Origin: Bacteroidia bacterium
GTDB taxonomy: Bacteria > Bacteroidota > Bacteroidia > Flavobacteriales > Schleiferiaceae
Assembly (NCBI GenBank): GCA_030424545.1
Contig: JAUHWL010000005.1
Location: 1 to 64,000, forward strand
DNA: 64,000 nt
Direction of reading: 5' to 3'
Made by a program: the position numbers and the translations under genes. Under the pieces are notes generated by a model. It was not told the DNA's origin and ran no database searches. It was given only the letters and a program-made list of their open reading frames with translations. The first letter of the stretch is position 1, and each line of letters starts with the position of its first letter. Below, piece by piece: positions 1 to 64,000 of this stretch.

Positions 1-58
1 TTATGTAGTAGAAATAGAGTTTAACGGACAATATGTACGCGAAAAGCTTCTAAAATAA
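1..58 (+). CDS. 3' end of a gene, T9SS type A-like C-terminus (5' truncated)
   Basis: Reading frame 2 is open from the window edge to a TAA at 56-58 and encodes YVVEIEFNGQYVREKLLK. This has the shape of the last strand of a Por secretion system (T9SS type A) sorting domain: a Y-x-V/I-x-I strand, a short turn, then a basic V-x-x-K-L-hydrophobic-K ending, as in the complete cargo proteins later in this window. Only 18 residues are visible, so the rest of the protein is unknown. A hairpin terminator follows directly, supporting a true gene end. Confidence 0.55.
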   Translation, partial: YVVEIEFNGQYVREKLLK

Positions 59-82
59 TCTCACCGACATACGGTAAAACAA

Positions 83-116
83 AAAGCCCCGCACGTTATG
101 TGTGGGGCTTTTTTTA
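83..116. terminator. Bidirectional rho-independent terminator
   Basis: AGCCCCGCAC and GTGTGGGGCT form a 10-bp stem (one G-U pair), flanked by an A-run on the left and a T-run on the right. It ends the upstream + strand gene and can also terminate der, which converges from the right. Confidence 0.85.
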
Positions 117-142
117 GACTACTTCTTTTCTTTAAAAAGTCT

Positions 143-1447
143 TTATTTTTTCCTGAAATAAATATCTATTGGCACCCCAGACAAGTCAAAGTTTTGACGC
201 AACTTATTTTCTAAATAACGCTTGTAAGGCTCTTTAATGTATTGTGGTAAGTTGGCGAAAAATGCAAATTGTGGTGTACGAGTTGGTAATTGCGTACAAA
301 ACTTTATGGTTACATTTTTACCTTTTAGCATAGGCGGCTGATGTTCTTTGATCACTTCCAACATCACCTCATTTAGCTTACTAGTCGGAATTCGTTGAGC
401 TCTCCGCTTTTCAACAGCTAGCGCCTCCTCAAACGCTTTTAATATTCTTTGCTTTGTAATGGCCGAAGTAAAAATTATCGGAATATCAACAAAAGGCATT
501 AAGCGCTCTTTAATAGCTTGCGTAAACTCCTTGGTAGAATTTGTATTCTTTTCTACTAAATCCCATTTATTAACAAGAATAACTACACCTTTTTTATTCT
601 TCTGAATTAGATGAAAAATATTTAAATCCTGAGATTCAATACCTCTTGTAGCATCTAAAATTAAAAGGCACACATCACTGTGCTCAATAGTGCGAACACT
701 CCGCATAACAGAGTAAAACTCAATATCTTCCTGAACTTTGGTTTTCTTTCTTAACCCAGCTGTATCTAAGATTACAAAATCCATATCAAATTTTGTAAAC
801 CTTGTGTTTACCGTATCTCTTGTGGTACCTGCTACATCCGTTACAATGTTTCGTTCTTCTCCATAAAGCGCATTTACAATACTAGATTTTCCAACATTTG
901 GCCGTCCAACAACGGCAAGACGTGTCATGTCGTCTTCGCTTTCTAGTTTTTCATCAGACAAATGATTGGCTAGTTCATCTAATAAGTCGCCTGTTCCACT
1001 ACCATTGCTTGCACTAATGGTGAAGTATTGATCTAAACCTAATCCATAGAATTCTGTAGCATCATGCTCTAACAATGCGCTATCAACCTTATTTACAACA
1101 AGTATAACTGGCTTTTGTGTTCTTCTTAAAATATCTGCTATTTCTTTATCAAATTGGGTAATTCCGCTCTGCAGATCTACAACAAATAAGATTACACTTG
1201 CCTCATCTAGTGCCAACTTTACTTGCTTTCTTATTTCAGCTTCAAAAACATCATCACTCCCCTTTACATAACCACCCGTGTCTATCACAGAATAGTCTTT
1301 TCCATTCCAATCTCCTTGACCGTAATGTCTATCTCTTGTTACTCCTGCAACTGAATCGGTAATTGCCTCTCTACGCTTTATAAGCCTGTTAAAAAGTGTG
1401 CTTTTCCCTACGTTGGGCCTCCCTACTATTGCTACAATGTTGCTCAT
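143..1447 (-). CDS. der: Ribosome biogenesis GTPase Der (EngA)
   Basis: Two tandem GTPase domains followed by a KH-like C-terminal domain define Der, an essential factor for late 50S subunit assembly. The first domain shows G1 GRPNVGKST (residues 9-17), G3 DTGG (56-59) and G4 NKVD (119-122). The second shows G1 GRPNVGKSS (181-189), then DTAG and NKWD. The 434-aa length is normal. The ATG at 1447 lies 23 bp after the era stop codon, so era and der probably form one transcript ending at the hairpin near 83-116. Nothing looks degenerate. Confidence 0.97.
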
Positions 1448-1470
1448 CTTTACAAATTGATTCTATAATT

Positions 1471-2346
1471 TTAATACCCAAACTTCTTTAGCTTCCCGCT
1501 GTCTGTGCGCCAATCTTTGTTCACTTTCACAAACAGTTCTAAATAAATTTGTTTTCCAAAAAAGGCTTCTCCTTCTTTTCTAGACTCTATACCTACACGC
1601 TTTAATTTGCTGCCTTTGTGGCCAATTAAAATGCCTTTCTGACTTTCTCTTGCTACATGTATATTGGCATGAATTCTAATTAGTTCCGCTTCTTCCTTAA
1701 ACATTTCAATTTCTACTTCTACAGAGTAAGGCACTTCTTTAGAATAGTTGCGCAATATTTTTTCTCTAATTATTTCTGATATAATAAACCGTTCTGATCT
1801 ATCGGTAATAGAATCTTTTTCAAAATATGGAGGACTTACTGGCGCAAGGGCTAAGAGGCGTTCTAGCAAGTAATCGGTATTAAACTTTTTTAATGCCGAT
1901 ATTGGCATTACTTCCGCATTTGGCAATTGACTTTTCCAATATTCGTTTGCTTCTTCTAACTTTTCTTGATCTATGGTATCTACTTTGTTAATCAACAATA
2001 AAACAGGAATTTCAGTTTCTTGTAGATGTTTAAAAAAGCCTTCATTTTTTAGCGCTTTTTCTCCCGGCTCTACGATGTATAAAAACACATCTGCGTCTTC
2101 AAAGGCACTTTTTACAAACGTCATCATGCTTTCTTGCAAGGCATATGCGGGTTTAATTACACCAGGAGTATCAGAAAAAACCAACTGATAATTTTCATGA
2201 TTTAATAAGCCAAAAATGCGATGACGAGTTGTCTGCGCTTTTGGCGATATTGCACTTAATCGCTCACCAATTAAGGCATTGAGCAACGTGCTCTTTCCTA
2301 CGTTTGGATTACCTATTATATTAATAAATCCTGCTTTATGTTCCAT
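1471..2346 (-). CDS. era: GTPase Era
   Basis: Era binds the 3' end of 16S rRNA and assists 30S maturation. The 291-aa product has G1 GNPNVGKS at residues 12-19, a DTPG switch, NKVD, and a C-terminal KH domain with the GxxG loop in LIGHKGSK. I chose the ATG at 2346 (MEHKAGFINI) over an upstream in-frame TTG at 2373 because family members begin just before the beta strand leading to G1. A CATCTTTGCCGC sequence (a -7-like element, one mismatch to TAnnTTTG) lies just upstream on the minus strand. Confidence 0.96.
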   Translation of the reverse strand: MEHKAGFINIIGNPNVGKSTLLNALIGERLSAISPKAQTTRHRIFGLLNHENYQLVFSDTPGVIKPAYALQESMMTFVKSAFEDADVFLYIVEPGEKALKNEGFFKHLQETEIPVLLLINKVDTIDQEKLEEANEYWKSQLPNAEVMPISALKKFNTDYLLERLLALAPVSPPYFEKDSITDRSERFIISEIIREKILRNYSKEVPYSVEVEIEMFKEEAELIRIHANIHVARESQKGILIGHKGSKLKRVGIESRKEGEAFFGKQIYLELFVKVNKDWRTDSGKLKKFGY

Positions 2347-2379
2347 GCGGCAAAGATGAGAAAGAAATTTCATAAAGTC

Positions 2380-2410
2380 TTTGTTACTTTAGCAATTCAG
2401 ATTATATTTG
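2380..2410 (+). promoter_or_regulatory. Bacteroidota-type promoter for tRNA-fMet
   Basis: A TTTG -33 element (2380-2383) is separated by exactly 19 bp from TATATTTG (2403-2410), a perfect match to the Bacteroidota -7 consensus TAnnTTTG. Transcription would start near 2415, about 75 nt before the initiator tRNA. It lies upstream of and divergent from era. Confidence 0.8.
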
Positions 2411-2491
2411 CACCCGCTTTAACGCAAGCTTTTTGTTCTTTAAAAAAGTACCGCGAGAGCCTAAAAAAGAGTTCTTTAAACAAACATATAG

Positions 2492-2564
<73 letters not shown>

Positions 2565-2569
2565 CTACG

Positions 2570-2603
2570 AAAAGCCTCTCAATTTCTTGAGAGGCTTTTT
2601 TTA
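2570..2603 (+). terminator. Terminator after tRNA-fMet
   Basis: AAAGCCTCTC and GAGAGGCTTT form a 10-bp stem with an 8-nt loop, followed by a T-run, starting 6 nt after the tRNA. Confidence 0.85.
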
Positions 2604-2621
2604 TATATACGATTTTGTCAA

Positions 2622-2656
2622 ACAAAAAAAAGCCTTGCACAGTGCGCAAGGCTTTC
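2622..2656 (-). terminator. Terminator after the response regulator gene
   Basis: AAAGCCTTGC and GCAAGGCTTT form the stem. The A-run on its left reads as a T-run on the minus strand, so it terminates the gene that stops at 2683. The hairpin is well separated from the tRNA terminator. Confidence 0.75.
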
Positions 2657-2682
2657 TCATTTTTTATTAAACCTCAGTCTAT

Positions 2683-3291
2683 TTATTGCTTGTTCATTTC
2701 TTCATAACGAAGTAAATCAACCACACTTTTTGCTTTTAATTTCCTCATTAATCTCAATTTGTACGTGCTCACTGTTTTGTCGCTAATTTCTAATAGCTCC
2801 GAAATTTCTTTATTGTTCTTTCCGCTAACCAAAAGCTTTAACACTTCGGTTTCTCGTTTACTCATTTTAACTTCTGGTATAAACCCGTGTCTATTTACTT
2901 TATATAAACTTTCGGTAAACACTTCTTTTCCGGCTGCAACCTTCTTTATAGCCAATACAATATCTTTAGGGTCGGTATCTTTACTCAAATATCCTTTTGC
3001 TCCCATTCTTCGGGCATTTACACCATATATCTTTTCGGCATGCATGCTTAATATTAGAGTTTTTAAGCGAGGATACTTCATTTCTAATTCGCGCAATAAA
3101 GCCAATCCATTTATTTTTGGCATATCAATATCAAGTAACAATACATCTGCGTGAATTTTTTTTAAGAGCTCTAACAATTCTTCGCCATTTGACGCTTGAC
3201 CAGTTAATTCAACTTCAGCATCATCATTCACAAATAACTGCAATCCCTTTCGTATCACGGCATGGTCATCAGCAATTACAACATCTATCAT
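2683..3291 (-). CDS. NarL/FixJ-family response regulator
   Basis: A 202-aa two-component response regulator. An N-terminal receiver domain (about residues 1-120) has the acidic pair D8-D9 and the likely phospho-acceptor D54 in LLLDIDMP, with a conserved Lys in YLSKDTD. The C-terminal LuxR-type helix-turn-helix (about 140-200) contains LSKRE-like and NKEISELLEISDKTVSTYK-type helices, so it is a DNA-binding transcription factor. The ATG at 3291 (MIDVVIADDH) is preferred over in-frame starts up to 3390, which would add a 33-residue leader absent from the family. It is divergent from the histidine kinase at 3463, its probable partner. TACATTTG at 3312-3319 (minus strand) is a good -7 element. Confidence 0.93.
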   Translation of the reverse strand: MIDVVIADDHAVIRKGLQLFVNDDAEVELTGQASNGEELLELLKKIHADVLLLDIDMPKINGLALLRELEMKYPRLKTLILSMHAEKIYGVNARRMGAKGYLSKDTDPKDIVLAIKKVAAGKEVFTESLYKVNRHGFIPEVKMSKRETEVLKLLVSGKNNKEISELLEISDKTVSTYKLRLMRKLKAKSVVDLLRYEEMNKQ

Positions 3292-3311
3292 TTTATTTTC
3301 TTTTAAAAAGG

Positions 3312-3319
3312 CAAATGTA
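3312..3319 (-). promoter_or_regulatory. -7 element for the response regulator gene
   Basis: Minus-strand TACATTTG matches TAnnTTTG perfectly and is followed by CC. It lies 20 bp upstream of the ATG at 3291. I do not see a clear TTTG at the usual -33 spacing. Confidence 0.45.
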
Positions 3320-3375
3320 AATAACCTAAAATCAATATTTTTCTGTGAATCTAAATTTTTGTGCATTATTAAACT

Positions 3376-3392
3376 TAATGTTAACAACATTA
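3376..3392. promoter_or_regulatory. Inverted repeat in the divergent regulator/kinase intergenic region
   Basis: TAATGTT and AACATTA form perfect 7-bp arms around an AAC centre. It sits between the divergent response regulator and kinase genes and is a candidate operator, perhaps for autoregulation. The role is inference. Confidence 0.35.
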
Positions 3393-3462
3393 TTTAACTT
3401 TACGCATCTTGTGAAAAACCGAAGCCTTCCCCATTTATTCATAAGGACTAATAATTATTAAA

Positions 3463-4170
3463 TTGATTGCAACTAAAAGGCAAAAAATAGAAAAGGCGAA
3501 TTATTTAAAACTAATTAGCATTATTGCCCATAACGTAAAGGGGCCTGTAAAATACATGCAATTTATTACAGACTTTACGCTGAAGAATTGGACACAGATG
3601 CAACCTGATGATCTGATGGATTGTGCGCGGGTAATTAACGAATCTGCGCGAAACATTTCAGAGCATTTGGGCAAGATTTTAAGTTGGGCACGCATTCAAG
3701 ACAGAACTCTTTTTGCCGATAAAAGACCTTTCAATTTAAACCTAGTTGTAAAGGAAGAGCTTTTGGTACAGAAACCTTTTGCCAGACTTAAAGGGATAAA
3801 CATCTCCGTAGATATTTTGGAAAACACAGCTTTAGTAAATGATGAAAACTTGTTTAGACTAGCATTTCATAATGTAGTTACCAATGCCATAAAGTTTACA
3901 GATAAAGCGGGTCAGATAAAAATATATACTAATCAAACAAAAGATTATTTAGAGATATATGTAGAAGACAATGGCATTGGCATGAATCAAGATGAATTAT
4001 CCTTGTTACAAAACAAGCGTTCTTTCTCTAAGCTTGGCACCGTAAACGAGCAAGGCTCTGGCTTTGGTATTCAGGTTACCAAAGAATTAATGCAGATGAT
4101 AGACGGAGAAGTTTATATTGACAGTAATTCTGGAAAAGGAACCACTGTTACCTTTCGCATTCCTGCTTAA
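3463..4170 (+). CDS. Sensor-less histidine kinase
   Basis: About 235 aa consisting only of a histidine kinase core. The H-box reads SIIAHNVKGPVKYM with the likely phospho-accepting His near residue 23. The HATPase domain carries the N box NVVTNAIKFT, G1 EDNGIGM and G2 GSGFGIQV. There is no signal peptide, membrane segment, PAS or GAF domain, so it is a soluble kinase that must get its input from another protein. The start is uncertain: no ATG precedes the H-box, TTG at 3463 is the best option, and an AAGGA at 3443-3447 would better fit an ATT at 3454. It is divergent from the response regulator and its stop overlaps convergent nadE by 4 bp. Confidence 0.88.
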   Translation: MIATKRQKIEKANYLKLISIIAHNVKGPVKYMQFITDFTLKNWTQMQPDDLMDCARVINESARNISEHLGKILSWARIQDRTLFADKRPFNLNLVVKEELLVQKPFARLKGINISVDILENTALVNDENLFRLAFHNVVTNAIKFTDKAGQIKIYTNQTKDYLEIYVEDNGIGMNQDELSLLQNKRSFSKLGTVNEQGSGFGIQVTKELMQMIDGEVYIDSNSGKGTTVTFRIPA

Positions 4171-4961
4171 ACTTTCAGTTCCTGCGGGATTTTGCAAACA
4201 GGAATTGCAATCATTTTATGCTTATTCGCTTTATTCATTCTTAAATATATTTCCAATACTTCATTTTGTCTGGCACTATAGTTTTCTGATGGTTGTACTC
4301 CATTTTCAACTTCAGCCATAGCCCATTCTAGTTCGGGGTACGATGCGCCTATTTGATCTTCGTCACTTCTATCATCACCCCAAAGGCCATCTGTAGGTTT
4401 GGCTATTAAAATAGATTCTGGTACGCGCAATTCTTTGCCAATTTCAAACACTTCGGTTTTAAGCAAATCTGCTATCGGACTAACATCTACCCCACCATCT
4501 CCATATTTTGTATAAAAGCCAACTCCAAAATCTTCAATTTTATTACCTGTACCTGCTACTAATCTACTATGCAATTGACCGTAATAATAAAGGGTGGTCA
4601 TGCGTAATCTTGCTCTCGTATTCACTAGAGCTCTTTCATGCTCAAACCCATGTGTTTGCTGGGGAAGCATCGAAATAAATTGATCGAAAAGCGGTGTTAA
4701 GTTTACACTAACGGCTTGTACATTCGTATATCTAGATTGTAATCTTTCTATGTGTTCCCAAGCTCTACTTACTTGGCTTGTTGGTTGATGAATAGGCATT
4801 TCTAAACACAAAACTTTTAATCCTGTTCTAGCACATAGAGCAGACGTTACTGCAGAATCTATACCGCCAGAAACGCCAACAACAAAACCTTCTACCTTGG
4901 CTTTGTTGGCATAATCTTTTAACCAGGATACTATATAATTAATTACTTCTTGCGTTTTCAT
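4167..4961 (-). CDS. nadE: NAD(+) synthetase (NadE)
   Basis: Converts deamido-NAD to NAD with ATP, the last step of NAD synthesis. The 264-aa protein has the N-type ATP pyrophosphatase P-loop SGGIDS at residues 31-36 and conserved blocks such as GTGNKIEDFGVGFYTKYGDG and KPTDGLWGDDRSDEDQIG. No nitrilase glutaminase domain is present, so it resembles the short ammonia-dependent form. I chose the ATG at 4961 (MKTQEV) over a TTG-initiated extension at 4982. It is divergent from gldB with only 42 bp between them. A nadE-gldB-gldC arrangement is, from memory, also seen in other flavobacteria. Confidence 0.95.
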   Translation of the reverse strand: MKTQEVINYIVSWLKDYANKAKVEGFVVGVSGGIDSAVTSALCARTGLKVLCLEMPIHQPTSQVSRAWEHIERLQSRYTNVQAVSVNLTPLFDQFISMLPQQTHGFEHERALVNTRARLRMTTLYYYGQLHSRLVAGTGNKIEDFGVGFYTKYGDGGVDVSPIADLLKTEVFEIGKELRVPESILIAKPTDGLWGDDRSDEDQIGASYPELEWAMAEVENGVQPSENYSARQNEVLEIYLRMNKANKHKMIAIPVCKIPQELKV

Positions 4962-4966
4962 AATCT

Positions 4967-4987
4967 TAAATTTGCCGCTCAAAAATA
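4967..4987. promoter_or_regulatory. Divergent -7 elements for gldB and nadE
   Basis: On the + strand TAAATTTG (4967-4974) is a perfect -7 element for gldB, followed by CCGC. On the minus strand TATTTTTG (4987-4980) is a perfect -7 element for nadE. The two lie 5 bp apart, so the polymerase footprints would overlap. No clear TTTG at -33 is visible for either. Confidence 0.45.
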
Positions 4988-5003
4988 ATTGGTATTTGCG
5001 AAT

Positions 5004-6002
5004 ATGTTAAAAAAGATATTTTGGGCTATAGGTATTGCAGCAATCGTTTTTATGATTCTGTACTTTGCCTTGCAAACTAGTTACAAGAACAAATTGCATG
5101 TAGATGTTTCTGGCGTTGAAAAAACGGTTTCCATTAAACATTTTGATGATGCTTTTTTTACTTCAGATACTCTAATTTTTAGTTCGGAACTTAAACAGCT
5201 AAAGGCTGATTATCCCCCATTTTTTTCCTCAAACAATTCAATTGATTTTTGGCAACAACAGCGGCTAAACAAAAGCCAAACCTTGCTGTACACCGATTGG
5301 AAAAAAACAATGCCCAACTACACGCAATTCGACAGTGAATTAACCAGCGCTTTTAAGCACCTTTACTACTATTACCCCAACGTGCCAGAGTTTGTGGCCT
5401 ACACTTACATTTCTAACCTAGACTTTGATTACCCCATAATCTTAGCTGAAAACTATGCGTTTCTAGCGGTTGATATGTACTTAGGAAAAACTCATCCGGC
5501 CTACGCAAAACAAAACGATTACGAAAACTTTGAACGGCAAAAAGACTTTATTATACGCGATGTAATGAGCCAGTTTGCACAAAAGTTTAATACAAAAGAT
5601 TTAAATGATAATACCCTGCTTAACGAAATGATATGGTGGGGGAAGAACGCCTACTTTGTACAAGCCATGCAACCCGAAAAGCACGATACTATAACGTCAA
5701 AAATGAGCCGTAAAGAACTTGAGTTTTGTCTGCAAAACGAAGTGAATATTTGGACCTACTTCATAGACAATAAGCTGATTTTTAATACCAATGAGTTGAT
5801 TAAAAGAAAATTTATTGCTCCTGCACCTTTCTCAAAATTCGGGATGCCGTTTGACCACGAAAGCCCCGGCATGATTGGCCGATGGATTGGCTGGCGCATT
5901 GTATCGAGCTACATGGAAAACAACCCCGATATTACCCTACAAGAACTCATGGCAAATGCCGATTCAAAAACAATTTTTAAACTTTCTAAATACAAACCTT
6001 AA
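5004..6002 (+). CDS. gldB: Gliding motility protein GldB
   Basis: A 332-aa protein with one N-terminal hydrophobic segment (about residues 6-24) and a soluble domain containing aromatic-rich motifs such as FKHLYYYYPNVPEF and MIWWGKNAYFV that match the GldB family required for gliding in Flavobacterium. The call rests on this and on the adjacent gldC, whose ATG begins at the nucleotide after the gldB stop. GldB is usually a lipoprotein, but here the N-terminus (MLKKIFWAIG...) has no cysteine, so it is probably anchored by the transmembrane helix. The start is ATG 5004; an upstream TTG at 4989 would add only five residues. Confidence 0.85.
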   Translation: MLKKIFWAIGIAAIVFMILYFALQTSYKNKLHVDVSGVEKTVSIKHFDDAFFTSDTLIFSSELKQLKADYPPFFSSNNSIDFWQQQRLNKSQTLLYTDWKKTMPNYTQFDSELTSAFKHLYYYYPNVPEFVAYTYISNLDFDYPIILAENYAFLAVDMYLGKTHPAYAKQNDYENFERQKDFIIRDVMSQFAQKFNTKDLNDNTLLNEMIWWGKNAYFVQAMQPEKHDTITSKMSRKELEFCLQNEVNIWTYFIDNKLIFNTNELIKRKFIAPAPFSKFGMPFDHESPGMIGRWIGWRIVSSYMENNPDITLQELMANADSKTIFKLSKYKP

Positions 6003-6350
6003 ATGGCAATAGCACATAAAAGCGAAATTAAAATTACCGTAGCAATGGACGAAAACCGCGTACCCGAAGAGTTGGTTTGGGACGCAACAGATGGCGGCAT
6101 CAACAATGAGCCTGCCCGCGCAATGCTACTTTCTTTATGGGACGAAAAAAGCGAAGACACCTTGGCCATAGACTTGTGGACCAAAGAAATGAAGCTTGAT
6201 GATATGAAACGATTTTTTCATCAAACAATAATTAGCATGGCCGATAGCTTTGAGCGTGCCACAGACGAAAACGCAATGGCCGCAGATATGCGGGATTTTG
6301 CCCATCATTTTGCCGATAAAATGCAACTGTTTACCAAGAACGGGGAATAG
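6003..6350 (+). CDS. gldC: Gliding motility protein GldC
   Basis: A 115-aa soluble protein without a signal peptide. It matches the small GldC family: the N-terminus reads HKSEIKITVAMDENRVPE, followed by WDATDGG and a C-terminal helical part. GldC stimulates gliding in Flavobacterium and is co-encoded with GldB. The gene starts immediately after the gldB TAA, implying coupled translation. Its 3' end overlaps convergent engB by 20 bp. The molecular function of the family is not established. Confidence 0.9.
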   Translation: MAIAHKSEIKITVAMDENRVPEELVWDATDGGINNEPARAMLLSLWDEKSEDTLAIDLWTKEMKLDDMKRFFHQTIISMADSFERATDENAMAADMRDFAHHFADKMQLFTKNGE

Positions 6351-6939
6351 TCTCATTTAACTTATAAATGTAGGCCAGCAACTCCGGCTGGCCAACTTTA
6401 CCAGTAGAAGAGGTGCTAAAAATTGGCGGCAATGCCTCCCACTCTAGCAACAATTTCTTTTTGTATTTGGTAAGGTTTTTATTCCACTCGTTGCTGGTTA
6501 GTTTATCTATTTTAGTAAACACTATACTAAACGGTATGGCATTTTCGCCCAACCAGCGCATAAATTCTAAATCTATTTTTTGCGGTGGATGGCGCGAATC
6601 AACCAGCAAAAAAACCGTGATTAAGCTTTTGCGAAACAGCAGAAAATCTGTAATTAATTTCTGAAAACCCTTACGCTCTCCCTTGCTTACCTTGGCATAA
6701 CCAAAACCTGGTAAATCAACAATATGCCAATTGTTGTCAATCACAAAATGGTTTATAAGTTGTGTTTTGCCTGGTGTACCCGAGGTTTTAGCTAACGACT
6801 TCCTATCAGTTAACATATTTATTAAAGATGATTTACCCACATTAGACCGCCCAATAAATGCGTATTCTGGGTGTACATCTTTTGGGCATTCTTCATTCTT
6901 AGAAGAACTCTTTACAAACTCTGCCGATTTTACTTTCAT
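6331..6939 (-). CDS. engB: Ribosome biogenesis GTP-binding protein EngB (YsxC/YihA)
   Basis: A 202-aa single-domain TrmE-Era-family GTPase with G1 GRSNVGKS, G3 DLPGFGYA, G4 TKID and the EngB-typical TPGKTQLINHF switch region. EngB is needed for 50S assembly. Its length is normal and the ATG at 6939 starts the family-typical MKVKSAEFVKSS. It converges on gldC with a 20-bp overlap and no visible terminator between them. Confidence 0.95.
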   Translation of the reverse strand: MKVKSAEFVKSSSKNEECPKDVHPEYAFIGRSNVGKSSLINMLTDRKSLAKTSGTPGKTQLINHFVIDNNWHIVDLPGFGYAKVSKGERKGFQKLITDFLLFRKSLITVFLLVDSRHPPQKIDLEFMRWLGENAIPFSIVFTKIDKLTSNEWNKNLTKYKKKLLLEWEALPPIFSTSSTGKVGQPELLAYIYKLNETIPRSW

Positions 6940-7088
6940 CTTTTCTTTCCCTCAAATTGTGATGGCAACAAAACTAACATCATTTATCAACACGATTTCA
7001 ACCAATACAAACAAATGCAAAACCCGCATTTAAAAAGAAATATGGCCTATACATACCAAAACCAAAAGAAAATAGTTTCTTATTAAGG

Positions 7089-7138
7089 TGGGAAAACTTA
7101 TCAACATTGTGTTGTATAGTGGTAAAAAGTGTAGCAAT
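7089..7138 (+). promoter_or_regulatory. Candidate MraZ operator: GTG boxes with a 10-bp period
   Basis: GTGTTGTATA (7109), GTGGTAAAAA (7119) and GTGTAGCAAT (7129) are directly adjacent 10-bp units, and GTGGGAAAAC at 7089 lies in the same phase two turns upstream. MraZ in other bacteria binds TGGGN direct repeats spaced 10 bp centre to centre in its own promoter. The boxes here are degenerate but the phasing and location fit autoregulation. They cover the place where a -33 element would be expected for the -7 element at 7144. Confidence 0.55.
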
Positions 7139-7143
7139 GTTTC

Positions 7144-7151
7144 TATATTTG
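7144..7151 (+). promoter_or_regulatory. -7 element of the mraZ (dcw) promoter
   Basis: TATATTTG matches TAnnTTTG perfectly and lies 28 bp upstream of the mraZ TTG start. No TTTG is visible at the normal -33 spacing, because the GTG boxes occupy that position. Confidence 0.6.
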
Positions 7152-7179
7152 AGCCTCACGTAATTAAAAAGCTATTTCA

Positions 7180-7650
7180 TTGAATCTCATTGGTGTACAT
7201 GAATGCAAGATGGATAATAAGGGGCGCATAATGCTGCCAGCTCCCCTTAAGAAGCAGCTTTTGCCCATAATTGAGCAGGGTTTTGTGGTAAAACGCAGTG
7301 TATTTCAGAACTGTTTAGAGCTTTACCCACAAAAAGAATGGACACAAGTAATGACACAAGTGAATAGTTTAAATCGCTTTGTAAAAAAGAATAATGATTT
7401 CATCCGCATTTTTAACGCGGGTGTAAAAATGATAGACCTAGATAGTGCCGGAAGAATAAATGTGAGCAATGATTTAATTGCCTTTGCAAATCTTTCTAGC
7501 AATATTGTAATGTGTAGCGCAGGCAACATCATTGAGATTTGGGATAAAAATGCCTATGAGAAAACGCTAAACAATCCAGACATTGATTTTAGCGTATTGG
7601 CCGAAGAAGTGATGGGGAACTCCAACGCAGCCGGCAATGAGTTATCATGA
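7180..7650 (+). CDS. mraZ: Transcriptional regulator / division protein MraZ
   Basis: A 156-aa MraZ with two SpoVT-AbrB-like repeats: ECKMDNKGRIMLP near the N-terminus and KMIDLDSAGRINVSNDL in the second half, each with the D-x-x-G-R core. MraZ forms a ring that binds repeats upstream of its own operon to control division genes. No ATG precedes the conserved N-terminus after an in-frame stop at 7165, so TTG at 7180 is the start. It is first in the dcw cluster and overlaps rsmH by 14 bp. Confidence 0.95.
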   Translation: MNLIGVHECKMDNKGRIMLPAPLKKQLLPIIEQGFVVKRSVFQNCLELYPQKEWTQVMTQVNSLNRFVKKNNDFIRIFNAGVKMIDLDSAGRINVSNDLIAFANLSSNIVMCSAGNIIEIWDKNAYEKTLNNPDIDFSVLAEEVMGNSNAAGNELS

Positions 7651-8548
7651 TCCTGTTCTTTTAAAAGAAAGCGTTGATGGCCTCAACATAAACCCTGAAG
7701 GTATTTATGTTGATGTAACTTTTGGCGGTGGTGGGCACTCTAAAGAAATTTTAAGTCGTTTAACCACCGGTCGTTTGTTTGGTTTTGACCAAGACCCCGA
7801 TGCACAAAACAACATTCCAAACCACCCTCAGTTTACGTTTATAAATCAAAATTTTAAACTGTTAAAAGGGCATTTGCGCTTTCACGGCATCAAACAAATA
7901 GATGGCCTCTTGGCTGATTTAGGCGTTTCATCGCACCAGTTTGATGCAGGGCACCGCGGCTTTACGTTTAGAGAAAATGCGGCATTAGACATGCGCATGA
8001 ATCAGGCCGGAAGCAAAACCGCAGCCACCATTATAAACACCTACGAGCCCGAAGAACTGGCCCAAATTTTTAGAATGTATGCCGATTTACCTAACGCTTG
8101 GAAATTGGCAAAAACCATTTGCGCTGCTAGAGATGAGCAACCCATAAACACAACGTGGGAACTTAAGGCGGTGGTAGAAAAACATACGCCTCCGCACCAA
8201 AGCAATAAATTTTTAGCCCAAGTTTTTCAGGCGTTGCGCATAGATGTTAATGATGAGCTAGGCGTATTAAAATCACTTTTAACCCAAAGCATAGAAATTT
8301 TAAAACCCGGTGGAAGGCTAGTTGTTATTGCTTACCACTCACTAGAAGATCGTTTGGTAAAAAACTTTATCCGCGATGGAAAATTTGAAGGCGAAGCCGA
8401 TAAAGATTTTTTCGGCAACAAACTGGTTCCACTAAAAGGCATTACGCGCAAACCCATTGTGCCAACCCAACAAGAAAACGAAAAAAACAATCGCGCCCGC
8501 AGTGCAAAATTGCGTGTTGCAGAACGAACCGAATTAGTGCTGCAATGA
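7637..8548 (+). CDS. rsmH: 16S rRNA (cytosine1402-N4)-methyltransferase RsmH
   Basis: RsmH (MraW) methylates N4 of C1402 in 16S rRNA using S-adenosylmethionine. The 303-aa protein has the N-terminal YHDPVLLKE block, SAM-binding VDVTFGGGGHS, and the conserved GVSSHQFD, RGFTF and AYHSLEDR motifs. It overlaps mraZ upstream and ftsL downstream (4 bp), implying coupled translation. Confidence 0.97.
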   Translation: MSYHDPVLLKESVDGLNINPEGIYVDVTFGGGGHSKEILSRLTTGRLFGFDQDPDAQNNIPNHPQFTFINQNFKLLKGHLRFHGIKQIDGLLADLGVSSHQFDAGHRGFTFRENAALDMRMNQAGSKTAATIINTYEPEELAQIFRMYADLPNAWKLAKTICAARDEQPINTTWELKAVVEKHTPPHQSNKFLAQVFQALRIDVNDELGVLKSLLTQSIEILKPGGRLVVIAYHSLEDRLVKNFIRDGKFEGEADKDFFGNKLVPLKGITRKPIVPTQQENEKNNRARSAKLRVAERTELVLQ

Positions 8549-8865
8549 AAAAAGAAAACAACATAGGAAAGATTTTAGGCGGAGGAATTTTTGGTGATCC
8601 AAGAATTATTAAAGCATTGCCTTTTGCTCTTTTTCTTACGGGCATTGCCATGATTGCAATAAGATGCTCTCATAGTGCCGATAAAAAAGTTGTAGAAATA
8701 AACGAATTGCGCAACGAAATGAAAGAGCTGGAGGCAGAACACAGAGAATCTCAAAACAAGCTAATGGAGCTTGGCATGGAGAGCAAAGTGTTAGAAAAGG
8801 CACAAAAAATAGGACTGGAAGAAAGCAAAACTCCACCAAAGAAAATTGTAATCACAAATGAGTAA
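8545..8865 (+). CDS. ftsL: FtsL-like division protein
   Basis: A 106-aa bitopic membrane protein with one hydrophobic segment (about residues 24-42) followed by a coiled-coil region rich in Glu, Lys and Leu heptads (about 48-92). Sequence similarity in this family is weak, so the call rests on topology, size and position between rsmH and the class B penicillin-binding protein, where ftsL lies in most dcw clusters. It overlaps both neighbours (4 bp with rsmH, 8 bp with ftsI). Confidence 0.82.
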   Translation: MKKENNIGKILGGGIFGDPRIIKALPFALFLTGIAMIAIRCSHSADKKVVEINELRNEMKELEAEHRESQNKLMELGMESKVLEKAQKIGLEESKTPPKKIVITNE

Positions 8866-10834
8866 TACCGACCCTAAATTGAAAAAAAGAATCTTGATTC
8901 TGGCTGTGCCGGTAATCTTGCTTTGCCTTTCTATTTGGGGAAAACTCATATATATATCTACAGTAGAAGGAGAGGTATTGCGTGAGAAATCTAAAAAACT
9001 AGCCATTAAGGAACGTGAAATTTCTGCGAGACGAGGCAATATTTACAGTGCAGATGGCAAACTTTTAGCAACAACCACAACGGTTTACAATATCTATATG
9101 GATCCTGTTGCCCCTAGCCATGAAGATTTTAACGAAAACATTTCTGCGCTAAGCAAAGCCCTCGCCCAAAAATTTAGTTTGCGCAATGCACGCCAGTGGG
9201 AGAATTATTTAAAAAGCAATAGAGATAAAAATGACCGATATGTAGAAATTGCCGAAAAGCAATCCTACACCCAGCTTCAAGCAATAAAAGAGATGCCTCT
9301 TTTTAATCTAGGTAAATACAAAGGCGGGCTCATTGTAGATCAGGTAAACTTTAGGCAAAAACCAACCGAATTAGCGCAAAGACTTATTGGCCATGATTTA
9401 GATGGCGCACAAGCCGGAGTTGAAGGGTACTTTTCAGCTTATTTAGAAGGCCATGCTGGAAAACGAATGATGCAGAAAATTGGCGGTGGTAATTGGAAAC
9501 CATTAAATGATGCCACAGCCGTTGCGCCAGTAGACGGAAAAGATATTTACACAACATTAGACACACGCATACAAGATGCCGCCCACAGAGCTTTATTAAA
9601 ATCTTTAACAAACTATAAAGCAGATCACGGTAGCGTAATTGTTATGGAAGTGGCTACAGGTAGAATTAAAGCCATTGCCAATTTGGGTTTAACCAAAGAA
9701 GGCAACTATGAAGAATTTAGAAATTATGCTGTTTGGGAAAGCACAGAGCCAGGCTCTACCTTTAAACTAGCTTCTTTGCTGGTTGGCTTAGAAGATGGCA
9801 AAATAGATACCGCCCAAATTGTTGATACTGAAAATGGTATATATACCATCCATGACAGAAAAGTAAAAGATAGCAACGTAAAATATGGCCGTGGTGGATA
9901 TGGTAAAATAACTGTTGCAGAGGCCTTTAGAAAGTCTTCGAATACTGGTATTGTTAAAGCTGTATATGCAGCCTACCAAGACAACCCACAAGAATTTGTA
10001 GATCAGCTTTACAACATGGGTTTACATAGCCCAACAGGAATCAGCATTAAAGGCGAAGTTGCGCCTCATATTCCTAAACCTTCAGACAAAAATTGGTCTG
10101 GCATCTCTTTGCCGTGGATGACCTTTGGTTACGGAATTCATTTCACACCCCTGCAAATTCTATCACTTTACAATGCCATAGCCAATGATGGCGTGATGGT
10201 TAAGCCGCAAATTGTTACCCACATTATGCAACATGGCCGTACTATAGAAACGTACCAACCAGAAATTCTCAATGCAAGCATTTGCTCAAAAGAAACGGTA
10301 AAACAACTACAAGCACTGCTTTTAGGTGTTGTAGAAAAAGGTACAGCTACTAATTTAAAATCAGAAAAACTGTCTATGGCAGGTAAAACAGGTACTTCTC
10401 AATTAAATTATTGGAAAAACCCTCACGATTATCAGGCTTCATTTGCGGGATATTTTCCAGCCGAAGACCCAAAATACTCTTGCATTGTTGTTGTAAACAA
10501 ACCCGATTACACCATAGGCTATTATGGGAATACTGTTGCAGGGCCTGTATTTAGAGCCATTGCAGAGGAAGTGTATTTATCGCTACCCGAACCCATTACA
10601 CCAGAAAAAGGACTTTCTGAGTGGACACTTGCTAGCAACGATAAAACCGAAAATTCTTTAAAGAAAAACTACTTACCCAACCTGCAAGGTTTAACGGCAA
10701 TGCAGGCCATAAGTCTATTAGAAAATTACGGTTTAACCGTATCTGTTACCGGGTCTGGCCGCGTAAAATCTCAAGAACCGCCCATTGGTACTGCATTAAG
10801 AAAAAACATGACCGTAAAACTTGCTCTACAATGA
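8858..10834 (+). CDS. ftsI: Division transpeptidase FtsI (PBP3-like) with PASTA domain
   Basis: A class B penicillin-binding protein of 658 aa that cross-links septal peptidoglycan. It has an N-terminal membrane segment (about 11-30), a dimerisation domain beginning with EISARRGNIYSADGK, and a transpeptidase domain with all active-site motifs: S300-T-F-K303, S360-S-N362 and K510-T-G-T513. The last 55 or so residues (LQGLTAMQAISLLENYG onward) form one PASTA domain, common in Bacteroidota but absent from E. coli FtsI. It overlaps murE by 4 bp. Confidence 0.95.
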   Translation: MSNTDPKLKKRILILAVPVILLCLSIWGKLIYISTVEGEVLREKSKKLAIKEREISARRGNIYSADGKLLATTTTVYNIYMDPVAPSHEDFNENISALSKALAQKFSLRNARQWENYLKSNRDKNDRYVEIAEKQSYTQLQAIKEMPLFNLGKYKGGLIVDQVNFRQKPTELAQRLIGHDLDGAQAGVEGYFSAYLEGHAGKRMMQKIGGGNWKPLNDATAVAPVDGKDIYTTLDTRIQDAAHRALLKSLTNYKADHGSVIVMEVATGRIKAIANLGLTKEGNYEEFRNYAVWESTEPGSTFKLASLLVGLEDGKIDTAQIVDTENGIYTIHDRKVKDSNVKYGRGGYGKITVAEAFRKSSNTGIVKAVYAAYQDNPQEFVDQLYNMGLHSPTGISIKGEVAPHIPKPSDKNWSGISLPWMTFGYGIHFTPLQILSLYNAIANDGVMVKPQIVTHIMQHGRTIETYQPEILNASICSKETVKQLQALLLGVVEKGTATNLKSEKLSMAGKTGTSQLNYWKNPHDYQASFAGYFPAEDPKYSCIVVVNKPDYTIGYYGNTVAGPVFRAIAEEVYLSLPEPITPEKGLSEWTLASNDKTENSLKKNYLPNLQGLTAMQAISLLENYGLTVSVTGSGRVKSQEPPIGTALRKNMTVKLALQ

Positions 10835-12288
10835 AATTGCTGCGCGACATACTTTACAAGGTAAGCCTAGACGAAGTTGTAGGCCCCACAAACGTGGCTA
10901 TTAATGCCGTGGCATTTGATTCTAGAAAAGTAGAAAACCATAGCCTGTTTGTGGCGTTACCAGGTACACTTGTAGATGGACACACGTTTATAGACAAAGC
11001 CTTAAAAGCAGGTGCTATTGCCATTATTTGCGAGCATCTGCCCAAAGAAATACTAGAAAACATAACCTACATCAAGGTGCAAAACAGCCACAAAGCACTC
11101 GGTTATGTAGCTGCAAACTTTTACAACAATCCGTCTGCCGAGTTAAAACTTGTGGGCGTTACTGGCACTAACGGCAAAACAACCGTTGCTACTTTGTTGT
11201 ACGAATTGTTTGAGCACCTCGACAAAAAAAGCGGCCTTTTAAGCACCGTAAAAATTAGAATTGGTAAAGAAACATTGCCTGCTACGCATACCACACCAGA
11301 CCAACTCACCACCAATAGGCTTTTGCGCAAAATGGTAGATGCAGGTTGTAAATATGCTTTTATGGAAGTGAGTAGCCACGGTTTAGACCAAGAGCGTGTT
11401 GCTGGTTTGCATTTTGTCGGTGGCGTTTTTACCAACATTACGCACGATCATTTAGACTACCACAAAATATTTAGCAACTACATACGCACCAAGAAAAAAC
11501 TGTTTGATTCATTGCCATCTACAGCATTTGCATTGCTAAACGCAGACGATAAAAACCACGTAGTAATGACGGAGCACACCAAAGCCAAAGTACTTACGTA
11601 CGGTTTGAGAAATCCGTCTGACTACAAAACAAAAATTATAGAAAGCCAGATTGATGGCATGCTTTTGAAAATTAACGAGCATGAATTTTGGACACGGTTA
11701 ATTGGTGGGTTTAACGCCTATAACGTTACCGCGGTTTATGCCGTGGCCACATTGTTGGGGCTAGAAAATTTGCAAACGCTAACCACCTTAAGCACCATGA
11801 ATGCCGTTCAAGGCCGGTTTGAATACATAAAAACCAAAAACGGCAAACTTGGTATTGTTGATTACGCTCATACCCCAGATGCACTTAAAAATGTGCTTCA
11901 AACCATTGCCGAAGTAAACAGTGGCCAAGGGCAAGTTATTACCGTAGTTGGATGCGGTGGCGATAGAGACAAAACCAAACGACCAGAAATGGCGCGCATT
12001 GCCGCAGAAAAAAGCAACAAAATTCTGCTTACCTCAGATAACCCCAGAACAGAAAATCCTGAAGAAATATTAAACGATATGGAAGCCGGATTAGACCCTG
12101 TACAAAAAAACAAAGCGCTGCGCATTGCCGATAGAGCTCAAGCCATAAAAGCCGCTTGCCAACTCGCCCAAGATGGAGACATCATTTTGGTGGCCGGCAA
12201 AGGCCACGAAACATATCAAGAAGTTAACGGTGTAAGATTGCCATTTTCTGACATGGAACACCTACTAGAACATTTAAACCAGGAATAA
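10831..12288 (+). CDS. murE: UDP-MurNAc-L-Ala-D-Glu:meso-diaminopimelate ligase MurE
   Basis: Adds the third amino acid of the peptidoglycan stem. The 485-aa protein has the Mur ligase P-loop [10 protein letters not shown], the [10 protein letters not shown] block and the C-terminal substrate motif DNPR in [17 protein letters not shown] is the signature for meso-diaminopimelate rather than lysine. It overlaps ftsI by 4 bp and ends 4 bp before mraY. Confidence 0.96.
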
Positions 12289-12292
12289 AAAC

Positions 12293-13531
12293 ATGCTGTA
12301 TTATCTATTTACATATTTAGACCAAGCCTTTGATTTTCCAGGTGCCGGAGTGTTTCAATACATATCATTTCGTTCTGCAATGGCTATTGTTACCTCGTTA
12401 TTTATCACCTTAATTATTGGCAAACGCCTAATAAATAAGTTGCACAAACTACAAATTGGCGAAAGTGTTAGAGACTTAGGCTTAGAAGGACAAAATCAAA
12501 AAGCAGGCACTCCCACCATGGGCGGATTAATTATTCTGGCTGGTATTTTGGTGCCTACACTACTGTTTGCCAAACTAAACAACATCTACGTAATTACCTT
12601 AATTATTACCACCGTATGGATGGGTACCATTGGTTTTTTAGACGATTACATCAAAGTATTTAAGAAAAACAAAGAGGGGCTTCGTGGAAAATTTAAAGTG
12701 ATGGGCCAAGTAGGGTTAGGCATTATTGTGGGCGCCATTTTCTACTTCCACCCCAATGTGGTGATCAAAGAAAAAGTAAATGTATCAGCTCAAGAAATTG
12801 CCATTTGGGGCGAAAATACATCTACATCATCGCAGTTTGACGAAGCGCAAAAAAGTACAAAAACCACCATTCCTTTTTTAAAAGGCAACGAGTTTGACTA
12901 TGCCAAATTAATCGATTGGATTCACCCAGACCTTAAAAACTACACGTGGATTCTGTATATCGGCATTGTTATTTTCATCATTACCGCAGTGAGCAATGGC
13001 GCCAATTTAACCGATGGTTTAGATGGGCTCGCCACCGGAACATCGGCCATTGTTGTGGTGGCCTTGGCGGTATTGGCTTACGTTTCTGGCTCCATCATTT
13101 TTGCCGATTACCTTGATGTAATGTACATACCAGAAAGTGGCGAAATGGTTGTATTTGCCTCTGCCTTTATTGGTGCTTGCATTGGGTTTTTGTGGTACAA
13201 CTCTTATCCCGCGCAAGTGTTTATGGGCGATACAGGCAGTCTTGCCATAGGTGCCATTATAGCTGTTTTGGCCATTGCTGTTCGCAAAGAATTACTCATC
13301 CCCATTTTGTGCGGTGTGTTTTTAGCCGAAAACTTCTCGGTGATTTTACAAGTGGGTTACTTCAAGTTTACCAAGAAAAAATATGGCGAAGGACGCAGGA
13401 TTTTCCTCATGGCTCCGCTGCATCATCACTACCAAAAAAAGGGTTACAACGAAGTAAAAATTGTAACACGCTTCTGGATTATTAGCATCATGCTAGCCGT
13501 ATTAGCCATTATAACCTTAAAATTAAGATGA
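12293..13531 (+). CDS. mraY: Phospho-MurNAc-pentapeptide transferase MraY
   Basis: Forms lipid I on undecaprenyl phosphate. This 412-aa polytopic membrane protein shows [26 protein letters not shown] and the C-terminal [10 protein letters not shown] catalytic blocks. It is about 50 residues longer than E. coli MraY; the extra material is a polar insertion around residues 160-210 between membrane segments, as I recall for Bacteroidota homologues. It overlaps murD by 4 bp. Confidence 0.96.
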
Positions 13532-14868
13532 TAGCAGGCGTTAAAAATATTGCCATTCTTGGTGCTGCAGAAAGTGGCATTGGCGCTGCTTTGCTGGCCG
13601 TTAAAAAAGGGTACATACCTTTTGTTAGCGATGCCGGTAAAATTAGCGATGCCAACAAAGACATTTTAAACAGCCACAACATTAGCTGGGAAGAAGGCAC
13701 ACATAGCACAAATAAAATTCTGAGCTGCGATTTAGCTATTAAAAGCCCCGGCATACCCGATAAAGCTCCTTTGGTACAAGCGCTTATTAATAACAACATC
13801 AAGGTGATTTCTGAAATAGAGTTTGGCTATTTGCACACCAATGCTAAAATTGTTGCCATTACCGGCAGCAATGGCAAAACAACCACAACCCTGCTAACTT
13901 ACCACATACTTAAAAATGCTGGGCTTGATGTAGCGGTTGCAGGTAACGTAGGCTTCAGCTTTGCCAGGCAAGTTGCTAATCAAGATCGCGACTATTTTGT
14001 GTTAGAAGTAAGCAGTTTTCAGCTAGACGGGTGTTTTGAGTTTGCACCAGACATCGCCATTCTTACCAACATTACCCCAGACCATTTAGACCGATACGAT
14101 TACAAACTAGAAAATTACATCGCCAGTAAGTTTAGAATTACGGCCAAACAAAACGCGCAGCAACATTTTATTTATTGCGCAGACGACCCCATTACAACAA
14201 ACAGCCTGCCTCAAGTTAATATAGCTGCGCAGCAACACACGCTCTCACTCCATCCGCAAAATCAAGGTGGATTTATAGATAAAAACGGAACAATAACAAT
14301 TACCATAAACAGCGATACAATGAACATAGACGAACTTGCCTTGCAAGGAAAACACAACGTATACAACAGCATGGCTGCAGGTTTGGCCAGCCGATTGTTA
14401 AAAATTAGAAAAGACACCGTACGCGAAAGTCTTTCTGATTTTGAAGGATTAGAACATAGACTTGAGCCCGTACTAGAAATACACGGCATTGAGTTTATTA
14501 ACGATAGCAAAGCCACAAACGTAAACAGCACCTATTATGCCTTAGAAAGCATGAAGAAAAAAGCAGTTTGGATTGTTGGCGGAGTAGATAAAGGAAATGA
14601 CTATAGCCAGCTGATTGAGCTTGTAAAAACCAAAGTAAAAGCAATTATCTGTTTGGGTAAGGACAACCAGAAGATTCATGACGAATTTGAAGCGTTGGTT
14701 GACCTTATTGTAGACACAGACAATATGGAAGATGCCGTACGTAGCGCATACGCAGTTGGCCGCAAGGGCGATGCTGTCCTACTATCTCCAGCATGTGCCA
14801 GCTTTGATTTGTTTAAGAGCTATGAGGACAGAGGAAATCAATTTAAAGAGCAAGTACGTAGACTTTGA
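13528..14868 (+). CDS. murD: UDP-MurNAc-L-alanine:D-glutamate ligase MurD
   Basis: Adds D-glutamate to UDP-MurNAc-Ala. The 446-aa protein has an N-terminal Rossmann-like domain, the P-loop [23 protein letters not shown] and a C-terminal domain with [19 protein letters not shown], a MurD signature. The ATG at 13528 overlaps the mraY stop and the TGA at 14866 overlaps the TTG start of ftsW (TTGA). Confidence 0.96.
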
Positions 14869-16058
14869 GCGAAAAGTTTAACATAAAATTCGAAGGTGAT
14901 AAATCGCTTTGGGTAATTGCTGGGATCTTGGCTATTGCAAGCATCATGCCTGTATATAGCGCAAGTAGTAATCTCACGTTTTCGCATGGTGGCTCATCGC
15001 CTATGGGTTATTTAATTAAGCATATTATTACGCTCGGCAGCGGATTTTTAATCATGTATTTTTTACATAAGGTAAACTACCGCTACTTCGCGCCATTTGC
15101 TGTTATGGCCATGCCTTTTGTTCTAATCTTGCTTATCTATACGTTGGCACAAGGCACAACCATGGGCAATGCAAATGCATCTCGTTGGATAACGTTGCCC
15201 GTTGTTGGATTTACGTTTCAATCATCGGCATTGGCAAGTTTGGTGCTCATGATTTTTTTGGCTCGCCATTTGGCCAAACAACAAACCCCCATTACATCAT
15301 TAAAACAAATGTGGCTGCCGTTGTTGCTACCTATTGGAGCCGTTTGTGCCCTCATACTACCGGCAAACTTTAGCACAACGGCCATTGTGTTTGCCATGTC
15401 TATGGCCATTATGTTTATAGGCGGTGTACACTGGAAACCCTTATTACAAATTATTGGCCTTGGCATTGCCGGGCTCGCGCTGTTTATTGTCATTGTAATG
15501 GCGTTTCCAAACATTAGCAATCGCGTAAGTACGTGGCAAGCACGAATAGAAAACTTTGCTAGCGGAAGTGTTGAAGAAAACTACCAAGTAGACAAAGCCA
15601 AAATGGCCATTGCACAAGGTCAGGTAATTGGTCTTGGACCTGGTAAAAGTGTTCAGAAAAGCTTTTTACCGCAATCTAATTCAGATTTTATCTACGCCAT
15701 TATTGTAGAAGAGTTCGGGTTGGTTGGTGGCACAGCGGTTATCTTTTTATATGCCATGCTCTTTGTGCGCATCATTAGAATCGCAATAAAATCACCCAAT
15801 ACATACGGCACACTCATAACCATTGCAGCCGGCATGGGCATCATCATACAAGCTTTAATAAATATGGGTGTGGCCGTAAATATTTTTCCAGTAACGGGGC
15901 AAACGTTACCCTTGGTAAGCTCTGGCGGAACATCTATTTGGATGACCTGCACTGCCCTAGGAATTATTCTTAGCGCAAGCCAAGCTACGCAAACCAAAGA
16001 GGCCGATACAACAAGTAAAACTCAAGAATCAAAAATAGAAGATGCAGCAACAGCGTAA
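14865..16058 (+). CDS. ftsW: SEDS-family septal glycosyltransferase FtsW
   Basis: FtsW polymerises septal glycan strands with FtsI. The 397-aa protein has about ten membrane segments and the SEDS motifs GLGPGKSVQKSFLPQSNSD and the C-terminal LPLVSSGGTS. The start is TTG at 14865, overlapping the murD stop as TTGA; no better ATG precedes the first membrane segment. The 3' end overlaps murG by 17 bp. Confidence 0.94.
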   Translation: MSEKFNIKFEGDKSLWVIAGILAIASIMPVYSASSNLTFSHGGSSPMGYLIKHIITLGSGFLIMYFLHKVNYRYFAPFAVMAMPFVLILLIYTLAQGTTMGNANASRWITLPVVGFTFQSSALASLVLMIFLARHLAKQQTPITSLKQMWLPLLLPIGAVCALILPANFSTTAIVFAMSMAIMFIGGVHWKPLLQIIGLGIAGLALFIVIVMAFPNISNRVSTWQARIENFASGSVEENYQVDKAKMAIAQGQVIGLGPGKSVQKSFLPQSNSDFIYAIIVEEFGLVGGTAVIFLYAMLFVRIIRIAIKSPNTYGTLITIAAGMGIIIQALINMGVAVNIFPVTGQTLPLVSSGGTSIWMTCTALGIILSASQATQTKEADTTSKTQESKIEDAATA

Positions 16059-17136
16059 ATATAAATTCATACTAAGCGGTGGCGGTACCGGAGGGCATAT
16101 CTTCCCTGCACTTGCTATTGCCGATGAATTAAAAAAACAATTTCCTGATGCACGCATTCATTTTGTTGGCGCACTTGGCCGCATGGAAATGGAACGCATT
16201 CCCAACCACGGCTATACCATTACAGGTTTACCCATTACGGGAATCAACCGTCAGCAAAAACTTAAAAACATTTGGTTTCCATTTAAGCTTGCAAAAAGCA
16301 TTGCCATTTGCAGGTTCTTGCTAAAAGACAGAAAACCAGATGCTGTAATTGGTACCGGTGGTTTTGCCAGCGGACCATTGCTATGGCAAGCACAACAAAG
16401 AAAAATACCAACCATTATACAAGAGCAAAACTCTTATCCGGGCATTACCAACAAGCTTTTGGGCAAAAAAGCAAAATCTATTTGCGTTGCCTATGATGGA
16501 TTAGAAAAGTGGTTTACAAAAGATAAAATTGCCAAAACGGGCAATCCTATTAGAGCCAACGTGCTAGAGCCTTTAAAAAGCAGAGAAGCTGCTATTGCAG
16601 AGTTTAACTTAAACCCCGAAAAGCCGTGCATTTTAATTTTAGGAGGAAGTTTGGGCGCACGAGCTATAAATGCTTCTGTGGCTAAAAACCTTGATACATT
16701 AACCAAAAGCGGAGCTCAAATTATTTGGCAATGCGGCAAGTTGTACGAAACAGAATATGCGCCTCTCGCTAATAAAAATGTAAAAGTAAGCGCCTTTATA
16801 GACGATATGAATTTAGCGTACGCGGCCGCAGACATTATTGTTTCGCGCGCTGGAGCAGGAACCATAAGCGAGCTTTGCGTAGTAGGCAAGCCTACCATTT
16901 TGGTGCCCAGCCCAAATGTGGCAGAAGATCATCAAACCCACAACGCCAAGGCTTTGGTAAAAGAGGATGCAACCATCTTGTTGCCCGAGCAACAATTAAA
17001 CGAACTAGCAGATACCATACAATCTGTATTAGAAGATAAAACGCTAAGCGAAAAGCTTGGCATCAACATAAAAAGACTGGCATTACCAGATGCAACACAA
17101 AGCATTGTTTCACAAATAATAAAACAACTCCATTGA
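16042..17136 (+). CDS. murG: Lipid II-forming GlcNAc transferase MurG
   Basis: MurG transfers GlcNAc from UDP-GlcNAc to lipid I. The 364-aa GT-B enzyme shows the glycine-rich GGGTGGHIFPALA near the N-terminus, GTGGFASGP, ILGGSLGARAIN, and the donor-site block SRAGAGTISEL. It overlaps ftsW (17 bp) and murC (4 bp). Confidence 0.97.
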   Translation: MQQQRKYKFILSGGGTGGHIFPALAIADELKKQFPDARIHFVGALGRMEMERIPNHGYTITGLPITGINRQQKLKNIWFPFKLAKSIAICRFLLKDRKPDAVIGTGGFASGPLLWQAQQRKIPTIIQEQNSYPGITNKLLGKKAKSICVAYDGLEKWFTKDKIAKTGNPIRANVLEPLKSREAAIAEFNLNPEKPCILILGGSLGARAINASVAKNLDTLTKSGAQIIWQCGKLYETEYAPLANKNVKVSAFIDDMNLAYAAADIIVSRAGAGTISELCVVGKPTILVPSPNVAEDHQTHNAKALVKEDATILLPEQQLNELADTIQSVLEDKTLSEKLGINIKRLALPDATQSIVSQIIKQLH

Positions 17137-18479
17137 ATTTAGCGAAATACAAATACATCTATTTTGTGGGGATTGGCGGCATTGGCATGAGCGGCTTAGC
17201 GCGCTATTTTGCCAGCCGTAATTGCAGTGTTGCAGGCTATGATAAAATGCCGACTAACCTAACCAAAGCCTTGGTAAAAGAAGGCATATCGGTTCATTAT
17301 ACAGACGGTATAAATCAAATTCCGTATGATTTTAAGCGTATAGAAAGTACTTTGGTGGTTTATACGCCCGCTATACCCGATAGTTGCGAGGAACTCATTT
17401 ATTTTAAAAGCAATGGGTTTGATGTATTTAAGCGTGCCCAAGTATTGGCGGCCATAGCCAACCACGGAAAAAACATAGCCGTTGCCGGCACTCATGGCAA
17501 AACTACTACCAGCAGTTTAATTGCTCATATTCTTAATCAAGACCAGAATTATGCATCTGCATTTTTAGGCGGAATTGCCAAAAACTTTCAATCTAATTTT
17601 GTTGCTGGCAGTAGCGATACCATTGTTTTAGAGGCCGATGAGTTTGATCGCTCATTTCATTTTCTGGCACCCGATATGGCGCTCATCACCTCCATGGATG
17701 CAGATCATTTAGACATTTATGGAACCGCTTCTAAAATTACCGATGCCTTTGTAGATTTTGCCAGTCGTGTAAAAGAAAACGGCAAACTTGTGGTAAACAA
17801 AAGCTTACCGCTAGAGGGCATTACATACGGCCTCACTCCTACAGCCGATTATTATGCAGACCAAATTGAAATTAAAAACGGTAAGTACCATTTTACGCTT
17901 TACGGCAAAAACGAAATTAAAGCAGAATTAAGCTCTGGATTACCCGGTCGCCACAACGTAGAAAATGCTGTTGGCGCTGCGGCAATTTGTTTAGAATACG
18001 GATTATCGCTAGCCAAAGTTGTAAACGGAATTCAAACGTTTACAGGGGTAAATCGCAGGTTTGATGTGCAAGTAAAAACATCAACACATATATACATTGA
18101 TGATTATGCACATCACCCCAAAGAAATTGAAGCCTTCTTACTTTCTGTGAAAGAAATGTACCCGGATAAAAAAATAACAGCCATTTTTCAGCCTCATCTC
18201 TATACAAGAACCAGAGATTTTGCCAAAGGTTTTGCCACAGCTCTTGGCCTAGCAGACAAACTTATACTATTAGACATATACCCAGCAAGAGAACTCCCGC
18301 TACCAGGCGTAACATCAACATGGCTAATTGCCAAAGTGGCTTTAGAAAACAAAAAACTATTGTCAACAAAAGAAGTACTGCGTTGGGTAGAACATGACAA
18401 ACCAGAGCTTTTAGTAACACTTGGTGCAGGAGATATAGACAAATTAGTAGAACCTATAAAGCAAATTTTAGCAGAATGA
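17133..18479 (+). CDS. murC: UDP-MurNAc:L-alanine ligase MurC
   Basis: Adds the first stem residue, L-alanine. The 448-aa enzyme has the N-terminal GIGGIGMSGLA motif, P-loop AGTHGKTTTSS, EADEFDRSF and DDYAHHPKEI. The start is TTG at 17133, overlapping the murG stop as TTGA like ftsW; the product would begin MNLAKYKYIYFVGIGG, which fits the family. It overlaps ftsQ by 4 bp. Confidence 0.96.
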   Translation: MNLAKYKYIYFVGIGGIGMSGLARYFASRNCSVAGYDKMPTNLTKALVKEGISVHYTDGINQIPYDFKRIESTLVVYTPAIPDSCEELIYFKSNGFDVFKRAQVLAAIANHGKNIAVAGTHGKTTTSSLIAHILNQDQNYASAFLGGIAKNFQSNFVAGSSDTIVLEADEFDRSFHFLAPDMALITSMDADHLDIYGTASKITDAFVDFASRVKENGKLVVNKSLPLEGITYGLTPTADYYADQIEIKNGKYHFTLYGKNEIKAELSSGLPGRHNVENAVGAAAICLEYGLSLAKVVNGIQTFTGVNRRFDVQVKTSTHIYIDDYAHHPKEIEAFLLSVKEMYPDKKITAIFQPHLYTRTRDFAKGFATALGLADKLILLDIYPARELPLPGVTSTWLIAKVALENKKLLSTKEVLRWVEHDKPELLVTLGAGDIDKLVEPIKQILAE

Positions 18480-19201
18480 ACAAGGCAAAAAAAATAGCTT
18501 CCTGGGTTGCCGGATGCATGCTGTTTGTGCTGCTTGCCGCTTTTGAGCGCGTTAGCGAAAACAAAACACGCATTCAATTGGTTGAAATAGACATTATTCA
18601 GTCCAACAACCAACACTTTATAAACAACGAAGACATACAAGAAATACTTGATAAACAAGACGATAGCCTGCTGTTTAAAAGCATAAATGCTATTAACACC
18701 GCATTGTTAGAAGAAAGCCTTGAGAATCACCCGTTTGTTGCTGAAGCTGAGGTATTTTCGACCTTAGACGGTTTATTATCCGTACAAGTGGAACAAAAAA
18801 CAGCCATAGCAAGAATCGTTACTCCCACCAAGCACTACTATTTAGATGCCAAAGGCAATCCCTTCCCCACAACTAAAAGCTTCAGTGCGCGCGTTCCTGT
18901 TATTACAGGAGCCACCGATAGCACCTCTGTTTTTATGGCAAACGCTCTTTTACAAACAATAGACAACACAACATACTTTACCAATTGGTTGGCAGAAATA
19001 CATGTTACAAGCACATCTCAAATAGAATTAATTCCTGTTAAGGGAAAACACCGAGTAATTTTTGGCACCGCAGAAGATGCAAGTGAAAAATTAATGAAGC
19101 TAGAAGGTTTTTATAAAAATGTGGTAACAGAAGAAAACCTAAACCAATGGAAAACGCTTAACGTGGCATACAACAAGCTACTTGTAAGCACAAAATATTA
19201 A
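18476..19201 (+). CDS. ftsQ: Cell division protein FtsQ
   Basis: A 241-aa bitopic membrane protein with a hydrophobic segment at about residues 8-22 and an extracytoplasmic POTRA-like region (INNEDIQEIL..., then the NHPFVAEAEV and VQVEQKTAIARI strands). FtsQ links early and late divisome proteins. The family is poorly conserved; position between murC and ftsA strengthens the call. It ends 4 bp before ftsA. Confidence 0.88.
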   Translation: MNKAKKIASWVAGCMLFVLLAAFERVSENKTRIQLVEIDIIQSNNQHFINNEDIQEILDKQDDSLLFKSINAINTALLEESLENHPFVAEAEVFSTLDGLLSVQVEQKTAIARIVTPTKHYYLDAKGNPFPTTKSFSARVPVITGATDSTSVFMANALLQTIDNTTYFTNWLAEIHVTSTSQIELIPVKGKHRVIFGTAEDASEKLMKLEGFYKNVVTEENLNQWKTLNVAYNKLLVSTKY

Positions 19202-19205
19202 TGCA

Positions 19206-20582
19206 ATGGAGAAGAAGATAGCGGTAGGACTTGATATTGGAACGACCAAAATTGTGGCCGTAATTGGTCATGCCAATGAGCATAAAAAAATTGAAATCTT
19301 AGGCATAGGAAAAGCCAAATCTATGGGGGTAAATAGAGGTGTTGTTAGCAACATTACCCAAACCATAGAAAGTATTGAAGAAGCTGTAAGAGAAGCCGAA
19401 AATCACAGCGGATTAAAAATTAGAGATGTAGTTGTGGGCATTGCCGGCCAGCATATACGTAGCACCCAACATAGCGATTATATAAACCGAGAGGATGCAG
19501 AAAGCATTATAGAAGATTCTGATATTGATAAAATAATTGGCAACGTTCACAACTTGGTAATGATGCCGGGCGAAGAAATTTTACACGTTCTGCCGCAAGA
19601 ATATAGAGTAGATAGCCAAGGTGATGTAAAAGATCCTCGCGGTATGTATGGCGGTCGCTTAGAAGCAAACTTCCACATTGTTGTGGGACAAGTATCATCT
19701 ATAAAAAATGTTGGCCGTTGCGTAAAACAATCAGACTTAAACGTAAAGGGCATAACGTTAGAACCACTTGCAAGTGCTGAGGCAGTTTTAAGCCCAGAAG
19801 AAAAAGAAGCTGGAGTTATTTTGGTTGATATAGGTGGCGGCACAACTGATGTTGCCATTTTTAAAGATGGCATTATTAGACATACAGCCGTAATTCCGTT
19901 AGGCGGAAAAATAATTACAGAAGACATTAAAGAAGGTTGCGAGATTATTGAAAAACAAGCCGAGACATTAAAAGTGCGGTTTGGCTCTTGCTGGCCTGGC
20001 GAAAACAGCGAAAAAGAGATTGTATCTATTCCTGGTTTGCGCGGCCGCGAACCCAAAGAAATTTCGCTAAAAACGCTTTCTCAAATCATTCATGCCCGCA
20101 TGAAAGAAATTATTGAAGCCGTTTTTCAAGAAGTTAGAAACTACGGATTTCAAGAATCTCGCAAACGCCTTATAGCCGGTATTGTATTAACCGGAGGTGG
20201 TGCCCAGCTTAAACATCTAACCCAGTTGTTTGAGTACGTTACTGGCATGAGCAGCCGCATTGGCTACCCTAGCGAACATCTGGCCGCAGGTAGCGAACAA
20301 GAAAGCAGCAGCCCCCAATTTGCAACAGCAGTTGGTTTGGTAATGCGTGGCATAGCAGACAAAGACATTACCCGCTCTATGGCCATTACGCCAGAAGAGC
20401 TTGAAAAAGAATACGAACCCGAACCCGTAGAAACTCCTATTGTAGAAGAGGTGCAATCGCCTCCAGAAGCAATAGAAGAAACGAAGGAGGAGGAGAAAGT
20501 GGAAAACAAAAAACAAAAAGGTTCTTTCTGGGAAAAATGGAGCAAATCCTTTCTTTCTTTTTTAGAAAATGATGTAGAATAA
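19206..20582 (+). CDS. ftsA: Cell division actin-like ATPase FtsA
   Basis: FtsA anchors FtsZ to the membrane. The 458-aa protein has phosphate-1 motif GLDIGTTKIVAVIG, the SHS2/1C domain with GIAGQHI, phosphate-2 LVDIGGGTTDVAIF and adenosine motif VLTGGGAQLKHL. An acidic linker (about 395-435) leads to a C-terminal amphipathic helix, GSFWEKWSKSFLSFLEN, the membrane-targeting sequence. It lies 20 bp before ftsZ. Confidence 0.97.
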   Translation: MEKKIAVGLDIGTTKIVAVIGHANEHKKIEILGIGKAKSMGVNRGVVSNITQTIESIEEAVREAENHSGLKIRDVVVGIAGQHIRSTQHSDYINREDAESIIEDSDIDKIIGNVHNLVMMPGEEILHVLPQEYRVDSQGDVKDPRGMYGGRLEANFHIVVGQVSSIKNVGRCVKQSDLNVKGITLEPLASAEAVLSPEEKEAGVILVDIGGGTTDVAIFKDGIIRHTAVIPLGGKIITEDIKEGCEIIEKQAETLKVRFGSCWPGENSEKEIVSIPGLRGREPKEISLKTLSQIIHARMKEIIEAVFQEVRNYGFQESRKRLIAGIVLTGGGAQLKHLTQLFEYVTGMSSRIGYPSEHLAAGSEQESSSPQFATAVGLVMRGIADKDITRSMAITPEELEKEYEPEPVETPIVEEVQSPPEAIEETKEEEKVENKKQKGSFWEKWSKSFLSFLENDVE

Positions 20583-20602
20583 AACGGCAAATATCGAATA
20601 CA

Positions 20603-22834
20603 ATGGCAGACGAAAATCAAGAAAACGGACTACACTTTGACTTACCCAAAAACAGATCTTCTGTTATAAAAGTTATTGGTGTAGGTGGTGGCGGTAGCAA
20701 CGCAGTAAACCACATGATGGAGATGGGCATTAAAGGTGTAGACTTTATGGTTTGCAACACCGATGCACAGGCACTAGAACACTCTACGGTAAAAAATCGC
20801 ATACAATTAGGCGCAACTCTTACCGAAGGTTTAGGTGCTGGAGCAAATCCGGATGTAGGTAGAGAATCTGCCACAGAAAGTTTAGAAGAAATACGCGAAG
20901 TGCTAAAACACAATACCCGCATGGTATTTATTACCGCAGGTATGGGCGGAGGTACCGGTACAGGTGCCGCACCAGTAATTGCCAAACTGGCCCGCGAAAT
21001 GAATATTTTAACCGTTGCCATTGTTACCAAGCCTTTCCGTTTTGAGGGGAAAATTCGCGCCAAACAAGCACAAGCTGGTATAGATATTCTACGTGAACAT
21101 GTAGATAGTTTGGTTGTCATCAACAACGATAAACTAAGAGAGGTTTATGGCAATCTTAGCTTTCGTTCTGGCTTTGCCAAGGCAGACGAAGTGCTTGCCA
21201 ATGCAGCCAAAGGTATTGCCGAGGTTATTACCTACCACTACACCACCAATATAGATTTGCGCGATGTAAGAACCGTACTAGAAAATAGCGGAACCGCCAT
21301 TATGGGATCGTCTATTGCCGGAGGAGAAAACCGCGCGAACAATGCCGTGAGACAAGCGCTTGACTCTCCATTATTGAACGATAACAACATCAATGGCGCT
21401 AAAAACGTATTGCTACTTATTGTTTCGGGTACGGGAGGGCAAGAAATTACCATGGACGAAATGAGTCTCATCAATGAGCATATTCAGGATGAAGCTGGCG
21501 GAAACGCCAATGTTATTATGGGAATTGGTATTGATGATAAATTGGAAGAAAAAATCTCTGTAACCGTTATTGCAACAGGGTTTCCGCAAAAACAACACGA
21601 TGCACTTTCTGGCCATACACCAAATAAAATTGTGCATCCGCTTAATGAAGACCAACCCATAGAAAAAGACATTTTTGAACGTCCGTTTGCACAAGTAGAA
21701 AGCCCGGAAAAACGTTTAAAGACATATTCTGATGAGCAGCCCGATTTATTCTCGGCCGTAGCGCCAAAGCCTGCCGTTGTACACGATTTGTATGAAGAAG
21801 AGACCAAAACGGAAACACCAGAAACTGAAGCAAAAGCAGAAGTAACCGAGGAGTTTGATTTGGTTGATGAAATGGAAGACGAAAAACAAGAAGAAACCGT
21901 TACTGCTGATGTTGCACCTCAACAAACTGCAATTGTAGAGGAAGAAAAGGCAGAAGATTTTTCTTTTGACATGCAGGAAGAAACCGATGAAGCTGTTTCT
22001 AAAATAACGCTAGAGATTGAAGAAGAGGAAGAAGAAGAGTTCCAAATGGAGGTTGATGTTGATGTTGATGAAGAAGAAAAAACGGAAGATTTTTCTGAAA
22101 ATTTTGAAATAGAGGCTGACGAAGAAGTAACCTTTGAATTGGATGATATTGAAGGTGACGGCATAGAATTACGCGTAGAAAACACCACGAAAACACCTGA
22201 TGAGACAAGAGACGAGAATACAGATTACGATCCGTTTGACTTTAGAATAGACGAAGTAATGGGTGCCGCAGAAGAGGAGCAACCCAAGAAAATTGAGTTG
22301 GAAGAAACGCAGGTTGAAGCCCAAAAGGAAGAAGAAAAAATTTCGGTTGCCGCTTCTGCTTCAGAACCTAAAATAGTACGTCATACACTAGAAGATTTAA
22401 TAGAATTTCAGAAGAACTTAGAAGTTAAAAAGCCGCAGGAACAAACCAAAAATGAGGTTAAAAAAACGGTTGAGCCAAAAGAAGAAAAAGAAGAACTATT
22501 AAACTTTGCCGTATCGGTTAAAGAAACAACCAGCAACGAAGTCATCAGTGCCGATTTAGAGCTAGATACTGACATCATAAACACCCCTATTGGTCCAGCT
22601 TCGCGCAAAAAAATATTAGAGCGTAAAGAAAGACTTGAACAGTACAGCTACAAATTTAGAACGACCAGAAACAAGTATGTAGATAATGAACCTGCTTTTA
22701 AAAGACAAGGATATGATATTGGTGCAGACAATTATTCTAACACTAACAACGTTTCTAAAATGACCATTAGCGGAAAAGGAAACGAAACAGAAATAAAAAC
22801 AAATAATTCGTTTTTACACGATAATGTAGACTAG
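20603..22834 (+). CDS. ftsZ: Cell division protein FtsZ with a long acidic C-terminal tail
   Basis: The tubulin-like GTPase that forms the Z ring. The first 320 or so residues are a full FtsZ core with GGGGSNAVNHM, the tubulin signature GGGTGTGAAPVI and the T7 loop region. Beyond that is a roughly 420-residue tail rich in Glu, Asp, Lys and Thr, including runs such as EIEEEEEEEFQMEVDVDVDEEE, ending in a basic/polar segment near RRKEPAFKRQGY-type residues (here PAFKRQGYDIGADN). At 743 aa it is about twice the usual FtsZ length; extended tails are known in Bacteroidota but this one is long. It is the last gene of the dcw transcript. Confidence 0.96.
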   Translation: MADENQENGLHFDLPKNRSSVIKVIGVGGGGSNAVNHMMEMGIKGVDFMVCNTDAQALEHSTVKNRIQLGATLTEGLGAGANPDVGRESATESLEEIREVLKHNTRMVFITAGMGGGTGTGAAPVIAKLAREMNILTVAIVTKPFRFEGKIRAKQAQAGIDILREHVDSLVVINNDKLREVYGNLSFRSGFAKADEVLANAAKGIAEVITYHYTTNIDLRDVRTVLENSGTAIMGSSIAGGENRANNAVRQALDSPLLNDNNINGAKNVLLLIVSGTGGQEITMDEMSLINEHIQDEAGGNANVIMGIGIDDKLEEKISVTVIATGFPQKQHDALSGHTPNKIVHPLNEDQPIEKDIFERPFAQVESPEKRLKTYSDEQPDLFSAVAPKPAVVHDLYEEETKTETPETEAKAEVTEEFDLVDEMEDEKQEETVTADVAPQQTAIVEEEKAEDFSFDMQEETDEAVSKITLEIEEEEEEEFQMEVDVDVDEEEKTEDFSENFEIEADEEVTFELDDIEGDGIELRVENTTKTPDETRDENTDYDPFDFRIDEVMGAAEEEQPKKIELEETQVEAQKEEEKISVAASASEPKIVRHTLEDLIEFQKNLEVKKPQEQTKNEVKKTVEPKEEKEELLNFAVSVKETTSNEVISADLELDTDIINTPIGPASRKKILERKERLEQYSYKFRTTRNKYVDNEPAFKRQGYDIGADNYSNTNNVSKMTISGKGNETEIKTNNSFLHDNVD

Positions 22835-22855
22835 CAGGAAAACTCTTCTACAAAA

Positions 22856-22890
22856 AAAAGACGGCTCTATTTTTATAGAGTCGTTTTTGA
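22856..22890 (+). terminator. Terminator after ftsZ / dcw operon
   Basis: ACGGCTCTAT and ATAGAGTCGT form a stem with an A-run before and a T-run after, 24 bp past the ftsZ stop. Confidence 0.8.
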
Positions 22891-22933
22891 TTTTATACAA
22901 CAACCACTTAAAAATAAAACGGGCAAAACCTTG

Positions 22934-22941
22934 TAAATTTG
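22934..22941 (+). promoter_or_regulatory. -7 element for the yqeY gene
   Basis: TAAATTTG, a perfect match to TAnnTTTG followed by CCGCC, lies 21 bp upstream of the ATG at 22963. The -33 region has no clear TTTG. Confidence 0.5.
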
Positions 22942-22962
22942 CCGCCTTAAACAGAAAATATT

Positions 22963-23412
22963 ATGAGCTTAGAAACACAAATAATGGATGATATGAAGGC
23001 CGCTATGCGTAACAAAGACAAAGTTGCTCTAGAGGCTATTCGCGCCATTAAAGGCGCTTTAATCCTTGCTAAAACAGAAGCCGGAGCAACAGGCGAAATG
23101 AGCGAAGCAGATGAAATTGCAATTTTAAGTAAACTTAAAAAACAACGTGCCGATGCGGCCGCTATATATAGAACCCAAAACAGAGCCGATCTTGCAGAGC
23201 CAGAAGAGGCACAAATTGCCATTATAGAAAACTACCTACCTGCTCAACTAAGCGAAGAAAAAGTAAAAGAAACCATTGCAGCCATTATTGCCCAAACAGG
23301 AGCCGAAGGCATGAAGGACATGGGCAAAGTTATGGGCATGGCAAATAAAGAAATGGCAGGCAAAGCCGATGGAAAAACCATTTCTACCATTGTAAAATCT
23401 TTACTTTCTTAA
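22963..23412 (+). CDS. GatB/YqeY domain-containing protein
   Basis: A 149-aa soluble protein matching the YqeY family, a stand-alone version of the tRNA-binding tail domain of GatB: it begins with LETQIMDDMKAAMRNKDK and contains KLKKQRADAAAIY, ENYLPAQLSEE and GKVMGMANKEMAGKADG. The family's function is unclear; binding of tRNA is suggested by homology to GatB. It has its own -7 element after the ftsZ terminator. Confidence 0.93.
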   Translation: MSLETQIMDDMKAAMRNKDKVALEAIRAIKGALILAKTEAGATGEMSEADEIAILSKLKKQRADAAAIYRTQNRADLAEPEEAQIAIIENYLPAQLSEEKVKETIAAIIAQTGAEGMKDMGKVMGMANKEMAGKADGKTISTIVKSLLS

Positions 23413-23434
23413 CTTAGCACACAAAACAAATATT

Positions 23435-23605
23435 ATGGGAGGAGTTATAGGATTTTTAGCATTGCTAGGCGCTATTTGGGTAATTTATGATTTGTGGACC
23501 AACAACACCAAGCTAACTCAAACAGAAAAATTGGTTTGGACAATTTGCGCCATATTCTTCAATTTAATAACGGCAATCATTTACTATTTTACACAGAAAA
23601 AGTAG
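23435..23605 (+). CDS. Small two-helix membrane protein (PLDc_N-like)
   Basis: A 56-aa ORF starting ATG GGA GGA and ending TAG encodes two hydrophobic helices (about residues 3-19 and 36-51) joined by a short polar loop containing TNNTKLTQTEK. The pattern (helix, YDLW, polar turn, W-x-I helix, YYF, basic end) resembles the small phospholipase D N-terminal (PLDc_N) domain found as stand-alone membrane peptides. No function can be given. It is 22 bp after yqeY and is followed by a terminator, so the two are probably co-transcribed. Confidence 0.72.
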   Translation: MGGVIGFLALLGAIWVIYDLWTNNTKLTQTEKLVWTICAIFFNLITAIIYYFTQKK

Positions 23606-23628
23606 CACACAATTTTTGTTGAAAAGCC

Positions 23629-23662
23629 AATGCGGTAGATTTTTCTGCCGCATTTTTTTTTA
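23629..23662. terminator. Terminator between the small membrane protein gene and the convergent T9SS cargo gene
   Basis: AATGCGGTAGA and TCTGCCGCATT form an 11-bp stem (one mismatch) with a 4-nt loop and a strong T-run on the + strand. It overlaps the last codons of the convergent gene ending at 23660. Confidence 0.8.
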
Positions 23663-25912
23663 TAACAATATCTGCAATAGCCCTTGCTTTGATTTTATTT
23701 CTTCGTCAAAACCGCTGTATTCAATGTAGTATGTATAAACACCATCATTCAATTCACCCTCAAAAGTGCCGTCCCACTTAAAGTATGGGTTCTTGCTGTG
23801 GAACACAATGTTGCCCCAACGATTAAATATTTTTATATCAAAATTGGTGATGTCGCAATTCACGCCAATTTCAAAAACATCGTTTTTAAAGTCGCCATTG
23901 GGTGTAAACGAGTTGGGAACAAACAAATAGCAAGGTTCATCGCACACCTCAGTTAAAACATCAATTTCATGCACGGTAGAATCTCCGCAAGGCGAAATGG
24001 TATAAAACGAAACTTGCGTTTCCAAACGAAACGTATATGAGTTTAAGGTAGATCCATTGGGCCATAAAAAAGTATAATCGCCCTCTGGAAACTCAACGTA
24101 CAATGGTGTTTCTACACACTTTTTTATTTCATCTACAAAAATGGGTGGCGAGTAAGATTTTACCGTAACAACCACATTGTCCGTTCCCGTGCAACCTGCA
24201 CTATCGGCCGTTACACTTACCGTTTGCGATGATGTTACAAAGATAGAATCGGCCGTAGCGCCCGTGCTCCAAGTGTAACTTTTGGTTGGGTGGTAATAAA
24301 AATCTTTGATCCAACGCTCATCTTGGGCACAAATGGTAAAATCCGACCCAAGGTTTACACGTACGTTTTTCTCAATTACCAAAACAGTATCGTAAGCCGT
24401 ACAGCCCGCGCTATCTACACGTACATAATACGTGCCGGGGGCAGTAACTTGCAAAGAATCAACAGTGCTGCCTGTATTCCAAGTGTACGTTTTTGTAGGA
24501 GAAAAATGTGCGTCTTTAATCCAAACACTTAGTGGGCTGCATGCTTGAATATCGGCACCTAGATCTACCTGCGTATTTATTTCTGTTACTACAATTGTAT
24601 CATATTTTATACAACCCAAACTATCAGTCTGTACATAATATGTTCCGGGCAGAGTAATTAATAAAGAATCTGCCATGCTGCCGGTATTCCAAGTGTAATT
24701 TTTTGACGGATGAAAAAACTTGTCTTTTAACCAGATGCTCACAGGAAAGCACGTGTCTATATCAACACTAAGATCTACGCGGCATAATTGGGGTTCGTGA
24801 ATATAGTACTCTTTATAATTGGCGTGCTGAGGAAATTCCGCAACATTACCTACCACAGAAACAGGCGAAATTGATGTCCAAATATTGTCATCATTTCCAC
24901 TGCGCTGAAACACAGACATACCACTATGGTAATTGTTTATTTTTAGCCTGAATGTTTTTATAGAGTTATCTGTTTTTGCCAGAAAAACGCCAAAATAATT
25001 TTGCAAGCTTGCATTGGCTGGCAATCCAAAAGTTGAATTTGGCGCAGATAAAACATCGTACACCTGCACACCTAATGTGTTTTGCGAAATGTTTGAAACC
25101 TCTATTTGCTTGCCCGTTGTAAGGGTTTGTGAGAATGACGAAACGCCCGAATTTGAATACGAATAGTACGAAGTATCGCCAATGGAGGCGCCTGAAACAG
25201 GCATCAGTTTGGCACCTACAAAAACGCCATTATAATTATTAGGTGAACCATCAAATATCTGGTTGCCTACACTTGTATCAAAATTATAATATCCCAACAG
25301 TAAGTTTTTGTTTGGGTTTGTTTTGCGGCAAACTAAATTGCGCACTTCCGCAGCTGTTAATGCTTTATTCCAAATGGTTACTTCATCAATTTGACCTGTA
25401 AAATATTCTATGCCATTTCCTCCACTTGTTTTTCCAAATGCGCCATCGCCTGTTTGCGACTGAAACCAAGGTCCACCGCTACCATCTGCAAAAGAAGAAA
25501 CCAATACTCCGTTCACGTAGATTTGGCCCGAAGTAAGGCTCGTCATTACAATGGCGCAATGCACCCATGTATTTAAGAATGCGTGGTTTCCGCTAGAGAT
25601 GATAGACCTTCGATCACTCGAAGCAAATCCAGTTCCATCTCCATAAGAAATAGCAATCTGACCAGGGCCGGTTACTTGAACCCAAACACCAGAATACCCC
25701 GTTGAATAATAATTGGAAAGAAATATCCGTGCATATAGAGAGTTTGAACGCTTAACCCAACATGTAAAAGTCATAGGGTTAGACATTACACGGTAACTTG
25801 AATCTAAATCTATGAATGAGCTACCGTTGAATTGCGCGGCATCTCCGCTTCCTTGAGCGCAAACATTTTGTGTAAAAACAGCCAAAAACATCAACACAAA
25901 AAAATGTTTCAT
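23660..25912 (-). CDS. LamG-domain T9SS type B secreted protein
   Basis: A 750-aa exported protein. A signal peptide (MKHFFVLMFLAVFTQNVCAQ) leads to a LamG/concanavalin-like lectin domain (about residues 28-215) with typical FTCWVKR, WVHCAIV, IYVNGV and IDEVTIWNKAL strands. Three tandem repeats of about 70 residues follow (near 379, 448 and 519), each with V-D/N-L-G/S-x-D, a W-x-K-D turn, YTWNTG and a DSxGC strand. The last 90 residues are the gliding-motility-associated CHU_C sorting domain: VPNSFTPNGDFKNDVF, FNRWGNIVF, WDGTFEGELNDGVYTYYIEY. It is probably a T9SS-exported surface adhesin. The ATG at 25912 is preferred over a TTG two codons upstream. Confidence 0.9.
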   Translation of the reverse strand: MKHFFVLMFLAVFTQNVCAQGSGDAAQFNGSSFIDLDSSYRVMSNPMTFTCWVKRSNSLYARIFLSNYYSTGYSGVWVQVTGPGQIAISYGDGTGFASSDRRSIISSGNHAFLNTWVHCAIVMTSLTSGQIYVNGVLVSSFADGSGGPWFQSQTGDGAFGKTSGGNGIEYFTGQIDEVTIWNKALTAAEVRNLVCRKTNPNKNLLLGYYNFDTSVGNQIFDGSPNNYNGVFVGAKLMPVSGASIGDTSYYSYSNSGVSSFSQTLTTGKQIEVSNISQNTLGVQVYDVLSAPNSTFGLPANASLQNYFGVFLAKTDNSIKTFRLKINNYHSGMSVFQRSGNDDNIWTSISPVSVVGNVAEFPQHANYKEYYIHEPQLCRVDLSVDIDTCFPVSIWLKDKFFHPSKNYTWNTGSMADSLLITLPGTYYVQTDSLGCIKYDTIVVTEINTQVDLGADIQACSPLSVWIKDAHFSPTKTYTWNTGSTVDSLQVTAPGTYYVRVDSAGCTAYDTVLVIEKNVRVNLGSDFTICAQDERWIKDFYYHPTKSYTWSTGATADSIFVTSSQTVSVTADSAGCTGTDNVVVTVKSYSPPIFVDEIKKCVETPLYVEFPEGDYTFLWPNGSTLNSYTFRLETQVSFYTISPCGDSTVHEIDVLTEVCDEPCYLFVPNSFTPNGDFKNDVFEIGVNCDITNFDIKIFNRWGNIVFHSKNPYFKWDGTFEGELNDGVYTYYIEYSGFDEEIKSKQGLLQILL

Positions 25913-25980
25913 CAGCAAAAGATTAATCCGTTAAGTAGAAGCTCAAAAATAGCTTTTATCAACTATTAAACAGCTTTTAC

Positions 25981-26017
25981 AAAAAAAATGCCCCAGCTTT
26001 TGCTGAGGCATTTTTGA
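25981..26017 (-). terminator. Terminator after groEL
   Basis: TGCCCCAGC and GCTGAGGCA pair around a short TTTT loop (one G-U pair on transcription from the minus strand), with the T-run on the minus-strand side. It follows the groEL stop by about 20 bp. Confidence 0.85.
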
Positions 26018-26036
26018 TTTACTTATTGCATTTGGC

Positions 26037-27677
<1,641 letters not shown>

Positions 27678-27717
27678 TTATACTTTAATTTTTAAAAAAT
27701 GAATCGTTTAAACGCGC

Positions 27718-27996
27718 TTATATAATTGCAAGCACATCTGCCTCGCGCATAATTAAATAATCGATGCCCTGATATTTAAGTTCTGTTCCTGCGTATTTGC
27801 CGTACAAAACTTTGTCTCCAACTTTTACAGTCATAGGCTCATCTGGTTTACCATTTCCCATAGCTACAATTGTTCCTTCTTGAGGTTTTTCTTGTGCTGT
27901 ATCAGGAATAATAATACCAGATGCCGTTTTAGTTTCGGCTGCAGAAGCTTTAATAATAACTCGATCTGCAAGTGGGCGAATATTTAAATCTGCCAT
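27718..27996 (-). CDS. groS: Co-chaperonin GroES
   Basis: A 92-aa GroES with [10 protein letters not shown] at the start, the mobile loop [21 protein letters not shown] and [14 protein letters not shown]. It caps GroEL. It is preceded by a 220-bp intergenic region holding the secG terminator and a sigma-54-like promoter. Confidence 0.98.
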
Positions 27997-28041
27997 TTTA
28001 TAATTTTTTTAGGTTAAACATTTTTTACAGTAGGGTGATAG

Positions 28042-28057
28042 GCGAATAATGTGCCAA
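28042..28057 (-). promoter_or_regulatory. Sigma-54-type (-24/-12) promoter upstream of groES
   Basis: On the minus strand TTGGCAC is followed by 5 nt and TCGC. This matches the sigma-54 consensus TGGCAC-N5-TTGC with one mismatch and the exact GG-GC spacing. The predicted start is near 28030, giving a leader of about 35 nt before the groES ATG at 27996. It lies downstream of the secG terminator, so it would serve groES-groEL. Confidence 0.6.
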
Positions 28058-28099
28058 TTGGACGTTACGCCAGATGATGTTGGTTAATCATTTTAAATT

Positions 28100-28113
28100 C
28101 TGACAGGCTGACA
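28100..28113. repeat. Direct repeat CTGACA-GG-CTGACA, candidate activator site
   Basis: Two CTGACA copies with an 8-bp period, about 45 bp upstream of the -24 element of the groES promoter (TGTCAG on the promoter's strand). Enhancer-binding proteins bind upstream of sigma-54 promoters, so this is a candidate site, though 8-bp direct repeats are atypical for such sites. Confidence 0.35.
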
Positions 28114-28164
28114 TTTTTTTGCGAATCGGCCTTGCTTAATGTGGCAGAATTCGGCACACTTGGC

Positions 28165-28198
28165 AAAAAAAAAGACTGCTTAAACAGCAGTCTTTTTA
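28165..28198 (-). terminator. Terminator after secG (end of miaB-secG operon)
   Basis: AGACTGCT and AGCAGTCT with a 5-nt loop, flanked by an A-run that reads as a T-run of nine on the minus strand, about 20 bp after the secG stop. Confidence 0.85.
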
Positions 28199-28216
28199 TA
28201 GGTTTATCTTAATATT

Positions 28217-28579
28217 TTAATCTACACTTTCTGGTAAATCTTCGTCAGGTGCAGAAGCTGGAACAGGTGCAGGTTGTTGCGTTGGCATTATCATATCATC
28301 AACTTGTTCTGTCATATCACTTTCGTCACTAGCTTGTGTGTTGCTCGTGGTATTAAACATGTTCATAGAAAGTACCAATACAAAAAGCGCAATGGCTAAT
28401 CCCCAAGTAGATTTATCTAAGAAATCTGTGGTTTTTTTAACGCCACCAAACATTTGTGCGTTGCCACCACCTCCACCAAAAGCAGAACCTAATCCGCCTC
28501 CTTTAGGGTTTTGAACTAATATAATTAGCGTGAGCAAAAGGCACACAACAACAATTAAAATGGTAAATAACAGTATCAT
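28217..28579 (-). CDS. secG: Preprotein translocase subunit SecG
   Basis: A 120-aa SecG with two membrane helices (about 2-20 and 53-72) around the conserved QNPKGGGLGSAFGGGG loop. SecG assists SecYE during export. The C-terminal tail (about 75-120) is acidic and Pro-rich, longer than in E. coli. It starts 2 bp after the upstream gene and is last in the operon. Confidence 0.94.
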   Translation of the reverse strand: MILLFTILIVVVCLLLTLIILVQNPKGGGLGSAFGGGGGNAQMFGGVKKTTDFLDKSTWGLAIALFVLVLSMNMFNTTSNTQASDESDMTEQVDDMIMPTQQPAPVPASAPDEDLPESVD

Positions 28580-28581
28580 AA

Positions 28582-29940
28582 TTAGTCTTTTTCTTTCAGC
28601 AGTTGCTTTACTTCCAAAATTTGGGCTGCAAATAAACTACTTTTTTCGGGATATTTCAAGCGAAGTATTTCGTATGCATTTATTGCTCTATTGTAGAGCT
28701 GCTGCCGCACATAGATTTGCGCCAATGTTTCTGTAATATAATCTGATTGAGCAGAAGTACTTAAATCCGCCATTTCGATATTTTTTTCAGAGGTTGGTGC
28801 TTTAAATTTAATACGCGGCTTCTCCATAAAACTTTCTAGTAACTCTTGGGCTACTTCAGGAGAAGACACCGGGCTGATGGGTTCGTCCTTAGAAATTTCA
28901 AAGTGTAAATCGGGAGCAATTGTTTCTGGCGCTTCTACCAATTCCTCTACTGGGGCAGGCTGCTCGGGCAACTTGTCTTGTTTAGTTTCTGGCTCTTGAT
29001 TTAGTGGCGCCTGAAGCCAATCTATAAAACTGTGCTTTTGTCCGCTATCCATAGCAACTTTAGGCGGCTCTTCTAAATTGGGTAAATCATCTATGGTAAA
29101 ATCAAACGTTACCTCAGTGGTTTCTGGCTCTGCTTTCTCAATTGCTTCAGGTATCGTTTCTTCAATTGAAGGTAATTCTTCTACAACCCCCTCTTCTATC
29201 GGCACAATGCTTTCCGCAGGCACTTCGAGATGTGGTTGAGCAATTATGGGCTCATGTAAAGGAGTTTCTATTACTTTTTCTTCAGCAGGTGGAGTAATAG
29301 GTTGTGCGGGTACAACGGTTTTTTCTTCCGCTTTCTCCGCTACAATTTCTTGCACTTTTTCTGGGGCAGGTGTAGGCTGGGCATGGGCGGGTTGAGCTGT
29401 TTCTGATTTATCGCCAAATTTTTCTTTTAACCTTCTGGCTCTTAACACCGTCTCGCGCACGCTTGCTGGCAAGTGACTTAAATCATCCTGGCTTCTTGGA
29501 GCTACGGTGGGAACTTGTACAACGGGCGGAGGTGTTTTTATTGGCTCCGGAACAACAGGTATTTCCAGGCTCTGTTTTTCTTCAATTGCTGGCGGAGTTT
29601 CCTGAGGTTTTTCCTCTATTATTTGTTCTTGCTGTTTTCTTTTTTGAAGATTTTCTAAGGCTTTAAATTCTATTTTCGGCTTAGCTTCTTCAACTTCTAA
29701 CTGCGATTCATCCCCTTCTACCCAGTTATACAACAAGGTTCTGTTTGGTACAGCAACCGCAGTTCTTTTTAGCTGTTTCGGGTATAAATAATTACTCTGA
29801 TTTTTTAATGCACGCAAATACAACGCTTGCAAAATACCACTGCTAGGGTAGTCTGCCAGAGCTCTTTCCAATTCATCGGCTTGTGCTTTTTGCAACAAAG
29901 CCGGATTTTTCATGTATGTTAAAATCAAGTCGCTATTCAC
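28582..29940 (-). CDS. Conserved hypothetical protein with Pro/Glu-rich linker and C-terminal TPR-like region
   Basis: A 452-aa protein without a signal peptide. The N-terminal 80 residues are helical and contain a capping sequence DYPSSGILQALYLRAL. Residues of about 95-390 are a low-complexity linker dense in Glu, Pro, Val and Ala. The last 50 residues (ETLAQIYVRQQLYNRAINAYE...) look like a tetratricopeptide repeat. It lies between lptE and secG with a 0-bp and 2-bp gap, so it is translationally coupled to envelope-export genes. No enzymatic motif is seen; a scaffold role is only a guess. Confidence 0.85.
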   Translation of the reverse strand: MNSDLILTYMKNPALLQKAQADELERALADYPSSGILQALYLRALKNQSNYLYPKQLKRTAVAVPNRTLLYNWVEGDESQLEVEEAKPKIEFKALENLQKRKQQEQIIEEKPQETPPAIEEKQSLEIPVVPEPIKTPPPVVQVPTVAPRSQDDLSHLPASVRETVLRARRLKEKFGDKSETAQPAHAQPTPAPEKVQEIVAEKAEEKTVVPAQPITPPAEEKVIETPLHEPIIAQPHLEVPAESIVPIEEGVVEELPSIEETIPEAIEKAEPETTEVTFDFTIDDLPNLEEPPKVAMDSGQKHSFIDWLQAPLNQEPETKQDKLPEQPAPVEELVEAPETIAPDLHFEISKDEPISPVSSPEVAQELLESFMEKPRIKFKAPTSEKNIEMADLSTSAQSDYITETLAQIYVRQQLYNRAINAYEILRLKYPEKSSLFAAQILEVKQLLKEKD

Positions 29941-30438
29941 CTACCAATTTGCTATTGCGCGGTTCATAATGTCTTCTGCTAATTCTTTATTTATTTCTTC
30001 CATCAATTCATTTTCTACATCAGAAAATAAATTATCTGAGCTAAAATCTCTATATCTAGAAAACGTTTCTTGGTAACTTTTATCGGCTTCTACATTATTT
30101 GTAAACGTAACCCTTATGGTAATAGTAAATCTACTTTGCGAAGTTGTTTCGTTGCCCTGGGCACTCATGGGCCTGACGTTGTAATCTGTAATGCTGCCTT
30201 CTACCAACAAGTCTGCTTGATCTGTAGTTAAATCTAGCGGGGTTTGCTGTATAAATGTGGTTTTTATTTGCTCTGTAAGTCTTTGACTTAAATCTGGGTT
30301 TACTTGCAATGCTTGATTTGCAAAATAGTCTACAGAAATAGTTTTAGCCTCGCCAACGCTACCACCAGTAAACGAATAACCGCCACCGCAAGCATACATA
30401 AACAAACCAATGGTTACTATAAAAATTAGCCTTTTCAC
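29941..30438 (-). CDS. lptE: LptE-family LPS assembly lipoprotein
   Basis: A 165-aa lipoprotein: signal peptide with lipobox MYAC and lipidated Cys17, then CGGGYSFTG. The body ([26 protein letters not shown]..., [13 protein letters not shown]) follows the LptE pattern, an outer-membrane plug for the LptD translocon. Its start overlaps the end of the sigma-54 activator gene by 4 bp. Confidence 0.85.
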
Positions 30439-31664
30439 AAATTGTATTGTTTAATCTTTCTGTACAAAGTACGTTCAGAAATGCCCAATTCTTTAGCCGC
30501 ATCTTTTCTTTTATTCGCGTTTCTTTCTAAAGATTTTTTTATCATTTCTATTTCCTTGTCTTGTAAAGAAAGGTTTTCTACTTCTATGGTGTGTACGTCT
30601 TCGTCTTCAAATCTTTCTACTACCGGTTTTGGTTTGTTTACAACAGGCATCAAAGATTCTGCGGGTTCGTCATCTAAATTATTGCCAATGATACGTTGTA
30701 TTAGGTTTGGATTTTCTCTAGATACATCGCGAATGTTGCCGCCATTGGCCAACTCAGAAACTAGTTTTTTCAGGTTGTTCATATCGCTGCGCATATCAAA
30801 CAACACTTTATACAAGATTTCTCTTTCGCTGCCAAAATCAGGCTCTTTGTTTTTCTTGTAAAGGGTAGGCAATTGCGTAGCATCTATTTCTGGAATGTAG
30901 CTGTGCAATGTTGCCGCATTTACCTCACGTTTGGTTTCTACCACACTTACCTGTTCTGCCAAATTTCTAAGTTGCCTTATATTACCCGGCCATCTGTATT
31001 GCACCAAAATATGGGCGGCTTCATCTGTAAGTCTAACCGCGGGCAATCTGTATTTTTCGGCAAAATCTTGAGCAAATTTTCTAAACAACAAATGGATGTC
31101 GCCTTCGCGCTCGCGCAGCGGTGGTAAATTTATTTCAACCGTGTTTAATCGGTAGTATAGATCTTCTCTGAATTTCCCTTCTTTAATGGCCTCCAACAAA
31201 TTAACGTTTGTTGCGCCAACCACGCGTACATCGGTTTTTTGCGTGCGCGATGAACCTACGCGAATGTATTCTCCGGTTTCTAAAACACGTAATAATCTAA
31301 CTTGTGTGCTTAGGGGCAATTCGCCTACTTCATCTAAAAAAATGGTTCCGCCATCGGCTTCTTCAAAATAGCCTTTTCTGGCCGAAGTTGCTCCGGTAAA
31401 AGATCCTTTTTCGTGGCCAAAAAGTTCGCTATCTATGGTGCCTTCTGGTATGGCACCGCAGTTTACGGCAATGTATGGTTTGTGCTTTCTGTGGCTTAAT
31501 TGGTGAATGAGTTTCGGGATGCTTTCTTTACCCACACCACTTTCTCCGCTAACCAAAACAGAAATATCTGTGGGCGCCACTTGTATTGCTTTTTGTAAGG
31601 CTCGGTCTAAACCCGGAGCATTCCCGATGATGCCAAATCTTTGTTTTGCTTCTTGTATGGTCAC
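30435..31664 (-). CDS. Sigma-54-dependent transcriptional activator lacking a sensor domain
   Basis: A 409-aa enhancer-binding protein. The AAA+ domain starts within 10 residues of the N-terminus: Walker A GESGVGKE (40-47), GSFTGA loop (87-92, a variant of GAFTGA), Walker [12 protein letters not shown], arginine-finger FREDLYYRL and [11 protein letters not shown] linker leads to a C-terminal Fis-type helix-turn-helix ([20 protein letters not shown]). It has no receiver, GAF or PAS domain, like PspF, so activity must be controlled by expression or a partner. It is coupled (4-bp overlaps) to the secreted-protein gene upstream and lptE downstream. Its targets are not known; the groES sigma-54-like promoter lies 2.4 kb away. 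Confidence 0.92.
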
Positions 31665-32065
31665 TGTAGTGTGTATTTTAATTCTAGCGCTTTATCTTGA
31701 TAAATTCTAGTTCCGGTAAGGATATTTATAACAAATGGGCGCGTAGCTTTAATAATAATATATTGGGCATTGGGGAATTTTTTGCTGAATTTCATATCCA
31801 TGTTTTTCCCTGTCCAAAGGGAATTCCAGAGCTCTTTGTTGCTAGCATCATAAATTCTTATTTCGTAGCCGGTTACCAAATTCTCTATACAAAGATCTCG
31901 GCTACTGTCATAAATACAAATCTCTAATCGGCCTTGTGCCTTTAGTATATCTGTTTTTATTTCAAATTGCAAATTATTATCCCACCAAGTGCCATCTTCT
32001 TTTTGCGTTTGGGCCGATAGTGCCACCGCAGTAAATAGGCAAAATGCCGTTAAAAATTGTCTCAT
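31661..32065 (-). CDS. Small secreted hypothetical protein
   Basis: A 134-aa protein with signal peptide [19 protein letters not shown] and a beta-rich domain ([45 protein letters not shown]). I recognise no family. It has 4-bp overlaps with both miaB and the sigma-54 activator gene, so it is part of that operon. Confidence 0.8.
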
Positions 32066-33519
32066 ACTGTTTTTGCGTATTCTATAGCTTCACCTTGTAA
32101 AGTTGCCGAATTGCATCCGGTAATTTTTACTAAAACGAAATCTCCTGCTTTGTAGTCTGCACGATCAAAAACAACCACATTGTTTTGCGATGTTCTACCA
32201 AAAAGTTGGGCATCGCTTTTCTTAGATACGCCTTCTACTAAAACAACAGCCTCTTTGCCAACATTTTCTTCGTTGCGCAAAAGTGAGTGTTCGCGTTGCT
32301 TGTCTATCACTTCTGTTAACCTGCGTTTTTTTTCTTCTAGCGGAATGTCGTCTTCCATTTTGCGAGCAGCCATGGTGTTGGGGCGCTCAGAATAATAGAA
32401 CATGTAGCCGTAATCGTATTTTACATAATCCATCAAGCTTAATGTTTCTTGATGATCTTCTTCTGTTTCGGTTGGGAAACCGCAAATCATATCTTGGCTT
32501 ATGGCACAATCTGGGATGATATTTCTGATGCGATCTATCAACGCGATATATTCTTCGCGGTTATGGCCACGGTTCATCAACTTTAACACGCGGCTGCTAC
32601 CACTTTGCACCGGCAAGTGTATGTAGTTGCAAATATTCTGGTAGTTGGCAATGACGTGCAATACTTCATCGTGCATGTCTTGCGGATTGCTTGTGGCAAA
32701 ACGGATGCGCATGCCCGGAACAGCCTCGGCCACCATACTTAATAATTTACCAAAGCTTACGGCTGTGGCTTGGGCCATATCACTGGCTTTATGAAAATCT
32801 TTTTTCGGCCCACCGCCAAACCACAAATAGCTATCTACATTTTGGCCCAGCAGGGTAATTTCTTTGTAGCCTCTGTTCCATAAATCCAATGCTTCGTCTA
32901 CAATGGTTTGTGGGTTTCTGCTTCTTTCGCGGCCGCGTGTAAACGGCACCACGCAAAAGCTGCACATATTATCGCACCCACGGGTAATGGAAATAAAGGC
33001 TGTAATGCCGTTGCCGCCCAAGCGCACGGGCTCAATATTATCGTAAGTTTCTTCTTTACTCAGAATTACGTTTACGGCTTTGCGGCCACCATCTAACTCG
33101 CCTACCAAATTGGGCAAATCGCGGTATGCATCGGGGCCCGCAACTAAGTCTACTAACTTTTCTTCTTCTAATAAATTGGCTTTCATGCGCTCGGCCATGC
33201 AGCCCAACACGCCAATTTTTAGTTCGGGTTTATCTGCTTTTAGCTTATTAAATTGGCTAATGCGTTTGCGCACGGTTTGCTCGGCTTTATCGCGAATGCT
33301 ACACGTATTTAATAAAACTAAATCGGCTTCTTCTATATTTCCTGTAGTACTGTAGCCATCTTTGTTTAAGATTGAGGCTACAATTTCGCTATCAGAAAAA
33401 TTCATTTGGCAACCGTAACTTTCTATGTACAGTTTTTTGCCTCCTTCGCGTTCGTCAATTACCGTGGCTTCGCCTTGGCGATTTTCATCCATTATTTTTT
33501 CTCCGAGCCGTGTATTCAT
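32062..33519 (-). CDS. miaB: tRNA-2-methylthio-N6-dimethylallyladenosine synthase MiaB
   Basis: A radical SAM methylthiotransferase modifying A37 of tRNAs. The N-terminal UPF0004 domain has its three cluster cysteines in YGCQMNFSDSE, NTCSIRDKA and LGCMAERM. The radical SAM motif is RGCDNMCSFCVVPFTRGRERSR (CxxxCxxC) and a TRAM domain ends the protein. ATG 33519 gives about 485 aa; ATG 33492, preceded by GGAG, is a good alternative (476 aa). A TTG extension to 33579 is ruled out because it would start before the promoter's start point. First gene of a six-gene operon. Confidence 0.95.
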   Translation of the reverse strand: MNTRLGEKIMDENRQGEATVIDEREGGKKLYIESYGCQMNFSDSEIVASILNKDGYSTTGNIEEADLVLLNTCSIRDKAEQTVRKRISQFNKLKADKPELKIGVLGCMAERMKANLLEEEKLVDLVAGPDAYRDLPNLVGELDGGRKAVNVILSKEETYDNIEPVRLGGNGITAFISITRGCDNMCSFCVVPFTRGRERSRNPQTIVDEALDLWNRGYKEITLLGQNVDSYLWFGGGPKKDFHKASDMAQATAVSFGKLLSMVAEAVPGMRIRFATSNPQDMHDEVLHVIANYQNICNYIHLPVQSGSSRVLKLMNRGHNREEYIALIDRIRNIIPDCAISQDMICGFPTETEEDHQETLSLMDYVKYDYGYMFYYSERPNTMAARKMEDDIPLEEKKRRLTEVIDKQREHSLLRNEENVGKEAVVLVEGVSKKSDAQLFGRTSQNNVVVFDRADYKAGDFVLVKITGCNSATLQGEAIEYAKTV

Positions 33520-33548
33520 CCTTGTAAATTCAATAAAATTTTGGAGTG

Positions 33549-33580
33549 CAAAAATAGCTTTTTGCCGTGGCGGTGACAAA
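33549..33580 (-). promoter_or_regulatory. Bacteroidota-type promoter for the miaB-secG operon
   Basis: On the minus strand TTTG (33580-33577), 20 bp, then TATTTTTG (33556-33549), followed by CAC. Both elements match the consensus. Transcription would start near 33543, 24 nt before the miaB ATG at 33519. Confidence 0.75.
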
Positions 33581-33597
33581 TTGGCAGCGAAGGAAAT

Positions 33598-33611
33598 TTA
33601 ACACGTGTTAA
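33598..33611. promoter_or_regulatory. Perfect 14-bp palindrome, candidate operator
   Basis: TTAACACGTGTTAA lies in the 190-bp region between the divergent miaB and T9SS cargo genes, about 18 bp upstream of the miaB -33 element. A related 15-bp inverted repeat occurs at 54727. The role as an operator is inference. Confidence 0.4.
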
Positions 33612-33711
33612 TCGCAAAGTTTGTTTGTTACTTTTAATAAAAAAATAGCCCTAACAAACAGGCAACGAATAATTATTACGGATGTCAATATAGATACCTA
33701 AACAAGATAAA

Positions 33712-36183
33712 ATGAAAATCAAATACCTCCTACTCATCTTCGCAATACAATTTTGCGGTCTATCTGTAACCGCTCAACCCGCCCTTTTTTTATACCCAGA
33801 AAATGTAACCACAATAAATGATTTAGCCCAAAATGGCGATACTCTTTGGCTTGCTACAGACAGCGGCATCGTACGCCTACATGTTGTTACACAAGCCAAA
33901 CAATACTTTTTTGGCCAACATCTAGGAAACAACAATAAGTTTAACCGAATTCTAATAAAGAACAATATAGTTTGGGCAGCAAGCAGTTTAAACGGACTTT
34001 GGAAATATGCAGGCGGAACATGGACGAATTATACCACGCAACATGGCCTGACCTCTAACGAGGTTCTTGATTTAACTTTTACCAAAGACAGTACACTTTG
34101 GATTGCCACAAATGCGGGCTTAACGGAAAATAAAGGCTCACAATTTAGCGCGCATCTCCCGTTTACTGATAACAACATTTCCGCCATTGCCAGCCATGGA
34201 GACTCTTTAATTGCCGGAAATGGAGCGGCCAATGAAAGTGTTAAATTATATTATAACGGCACATGGTTGGCCTTGCCAAGTGGTAATTTATCTCAAGACA
34301 ATGCCTTACAATTATTTATAGATGAAAATGGTTCCATTTATAAATCCAGTTTTTCAGGGTTTCAAGAGCTATCATCTACCACATGGACGTTTCCCACAAA
34401 CACATACGGGCCACATATAATCTCCGAAGAGGGCAAACTTCCGTTATTGGCCTATAACAATCCGATAAGCAGTATTTTAAAAACACCTCAAGGATGGACT
34501 GAAAACCCAGATTATTTGCAATTCGGCATTAGTACATTATCAGCAAATATTACGGCACTGCACCGCACATCAGAAACATCTTTTTGGAGCGCACTTCGCG
34601 TAAACTACCAAACGGTTTTGGCGCATTGTTTTATTTTACCAAACCAACCCGGAAACGATGAATTGAGCGTAAATGCATTACGTGCAAATTTTTGGGCAGA
34701 TGGCAAACATTTTAATAACGGTACGCTAACCGACACCAACTTAGCATTGAGCTATAAAAACAAAAGCCTTGTTTATTCAAGCTTTTTAAAAATGACAGGG
34801 TGGACAGGTTCTAAATTGAACAGAATTACAACAAACCAGAATTATGCGAATGAAGGCATAGCCACTTTTATTTTTGGACCTGTTTCTATGCAACGACATA
34901 AAAAATCGTTTTACGAGAAATATTATAACGTTTGGCATGTTACAAAAAACCAAGTAGAAACGCATAAAGCAAGCTATCAAAGCCCTAATTATAATGCGCC
35001 CGATGACTTGCTTAATTGGCCAGGCAATGGTGATGTTTCGCAAGGCGAAAGCCAATTTATAGCCCCGTTTGTCGACCTGAATTTCAACGGCATATACGAA
35101 CCTATGCAAGGAGATTACCCGGACATTTTAGGAGATGAAGCTGTGTTTTTTGTTTTTAATTCCGAACAAGGTTTTGCACTACCAGGGCACAACAACATTC
35201 ATGCAGAATTTCACACATTGGCATATGCGTTCGATTCGGCTGGCACACCAGCGCATCATTCCATTTTTATTAATCAAAAAATAATTTTTTCAAACCAAAG
35301 CTTTGATACATTGCTTCTTGGTCAATTTATAGATTATGATTTGGGCAACTCTACCGATGACCTAACCGGATGCGATAGCACACGAAACCTATCTTTTACC
35401 TATAACGGAGATGCAGACGACAATGGAAATCTTGGTTTTGGAACCAACCCTCCTGCAGCCGGTTTCCTCATGATAAATCACCCATTAGCCGGGTTTGTTG
35501 GAGAAAGCACAAAGCCAACTTCCAACCTTTTTCCCGATTTAGAAACCTTTAATACGCTCAATAGCTTATGGGCAGATGGCAGCCCTATTCGCATAGAGTC
35601 TCCTAGCGGAATTTGGAATAACCAAAATGGCGATGGACAAAACGCATCGCTTACTGACCCTATTACGAAATTTCAATTTAACGCTGAAGACCAGTGGTAC
35701 CAATACAATAAGATATTACAGGATGTACGCACGCACAGCATGCAAAGGTTTACCAATATTGTTCCTGGCACAGAACTGTGCTTATCATACGCCTATATTA
35801 TGGCAAAAGACTCTTCTTGGACCGACATTAGTTCTACCCTTTCAAACCTATATGCTAATGAGAACTGGATTCAAACTTTTTACAACAATACCGATGTAGA
35901 GTGTCTGGGCAATGCTATGGCCTTGAAAGAAGAAAAAGAAACGTCAAATTGGAAAATCAGCCCAAATCCAAGCCGTGGAATATTTAACATCAGTACATCA
36001 AACCCATTTGGTAAAGCACAGGTTTCGGTAATAAATACATCTGGGCAACTTGTTTGGCAACAAAAAACAGAACAACAAACAACACAAATTAATTTGTCTC
36101 ATTTACCACAAGGCATATATATACTGCAAATATTTAAAGGCGGAACGCGCCTAGCCACAGAACGACTAGTGTTAGTACACTAA
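33712..36183 (+). CDS. T9SS type A secreted protein with N-terminal propeller repeats
   Basis: An 823-aa exported protein: signal peptide MKIKYLLLIFAIQFCGLSVTAQ, then an N-terminal region (about 30-150) with repeated blades of the kind seen in two-component-regulator propellers (GDTLWLATDSGIVRL, NNIVWAASSLNGLWKYAGG, DSTLWIATNAGLTEN). A long middle region has acidic D-x-N-x-D type loops (DLNFNGIYEPMQGDYP, NGDADDNGNLGFGTNP) that may bind calcium. The last 75 residues are a T9SS type A sorting domain (WKISPNPSRGIFNIS ... LPQGIYILQIFKGG). No catalytic motif seen. Confidence 0.88.
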   Translation: MKIKYLLLIFAIQFCGLSVTAQPALFLYPENVTTINDLAQNGDTLWLATDSGIVRLHVVTQAKQYFFGQHLGNNNKFNRILIKNNIVWAASSLNGLWKYAGGTWTNYTTQHGLTSNEVLDLTFTKDSTLWIATNAGLTENKGSQFSAHLPFTDNNISAIASHGDSLIAGNGAANESVKLYYNGTWLALPSGNLSQDNALQLFIDENGSIYKSSFSGFQELSSTTWTFPTNTYGPHIISEEGKLPLLAYNNPISSILKTPQGWTENPDYLQFGISTLSANITALHRTSETSFWSALRVNYQTVLAHCFILPNQPGNDELSVNALRANFWADGKHFNNGTLTDTNLALSYKNKSLVYSSFLKMTGWTGSKLNRITTNQNYANEGIATFIFGPVSMQRHKKSFYEKYYNVWHVTKNQVETHKASYQSPNYNAPDDLLNWPGNGDVSQGESQFIAPFVDLNFNGIYEPMQGDYPDILGDEAVFFVFNSEQGFALPGHNNIHAEFHTLAYAFDSAGTPAHHSIFINQKIIFSNQSFDTLLLGQFIDYDLGNSTDDLTGCDSTRNLSFTYNGDADDNGNLGFGTNPPAAGFLMINHPLAGFVGESTKPTSNLFPDLETFNTLNSLWADGSPIRIESPSGIWNNQNGDGQNASLTDPITKFQFNAEDQWYQYNKILQDVRTHSMQRFTNIVPGTELCLSYAYIMAKDSSWTDISSTLSNLYANENWIQTFYNNTDVECLGNAMALKEEKETSNWKISPNPSRGIFNISTSNPFGKAQVSVINTSGQLVWQQKTEQQTTQINLSHLPQGIYILQIFKGGTRLATERLVLVH

Positions 36184-36336
36184 AAATGTACTGTAATTAA
36201 TCAGTCTATACCTTTATTATATATCAAAATTGCCTCGCGCACACACGTGGTCAGAAAAAAAATCTAAATAATCAAGAACTTTTTTTGACAAAGGTTTCTT
36301 TTTATTTGCACGCAATCCACTAAAAATAAGTTTGTC

Positions 36337-38832
36337 ATGGCAAAAAATTTGGTCATTGTCGAGTCCCCGGCAAAAGCAAAAACAATAGAAAAGTATTTGG
36401 GAAAAGATTTTAAGGTGATGTCTAGCTTCGGCCACATCCGCGATTTACCCAAAACAGATGCCATTGACATTGAAAATGGTTTTGAACCGAAATACATCAT
36501 CTCGGCAGATAAAGCCAAAGTGGTATCCGATTTAAAGAAAACAGCCGCTAACTCAGAAAAAGTTTGGTTAGCCTCGGATGAGGACCGCGAGGGAGAAGCC
36601 ATTGCTTGGCACTTGTACGATACCCTTAAACTAAATGATAGCAATACAGAGCGCATTGTTTTTCATGAGATTACAAAAAACGCCATTTTAAAGGCCATTG
36701 AAAATCCAAGAAAAATTGATAAAAATTTGGTGGATGCCCAGCAAGCCAGGCGAATATTAGACCGTTTGGTAGGGTTTGAGCTTTCGCCAGTTTTGTGGAG
36801 AAAAATAAAAGTGGGTTTATCTGCGGGACGTGTGCAAAGCGTATCAGTACGTTTAATTGTAGAAAAAGAAAGAGAAGTACAAGCACACGAAAGTGCCTTT
36901 TCTTTTAAAGTAGTAGCCGAGTTTAAAAATGAAGCCGGTTTACTTTTTAAAGCCGACTTGCCCAAAAACTTTGACACCGAAGCCGAAGCAAATACTTTTT
37001 TAGAAGAATGCAACGGCAGCGATTTTGCCATAAAAACCCTGCAACAAAAACCAGGCAAACGCAGTCCGGCTGCACCTTTTACAACATCGACCTTACAACA
37101 AGAAGCTAGCAGAAAACTTGGTTTTAGCGTGGCACAAACCATGCGCGTAGCCCAGCAGTTGTACGAGAGTGGAGCCATTACGTACATGAGAACAGATAGC
37201 GTTAATCTTTCTGACGAGGCACTAAAAGGTGCCCGAGTACAAATTGAAAATGCATATGGCCCAGAATTTCATCAGCTAAGAAAATACAAGAGCAAAGCCA
37301 AAGGCGCACAAGAAGCGCACGAGGCCATTCGCCCAACCAACTTTGGCGTGGTAGAAGGTTCGGGAGACCGAAACCAAATGCGCTTGTACCAATTAATTTG
37401 GAAACGCACCGTGGCCAGCCAAATGGCAGATGCGCAAATAGAACGCACCACCGCAGAAATTTCTGTATCACGCAGCAAAAAATTATTGGTTGCCAAAGGC
37501 GAAGTAATAAAATTTGAAGGCTTTATAAAAGCCTATTTAGAAGGCACCGATGACGAAGAAGTGGAAGAAGCAAACGCCCTACCCGCTTTGCGTGAAAACG
37601 AAAAATTAGCCTTGCAAAAAATTACAGCAACGCAACGTTTTTCTCGTCCACCAGCGCGCTACACAGAAGCCAGCTTGGTAAAAAAATTAGAAGAACTGGG
37701 CATTGGTCGTCCGTCTACGTACGCACCAACTATCTCTACTATTCAAAAAAGAGGCTACGTAGAAAAGTCTCAATTATTAGGTACCGAGAGAGAGTACAGC
37801 CAGTTAATACTTCAAAAAAACAACATTAAAAAAACGTTGTTAAAAGAAATTACAGGTGCCGATAAAAACAAAATGATGCCCACAGATATTGGCATTGTGG
37901 TGAATGATTATTTGGTAGATCACTTCCAACAAATTATGGATTACCAATTTACAGCCCAGGTAGAAGAAGAATTTGACCGCATTGCCGAAGGCGAAATAAA
38001 ATGGCAAAAAGTACTTCATGATTTTTATAGCGATTTTCATACACGCGTAGAGGAAGCCACAGAACAAGAAGGAAAAGTAACGGGCGAACGCCAATTGGGC
38101 ACCCACCCAGAAAGTGGCCAACAAGTAATTGCACGCATTGGCCGTTACGGCCCCATGGTACAAGTGGGCGAGTCTGGCGATGAAGAAAACCCACCTAAAT
38201 TCGCCAGCATACCTGCCGGAGGAAGCATTACCAGCATAACATTAGATGAGGCTTTAGATTTATTTCAATTGCCAAAAACCGTTGGTCAGTTTAAAGGCGA
38301 AGACCTCGTTGTGGCCATTGGCCGCTTTGGCCCATATGTAAAATATGGCGATATGTTTGTGAGCCTAGACCGCGGGGAAGACCCCATGAGTGTGGACTTG
38401 GCACGCGCCCAAGAATTGGTAGAAGCTAAAATTGCAGCCGATGCCCCCATTGCCGAATACGAAGGTTTACCCGTGCAAAAAGGCGTGGGCAGATTTGGCC
38501 CGTTTTTAAAGTGGAACAACATCTTTATCAACGTAAATAAAAAGTACGATTTCGACAATCTATCAAAAGCAGATATTGCCGAATTGATTGAAGACAAGAA
38601 GAAAAAAGAGCGCGAAAAGGTTATTCACAATTGGGCAGAAGAAGGCATTCGTGTAGAAAAAGCCCGTTGGGGGAGGTTTAATATCCTAAAAGGAAAAACC
38701 AAAATTGAAATGCCCAAAACGTGGGAAGCTGCATCGGCTACCTTAGACGAGGTAAAAGCGATTGTAGAAAAAAATGCCCCAAAAAAGAAAAAAGCCGCTC
38801 CAAGAAAAAAAACAACTGCTAAAAAGAAATAA
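36337..38832 (+). CDS. topA: DNA topoisomerase I (TopA)
   Basis: Relaxes negative supercoils. The 831-aa enzyme starts with the TOPRIM motif LVIVESPAKAKTIEKYLG, shows DEDREGEAIAWH, and the active-site tyrosine in ITYMRTDSVNLS. Instead of zinc fingers the C-terminal third has repeats of the type IGRYGPMVQVG, IGRFGPYVKYG and VGRFGPFLKWN, then a Lys/Ala-rich basic tail (KKKKAAPRKKTTAKKK) for DNA binding. It is separated from the next gene by 6 bp. Confidence 0.97.
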   Translation: MAKNLVIVESPAKAKTIEKYLGKDFKVMSSFGHIRDLPKTDAIDIENGFEPKYIISADKAKVVSDLKKTAANSEKVWLASDEDREGEAIAWHLYDTLKLNDSNTERIVFHEITKNAILKAIENPRKIDKNLVDAQQARRILDRLVGFELSPVLWRKIKVGLSAGRVQSVSVRLIVEKEREVQAHESAFSFKVVAEFKNEAGLLFKADLPKNFDTEAEANTFLEECNGSDFAIKTLQQKPGKRSPAAPFTTSTLQQEASRKLGFSVAQTMRVAQQLYESGAITYMRTDSVNLSDEALKGARVQIENAYGPEFHQLRKYKSKAKGAQEAHEAIRPTNFGVVEGSGDRNQMRLYQLIWKRTVASQMADAQIERTTAEISVSRSKKLLVAKGEVIKFEGFIKAYLEGTDDEEVEEANALPALRENEKLALQKITATQRFSRPPARYTEASLVKKLEELGIGRPSTYAPTISTIQKRGYVEKSQLLGTEREYSQLILQKNNIKKTLLKEITGADKNKMMPTDIGIVVNDYLVDHFQQIMDYQFTAQVEEEFDRIAEGEIKWQKVLHDFYSDFHTRVEEATEQEGKVTGERQLGTHPESGQQVIARIGRYGPMVQVGESGDEENPPKFASIPAGGSITSITLDEALDLFQLPKTVGQFKGEDLVVAIGRFGPYVKYGDMFVSLDRGEDPMSVDLARAQELVEAKIAADAPIAEYEGLPVQKGVGRFGPFLKWNNIFINVNKKYDFDNLSKADIAELIEDKKKKEREKVIHNWAEEGIRVEKARWGRFNILKGKTKIEMPKTWEAASATLDEVKAIVEKNAPKKKKAAPRKKTTAKKK

Positions 38833-38838
38833 CCCGCC

Positions 38839-40002
38839 ATGTTAAGCGATTATTTAGCACCTGTACCCGAAAGCGTACTCTCACCGTTTTTAAACCTGCA
38901 TGAAGAGCAATTGGTCTCTACTTTGCAAATCCACCGTGAGGTAGAAGGATTCCCAAATTTAGACGGCCTTAACATTGCTCTTGTTGGCGTAATGGAAGAC
39001 CGAGGCGCCATAAAAAATAACGGTTGCGATACCGGGGCTGATGAGATAAGAAAATACCTATACCCCCTTTTTAAAGGCCGATGGGAAATGCAAATGGCCG
39101 ATTTGGGCAACATCTACAAAGGCGAAACTTTAGAAGACACCTATTTTGCACTGCGCGATGTAGTGGCAGCACTCATTAAAAAAAATATTATCCCCATTGT
39201 TATTGGCGGAAGCCAAGATTTAACGTATGCCCTTTACCGTGCATATGATGTTATTGAGCAAACCGTAAATCTTGCCGCCATAGATTCTAGATTTGATCTT
39301 GGACAACAAGGAGAGGATTTAAATTCTCAAAACTATTTAAGCCACATCGTCTTAAAAAAACCACATAATCTTTATAATTTTTCAAACATTGGCTACCAAA
39401 CCTATTTTGCCAATCAAGAAGAATTAGATTTAATGGAGCGCATGTTTTTTGATGTTGTACGCATTGGTGAAGTAAAAGCATCTATTGCTGAAAGTGAGCC
39501 TTATTTGCGCAATGCCGATTTAATCAGTTTTGATATGGGAGCGATTCGACAAACAGATGCTCCCGGCACTGGATTTCCATCGCCACATGGCTTTAGCGGA
39601 GAAGAAGCGTGTGCTTTATCCCGTTATGCCGGCATGAGTGACAAAGTATCTTGCTTTGGCTTACTAGAATTTAATCCCAAATACGATTTCAGAGGACAAA
39701 CAGCACATTTAGCTGCACATATGATTTGGTATTTCTTAGAAGGATTTAGCAACCGTAAAGGCGATTATCCCTTTTGCACAAAGAAAGAATACCTCAAATT
39801 TATTGTGCTCATTGAAGATGGAGAACATGAATTAACGTTCTATAAGAGCCCTAAAAGTGAGCGATGGTGGGTGGAAGTGCCCATGGATACCAAAACCAAT
39901 ATGCGCCATACGTTGGTTCCTTGTTCTTATGCTGATTATACAAAAGCCACGGCAGGAGAAATACCTACAAGATGGTGGCACGCCTACCAAAAAGGGATTT
40001 AA
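38839..40002 (+). CDS. Degenerate ureohydrolase (arginase/formimidoylglutamase) family protein
   Basis: A 387-aa protein with the arginase fold layout. Its motifs align with the metal-binding blocks but are altered: GGSQD at 123-127 (usual His now Gln126), DSRFD at 149-153 (His now Arg151), SFDMG at 230-234 (second Asp now Gly234), followed by the conserved APGTGFPSPHG. Asp149, Asp153 and Asp232 remain. Roughly half of the six manganese ligands are lost, so arginase or formimidoylglutamase activity is unlikely. A 60-residue C-terminal extension after the ureohydrolase domain is present (ERWWVEVP, TRWWHAYQ). It starts 6 bp after topA and precedes the T9SS operon. Confidence 0.8.
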   Translation: MLSDYLAPVPESVLSPFLNLHEEQLVSTLQIHREVEGFPNLDGLNIALVGVMEDRGAIKNNGCDTGADEIRKYLYPLFKGRWEMQMADLGNIYKGETLEDTYFALRDVVAALIKKNIIPIVIGGSQDLTYALYRAYDVIEQTVNLAAIDSRFDLGQQGEDLNSQNYLSHIVLKKPHNLYNFSNIGYQTYFANQEELDLMERMFFDVVRIGEVKASIAESEPYLRNADLISFDMGAIRQTDAPGTGFPSPHGFSGEEACALSRYAGMSDKVSCFGLLEFNPKYDFRGQTAHLAAHMIWYFLEGFSNRKGDYPFCTKKEYLKFIVLIEDGEHELTFYKSPKSERWWVEVPMDTKTNMRHTLVPCSYADYTKATAGEIPTRWWHAYQKGI

Positions 40003-40057
40003 ATTTTTAATAAAATAGAACTAATTGTAAAATATATTGCACATTGCGGCATTCAAA

Positions 40058-40087
40058 TTTGAATTAATGTTGTTTTTTCTATCTTTA
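40058..40087 (+). promoter_or_regulatory. Candidate promoter of the porP-gldKLMN operon
   Basis: TTTG (40058-40061), 18 bp, then TATCTTTA (40080-40087, one mismatch to TAnnTTTG). Transcription would start near 40092, 33 nt before the porP/sprF ATG. Confidence 0.6.
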
Positions 40088-40125
40088 TCCGCTACGTTTA
40101 AAACCTTGAAGAAGACTGTATTTAT

Positions 40126-41067
40126 ATGAAGAAAATTTTACTCACCTGTCTCGCAGGACTTATTATATCTACCTCTTTTGCACAGCAGGAAATACAGTTT
40201 ACTCAGTTCATGAACAACAAACTGTATTACAATCCAGGAGTTGCAGGAAGCTCTGGGTCTATTTGCTTAAATGCTGTTCATCGCACGCAATGGGCTGGTT
40301 TTGAAAACGCCCCTACTACTCAAAATTTAAATGCTGAGATTCCTATCAAAGCAATATTTGGAGCTCTTTCAATTAATATTACGAACGATCAAATTGGATT
40401 TTTTCAAGATATTAAGTTTGGCTTGGGTTACGCTTTTCAGTTAGAATTAGCGAATGGCAAATTAGGCCTGGGTTTTTCTGTAGATTTTATCAACAAAGGA
40501 CTTGATGGGGGTAAATGGATTCCTCCTGATACCGATTCTGATCCATTTCTTGGAAAATTTGGAAGCACGACTATGACACCAGAATTAAACTTTGGCGCTT
40601 ATTACGAAAGCACCAAGTTTTATGTAGGTATATCTTCCAAAGAACTTTTATCCGCGCTTTCTGAAATTGATAATAATTTTGGTGGAGTTACCGCGATAAA
40701 AAGTGAACGCAACTATTTTATTATGGGAGGTTATAACTGGGCCATACCCAATACATCTATAACCTTAACACCTGCCGCTTTTCTTAAAACAGACTTAAAA
40801 GGACCGCTTCAAGCAGACATAAATGTTAGTGCTTTATACAATAATAAAATATGGGGAGGCGTTTCATACAGGTTGCAAGATGCAATTTCATTGATGGCTG
40901 GTTATTATATCATGCCAGCTTTGCGCTTATCATACTCGTATGATATTACTACTTCAGCCATGCGTAGCGCCAGTAGTGGCAGCCATGAAGTGATGCTGAA
41001 TTACTGCTTTAAAATAGAAATACCACCCCGCGAAAAAGGTTATTATAGGAATCCAAGATTTTTGTAA
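40126..41067 (+). CDS. porP: PorP/SprF-family T9SS outer membrane protein
   Basis: A 313-aa outer membrane beta-barrel protein with signal peptide MKKILLTCLAGLIISTSFAQ and the family start QQEIQFTQFMNNKLYYNPGVAGS, then aromatic-ended strands to the C-terminus. PorP/SprF proteins work with the T9SS in export or anchoring of surface proteins. Placed directly before gldK, this gene gives the porP-K-L-M-N order known from Porphyromonas gingivalis. Confidence 0.92.
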   Translation: MKKILLTCLAGLIISTSFAQQEIQFTQFMNNKLYYNPGVAGSSGSICLNAVHRTQWAGFENAPTTQNLNAEIPIKAIFGALSINITNDQIGFFQDIKFGLGYAFQLELANGKLGLGFSVDFINKGLDGGKWIPPDTDSDPFLGKFGSTTMTPELNFGAYYESTKFYVGISSKELLSALSEIDNNFGGVTAIKSERNYFIMGGYNWAIPNTSITLTPAAFLKTDLKGPLQADINVSALYNNKIWGGVSYRLQDAISLMAGYYIMPALRLSYSYDITTSAMRSASSGSHEVMLNYCFKIEIPPREKGYYRNPRFL

Positions 41068-41124
41068 TATAGCGGGCTGAATTAGAACGAACTGGTTGAT
41101 TCTAAAATACGAAACAATAGGACT

Positions 41125-42540
41125 ATGAATAAAAAGCTCTTATCCATCATCGGAGCAGCAGCAATCGTGGCGTGTAGCAGCTCGGACCACGGTGAGTTGG
41201 TCGGTGTTCAAGACAGGCCTGAATGGTATCCGTCTGAACCTTTTGGTATGGTAAACATTCCACAAGGTTCTTTTAATATGGGAAATTACGAGCAAGACGT
41301 ACCATATTCTTTAACTGCTCCTGCAAAAACAGTTTCTATTCCATCTTTTTATATGGATCAAACTGAAATAACAAACAATGAGTACCGCCAATTTGTACAA
41401 TGGGTGCGTGACTCTATTATGCGTTTTAGACTTGCAGAAGGTCTCATAGAAGGCTACGAGTACATCGACTATGCCGATATGGACGAACCCAACTTCTTTC
41501 AAGAGTATAAAGCTCTTAATTACCCTGATTCTATGCAGCGCCATTTAGATTGGGCTCCGTTTTTAGAATGGGAAACAGAAAGATATCCTTCTGCAGAATA
41601 CACAGAAATTATTGAAGGTTTGTATTTACCACCAGAAGAACAATTTATGGGCGGTAGAATGATTGATTCACGTCAATTAAACTATATCTATTTCTGGCTG
41701 AACAAGCAAAAAGCGGGTCGCAAGCAAAATCGTGTTATTTACGATTATAATGATGCGGATGCGGATGGCGAGTACTTCTCGTACAGAGATTATATAAAAG
41801 ACACGAAAGATATTTCTGATCGTTCTTCTTTCTTTGAAAAAGAAATAATTAATATATATCCTGATACTTTGACATGGATTCATGATTTCACGTATTCTTT
41901 TAATGAGCCATACCATGATAAATATTTTTGGCACCCAGCATTTGATGACTATCCGGTAGTTGGAGTGAACTGGAAACAAGCCATGGCATTTTGTAATTGG
42001 AGATCAAAGTATCGTAGAGACTTTCTTCATAGCGAAAGAATGATGCAAGAACAAGATTTCCGTTTACCAACAGAAGCTGAATGGGAATATTCTGCAAGAG
42101 GTGGTCAAGAATTGACTACTTACCCATGGGGTGGACCTTATGCAACAAATAGCGCAGGTTGTTATTTAGCAAACTTTAAACCATCTCGCGGTAACTTAAC
42201 AGCAGATGGAGGTTTTTATCCCGTAAAAACTACAGCATACTCACCTAATGGATATAACTTGTATTGTATGTCTGGTAATGTTTCTGAATGGACAAGTACG
42301 GCTTATGATGCTGCTTCTTATTATTACGTAAGTGATATTAGCCCAGATTATCAGTACAACGCATACGAATCAGAAGACGAAACGTTAAAAAGAAAAGTTA
42401 TTCGTGGAGGATCTTGGAAAGATATTGCATACTTCATGCAAAACGGAACAAGAGATTATGAATATCAAGATACAGCGAAATGCTACATAGGATTCCGTTG
42501 TGTTCAAAGCTTCCTGGGAAGATCAGTTAGCGACTTTTAA
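41125..42540 (+). CDS. gldK: T9SS ring lipoprotein GldK
   Basis: A 471-aa lipoprotein with lipobox IVAC and lipidated Cys17. The body is a formylglycine-generating-enzyme-like (sulfatase-modifying) fold: GMVNIPQGSFNMG, DQTEITNNEYRQF, PVVGVNWKQAMAFCNW, RLPTEAEWEYSARGG and VIRGGSW. With GldN it forms the periplasmic ring of the T9SS at the outer membrane. The catalytic cysteine pair of true FGE enzymes is not expected. Confidence 0.96.
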   Translation: MNKKLLSIIGAAAIVACSSSDHGELVGVQDRPEWYPSEPFGMVNIPQGSFNMGNYEQDVPYSLTAPAKTVSIPSFYMDQTEITNNEYRQFVQWVRDSIMRFRLAEGLIEGYEYIDYADMDEPNFFQEYKALNYPDSMQRHLDWAPFLEWETERYPSAEYTEIIEGLYLPPEEQFMGGRMIDSRQLNYIYFWLNKQKAGRKQNRVIYDYNDADADGEYFSYRDYIKDTKDISDRSSFFEKEIINIYPDTLTWIHDFTYSFNEPYHDKYFWHPAFDDYPVVGVNWKQAMAFCNWRSKYRRDFLHSERMMQEQDFRLPTEAEWEYSARGGQELTTYPWGGPYATNSAGCYLANFKPSRGNLTADGGFYPVKTTAYSPNGYNLYCMSGNVSEWTSTAYDAASYYYVSDISPDYQYNAYESEDETLKRKVIRGGSWKDIAYFMQNGTRDYEYQDTAKCYIGFRCVQSFLGRSVSDF

Positions 42541-42586
42541 TCAACTATTTAATCAAAAATTTATTAATTCTTAATTCGAAAAAAAA

Positions 42587-43255
42587 ATGGCTTTAATTGA
42601 TGTTAACGGAAAGCGCTTCAAAGGTTTTATGGCAAAACTTTATGGTATTGGTGCTGCAGTAGTAATACTTGGTGCACTTTTTAAAATCCTTCACTGGACA
42701 GGTGCTGACTTTATGTTAATTATCGGACTTACAACAGAATCAGTAATTTTCTTTTTCTCTGCTTTTGAAAAACCAAGTGAAGAAGTTGATTGGTCTTTGG
42801 TATACCCCGAATTAGCAGGAATGGATGATCCAGATTTAGAAACGCTTCCTAAGGGTCAGCAACAATTATCGGTTACCCAAGAACTAGATAACATGTTGGC
42901 CGATGCAAAAATAGACTCAAGTCTTGTTGAAAGCTTAGGTGAAGGTATGCGCAAATTAAGCGATACTGCAGGTGCTTTAAGCACTACTGTAGATGCTGCA
43001 TCTGCAACGCATGAATACAGCGCACAGCTTTCTTCTGCTGCAAAAAATATGGAATCTTTAAATGCTTTATATACTGTACAGTTAGAAAACACTTCTACTC
43101 AAGTTAATATGCAAAGTGATTTGGTAGAAAAATTAGGTGCATCTGTAGAGGACTCTGAAAAACTTGCCAAAGAAGTTAGCAGATTAACCGCAAACATGAG
43201 CAACCTAAATACTGTTTATGGCAATATGCTTTCTGCCATGAATTTCAACAAGTAA
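42587..43255 (+). CDS. gldL: T9SS inner-membrane motor stator protein GldL
   Basis: A 222-aa protein with two N-terminal membrane helices (about 14-34 and 40-58) and a long cytoplasmic helical tail. The family's functional charges are conserved: Lys33 in LFKILHW and Glu51 in LTTESVIFF, the Glu implicated in proton flow. With GldM it forms the proton-driven motor powering T9SS and gliding. Confidence 0.96.
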   Translation: MALIDVNGKRFKGFMAKLYGIGAAVVILGALFKILHWTGADFMLIIGLTTESVIFFFSAFEKPSEEVDWSLVYPELAGMDDPDLETLPKGQQQLSVTQELDNMLADAKIDSSLVESLGEGMRKLSDTAGALSTTVDAASATHEYSAQLSSAAKNMESLNALYTVQLENTSTQVNMQSDLVEKLGASVEDSEKLAKEVSRLTANMSNLNTVYGNMLSAMNFNK

Positions 43256-43303
43256 GAAAGTAAATTCAAAACAACAGTATAACTTAGATAATAAAACAAT
43301 AAA

Positions 43304-44824
43304 ATGGCTGGTGGTAAATTAACTCCTAGACAAAAGATGATTAACATGATGTATCTCGTGTTAACAGCTCTTTTAGCCTTGAATGTATCACGAGAAGTGA
43401 TGGACGCGTTTTTCGAGGTAATGCAAAATCAAAAAACCACTATAACTACGGTTGATAAACAAAATGCATCAGTATATCGTGCTTTTGATGCTGCTGCTGC
43501 TGAAAATCAGAAAAAAGCAGGCCCCTGGCGCGATAAGGCTTATCAGGTAAAAGATAAATCTGATGAATTATATACCTACTTAGACTCTATTAAATCTACA
43601 CTTATAAGAATTACAGGTGGTGAAGATGAAGATGGAAAACCTAAGAAAATGGACAACAAAGAACTTGTTGCCAATTACATGATTGTTGAAAAACATGGTC
43701 AAGAATTAAAATCTAAAATCAATGAATACAGAGATTTTCTTTTAACCTATGCAGAAAACAATGAAGATTTACAAAACGCTATAAACCTTACTTTCAGCAC
43801 AGATGATTACAAGAATAAAGAAGGTGTTGCTGAGGCATGGGAAAAGCACAGATTTGAGCATTATCCATTAATTTCTGTACTTACGTTTTTAACGAGTATG
43901 CAAGCCGATGTTAAAACTGCAGAAGCAAATACTATTGACTTCTTGCAAGAAAACATAGATGCTTCGTCTATTAAAGTAACAGGGGTTAAGCCTATTATTA
44001 TGGCCAAATCAAATTACATTACTCAAGGCGATGTTTATACTGCTGATGTGTTTTTAGCGGCTTATGATGATACACAAGATCCAATTATTACAATTAATGG
44101 TGAACCATTATCCCCAGAACAAATCGTAAACGGAACTGGTAAATACTCTGTAAAAACCTCTGCTACTGGAGAACAAAAATGGGGTGGAGTTATTACGCTA
44201 AAACAAAATGGAGAAGAAAAAAATTACACATTTGAATCTTCTTACATTGTAGCTCCTCCTTCGGTTGTTATTTCACCTTCTAAATTAAACGTACTTTATA
44301 GAATGGTAGATAACCCACTAGAAATTTCCGTACCTGGCGTTGAGCCATCAAAGCTGAGAGTTAGTGGACCTGGTATTACCAAAAGTGGAAACGGATGGAG
44401 TGCTAACGTAACTAAAGTTACTGGCAAAACCATGAAAATTACCGTACAAGTTCTAGATGACGAAGGCAACGTAAAACAAACACAGAGCAAAGAATTTAGA
44501 ATTAAGGGTTTACCACAAGCAGAAGGTACAATGCTTAAAAAATCAGAAGCTGAATACTCTAAAAGTCTTATTAAGCGTTCTCCTATAGAAGCTGGTTACC
44601 CAGATTTTCCATACGATTTGCCGTTGACCGTAGTTTCGTTTGAAGTAAAAATTGAAGGGTATCCTCCAGCAAAAATAACCGGAAACACATTAGACGCTAC
44701 AAATAAAGCGCGTGTTGATGGACTTAAGCCAGGTGCATCTATAACGTTTAGAAAAATTGTTGCTAAAACGCCAAAAGGAGATCGCGTTACCAATGTTGGT
44801 AGTGTTTCTATTGACGTAAACTAA
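43304..44824 (+). CDS. gldM: T9SS motor protein GldM
   Basis: A 506-aa protein with one N-terminal membrane helix (MMYLVLTALLALNVSREVM) preceded by GGKLTPRQKMIN and followed by four periplasmic domains that reach the GldK-GldN ring. It is the rotating shaft of the GldL-GldM motor. Its length is normal. The gene begins 48 bp after gldL and ends 16 bp before gldN. Confidence 0.96.
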   Translation: MAGGKLTPRQKMINMMYLVLTALLALNVSREVMDAFFEVMQNQKTTITTVDKQNASVYRAFDAAAAENQKKAGPWRDKAYQVKDKSDELYTYLDSIKSTLIRITGGEDEDGKPKKMDNKELVANYMIVEKHGQELKSKINEYRDFLLTYAENNEDLQNAINLTFSTDDYKNKEGVAEAWEKHRFEHYPLISVLTFLTSMQADVKTAEANTIDFLQENIDASSIKVTGVKPIIMAKSNYITQGDVYTADVFLAAYDDTQDPIITINGEPLSPEQIVNGTGKYSVKTSATGEQKWGGVITLKQNGEEKNYTFESSYIVAPPSVVISPSKLNVLYRMVDNPLEISVPGVEPSKLRVSGPGITKSGNGWSANVTKVTGKTMKITVQVLDDEGNVKQTQSKEFRIKGLPQAEGTMLKKSEAEYSKSLIKRSPIEAGYPDFPYDLPLTVVSFEVKIEGYPPAKITGNTLDATNKARVDGLKPGASITFRKIVAKTPKGDRVTNVGSVSIDVN

Positions 44825-44840
44825 TTAAAAACAAACGAGT

Positions 44841-45677
44841 ATGAAATTCATCAAAAAGAGTTTTTTAATGTTAGCTGCCTGCCTTTTTGTAGGTAGCACA
44901 ATGCATGCACAGGTACTCGATCCTACGGATGATGGTATTATACCTGATCCTCCAAAACATTTTCATCACAACAGAGTGGTTCCTTATCCGTTTTTGCGTG
45001 AAGCAGATATGATGTGGTCTCACCGCCATTGGGAAAGGATTTATACCAAAGAAAAGATTAATCTTACGCTTTATTATCCAGAAATTGAATTACCAGATAG
45101 AAAATCTCTTTTTAATGTTATGGTAGATGGTATAATTAATGAAAATACCATAGTAGAAGTATTTGATGACGACCGTTTTACAAGACCTCTTACACCAGAT
45201 GAAGTACAACGTATCATCATGAGTGTTGATACGATTAGAGATCCTGATGACCCCAGTATTGTACTTGCCTTAGACACCAATTTAATACGGCCTAAAGACG
45301 TAGTAGCGTGGGAAATAAAAAGCGATTGGTACTTTGACAAACAACGTGGAGAATTAAAAAACAGAATTTTAGGTATTGCACCTCGTGTTAAAGACGATAA
45401 TGGCGATGTATTTAATCTGTTCTGGGTTTGGTTCCCTGATGCGCGCTATGCACTTTCTACACATGTCGTTTACAATATGCATAATAACAATGCGCGTTTA
45501 ACATTTGATCAATTATTTCATCTGCGCATGTTTAATTCTGTGATATATAAAGAAGAAAACGTGTACGACAGAGCCATAAAAGATTACAAACGAAACTCCT
45601 CTATGGACCAGTTGTTAGAAGCACAATACATAAAAGAAAAGCTTCGGAACATGGAACATGATTTGTGGGAATTCTAA
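44841..45677 (+). CDS. gldN: T9SS ring protein GldN
   Basis: A 278-aa periplasmic protein: signal peptide MKFIKKSFLMLAACLFVGSTMHAQ, then the GldN/PorN pattern (RREADMMWSHRHWERI-type start, DVVAWEIKSDWYFDKQRGEL, NLFWVWFPDARYAL). It binds GldK to form the periplasmic ring. It is last in the operon and is followed by a hairpin terminator. Confidence 0.96.
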   Translation: MKFIKKSFLMLAACLFVGSTMHAQVLDPTDDGIIPDPPKHFHHNRVVPYPFLREADMMWSHRHWERIYTKEKINLTLYYPEIELPDRKSLFNVMVDGIINENTIVEVFDDDRFTRPLTPDEVQRIIMSVDTIRDPDDPSIVLALDTNLIRPKDVVAWEIKSDWYFDKQRGELKNRILGIAPRVKDDNGDVFNLFWVWFPDARYALSTHVVYNMHNNNARLTFDQLFHLRMFNSVIYKEENVYDRAIKDYKRNSSMDQLLEAQYIKEKLRNMEHDLWEF

Positions 45678-45696
45678 AAAAGAATAACATTTACTA

Positions 45697-45725
45697 AACT
45701 CCTACTTCAGTAGGAGTTTTTTTTT
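45697..45725 (+). terminator. Terminator after gldN, abutting the next start codon
   Basis: AACTCCTAC and GTAGGAGTT pair around a TTCA loop and are followed by a run of nine T. The T-run ends at the base before the ATG of the FAD oxidoreductase gene (45726). Confidence 0.8.
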
Positions 45726-46781
45726 ATGTCAAAGCGAAACGTAAACTACATTATTGTTGGCCAAGGTATAGCAGGTAGCACTATGGTGCAAAAATGCATT
45801 GAGCATAACAAGTCATTTGTTGTTATTGATGAGCAATTAGAAAATCAGTCTTCTAAAGTTGCGGCAGGACTTTGGAATCCCATTGTTCTGAAGCGAATGA
45901 AAAGAATTGCCGATGCTGACGAAATGCTTGCTGCACTACACCCCTTTTATAAAACAGCCGAAAAGCTTTTTAACACTTCTGTATTTGATGATATTAAAGT
46001 GCAACGAATTTTCGCCAACGCGGAAGAGGTGAACGATTGGATAGCCAAAAGTGATCATCCAAACTTTTCGGAATTGATGACTCCGAAAATTATTCAAAAT
46101 AGAAACATGGCGCTAAAAGCATCTTTTGGGTTGGGTGAAGTTCTAGTTTCGGGAAGGATAAAAACAGAGGTATGGTTGAATGCTGTAAGACTTTGGTTGG
46201 CTCAAAATAATCTCATCATAGAGGAGTTATTTACACACGAATTATTGGTATGTAGTGAAAACACTGTTTCTTACAAAAACATTAATGCAGATGCTATAAT
46301 TTTTTGCGAAGGGATGCATGCCGCGTTCAAAAACCCATATTTCAAACACCTACCCTATAATCTTACAAAAGGTGAATTATTACTTATTAAGGCGCCTCTT
46401 TTAAAAGTAAATGCAATAATTAACGGGGGCGTTTTTATACTTCCTCTGGGAGATGACCATTACAAAATAGGCGCAACCTATGAATGGGATGATTTAGATA
46501 ATATCCCCTCAGAAAAAGGCAAGAAAGAGCTACAACAAAAACTAGATAAAATTATAAATACGCCTTACCAAATTGTAGATCACCAATGCGGAATAAGACC
46601 TACCATAAACGATAGACGACCACTTTTAGGGCATCACGCGGAACACAAAAATTTATACATATTTAACGGTTTAGGTTCTAGAGGAATTATGCTTGCTCCA
46701 TATTTGGCGCAACACTTTTTTGAGTATCTCCTATGTGAAACCCCTATTCCGTATGAAATGAATATCAATCGTTTTTCCTAG
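45726..46781 (+). CDS. FAD-dependent oxidoreductase (DAO family)
   Basis: A 351-aa flavoprotein. The dinucleotide-binding motif is IIVGQGIAGST near the N-terminus and the C-terminal FAD-binding motif is NGLGSRGIMLAPYLA, with the DAO-type GIRPTINDRRPLLG block between. The fold resembles glycine/D-amino-acid oxidases or the MnmC oxidase domain, but substrate cannot be set. Its ATG is directly after the gldN terminator T-run, and its 3' end overlaps the convergent DUF983 gene by 17 bp. Confidence 0.85.
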   Translation: MSKRNVNYIIVGQGIAGSTMVQKCIEHNKSFVVIDEQLENQSSKVAAGLWNPIVLKRMKRIADADEMLAALHPFYKTAEKLFNTSVFDDIKVQRIFANAEEVNDWIAKSDHPNFSELMTPKIIQNRNMALKASFGLGEVLVSGRIKTEVWLNAVRLWLAQNNLIIEELFTHELLVCSENTVSYKNINADAIIFCEGMHAAFKNPYFKHLPYNLTKGELLLIKAPLLKVNAIINGGVFILPLGDDHYKIGATYEWDDLDNIPSEKGKKELQQKLDKIINTPYQIVDHQCGIRPTINDRRPLLGHHAEHKNLYIFNGLGSRGIMLAPYLAQHFFEYLLCETPIPYEMNINRFS

Positions 46782-47154
46782 AAATAGGTTTTTTATATTT
46801 TACAAAAATATTTAGCCAGGTTATTCTAGATAGTCTAAATAAATAAGGGCCTCCTAGAATTAATATCGTTGCTAAAACACCAACCGTTGGCCATAATTCC
46901 ATATCCAACATCACTTGGCAAACCAACAATACCATCAACAAAATAGCCACCGTATAGGCGTAGCTAATGTACATCGCACCGTAATAAAAATTAGGCTCGG
47001 GCTCATAACTCTGGTTGCACTTTGGACAGCGTTTGTGCATTTTAAACATATCTTTAAAATGATATGCATTTTGATCAATAAAAAAATCTCCTTCGTGACA
47101 ACTCGGACATTTAGCGGCAAATATTGAATATAATTTAGTGCCTTTTCCTATCAT
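46765..47154 (-). CDS. DUF983 zinc-ribbon membrane protein
   Basis: A 129-aa protein with two CxxC pairs near the N-terminus (CPSCHEGDF and CPKCNQSYEPEPNFYYGAMY) that probably bind zinc, followed by two membrane helices (about 62-80 and 87-107). This matches the DUF983 family, function unknown. It is convergent with the FAD oxidoreductase gene. Confidence 0.85.
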   Translation of the reverse strand: MIGKGTKLYSIFAAKCPSCHEGDFFIDQNAYHFKDMFKMHKRCPKCNQSYEPEPNFYYGAMYISYAYTVAILLMVLLVCQVMLDMELWPTVGVLATILILGGPYLFRLSRITWLNIFVKYKKPISRKND

Positions 47155-47208
47155 GATAAAATCCTAATAATGAGCCGCGAATATACTCCGTAAACCTAAA
47201 GCAAATGA

Positions 47209-47216
47209 TATTTTTG
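47209..47216 (+). promoter_or_regulatory. -7 element directly before the ABC-F gene
   Basis: TATTTTTG matches TAnnTTTG perfectly and ends 4 bp before the ATG at 47221. If active, the transcript would be leaderless or nearly so. No TTTG is visible at -33. Confidence 0.35.
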
Positions 47217-47220
47217 CAGC

Positions 47221-49173
47221 ATGACTGTAAGTGTAAATAAAGTAAGCTTAAGCTTTGGTGGGCGAAGCATTTTTAACGATATCTCATTTCAAATTAACCC
47301 CGGAGATAGAATTGGTTTAGTGGGTAGAAATGGTGCAGGAAAATCTACGCTGCTGCGCTTAATTGCTGGAGAATACACGCCTGAGAACGGCAACATTGCC
47401 ACCCCAAATGGTTTTAGACTTGCTTTTTTAAAACAAGAACTTTTAAAGCAGCCTGGCATCACCGTAATGCAGTTGGCCGAGAGTGCATTTGATGAGATAA
47501 AGCAGTTAGAAAAAAGAACAGACGAAATTAACGTTGAAATAGTAGAACGTACAGATTATGAAAGCCAAAGCTATCATGATTTGCTTGACGAACTACACCA
47601 CCTCATAGAGCGTTTCTCTATGCTACAAGGCCATACTTATGTGGCCGATATAGAGCGCGTTTTAAAAGGATTAGGTTTTAAACCCGAAGATCATAATAAA
47701 AAATTAAGCACATTTAGTGGTGGATGGCAGATGCGCGCAGAACTAGCAAGGCTTCTACTAATTCAGCCGGATTTGTTGTTGTTAGATGAGCCAACCAACC
47801 ACCTTGATATAGAATCTATTATATGGTTAGAAGAATATCTAGCCCAAAGTAAACAAACGGTTGTTTTGGTATCTCATGATCGTACTTTTTTAGATAACGT
47901 TACCAACCGTACCATCGAAATTAGTTTAGGAAAAGCCTATGATTTTAATTGTTCTTACAGCAAGTACGTATTACAACGAGAAGAAATTAGAACCAAGCAG
48001 TTACAATCGGCTAAAAACCAAGACAAAGAAATAAAACAAACCGAGCAACTCATTCAAAAATTTAGGTACAAGGCCAGCAAAGCAAGTTTTGCCCAAAGTC
48101 TAATTAAAAAATTAGATAAGATGGACCGTATAGAAGTTGATGAAGACGATGCTCGTTCTATGCACTTTAGCTTTCCTCCTGCACCACGCTCTGGCAAAGT
48201 TGTGGTACATGGCCAAAACTTGGGCAAAACCTATGGCGAAAATGTTGTGCTAAACAAAGTTGATATAGAAATAGAACGCGGCCAACGCGTGGCTTTTGTG
48301 GGGCAAAACGGTCAGGGAAAATCCACCCTAATTAAAATTATTACCGATTCTTTAGCACATACCGGAAATTTAGAAATAGGCCATAACATTAAAATTGGTT
48401 ATTACGCGCAAGACCAAGCAGACGAACTTGACGGCAACAAAACCGTTTTGGCCACCATAGAAGATGCCGCAGACGAAGAATCTAGAAAGCGTTCTAGAGA
48501 TTTGCTAGGTAGCTTTATGTTTAGCGGTGAAGATGTAGAAAAAAAGGTAAAAGTACTTTCTGGAGGAGAACGCGGCCGATTAGCATTGTGCAAATTACTT
48601 TTAGATCCTATTAACTTTTTGGTGATGGATGAGCCCACCAATCATCTTGATATGCGCGCCAAAGACGTGTTAAAAAGTGCACTACAGAATTATGATGGCA
48701 CCTTGCTTGTTGTAAGCCACGACCGTGCATTTTTGGCCGATTTAGTAAACAATGTTTATGAATTTAAAGATGGAGTAGTAAAGCAATATCTAGGTGGAAT
48801 TAATTACTTCTTAGAACAACGAAAGCTAGATTCTATGCGTATGCTTGAAAAACGAAGCACTGTACAAAAAGAAGAAGTGGTTGTTGAAAAAAAGAAAAAC
48901 AATTTTCAGGAAAAGAAAAACCTTGAAAAATTAGTGCGCAAACTAAAAAACCAACAAACACGCACAGAAGCTGAAATTGCTGCACTAGAAACAAAAATTA
49001 AAACCGCAGACAATGATATGTTGGATGCGGAAAAATTCAAAGAGATTAGCAAAGACCCCGATTACTTCACCAAATACGAAGCCGATAAAAAAAGCTTAGA
49101 AAAACTGATGAAGAAGTGGGAACATGATGCTTTTGAGTTAGAAGAAAAAGAAACTGAATTGGACCAATATTAA
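47221..49173 (+). CDS. ABC-F family ATPase (Uup/EttA-like)
   Basis: A 650-aa protein with two ABC ATPase domains and no membrane segments. Walker A sites are GRNGAGKST and GQNGQGKST, signatures are FSGGWQMR and LSGGERGR, and both have DEPTNHLD Walker B blocks. Inter-domain linker and a C-terminal coiled coil (about 560-650, rich in Lys/Glu) fit Uup-type ABC-F proteins, which act on ribosomes. Which ABC-F subgroup is not settled. Confidence 0.93.
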   Translation: MTVSVNKVSLSFGGRSIFNDISFQINPGDRIGLVGRNGAGKSTLLRLIAGEYTPENGNIATPNGFRLAFLKQELLKQPGITVMQLAESAFDEIKQLEKRTDEINVEIVERTDYESQSYHDLLDELHHLIERFSMLQGHTYVADIERVLKGLGFKPEDHNKKLSTFSGGWQMRAELARLLLIQPDLLLLDEPTNHLDIESIIWLEEYLAQSKQTVVLVSHDRTFLDNVTNRTIEISLGKAYDFNCSYSKYVLQREEIRTKQLQSAKNQDKEIKQTEQLIQKFRYKASKASFAQSLIKKLDKMDRIEVDEDDARSMHFSFPPAPRSGKVVVHGQNLGKTYGENVVLNKVDIEIERGQRVAFVGQNGQGKSTLIKIITDSLAHTGNLEIGHNIKIGYYAQDQADELDGNKTVLATIEDAADEESRKRSRDLLGSFMFSGEDVEKKVKVLSGGERGRLALCKLLLDPINFLVMDEPTNHLDMRAKDVLKSALQNYDGTLLVVSHDRAFLADLVNNVYEFKDGVVKQYLGGINYFLEQRKLDSMRMLEKRSTVQKEEVVVEKKKNNFQEKKNLEKLVRKLKNQQTRTEAEIAALETKIKTADNDMLDAEKFKEISKDPDYFTKYEADKKSLEKLMKKWEHDAFELEEKETELDQY

Positions 49174-49193
49174 CCGCAAAAGGCAGCGTTAAA

Positions 49194-49397
49194 ATGAAAA
49201 CAGGAACCGAAAGAAAAAACATAAAAATTGGCCAAGAAGTAAGCGTTGTAGAAAAACAAAATCAACGCAATGGCACACTTACTCTGGGTATTGTTGCCAA
49301 AATACTTACCAATGCTCAGCATCATCCGCACGGCATAAAAGTTATGCTAGAAGATGGGGTTGTAGGTAGAGTAAAGCAAATTACTAACCCAGAATAA
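49194..49397 (+). CDS. YwbE-family small protein
   Basis: A 67-aa soluble protein with IKIGQEVSVVEKQNQRNGTLT, a conserved GIVAKILTN block and HPHGIKVMLEDGVVGRV, the pattern of the YwbE family (small beta-rich domain). No function is known. It starts 20 bp after the ABC-F gene and is probably co-transcribed. Confidence 0.85.
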   Translation: MKTGTERKNIKIGQEVSVVEKQNQRNGTLTLGIVAKILTNAQHHPHGIKVMLEDGVVGRVKQITNPE

Positions 49398-49486
49398 TTA
49401 TTCGTTCTAGATTTGAAGTTAATTTTAAATCGCACCTTTTCTATACCCCTTTTTTATATTTTCGTCAAACTATTAAAAATTTAAAA

Positions 49487-50194
49487 ATGAAAAAAGTTTT
49501 ACTACTTCTTGCTATAATTTTTCCCTCAGTTTTATTGGTTGCTCAGGAAAAAATGGAATTAGAAGCCACCTTAGAGTCAATAACTTATAAATCTACCAAA
49601 GTTTTAGCCTTAGAGCAGATTTCTATACACCACCCAGATTTTAAGCTGGTAACAGATAACATTCAAATTTTAGACTCTATCTCTTTAATTATTGATGGAA
49701 AAACAAAAAAAGTGGCGTATGAGCTTATTCAATTAGTGAGCGAAAAAAGACAAGCCCTTTTGCAGTTTATTTATGTAAACGATTGGTTGTATGGTAAAAA
49801 CACATCGTACTATTTTGAGCAAGGAAAGGCTAAAGAAGCCGAAGAATTTTATCAAGTTGTAAATGAAGCTATCTTAACAAACAACAGAGCAAAAGCACTA
49901 ATGAGCCCTGGTGGCGATGAAGTATATTTTGTTGACGAACAAATTGCTGCCGGAAAATTAAGAAAATACCCTGCAAAGCGTGTTCAGTTTGATGTTTGGG
50001 AAGGAACTTCTGGTATTGTTTTAAACATTCCAGACATCACCAAATTAGAAAACGTGCATCAAGCAAAAGGCATTTGGGTATTCTTAAGCGTTTACAATAC
50101 GTTTGAAGTGCCCATTTCTACTAAATTTAAATTCCCAATGGTAAACCCACCATATACAACCATTGCCGATTTAGTAGCGGCTACAAGAAAATAA
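49487..50194 (+). CDS. Secreted hypothetical protein
   Basis: A 235-aa protein with signal peptide MKKVLLLLAIIFPSVLLVAQ. The mature part is mixed helix and strand without a recognised motif or CTD sorting signal. It is followed directly by a strong terminator. A TATATTTT sequence at 49455-49462 is a possible -7 element. Confidence 0.75.
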   Translation: MKKVLLLLAIIFPSVLLVAQEKMELEATLESITYKSTKVLALEQISIHHPDFKLVTDNIQILDSISLIIDGKTKKVAYELIQLVSEKRQALLQFIYVNDWLYGKNTSYYFEQGKAKEAEEFYQVVNEAILTNNRAKALMSPGGDEVYFVDEQIAAGKLRKYPAKRVQFDVWEGTSGIVLNIPDITKLENVHQAKGIWVFLSVYNTFEVPISTKFKFPMVNPPYTTIADLVAATRK

Positions 50195-50221
50195 AAAAAG
50201 CCCTTTACGGGCTTTTTTCTT
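50193..50221. terminator. Bidirectional terminator
   Basis: AAAAAAGCCC and GGGCTTTTTT pair around TTTAC, flanked by A- and T-runs. It serves the hypothetical gene ending at 50194 and the convergent acyltransferase gene. Confidence 0.85.
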
Positions 50222-50228
50222 TTTACAC

Positions 50229-51068
50229 TTATTTTTCCCTTTTAGGTAAATCATACACCTGTTGCCTTACCTCTTGTGCCCAATCATAATGGCTTTTTTC
50301 ATGATTAAAGGATTGATATGCAATAGGCTTTCCAATAATTAAAGTGATTGTTTTATTTCGGCTTCTAAACAATTCTCTTGGCAACAACACCAGTTCTAAG
50401 TTTAACTTAATGCCCAAAAATCTTCTCAACATAAACACACTATAAAACAATCTAGAATTTCTACCCGAAAAATGAAAAGGCACAATGTTTCGCCTACTAG
50501 AAATAGCCTTACCAATAAAGCTTTTTTGCCATGGGGCGTCTTGTATTTTACCATTATACCTTCTAGAAACCTCCCCTGCCGGAAAATGTGTTATCGGCAT
50601 GTCAGAATCATACGTTTCATTTAAAAGTCTGATTCTATCTTTAGAAGATTGACCGTAAACATTTACCTCAACTATAAATGGATTTAGCTGAGGCACAAAC
50701 TGAAATGCATCATTAGCAATAGCTTTTAACCCACCGTATTTTGTAGAAACAGTATGTGTTAAAATTAAGCCGTCTAAAACGCCAAACGGATGATTAGCTG
50801 CAAAAAAACATCGTCCATCTTCGGGTAAATTTTCTATACCATCAATTTTTATAGTCAGGTTTAATTCTTTAATCATTCCCTCTAAAAAAACTAACCCCTC
50901 TGAATCTGATAGTTTATTTAAAACTTCGTTTAACTCTTTCTGACGGACTACTTTTTTAATTAAAGTCAAAAGATACTTTGGCAATTTTTGTAGCACTTTA
51001 GAGTCGCTTTCGCCAACAATTTTATCAATGTCTACGTATTTTTTAAACTTTTTTTTAGTCATAATCAT
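50229..51068 (-). CDS. Lysophospholipid acyltransferase family protein (PlsC-like)
   Basis: A 279-aa protein with the acyltransferase core: the catalytic block AANHPFGVLDG (His and Asp six apart, as in the NHPxGxLDG subgroup), then FPAGEVSRR and IVPFHFSGRNSRLF. It probably transfers acyl chains to glycerophospholipids or lyso-lipids. A TTG start at 51071 was rejected for ATG 51068; ATG 51062 is also possible. It lies 34 bp downstream of tRNA-Arg(CCT) on the same strand. Confidence 0.85.
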   Translation of the reverse strand: MIMTKKKFKKYVDIDKIVGESDSKVLQKLPKYLLTLIKKVVRQKELNEVLNKLSDSEGLVFLEGMIKELNLTIKIDGIENLPEDGRCFFAANHPFGVLDGLILTHTVSTKYGGLKAIANDAFQFVPQLNPFIVEVNVYGQSSKDRIRLLNETYDSDMPITHFPAGEVSRRYNGKIQDAPWQKSFIGKAISSRRNIVPFHFSGRNSRLFYSVFMLRRFLGIKLNLELVLLPRELFRSRNKTITLIIGKPIAYQSFNHEKSHYDWAQEVRQQVYDLPKREK

Positions 51069-51101
51069 CAACTATACTGGCTGCACTGGCTTAAACTGTT
51101 G

Positions 51102-51173
51102 TAGCCCCGGGCAGGATCGAACTGCCATCAAAAGTTTAGGAAACTTCTATTCTATCCGTTGAACTACGGGGCC
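51102..51173 (-). tRNA. tRNA-Arg (anticodon CCT)
   Basis: A 72-nt cloverleaf read from the minus strand: acceptor GGCCCCG with CGGGGCT (G1-U72 wobble), D arm, anticodon stem GAAGT/ACTTT around loop TTCCTAA giving CCT, T-arm GCAGTTCGATCCTGC. It reads AGG codons. CCA is not encoded. Confidence 0.94.
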
Positions 51174-51222
51174 CACATGGCTGAATGCGAAATTTTAGAA
51201 ACAATTAATCTTCAATTTTTTG

Positions 51223-51294
51223 TGACTCTGCTAAGAATCGAACTTAGATCTTAGGTTCCGGAAACCCACATAATATCCATTATACTACAGAGCC
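51223..51294 (-). tRNA. tRNA-Arg (anticodon CCG)
   Basis: A 72-nt cloverleaf on the minus strand: acceptor GGCTCTG with CAGAGTC, anticodon stem TGGGT/ACCTA around loop TTCCGGA giving CCG, T-arm TAAGTTCGATTCTTA. It reads CGG codons. It precedes tRNA-Arg(CCT) by 49 bp and both probably share one transcript from the promoter element at 51315-51322. Confidence 0.94.
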
Positions 51295-51314
51295 AAGGTA
51301 AATTTCTTGGGCGG

Positions 51315-51322
51315 CAAATTTA
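51315..51322 (-). promoter_or_regulatory. -7 element for the tRNA-Arg pair
   Basis: Minus-strand TAAATTTG followed by CCGCC, a perfect TAnnTTTG match about 20 bp upstream of the first tRNA. The -33 element is not clear. Confidence 0.5.
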
Positions 51323-51368
51323 AGTAAGTAAAGCCTAGAAAAATGCCGGTAATCGCAATTACTTTTGT

Positions 51369-53405
51369 TTACGCAACCGTGCTTCCTGTCATCAATTCGG
51401 CATCATCGCTGCTTACAAGGGCTAGTTTACCATCGGCATCTTCGGCCATTAAAATCATACCTTGACTTTCTACGCCTCTAATTTTACGGGGAGCTAGATT
51501 TACTAAAATAGTTACTTGCTTTCCAATCATTTGCTCGGCTGTATAATGCTGTGCAATGCCACTAACCACGGTGCGTTTATCTAAACCTGTATCAATGGTC
51601 ATTTGTAAAAGCTTATCCGTTTTTTTAACGGGCTCGGCAGTTAACACCTTCCCAATGCGGATGTCCATTTTCACAAAATCATCGTAGGTAACAGTATCTT
51701 TTGCGGGCATAACGTTTGTGCTTTTTTGTATTGTTTTGCTGGCGTTTAATTTTTCTAGCTGCGCCTTTACTACTTCATCTTCTATTTTTTCAAAAAGCAA
51801 TTCGGCTGCGTTTAATTGGTGGCCGCCAACAAGTAAGTTTTCTTTGGCTTTTTGCCATTCTAGCACTACAGGCAGATTTAGCATACCACGAAGTTTATTT
51901 GCGGTAAATGGCAATATGGGCTCTATAGCCACGGCAAGAATACCTGCTATTTGTAGGGCGGTAAACATTTGCGCCTCGGTACGTGCCGCATCAACCTTTT
52001 GCATTTTCCAAGGTTCTTGGTCGGCTAAATATTTGTTTCCGGTGCGGGCAATGTTCATCATCTCTTGCAATGCCTCACGGAATTTATAATTTTCTATAGC
52101 TGCACTCATTCGGGCAACGGCCTCGCGCGCTTTTGTTAAAGCAGCTTCATCCTCGGCCGTTAGCGCCACATTTTGCGGCACAATACCGTTGTAATATTTA
52201 TTCGTGAGCACCACAACGCGGTTTACAAAGTTGCCCAAATCGGCAACCAACTCGTTGTTATTGCGTTGCTGAAAATCTTTCCATGTAAAATCATTGTCTT
52301 TAGATTCTGGCATGGTGGCAGCAAGGGCATAGCGCAAAACATCTTGTTTTCCGGGGAAATCTTGTAAGTACTCGTGCAGCCAAACGGCCCAATTTCTTGA
52401 GGTTGAAATTTTAGCTCCTTCTAGGTTTAGAAACTCGTTTGCTGGAACTTCATCGGCCAAAATATAACCGCCATGCTCCATTAAAATGGTTGGAAAAATA
52501 ATGCAGTGAAAAACAATATTGTCTTTGCCTATAAAGTGAACCAACTTGGTTTCAGGGTCTTTCCACCAGGTTTCCCAGGTTTCTGGAAGTAGCTCGCGGG
52601 TGGCTGAAATGTACCCGATGGGGGCATCAAACCATACGTACAATACTTTTCCTTCGGCACCTTTTATAGGTACCGGAACTCCCCAATCTAAATCGCGCGT
52701 CATGCTGCGGGGTTGCAATCCGTCTCCTGCATTTAGCCAACTCATGCATTGGCCGTACACATTTGGTTTCCAATCTTTATGTTGCTCTAAATAGCTTCTA
52801 ATTTTGCCACTTAGCTTATCTAGCGGCAAAAACCAGTTTTTGGTTTTGCGCAAAATAGGTGTTGCTCCGCTAAGGGTAGACTGCGGGTTTAGCAGTTCTG
52901 TTGGGCTTAACGTAGAGCCACAACTTTCGCATTGATCTCCGTAAGCACCTGCATTTTTACACACTGGGCAAGTGCCGGTTATGTAGCGGTCGGCCAGAAA
53001 TTGGTTGGCTTCTTCATCAAAATACTGCTCGGTTTCTTGCTCGGTTAAAACGCCTTTTTCGTACAAGTTGTTAAAAAACTCTGTTGCGTTTTCTTTGTGT
53101 GTTTCGGAGGTTGTTCTGCCAAAAACATCAAAGTTGATCCCAAATTCTTCAAAAGAATTTTTCATCATTTTGTGGTATTTATCTACCACATCTTGGGGAG
53201 TTACGCCTTCTTTTTTTGCTTTGATGGTAATGGCCACACCGTGCTCATCGCTACCGCAAATAAATTTTACATCTTTTCCAGATTGGCGCAAATAGCGCAC
53301 ATAAATATCGCTTGGTAAGTAGCAACCAGCCAAATGGCCAATATGAACAGGACCGTTGGCATAGGGTAATGCAGCTGTAACGGTATAACGTTTTGGGTTT
53401 TTCAT
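51369..53405 (-). CDS. metG: Methionyl-tRNA synthetase
   Basis: A 678-aa class I synthetase: [14 protein letters not shown] (HIGH motif), zinc-binding [23 protein letters not shown] as the KMSKS equivalent, and an anticodon-binding helical domain. The last 110 residues ([18 protein letters not shown] onward) are the EMAPII-like tRNA-binding dimer domain. It lies directly upstream of the tRNA-Arg pair on the same strand with no clear terminator between. Confidence 0.97.
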
Positions 53406-53481
53406 TCTTGTATAAAAATCGCGGCTAAAATACTATACATATTGGGCACTGAGAAACCAAAAAACCGCAATAATTAAACAC

Positions 53482-53510
53482 AAAAAAAGGCGACCAATGG
53501 CCACCTTTTA
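53482..53510 (-). terminator. Terminator after the CxxC T9SS protein gene
   Basis: AAAAGGTGGC and GTCGCCTTTT (minus strand) pair with G-U wobbles around a short loop, followed by a T-run, just after the stop at 53531. Confidence 0.65.
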
Positions 53511-53530
53511 AACTTGTTTTGGAGTACTGT

Positions 53531-54256
53531 TTACAACATCAGTTTTTTAACCAGTTGTTTGCCGTTTATATTCATCTTCAGCAAATAAATTCCGCTTTTA
53601 ACTTGCTTAACAAAGGGCAATTGCACCGATTTACTTCCTTGGTCTATAGTCCAATGCGCCAATTTTTTTCCGGTAATATCAAACAATTCAACTTGGCCAT
53701 TATTGGCAAAACTGCTTAATTCTAGGTTTATGCTGGTTGGCGCAATGAAAACCGAAGTAACAATTTCAACTTCTTCTAGACCAATATTACTTGCTGCCAA
53801 TGCATCAGCAACTTGTTTGGCTGCACTTAAATCTGTGCCTGCATAAGCTTGGGTAGAATCGCTAGGGTCTATAACAAAATACCTTGGCGTGGCCGTTTGA
53901 AACCAATATTTATTTGAATCTAAAAAGGTAAACACATTGGACCATCCGTACGTATTCACCCAATTATTTAATGCGCCACATCCAGGGTTTCCACCTGTTT
54001 TTGTTGTAATGGAACCCCAAACCTCTATTGTTGCTGTATTATTGGTTGCGTATGTGCCAATACCGGGCGCGTGGCTCATGCAAATGCTGCAGTTGGTTCC
54101 GGCATTTGCAACAACCAGCACTTTGCCGCTGGCCAATGTTTGATAAATGGTTTTGGTGTTACCGTTACAGTCAGTAAAACTTGCATTGGGTACTGGTTGG
54201 GCTTGGGTGAATAAAATGGCAACAGCCACAAATAAAGTAAGTATTGATTTTTTCAT
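53531..54256 (-). CDS. Thioredoxin-like CxxC protein with T9SS type A sorting domain
   Basis: A 241-aa exported protein: signal peptide MKKSILTLFVAVAILFTQAQ, then a thioredoxin-like domain with C56-S-I-C59 in NAGTNCSICMSHAP and a cis-Pro-like TPRYFVIDP strand. Residues of about 165-241 form a T9SS type A sorting domain ending GIYLLKMNINGKQLVKKLML. It may be a redox or peroxiredoxin-type protein sent to the cell surface; activity is inferred from the CxxC only. Confidence 0.82.
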   Translation of the reverse strand: MKKSILTLFVAVAILFTQAQPVPNASFTDCNGNTKTIYQTLASGKVLVVANAGTNCSICMSHAPGIGTYATNNTATIEVWGSITTKTGGNPGCGALNNWVNTYGWSNVFTFLDSNKYWFQTATPRYFVIDPSDSTQAYAGTDLSAAKQVADALAASNIGLEEVEIVTSVFIAPTSINLELSSFANNGQVELFDITGKKLAHWTIDQGSKSVQLPFVKQVKSGIYLLKMNINGKQLVKKLML

Positions 54257-54312
54257 ATTCTAATAAGTTCTGTTCGTTTTAGACGGAGCCAACTTTTACT
54301 CCTTACTCTAAG

Positions 54313-54678
54313 TTAAAACTGAATTTTTTTAACCACTTCTTGATGATTAACAATAAGCTTAACAATGTAAATCCCGTTTGGCAGAACTTGCTCTAATGCG
54401 AGTGTATAAACCTTTGTTTCATCAAATCGCTGCACATTCCACGTATCGGTTTTTTTACCTGTTAAGTTAAAAAGTTCAACAGAAAAATCTCGGTTTGGTT
54501 CATCATTAAATTCAATTTTTAATTCTTGGTCTACTATATAAGCTTTAAAGGTAATGGCTGTTTTTTGAGACTTAGCATAATTATTTTGCATACCCACTTT
54601 AGGTTGTGCCGTTGTTTGTACAGCCACTAAAAAAGCGAGTACAATTAGAGAAGAAAAGATTAGTTTGATTTTTTTCAT
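54313..54678 (-). CDS. Short protein made almost only of a T9SS type A sorting domain
   Basis: A 121-aa protein: signal peptide (about 1-25, ending VQTTAQ), a 20-residue spacer, then an 80-residue domain that is itself the type A sorting fold (FKAYIVDQELKIEF, FSVELFNLTGKKTDTW, LPNGIYIVKLIVNHQEVVKKIQF). There is no separate cargo domain. It may be a remnant, a decoy or a small surface protein. Same strand as the CxxC gene, 56 bp upstream of it. Confidence 0.78.
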   Translation of the reverse strand: MKKIKLIFSSLIVLAFLVAVQTTAQPKVGMQNNYAKSQKTAITFKAYIVDQELKIEFNDEPNRDFSVELFNLTGKKTDTWNVQRFDETKVYTLALEQVLPNGIYIVKLIVNHQEVVKKIQF

Positions 54679-54726
54679 TGCTCGTTTACGTTACCCAAAG
54701 AAAATCAATAACAATGCCAAAATAGG

Positions 54727-54741
54727 TTAACAAGGTGTTAA
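54727..54741. promoter_or_regulatory. Inverted repeat before the LD-carboxypeptidase gene
   Basis: TTAACA and TGTTAA with an AGG centre. It resembles the palindrome at 33598 and lies in the divergent region between the T9SS CTD-only gene and the LD-carboxypeptidase gene. Role as an operator is inference. Confidence 0.3.
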
Positions 54742-54778
54742 TTGGATTGGTTTAATTTGTTGCAAAAAAAAGCAGAAC

Positions 54779-55672
54779 ATGATTTTCCCTCCATATTTAA
54801 AAACCGGAGACACCATAGGCATTGCATCTACCGCAAGAAAAGTTTCTGAAGATGAGTTGAGCGCAGCCATTGCATATGCCGAGCAAAAAGGATTTAAAAC
54901 CATATTATCACCTACCATATACGCGGCCGAAAACCAGTTTGCTGGCGCAGACAATGTACGCGTTGAAGGTTTTAACGAATTGCTTAACAACCCCGATGTA
55001 AAAGCTATTTGGTGCGCCCGCGGTGGTTATGGAAGCGTGCGTTTGCTAGAGAAAATCAACTGGTATCAGCTGCAAAAAACGCCAAAGTGGATTTGTGGAT
55101 TTAGCGATGTTACCGCCATCCACAACCACATACAGCAAAATTTAAACATGGCAAGTTTGCACAGCGAAATGCTTGTGGGTTTTGAGAAAAACACTACAGA
55201 AGCACACGAATCTCTGTTTAATGCACTTATGGGAAACGCTGCAGAATTACGTTTTCAGCATTATTCATTAAACAAAAATGGCAGCGCAACGGGGCAATTG
55301 GTAGGTGGAAATTTATCGGTTATTTATAGTATGTTGGGCAGCAAAAGCCAGCTAAACACAGCCGGTAAAATTTTATTCTTAGAAGATTTAGATGAATACC
55401 TATATCATGTAGATAGAATGATGATGGCCCTAAAACGCGCAGGTATGCTCGCCAATTTAAAGGCTTTGGTTGTTGGAGGCATGAGCGATATGCGAGACAA
55501 CGCCATTCCCTTTGGAAAAACAGCCCAAGAAATCATTCATGATGCGGTAGCAGAATATGATTATCCGCTTTGTTACAACCTCCCTGCCGGACATATAAAA
55601 AATAACAATAGCCTTATTTTTGGAAATACTGCAACGCTAAACGTTGCCGAAACCTGTACCTTAAAGCAATAA
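54779..55672 (+). CDS. LD-carboxypeptidase (LdcA/MccF-type S66 peptidase)
   Basis: A 297-aa serine peptidase of family S66. The catalytic residues align as Ser109 in CGFSDVT, Glu202 in FLEDLDEYLY and His272 in LPAGHIKNN, with the ARGGYG block at 80-85. Family members remove the terminal D-amino acid of the peptidoglycan tetrapeptide, or a related amide (microcin C). The 2-bp gap to the next gene suggests a two-gene operon. Confidence 0.92.
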   Translation: MIFPPYLKTGDTIGIASTARKVSEDELSAAIAYAEQKGFKTILSPTIYAAENQFAGADNVRVEGFNELLNNPDVKAIWCARGGYGSVRLLEKINWYQLQKTPKWICGFSDVTAIHNHIQQNLNMASLHSEMLVGFEKNTTEAHESLFNALMGNAAELRFQHYSLNKNGSATGQLVGGNLSVIYSMLGSKSQLNTAGKILFLEDLDEYLYHVDRMMMALKRAGMLANLKALVVGGMSDMRDNAIPFGKTAQEIIHDAVAEYDYPLCYNLPAGHIKNNNSLIFGNTATLNVAETCTLKQ

Positions 55673-55674
55673 CC

Positions 55675-56037
55675 ATGGCACATACACAAGAACTTGGCAA
55701 ATGGGGCGAAGAATTAGCTGTTGCACATTTGCAAAAAAACGGTTATAAAATTGTGGCTAGAAATTGGCGCTATGGCAAAGAGGAGATTGATATTATTGCC
55801 CGTACGCAAGACACCCTTGTTATTGTTGAAGTAAAAACAAGACATAGCTCTCAGTTTGGAGAACCCCAAGATTTTGTAAGCAAAACGCAGCAAAAGCATT
55901 TAATAAATGCTGCCGATGCTTTTGTAATTGAGCAAGATTTAGATGTAGAGGTTCGGTTTGACATCATCGCTATTACTACAGATGACAACCCGCCAAAACT
56001 TATGCATATAGACGAAGCCTTTTACCCAACCCTTTAA
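55675..56037 (+). CDS. YraN-family (UPF0102) endonuclease-like protein
   Basis: A 120-aa protein of the restriction-endonuclease-like fold: GKWGEELAVAHLQKNGYKIVARNWR, EIDIIA and VEVKTRHSSQFGEPQD, the E-x-K type YraN pattern, with an acidic pair before. Function in the cell is not known; members resemble Holliday-junction resolvases. Starts 2 bp after ldcA-like gene. Confidence 0.92.
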   Translation: MAHTQELGKWGEELAVAHLQKNGYKIVARNWRYGKEEIDIIARTQDTLVIVEVKTRHSSQFGEPQDFVSKTQQKHLINAADAFVIEQDLDVEVRFDIIAITTDDNPPKLMHIDEAFYPTL

Positions 56038-56043
56038 GACTGC

Positions 56044-56613
56044 TTAATAAAAGGTATAGCAAACACCCAAATTAAAATAAGATACACCAGAACCAATTTC
56101 TACCATTGCACCCAAGTTTTCTGTAAAGTAATATCTACCTCCAACGTAAATGCTAAAATAAAAACCACTGGCATCTGCTGTATAAGCCGCATTATTTCCT
56201 ATTCCTGTTTCTTTTCCCGTAACAATATTTGCCCCTAGTGCCAAACCGCCATATGTATCTAAACTTTCTAAAAATTCGTAGTGAAATGCCCCGCGTACGG
56301 CAGGTACCCAATACGTGTATTTATACCCAAAAGATTGCCCAAAAAATGTGGCGGAATACTTGGAAGATGCAAAACCCATATAGCCTCCAACACCAATGGC
56401 TGCGTTGCCATCTATTAATCCATCTACAACACAATGCTCGTAGGCTAGCCCAACTGCCAATCCGCTAGAATAACCGGTACCTGAGTAAAGGCCGCTGCCA
56501 AAACCCAATGCGGCACTAATTACATTGGCACCTTGTTCAAAAGATTGCGCTTTGGTTTTTATCCCCATCCCAACAAATAGTATAATGATTAGGGCTTTTG
56601 ATAACTTTTTCAT
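56044..56613 (-). CDS. Outer-membrane beta-barrel-like hypothetical protein
   Basis: A 189-aa protein with signal peptide MKKLSKALIIILFVGMGIKTKAQ and alternating hydrophobic/polar strands rich in Gly, Tyr and Ser (GLAVGLAYEH, FYFSIYVGGRYYF), ending LGVCYTFY with an aromatic C-terminus. This is the shape of a small eight-stranded barrel. No family is named with confidence. Confidence 0.78.
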   Translation of the reverse strand: MKKLSKALIIILFVGMGIKTKAQSFEQGANVISAALGFGSGLYSGTGYSSGLAVGLAYEHCVVDGLIDGNAAIGVGGYMGFASSKYSATFFGQSFGYKYTYWVPAVRGAFHYEFLESLDTYGGLALGANIVTGKETGIGNNAAYTADASGFYFSIYVGGRYYFTENLGAMVEIGSGVSYFNLGVCYTFY

Positions 56614-56652
56614 GACTTAAAAGAAAACTAAGATTTTTTTATTCTTGACAAA

Positions 56653-58065
56653 TTACGGTGCTACTCCTTGCATTAAATATCCGCATATTAATGCGCCATA
56701 TGTACCAAACGCATAACCTAAAACAGCTAGTAATACGCCAACAGGTGCTAAACTGGGGTGAAATGCAGCCGCCACAACCGGTGCTGATGCCGCTCCGCCA
56801 ATATTGGCTTTACTACCCACAGCCAAGAAGAAAAATGGCGCTTTAATAATTTTTGCAACAATAACCAGAAGCGCAACATGCACAATCATCCAAGCTAATC
56901 CAACTAAGAATATTCCTGGATTATCAAAAATGGCCATCACATTCATTTTCATACCGATGGTGGCTACCAAAATGTAAATAAAAACGCTACCTACTTTAGA
57001 TGCTCCTGCACCTTCGTAGTTTCTAATTTTAGTAAAACTCATGATGATGCCAAACGTTGTTGCCAACACAATTAACCAGAAAAATCCAGATCCTAAACTA
57101 AACGTTTGCGCGAGATACGAGGCATTCTCCGTAATCCATGGGGCAATTCTATCGGCCAAGAAATGAGATAATCCAGTTACGCCTAAACCAATACCTACTA
57201 TTACCATTAAATCTGTAAAACTTGGAATACGGGCTATACGCTGGCTAAACTCATGCATATGATCTTTTAAAGCATTTACCGCGCTAGCATCGGCTTTAAA
57301 AAATTTATCAATTTTTACGGCTTTCCCAACGCCCAAAAGCAAGAAGAACATCCACACTTCGGCAACAATTATATCTACAGTAATCATGATAGAAAACATA
57401 CTGCCCGAAATTAAATTAGCATCGCCTTCTTTAAAAATTTCATACATCGCCAACTGGTTGGCACCTCCTCCAATCCAACTACCTGCAATGGTTGTCATTC
57501 CCCTCCATACTTCGTTTGGCGCAACACCTCCAACAATATCTGGCGAGATATAAGAGAACAACATAATGGCCAACGGACCGCCAATAACTACGCCAATAGT
57601 TCCCGTAATAAACATGATTAAGGCTTTTGGGCCTAGCTTAAATACCTCTTTAAGGTTGATGCTTAACGTGAGCAATACCAAACTTGCCGGCAACATATAT
57701 CTACTTGCCACAAAGTATAGTTTAGAACTTCCTATATAAGGGCTAATCAATGCGGGGTCAACCTCATTGTTGAGCACAAAGTTTTTAAAATCTTTAAATT
57801 TTACAATGCCCGTTAAGTCATATCCCGCATTAGTTAATGCTTCCATGGCTTTGCTCATATCTACCCATTTGGGCGAGATAATTCCCAGTGTGCTAAAAAC
57901 AGAGGGTAAAAAATAACAAAGTAACAAAGCAGGAATAACCTTGTAAAATTTGCTAAAACCTGGTAATTCACTGGTTTTAAATATTAATAACAATAAGGCT
58001 ACTAAAATGCCAAATACGGCTGCATCATTGGTAATGAATGGGATATCCGATACTACTTCTTCCAT
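56653..58065 (-). CDS. DUF819 family membrane permease
   Basis: A 470-aa polytopic membrane protein with about ten helices matching the DUF819 (YjcL-like) family, e.g. WRGMTTIAGSWIGGGANQLAM, FFFLAVGSKANIGGAASAPV and GVLLAVLGYAFGTYGALI. The two similar glycine-rich blocks suggest an internal duplication as in sodium-dependent or keto-acid carriers; the substrate is unknown. Confidence 0.88.
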   Translation of the reverse strand: MEEVVSDIPFITNDAAVFGILVALLLLIFKTSELPGFSKFYKVIPALLLCYFLPSVFSTLGIISPKWVDMSKAMEALTNAGYDLTGIVKFKDFKNFVLNNEVDPALISPYIGSSKLYFVASRYMLPASLVLLTLSINLKEVFKLGPKALIMFITGTIGVVIGGPLAIMLFSYISPDIVGGVAPNEVWRGMTTIAGSWIGGGANQLAMYEIFKEGDANLISGSMFSIMITVDIIVAEVWMFFLLLGVGKAVKIDKFFKADASAVNALKDHMHEFSQRIARIPSFTDLMVIVGIGLGVTGLSHFLADRIAPWITENASYLAQTFSLGSGFFWLIVLATTFGIIMSFTKIRNYEGAGASKVGSVFIYILVATIGMKMNVMAIFDNPGIFLVGLAWMIVHVALLVIVAKIIKAPFFFLAVGSKANIGGAASAPVVAAAFHPSLAPVGVLLAVLGYAFGTYGALICGYLMQGVAP

Positions 58066-58182
58066 TTTCCTTTTTTATTCGATAGGCAACAAATATAACA
58101 TTGCAAACACGGCACACACATTTACAAATCAACAATTAATTTCTGTTGGACTGGGGTTGATTTTACCTGTGTATAGCCCGCC

Positions 58183-58190
58183 TATATTTG
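58183..58190 (+). promoter_or_regulatory. -7 element for tatA
   Basis: TATATTTG, a perfect TAnnTTTG match, 29 bp before the tatA ATG. TTG at 58157-58159 is 23 bp upstream, slightly long for a -33 element. Confidence 0.5.
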
Positions 58191-58219
58191 TACATTTGCA
58201 CAAATTATTTATAGCAAAA

Positions 58220-58411
58220 ATGAATATGCTTTCAATATTATTAGGATGGGTTGGCGGATACGAGTGGATTCTTATTATCCTCGTAGTAGTTTTACTTTTT
58301 GGCGGGAGAAAAATACCCGAATTAATGAAAGGTGTTGGACGCGGAATACGCGAATTTAAAGATGGTGTTAAAGACCCAGAAACAAATTCTACAGATAAGC
58401 CAAAAGATTAA
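58220..58411 (+). CDS. tatA: Twin-arginine translocase subunit TatA/E
   Basis: A 63-aa TatA: N-terminal membrane helix (WILIILVVVLLFGGRKIPEL) with the FG hinge, then an amphipathic helix (MKGVGRGIREFKDG) and a charged tail. It polymerises to let folded proteins cross the inner membrane. I set the start at ATG 58220; a longer in-frame reading opens at 57950 but overlaps the DUF819 gene and precedes the promoter. Confidence 0.92.
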   Translation: MNMLSILLGWVGGYEWILIILVVVLLFGGRKIPELMKGVGRGIREFKDGVKDPETNSTDKPKD

Positions 58412-58429
58412 CTTTCCTATATTTTTCAA

Positions 58430-59848
58430 ATGAATTTTCCATCGCTTGTTGCCATTCGTCAAGCAATTTCAGAAGGCCAAACAACGTGTTTAGATCTTGT
58501 AAATTTTCATCTAAATGAAATTAATAAACAAGAGAATCTAAATGTATTTTTAGAAGTATTTGGCGAAGAAGCCCAAGAAAGGGCTAAAAGCATTGACGAA
58601 AAAATTAAAAGCAACTCGGCAGGAAAACTTGCTGGATTAGTGATTGCCATTAAAGACAATATTTGTTATAAAGGGCACAATGTATCAGCATCTAGCAAAA
58701 TATTAGAAAATTTCGAATCGCTTTTTAGCTCAACAGCAGTTGAGCGCTTGCTAGCCGAAGACGCCATCATTATTGGCCGCACCAATTGCGATGAATTCGC
58801 AATGGGCTCTAGCAACGAAAATAGCGCATACGGTTCTGTAAAAAACCCAATAAATCCAAACAAAACTCCAGGTGGTTCTTCGGGAGGATCTGCCGCTGCC
58901 GTAGCCGCCAACTTGTGCCAAGTTGCGCTAGGGTCAGACACAGGGGGGAGTATCAGGCAACCAGCTGCATTTACGGGAACGGTTGGCCTTAAGCCAACGT
59001 ACGGCCGTGTTTCTAGGCATGGTTTAATTGCATATGCAAGCAGTTTTGATATTATTGGCCCTATTGCCAAAAGTGTTTCTGATGCGGCCATTGTGCTAGA
59101 AGTTATGAGCGGTGGCGATAATTATGACTCTACCTGTACAAAAAGAGAAGTCCCTGCCTATTCTGCCCTTTTAAATTCTACCAAAACAAAACGTATTGGT
59201 TATTTAAAAGACGCACTAGAAAATCCAGGAATGGACCCTGAAGTTGTTACGCTATTTCAAGCTAAAATTGACAAACTCAAGGCCCAAGGTTACACGGTAG
59301 AACCTATAGAATTTCCTTATTTAGACTTTTTAGTACCCATATATTATTTACTTACCACGGCCGAGGCAAGCAGCAATTTAGCTCGCTTTGATGGCATTCA
59401 CAGTGGCTTCCGAAGCAAAAATGCACAAGATTTAGAGAGCACCTATAAACTATCTCGCACAGAAGGATTTGGACTTGAAGTGCAACGCAGAATTATGCTG
59501 GGAACTTTTGTTTTAAGCTCTGGTTTTTACGATGCCTATTTTGCCAAAGCACAAAAAGCAAGAAGATTTGTGAGAGACAAGACATTAAGCTTTTTTCATG
59601 ATTATGACATGTTGTTATCACCAACATCTCCGCATACTGCTTTTGATTTAAATCTAGACTACCAAGACCCCACCGTACTGTATCTAGAAGATATATTTAC
59701 GGTACAAGCCAATATTGCAGGAATACCGGCTATTTCTGTACCTATGGGCATACATAGCAATGGCTTACCTACAGGAATTCAAATTATGGCAAATCGTTTT
59801 GAGGAAGCGGAAATGCTTGCTTTTTCTGAGGTTTTGATGAACATATAA
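58430..59848 (+). CDS. gatA: Aspartyl/glutamyl-tRNA amidotransferase subunit A (GatA)
   Basis: The glutaminase subunit of GatCAB, which converts misacylated Glu-tRNA(Gln) or Asp-tRNA(Asn). The amidase-signature triad is Lys75, Ser150 and Ser174 (GGSSGGSAA, TGGSIRQPA), with the same 75- and 24-residue spacing as S. aureus GatA. At 472 aa it is normal length. It starts 18 bp after tatA. Confidence 0.95.
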   Translation: MNFPSLVAIRQAISEGQTTCLDLVNFHLNEINKQENLNVFLEVFGEEAQERAKSIDEKIKSNSAGKLAGLVIAIKDNICYKGHNVSASSKILENFESLFSSTAVERLLAEDAIIIGRTNCDEFAMGSSNENSAYGSVKNPINPNKTPGGSSGGSAAAVAANLCQVALGSDTGGSIRQPAAFTGTVGLKPTYGRVSRHGLIAYASSFDIIGPIAKSVSDAAIVLEVMSGGDNYDSTCTKREVPAYSALLNSTKTKRIGYLKDALENPGMDPEVVTLFQAKIDKLKAQGYTVEPIEFPYLDFLVPIYYLLTTAEASSNLARFDGIHSGFRSKNAQDLESTYKLSRTEGFGLEVQRRIMLGTFVLSSGFYDAYFAKAQKARRFVRDKTLSFFHDYDMLLSPTSPHTAFDLNLDYQDPTVLYLEDIFTVQANIAGIPAISVPMGIHSNGLPTGIQIMANRFEEAEMLAFSEVLMNI

Positions 59849-59924
59849 GCGTTAATAATTCTGTGGCAGCATAAAATAAATTGCATAGAATATTGTTAGA
59901 ATAGCGCAACAATTTTTAGACATT

Positions 59925-61412
59925 ATGAAAAGGATAGCGACCTTGGCCATTTTTACCGCCATTGCCATGCAGGGAGTTTGTACAACTCCAACAGACACCG
60001 TTAAAAGCGTTGTAAAACCAATCAGTGAAAAAACCTTTGTTGCGCAAAGCAATCTCATAGCAGATCAACTAGATAGCTTGATGGAGCTACACGTGTTTAC
60101 TTATACCAAAAAACACGTGCCAGCCAATTACGACTCTACCCTTGTTCCCACTTTTAGTGACGAAGTTTACAAAAAACGCCTTGCAGAATTAAACGCAAAA
60201 ACACCGTTAGAATTAGATTTTAATCCCGTTGTACGCAGATTTATAGATCTATACGCCTTGAGAAGACGTGAACAAGTTGGCCGAATGTTGGGCTTAGCAG
60301 AGTACTATTTCCCCATGTTTGAAGAAGTACTAGACCGATACAACATGCCGCTTGAATTAAAATATTTAGCCGTTGTAGAATCTGCATTAAATCCAGCAGC
60401 AAAATCAAGAGTTGGTGCTACCGGCTTATGGCAATTTATGTACGGCACCGGCAAAATGATGGGCCTTAATACCAGCAGCTATGTTGACGAAAGAAGCGAC
60501 CCATACAAAAGTACCGTTGCGGCATGCGAATACATGACAAGAATGTATAAAATGTTTGGCGATTGGAACCTAGTTTTGGCTGCCTACAACAGCGGCCCTG
60601 GCAATGTAAACAAAGCTATTAGGCGCTCTGGAGGCAAAAAAAGTTATTGGGAATTACGCCCCTATCTACCTAGAGAAACAGCTGGATATGTACCTGCATT
60701 TATAGCGGCAACTTATGTAATGTCCTATGCCAAAGAGCACAATTTATACCCCACGCAAGAGGTGCCTTTTTACGCCACTGTCGATACCATTTTTGTGAAA
60801 AATCAAATCAGTTTTACGCAGCTGGAAATGTGGTTGGGGGTTGATCGGGAAATTATTGAGTTCTTAAACCCATCGTACAAACTTGATATCATTCCCAAGG
60901 TAAAAGGCCAAAAGCACTTTTTAGTATTACCAAACCAAACCATGGGTTTATTTGTGCAAAACGAAGATTCTCTTTACCACTACGCGGCTTTAGAGTTTGA
61001 GCAAAATAAATCTACTATGCCAACCGAAACGGCCCATGATGCAGAAAACAGAATTAAACATAAAGTAAAATCTGGCGAGAGCCTTGGATTAATTGCTTCT
61101 AAATATGGCACCACAGTTTCTAAAATAAAACAATGGAATGGCCTAAGAAGTAACATGATTAGGACAGGACAATCCTTAACTATTTACACCAAAGCTTCTT
61201 CTACCAAGAGCTCAAACACAGCCTCTACAAACACTACCGAAGAAAACGGAAACACTTACTATGTGGTAAGAAAAGGCGATACTCTCTATGATATCGCACG
61301 AAAATTTCCGGGCGTAAGCAGCAGCAACCTTTCAGAATGGAACAATATTAATGACGGTAAAATACAGGCTGGCATGAAATTAGTTGTTAAGAAAGGTTCA
61401 AGCTCAAATTAA
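59925..61412 (+). CDS. Membrane-bound lytic transglycosylase with SLT and two LysM domains (MltD-like)
   Basis: A 495-aa exported enzyme that cleaves the glycan strands of peptidoglycan. A signal peptide precedes an SLT domain with catalytic Glu152 in AVVESALNP, ATGLWQFM and LAAYNSGPGNV. Two LysM domains bind glycan near the C-terminus (HKVKSGESLGLIASKYGT and YYVVRKGDTLYDIARKFPG). No lipobox Cys is seen near the signal peptide end (C19 is not in a clear lipobox). The stop overlaps the next ATG by one base. Confidence 0.92.
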   Translation: MKRIATLAIFTAIAMQGVCTTPTDTVKSVVKPISEKTFVAQSNLIADQLDSLMELHVFTYTKKHVPANYDSTLVPTFSDEVYKKRLAELNAKTPLELDFNPVVRRFIDLYALRRREQVGRMLGLAEYYFPMFEEVLDRYNMPLELKYLAVVESALNPAAKSRVGATGLWQFMYGTGKMMGLNTSSYVDERSDPYKSTVAACEYMTRMYKMFGDWNLVLAAYNSGPGNVNKAIRRSGGKKSYWELRPYLPRETAGYVPAFIAATYVMSYAKEHNLYPTQEVPFYATVDTIFVKNQISFTQLEMWLGVDREIIEFLNPSYKLDIIPKVKGQKHFLVLPNQTMGLFVQNEDSLYHYAALEFEQNKSTMPTETAHDAENRIKHKVKSGESLGLIASKYGTTVSKIKQWNGLRSNMIRTGQSLTIYTKASSTKSSNTASTNTTEENGNTYYVVRKGDTLYDIARKFPGVSSSNLSEWNNINDGKIQAGMKLVVKKGSSSN

Positions 61413-62395
61413 TGAAATACATTTTTTTTACCCTATTCATTGGCCTATTCTGTATTAGTTGTAACAATCAAGAAACTAATTCTGCACAAAAAAAATACCT
61501 CCCCCCAAGCAGCGGCACGCATGCCGAAATGATGTTGGTGGTAGAAAACGCTTTGTGGAAATCACAAACCGGCAAAGCACTGATAGAATCTCTAGGCCAA
61601 CCGCAATATGGTTTGCCACAATCGGAAGGTATTTTTAGCTTAAACCGCATTGCCCCTGCCGATTTTCAAGGACTCTTAAAACGTACAAAAAGCTTAATTT
61701 TTATAGAGCGAGGAGACTCTGTAATTATAGAATCTAAACGCGATGTTTGGGCAAGCCCGCAGTTGGTTACCACCATTACGGCCCCAACCGAAAGAGAGAT
61801 TTTAGAAATCTTAAAAACCAATGAAAGTAAGCTTATTGAAGCCTACCACAAAAGCGATTTAAACGCGGTGCGCATACGCATGAAAAAATTTACGTACAAG
61901 CAAATACCTTCTAATTTGGGCGATTTTGATATAGAGCAAATGGATTTGCAAAAAGGGTTTAATCAAACCTTAAACAAACCCGACATTAAAATTTTTAGAC
62001 AAGAAACCAAAAAGACTACCCAGTTTTTGGTTTTTTCTACACGCCCCATAAAAGATGATGTTTTGCCTGGGCAAGATATAGTGGCCGCCAGAGACAGCAT
62101 CGGTAAAAGGTACTTCGAAGGATCTGCAGATAGCTCTTATTTTGCTACCGAAATGCTTTTTCCTCCGCAACAAGTTACCAGCGAAGTTGATAATAAATTT
62201 GCCATTGAAACCCGTGGCATGTGGAAAACCATTGGCGATTTTATGGGCGGGCCTTTTATTAGCTACACCATTTTTAATGACGAAAAAAATGAAATCTTAA
62301 CCATTGAAGGTTTTATTTTTGGTCCGGATGCCAAGAAAAGAAATGTACTTTTAGAGATGGAAGCAATGATTACTTCGATAAAATTTAAAAAGTAA
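61412..62395 (+). CDS. DUF4837 family lipoprotein
   Basis: A 327-aa lipoprotein with lipobox CISC and lipidated Cys17 (MKYIFFTLFIGLFCISC). The body (LPPSSGTHAEMMLVV, RIAPADFQGLL, FIERGDSVIIESKRDVWA, ETRGMWKTIGDFMGGPFISY) matches the Bacteroidota DUF4837 family as I recall it; no function is known. It overlaps the transglycosylase gene by one base and is probably in the same operon. Confidence 0.82.
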   Translation: MKYIFFTLFIGLFCISCNNQETNSAQKKYLPPSSGTHAEMMLVVENALWKSQTGKALIESLGQPQYGLPQSEGIFSLNRIAPADFQGLLKRTKSLIFIERGDSVIIESKRDVWASPQLVTTITAPTEREILEILKTNESKLIEAYHKSDLNAVRIRMKKFTYKQIPSNLGDFDIEQMDLQKGFNQTLNKPDIKIFRQETKKTTQFLVFSTRPIKDDVLPGQDIVAARDSIGKRYFEGSADSSYFATEMLFPPQQVTSEVDNKFAIETRGMWKTIGDFMGGPFISYTIFNDEKNEILTIEGFIFGPDAKKRNVLLEMEAMITSIKFKK

Positions 62396-62418
62396 AGCAC
62401 GGCCAAAAGAGGCTTTAA

Positions 62419-63141
62419 CTACGCAAAAAGCTCTTCTAATATTTCTACCGATTTTAATTTACCAAAACTTGCAACATGCAGTTTGTAATATTCTAAAACG
62501 CCAGCAAGCACTTTTTTGCGCATTTGTTTAGGATAAACATGGGTACAGTTGCGCAGATTTTCGGTAAGCATTTGCTTTAAAACTGCCGTGCATTGGGCAT
62601 CTAAAAAATTGGTATGTAAAGGTTGTGTTGGCTGAAAAACACCTTCGGACAAATTAAAATAATCTACTTGGTATTGCTGTTCTTGCCTTGGGTAAAAACC
62701 TAAAAAGCCAGATAAGCCCAACAGAAACACAATGTGAAAATGAGCCGGCACATTTTCTAGATGATCGAGCAAATTACAAGCGCCCTCTACAAACTCATAG
62801 GTTGGCAAATTACCTTGTTCTTCGTGCAAAGATTTACTTAGAACCTCGGCAATAAAAAGTGCCAATGCGTTGCGTACCGGATCAAACGGTATGGCTTCGT
62901 AAGCACAATACAAACGGGCTTCCTTAATTCTTTCTAAGGTTGATTTTCCTTTATGACTAGCAACCAACTCTAGTTGTGTTAACGGCAAAAGCATGCTTGC
63001 ACGAACTACAGATTTTTTGCTTTTTACACTATTCACCATATAGCTCTGCGCGCCAAATTCTTTGGTATAACATTTTAAAATACGACTGCTCTCGCCATAT
63101 TTTATCGATTTTAAAACAATTGCTTGAGTGGTTTGGTACAC
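62419..63141 (-). CDS. recO: DNA repair protein RecO
   Basis: A 240-aa RecO: N-terminal OB domain beginning YQTTQAIVLKSIKYGESSRILKCYTKEFG, then a helical region with no zinc-finger cysteines. RecO anneals single-stranded DNA and loads RecA with RecR. Its length is normal. It converges with the DUF4837 gene, with 23 bp between stops and no clear terminator. Confidence 0.93.
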   Translation of the reverse strand: MYQTTQAIVLKSIKYGESSRILKCYTKEFGAQSYMVNSVKSKKSVVRASMLLPLTQLELVASHKGKSTLERIKEARLYCAYEAIPFDPVRNALALFIAEVLSKSLHEEQGNLPTYEFVEGACNLLDHLENVPAHFHIVFLLGLSGFLGFYPRQEQQYQVDYFNLSEGVFQPTQPLHTNFLDAQCTAVLKQMLTENLRNCTHVYPKQMRKKVLAGVLEYYKLHVASFGKLKSVEILEELFA

Positions 63142-63420
63142 GTAAAAAAGTTGAATATTAAAGGGTGAAAGTTAAATGTTTGTTGGTCTTTTTAACTCGA
63201 TAAGTTGCACATTTCTTGTAAAAACTATTCCCTTCTTATTAACACTTAAAACATGCATCACCTCAACCCTGCTTTTAAAGCGAGCGATAAGGAAAGGTTT
63301 AATGAGATTCATTTTTTCGCTCAGGCCGCATGGCTTTTCATTTCTTCTGACTTGAAGAAACCGAAACACACATATTAGGAAAAGGCCGTGTAGATGCTCA
63401 TTAGAGCCTTTCAAAGACTT

Positions 63421-64000
63421 CTACAAAATACTAACCGTACCCCTAACCTGCCGTTTGCTGCCTTCTGGGTTTTGGTTTTGGCCGTTTTTGTTGACGTACA
63501 AATATTCTATTACATACGTGTAAACACCTTGTGGTAGCAATGCTCCTTGAAAAGTGCCATCCCAATTGTTTTGGTAGTTGTTGCTGTAAAAAACTTGCAC
63601 ACCCCACCGGTTATACACCCAAAGTGTTACGGGTTCTGGCGCGCCAAAAAACGCAAAATAATCGTTTACGCCATCTTGGTTGGTGGGCGAAAATGCGTTG
63701 GGAATCCACAAATAGTTTTCACAAAAATCTTGCACTACCCAGCTACTGTCTTGTACAAGGCCGCAGGGCGTTTGGCCTTGCAGCCAATACAACCCAGGGG
63801 TGCGTGTTTGTATGCCTGTTAATATTGCTCCTGTGTTCCAAACATAGGCGGTTAACTGCATGGGGTCTGGGGTGGCTTGCAGTGTGGCTTGCTGCCCCTC
63901 GCAAAAGGTTACGGTATCTGGTAGGTTTAATGTGTAGTTGGGGGGAAAATATTCTACCACAATAGTATCTCCGGCCAAAAAGCGACTGTTAATAGTGGTT
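63421..64000 (-). CDS. 3' part of a T9SS type B cargo gene (5' end beyond the window)
   Basis: The reading frame is open past position 64000 (upstream residues TTINSRFLAG), so the apparent start at 63978 is a TTG inside the gene. The visible 192 or so residues show an Ig/PKD-like repeat (VTFCEGQQATLQATPDP, AYVWNTGAILTG, PGLYWLQGQTPCG) akin to the repeats of the LamG protein at 23660, then the CHU_C sorting domain (WIPNAFSPTNQDGVNDYF, VYNRWGVQVFYS, WDGTFQGALLPQGVYTYVIEY). It is probably a surface protein exported by the T9SS. Confidence 0.85.
   Translation of the reverse strand, partial: TTINSRFLAGDTIVVEYFPPNYTLNLPDTVTFCEGQQATLQATPDPMQLTAYVWNTGAILTGIQTRTPGLYWLQGQTPCGLVQDSSWVVQDFCENYLWIPNAFSPTNQDGVNDYFAFFGAPEPVTLWVYNRWGVQVFYSNNYQNNWDGTFQGALLPQGVYTYVIEYLYVNKNGQNQNPEGSKRQVRGTVSIL

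Follow-up and report, generated by a model that had tools for sequence, protein, structure and literature searches.

The DNA analysed here, called the window throughout, is a 64,000-nt stretch of a Bacteroidia genome in which the chaperonin operon groESL lies behind a row of genes on the same strand, in the order miaB, a gene for a 134-aa protein, a sigma-54 activator gene, the LptE gene, a gene for a 452-aa protein and secG. The features of the locus, in the direction of reading, are as follows.

32062–33579, minus strand: MiaB, first of the row (TIGR01574, above cut-off)
31661–32065, minus strand: 134-aa protein without an NCBIfam match, overlapping the activator start by 4 nt
30435–31664, minus strand: sensor-less sigma-54 activator (bEBP), AAA+ domain from residue 12, GSFTGA at residue 87
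29941–30438, minus strand: LptE (PF04390, E = 5.6e-18)
28582–29940, minus strand: 452-aa protein of unknown family, without a Pfam or NCBIfam match
28217–28579, minus strand: SecG, the operon's last gene (PF03840, E = 1.2e-22)
28169–28197, minus strand: terminator hairpin and T run after secG (−15.8 kcal/mol, z = −4.46)
28101–28113, minus strand: proposed enhancer (UAS), TGTCAGCCTGTCA, matching TGNCA-N3-TGNCA at 8 of 8 positions, with a gap of 43 to the promoter
28042–28057, minus strand: predicted sigma-54 (−24/−12) promoter of groESL, TTGGCACATTATTCGC, consensus score 13 of 13, matrix score 18.7
27718–27996, minus strand: groES (Cpn10, E = 1.5e-32)
26037–27671, minus strand: groEL (Cpn60_TCP1, E = 1.2e-77)

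The terminator separates the activator operon from the groESL promoter and does not overlap the proposed enhancer in the window. The activator gene ends 2.4 kb from the promoter site, as the initial annotation had it when it placed a sensor-less activator at that distance, in an operon ending just before this promoter.

The activator consists of an AAA+ domain (PF00158, E = 3.1e-68), a linker between the AAA+ lid and the DNA-binding domain (residues 263–368), and a Fis-type HTH at residues 369–407 (HTH_8, E = 6.8e-12). A Pfam search of the window protein found no N-terminal sensor, the AAA+ domain beginning at residue 12. At E 1e-90 the protein was detected in 146 of the 149 Bacteroidia genomes. 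In 78 of these 146, groES follows downstream at no more than 15 kb and on the same strand (no more than 5 kb in 75); in 61 it is on another contig of a draft genome, and in 7 it shares the contig without being linked. Column conservation averages 0.85 for the AAA+ core, 0.82 for the HTH and 0.38 for residues 306–368. The sigma-54 contact loop reads GAFTGA in 45 of 82 activator sequences, GSFTGA in 36 and GSFTSA in one. A structure predicted from 14 sequences was poor (mean pLDDT 54.4, with only the lid region and the HTH good) and was not used. The 452-aa (28582–29940) and 134-aa (31661–32065) proteins of the operon are possible trans-acting partners of the activator.

On the minus strand, positions 28057–28042 read TTGGCAC-ATTAT-TCGC, with GG at 28055–28054, GC at 28043–28042 and the GG-N10-GC spacing between them. 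The site that had been described before groES, TTGGCAC-N5-TCGC, is thus present, and its coordinates and spacing were correct. From the spacing, transcription of groESL would be expected to start at ∼28030, upstream of the groES start codon, an ATG at 27996. The genome, of 3.38 Mb, has one copy of rpoN.

The motif by itself was rejected as evidence. With at most one mismatch, TGGCACN5TTGC occurs 6 times in the window against 6.09 expected. Across the genome, TGGCAYN5TTGM occurs 16 times and its reversed control 20 times; TTGGCACN5TTGC, again with at most one mismatch, occurs 97 times and its reversed control 46 times. Since the motif alone is no commoner in the window than chance predicts, the case for a promoter rests on comparison between genomes, and the significance of the groES site comes from its conservation and from its pairing with the upstream repeat. 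When a matrix was used instead, 32 window sites scored at least 8; the groES site was the top one (18.7, with a matrix that was derived from groES sites including the window's own) and the only one accompanied by TGNCA-N3-TGNCA, which is not part of the matrix.

Other types of control were also searched for. The consensus used for CIRCE was TTAGCACTC-N9-GAGTGCTAA. The best match near groES reached 12 of 18 positions, a score equalled elsewhere in the window, so that no CIRCE indicating HrcA was found there, in agreement with the earlier remark that a CIRCE-like palindrome is lacking. Between secG and groES no TAnnTTTG box matched at 6 of 6 positions, and the single 5-of-6 match in that interval sits in the T run of the terminator.

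groES was detected in 147 of the 149 Bacteroidia genomes, and all 147 upstream regions were examined, the best groES match being taken for each genome and the promoter site being sought within a limit of 110 nt. The consensus score was at least 11 in 142 of the 147 (10.0 in shuffles, 19 on the opposite strand), at least 12 in 124 (1.7 and 4) and 13 in 61 (0.3 and 0). With one genome per family, the promoter was found in 62 of 64 upstreams (shuffles 3.9, opposite strand 9). There were five misses, of which two (G090 and G056) carry a similar site past the 110-nt limit; with a limit of 150 nt, 144 upstreams pass. The same promoter site was seen in a set of 80 named loci retrieved with the activator, 62 of which include groES. 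The initial annotation had looked to GG(N10)GC as a feature to be conserved among relatives. The element is conserved (142/147), but the GC at −12 is not: its G is kept and is followed by A in 73 of the 142 sites, by C in 41 and by T in 28. An rpoN match was absent from 4 of the 149 genomes, three of which have same-genus sister genomes with rpoN; all four are drafts and therefore cannot serve as an rpoN-less control.

The reading of the site as a sigma-54 promoter is borne out by the −24/−12 conservation in 142 of 147 groES upstreams and by a mapped groES start with a sigma-54 motif in Flavobacterium psychrophilum (PMC9723704). On this comparative footing, groESL is almost certainly preceded by a real sigma-54 promoter.

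Similar sites lie before other chaperone genes. The chaperone matrix was built from the 78 groES sites scoring at least 12 among 90 genomes and was applied to 30 of the 40 grpE-bearing, 30 of the 31 htpG-bearing and 30 of the 38 dnaK-bearing genomes. A score of at least 10 was obtained at grpE in 16 of 30 (opposite strand 2, shuffles 1.1), at htpG in 24 of 30 (0 and 2.1) and at dnaK in 25 of 30 (0 and 0.8). Three htpG matches (L244, L263 and L272) lie far within the reading frame and are false.

Upstream of the window's promoter, the CTGACA repeat that had been noticed earlier is indeed present: it reads TGTCAGCCTGTCAG, occupies positions 28113–28100, 43 nt upstream of the promoter site, and proves to be an instance of TGNCA-N3-TGNCA, an element that is conserved and in helical phase with the promoter. 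The centre of this proposed enhancer is at about −77 from the expected groESL start. An element was counted when at least 7 of 8 positions matched within 100 nt upstream of a promoter site. By this rule 112 of the 142 groES sites have an element (in shuffles a mean of 7.6 and a maximum of 14) and 30 have none; with one genome per family, 47 of 62 have it (shuffles 3.95). At promoter sites scoring at least 7.5 it was found for grpE in 20 of 24 (shuffles 0.95), for htpG in 24 of 27 (0.6) and for dnaK in 23 of 28 (1.35). A half-site period of 8 is the commonest spacing in all four gene sets. In the groES set of 89, period 8 occurs in 68, period 12 in 38 and period 9 in 32; other spacings of TGNCA are thus also above the lowest level, which indicates that half-sites occur in clusters. 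A period of 8 bp is short for two HTH units in a Fis-like geometry.

The element favours chaperone sites over other sites of the same kind. In the 80 loci (908,463 bases, both strands), 92 sites reached a matrix score of at least 12, and the element accompanied 43 of the 58 at groES and 3 of the 34 elsewhere. Among the 16 TGGCAYN5TTGM sites in the window's own genome, only those of dnaK and htpG have it. groES (8 of 8, gap 43) and grpE (7 of 8, gap 12) of this genome also carry the element, at sites outside TGGCAYN5TTGM. The remaining 14 of the 16 sites lack the element, and five of these lie at promoter-like positions before other genes (L304, L310, L311, L315 and L318, the last at 54720–54705 on the minus strand of the window); they are possibly targets of other activators, or chance matches. 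Co-variation of activator and element was looked for and not seen: the element is retained in 9 of 11 genomes whose activator has diverged, compared with 107 of 136 for the rest.

The distance between element and promoter is periodic. Gaps cluster near 11, 21.5, 32, 42.5, 53.5, 63.5, 74 and 84. For gaps of more than 16 at all four genes (n = 116), the best period was 10.5 bp with R = 0.81, the largest value in 2000 nulls being 0.40. The best element match per groES upstream (n = 112) gave the same period with R = 0.85, and one groES upstream per family (n = 47) gave R = 0.87, against at most 0.51 in 2000 nulls. When the distance was taken to the ATG instead, R fell to 0.08 (all) and 0.22 (one per family). 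At grpE, 20 of 21 matches have a gap of 10–12, as do 22 of 26 at htpG. The window's gap of 43 leaves 1.0 modulo 10.5, in phase with the preferred value of 0.56. The element is thus, as far as spacing tells, held on one helix face relative to the promoter, and what was taken to mark a bEBP enhancer, a conserved upstream repeat in helical phase with its promoter, was found.

A reduced genome, G024 (0.49 Mb), bears on which protein works at these promoters. It has one rpoN and, at E 1e-20, one bEBP, the sensor-less activator. Its 7 consensus sites (2 in the reversed control) include five within ORFs, and the only ones at promoter positions are those before dnaK and groES. If sigma-54 requires a bEBP, as is established, the sensor-less activator, the only one at that cut-off in G024, must serve the dnaK and groES sites there. 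The elements of G024 are poor: that of groES matches at 6 of 8 positions, and that of dnaK matches at 7 of 8 with a gap of 46, outside the preferred phase. These weak or out-of-phase elements count against a strict code in that genome. The single bEBP of G024 has a GSFTSA loop and keeps its HTH. A perfect TGTCAAAATGTCA lies before its grpE (L331); no strong sigma-54 site was found by eye between this and the gene.

The explanation that best accounts for these observations, and one in which we have good confidence, is that groESL has a sigma-54 promoter driven by the neighbouring sensor-less bEBP through the phased element. In this scheme, groESL would be transcribed from the sigma-54 promoter; the bEBP encoded 2.4 kb upstream would bind TGNCA-N3-TGNCA through its Fis-type HTH, assemble on the promoter's face of the helix, contact sigma-54 with its GSFTGA loop and use ATP hydrolysis to open the promoter. 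An identical pairing of promoter and element would drive grpE, htpG and dnaK, which would make the activator the regulator of chaperones, and so of protein quality, in this genome and across the Bacteroidia. The sequences show the promoter and its conservation, the phased element, its bias towards chaperone genes and the near-universal activator. That the element belongs to the neighbouring activator we consider probable, and we infer that this activator is likely the one acting at groES. Its own control would be exerted in trans, on the model of PspF and PspA; because it has no sensor domain, control by chaperones or unfolded protein is plausible, and our guess is that a chaperone restrains it. 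Points that tell against this explanation are the activators that are not near groES, the groES sites that lack an element, the clusters of half-sites, the short 8-bp period, the poor elements of G024 and the want of co-variation.

The main competing explanation is that another bEBP, a response regulator with an HTH (L003), works through the element, and that the neighbouring activator serves other promoters. Such proteins are available: of the 12 PF00158 matches in the window's genome, three are strong bEBPs, namely the activator and two response regulators, and two of the three have an HTH. The pairing of element and activator, moreover, was made by position, by universality and from the genome with one bEBP. 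Against L003, G024 keeps consensus sites at dnaK and groES with the sensor-less protein as its only bEBP at E 1e-20, and this protein occurs in all but 3 of the 149 genomes, often adjoining groESL. We regard a role of L003 at the element as unlikely. The response regulator without an HTH (L002, contig C13) has a sigma-54 AAA+ domain and a GSFTSA loop.

The element might instead be bound by some other protein, a repressor or an architectural one, at the sigma-54 chaperone promoters, with the activator acting from elsewhere. Some elements lie only 10–13 nt upstream of −24, which is close for a classical enhancer. Further, the element overlaps the secG terminator in 24 of the 32 groES upstreams that have a hairpin and T run, and its conservation in those upstreams could be due in part to termination. 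However, phase-locking over about eight helical turns, with gaps from ∼11 to 84, is what an activator that loops or stacks predicts, and the fixed gaps of 10–12 at grpE (20/21) and htpG (22/26) likewise stand against a protein of another kind, which we judge improbable, and somewhat more so than L003. Least credible, and barely worth retaining, is a site at groES that matches by chance, with transcription by the primary sigma factor. This reading draws on the chance-level occurrence of the bare motif (in the window and, for one consensus form, genome-wide); against it stand the 142/147 conservation, the mapped F. psychrophilum start (PMC9723704) and the want of a convincing TAnnTTTG box in the interval from secG to groES.

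The overlapping arrangement takes the form TGTCAGGATGTCA...CTGACATTTTTT, with examples outside the window in G051, G130 and G142. Terminator and enhancer appear, from their sequences, to be fused in those upstreams.

The finding is broader than the initial annotation had thought. With less assurance than for the locus itself, though still on the favourable side, we propose a chaperone response across the Bacteroidia that would run through one sensor-less sigma-54 activator and a code of phased enhancers, TGNCA-N3-TGNCA placed on a grid of 10.5 bp, replacing a heat-shock sigma factor or HrcA, with an enhancer fused to the terminator of the activator's operon in many lineages. The class as a whole appears to rely on sigma-54, a switch that is driven by ATP and is all-or-none, together with a single near-universal activator. 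The phased element offers a testable regulon code and connects a family of orphan activators with its targets. If the proposal is true, the survival of RpoN in very small Bacteroidota genomes such as G024 would be owed to chaperone supply rather than to nitrogen. The retention of RpoN in the small genomes of the insect symbionts Walczuchella, Uzinura and Blattabacterium has been called unusual, and a role in nitrogen was suggested tentatively (PMC3971599); chaperone control would be an alternative explanation.

No description of the element was found in the literature searched, supplements and most subscription papers being beyond reach, and both the phased element and the connection with the orphan activator seem to be new.

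Chaperonins are usually under heat-shock sigma factors or HrcA. One groESL copy of Bradyrhizobium is under NifA and sigma-54, and so resembles the present case in being a chaperonin operon under sigma-54 control; it differs in being a single additional copy that belongs to nitrogen fixation, whereas here the general chaperone set of a class is concerned. The initial annotation had taken sigma-54 control of chaperonins to be out of the ordinary, but by the counts above it is the rule in the Bacteroidia, and sigma-54 motifs at chaperone genes of Bacteroidota are already in print (PMC9723704, PMC12316311). In F. psychrophilum, where such control of chaperones is already known, mapped starts with −24/−12 motifs, a sigma-54 class termed the SM4 regulon, lie at groES-groEL, dnaK, grpE-dnaJ, htpG, lon and clpB (PMC9723704). 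The gene order there is as here, with a sigma-54 regulator (0733) and LptE (0732) just before groESL (0729–0728); the regulator-LptE pair was assigned another promoter type, and three PF00158 proteins were named with none assigned to specific promoters (PMC9723704). The main text of that study makes no mention of a palindrome, inverted repeat or UAS. In a survey of 33 classes, Bacteroidota sigma-54 promoters were enriched for GroEL, GroES, GrpE, DnaJ and DnaK, and a Blattabacterium genome paper is cited for groES and grpE (PMC12316311). The survey gives promoter matrices only, and its main text mentions no UAS, upstream activation, palindrome or inverted repeat.

Sensor-less bEBPs have precedents in PspF, controlled by PspA, and in HrpRS, controlled by HrpV (PMC7057263). 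The closest likeness is to PspF of Escherichia coli, which also has an AAA+ core without an N-terminal sensor and an HTH at its C-terminal end (PMC7057263). The activator matches PspF at E 1e-60 among solved structures and scores below the cut-off of TIGR02974. PspF differs in having other targets and in being held by PspA (PMC7057263), whereas the activator described here has a longer linker (residues 263–368).
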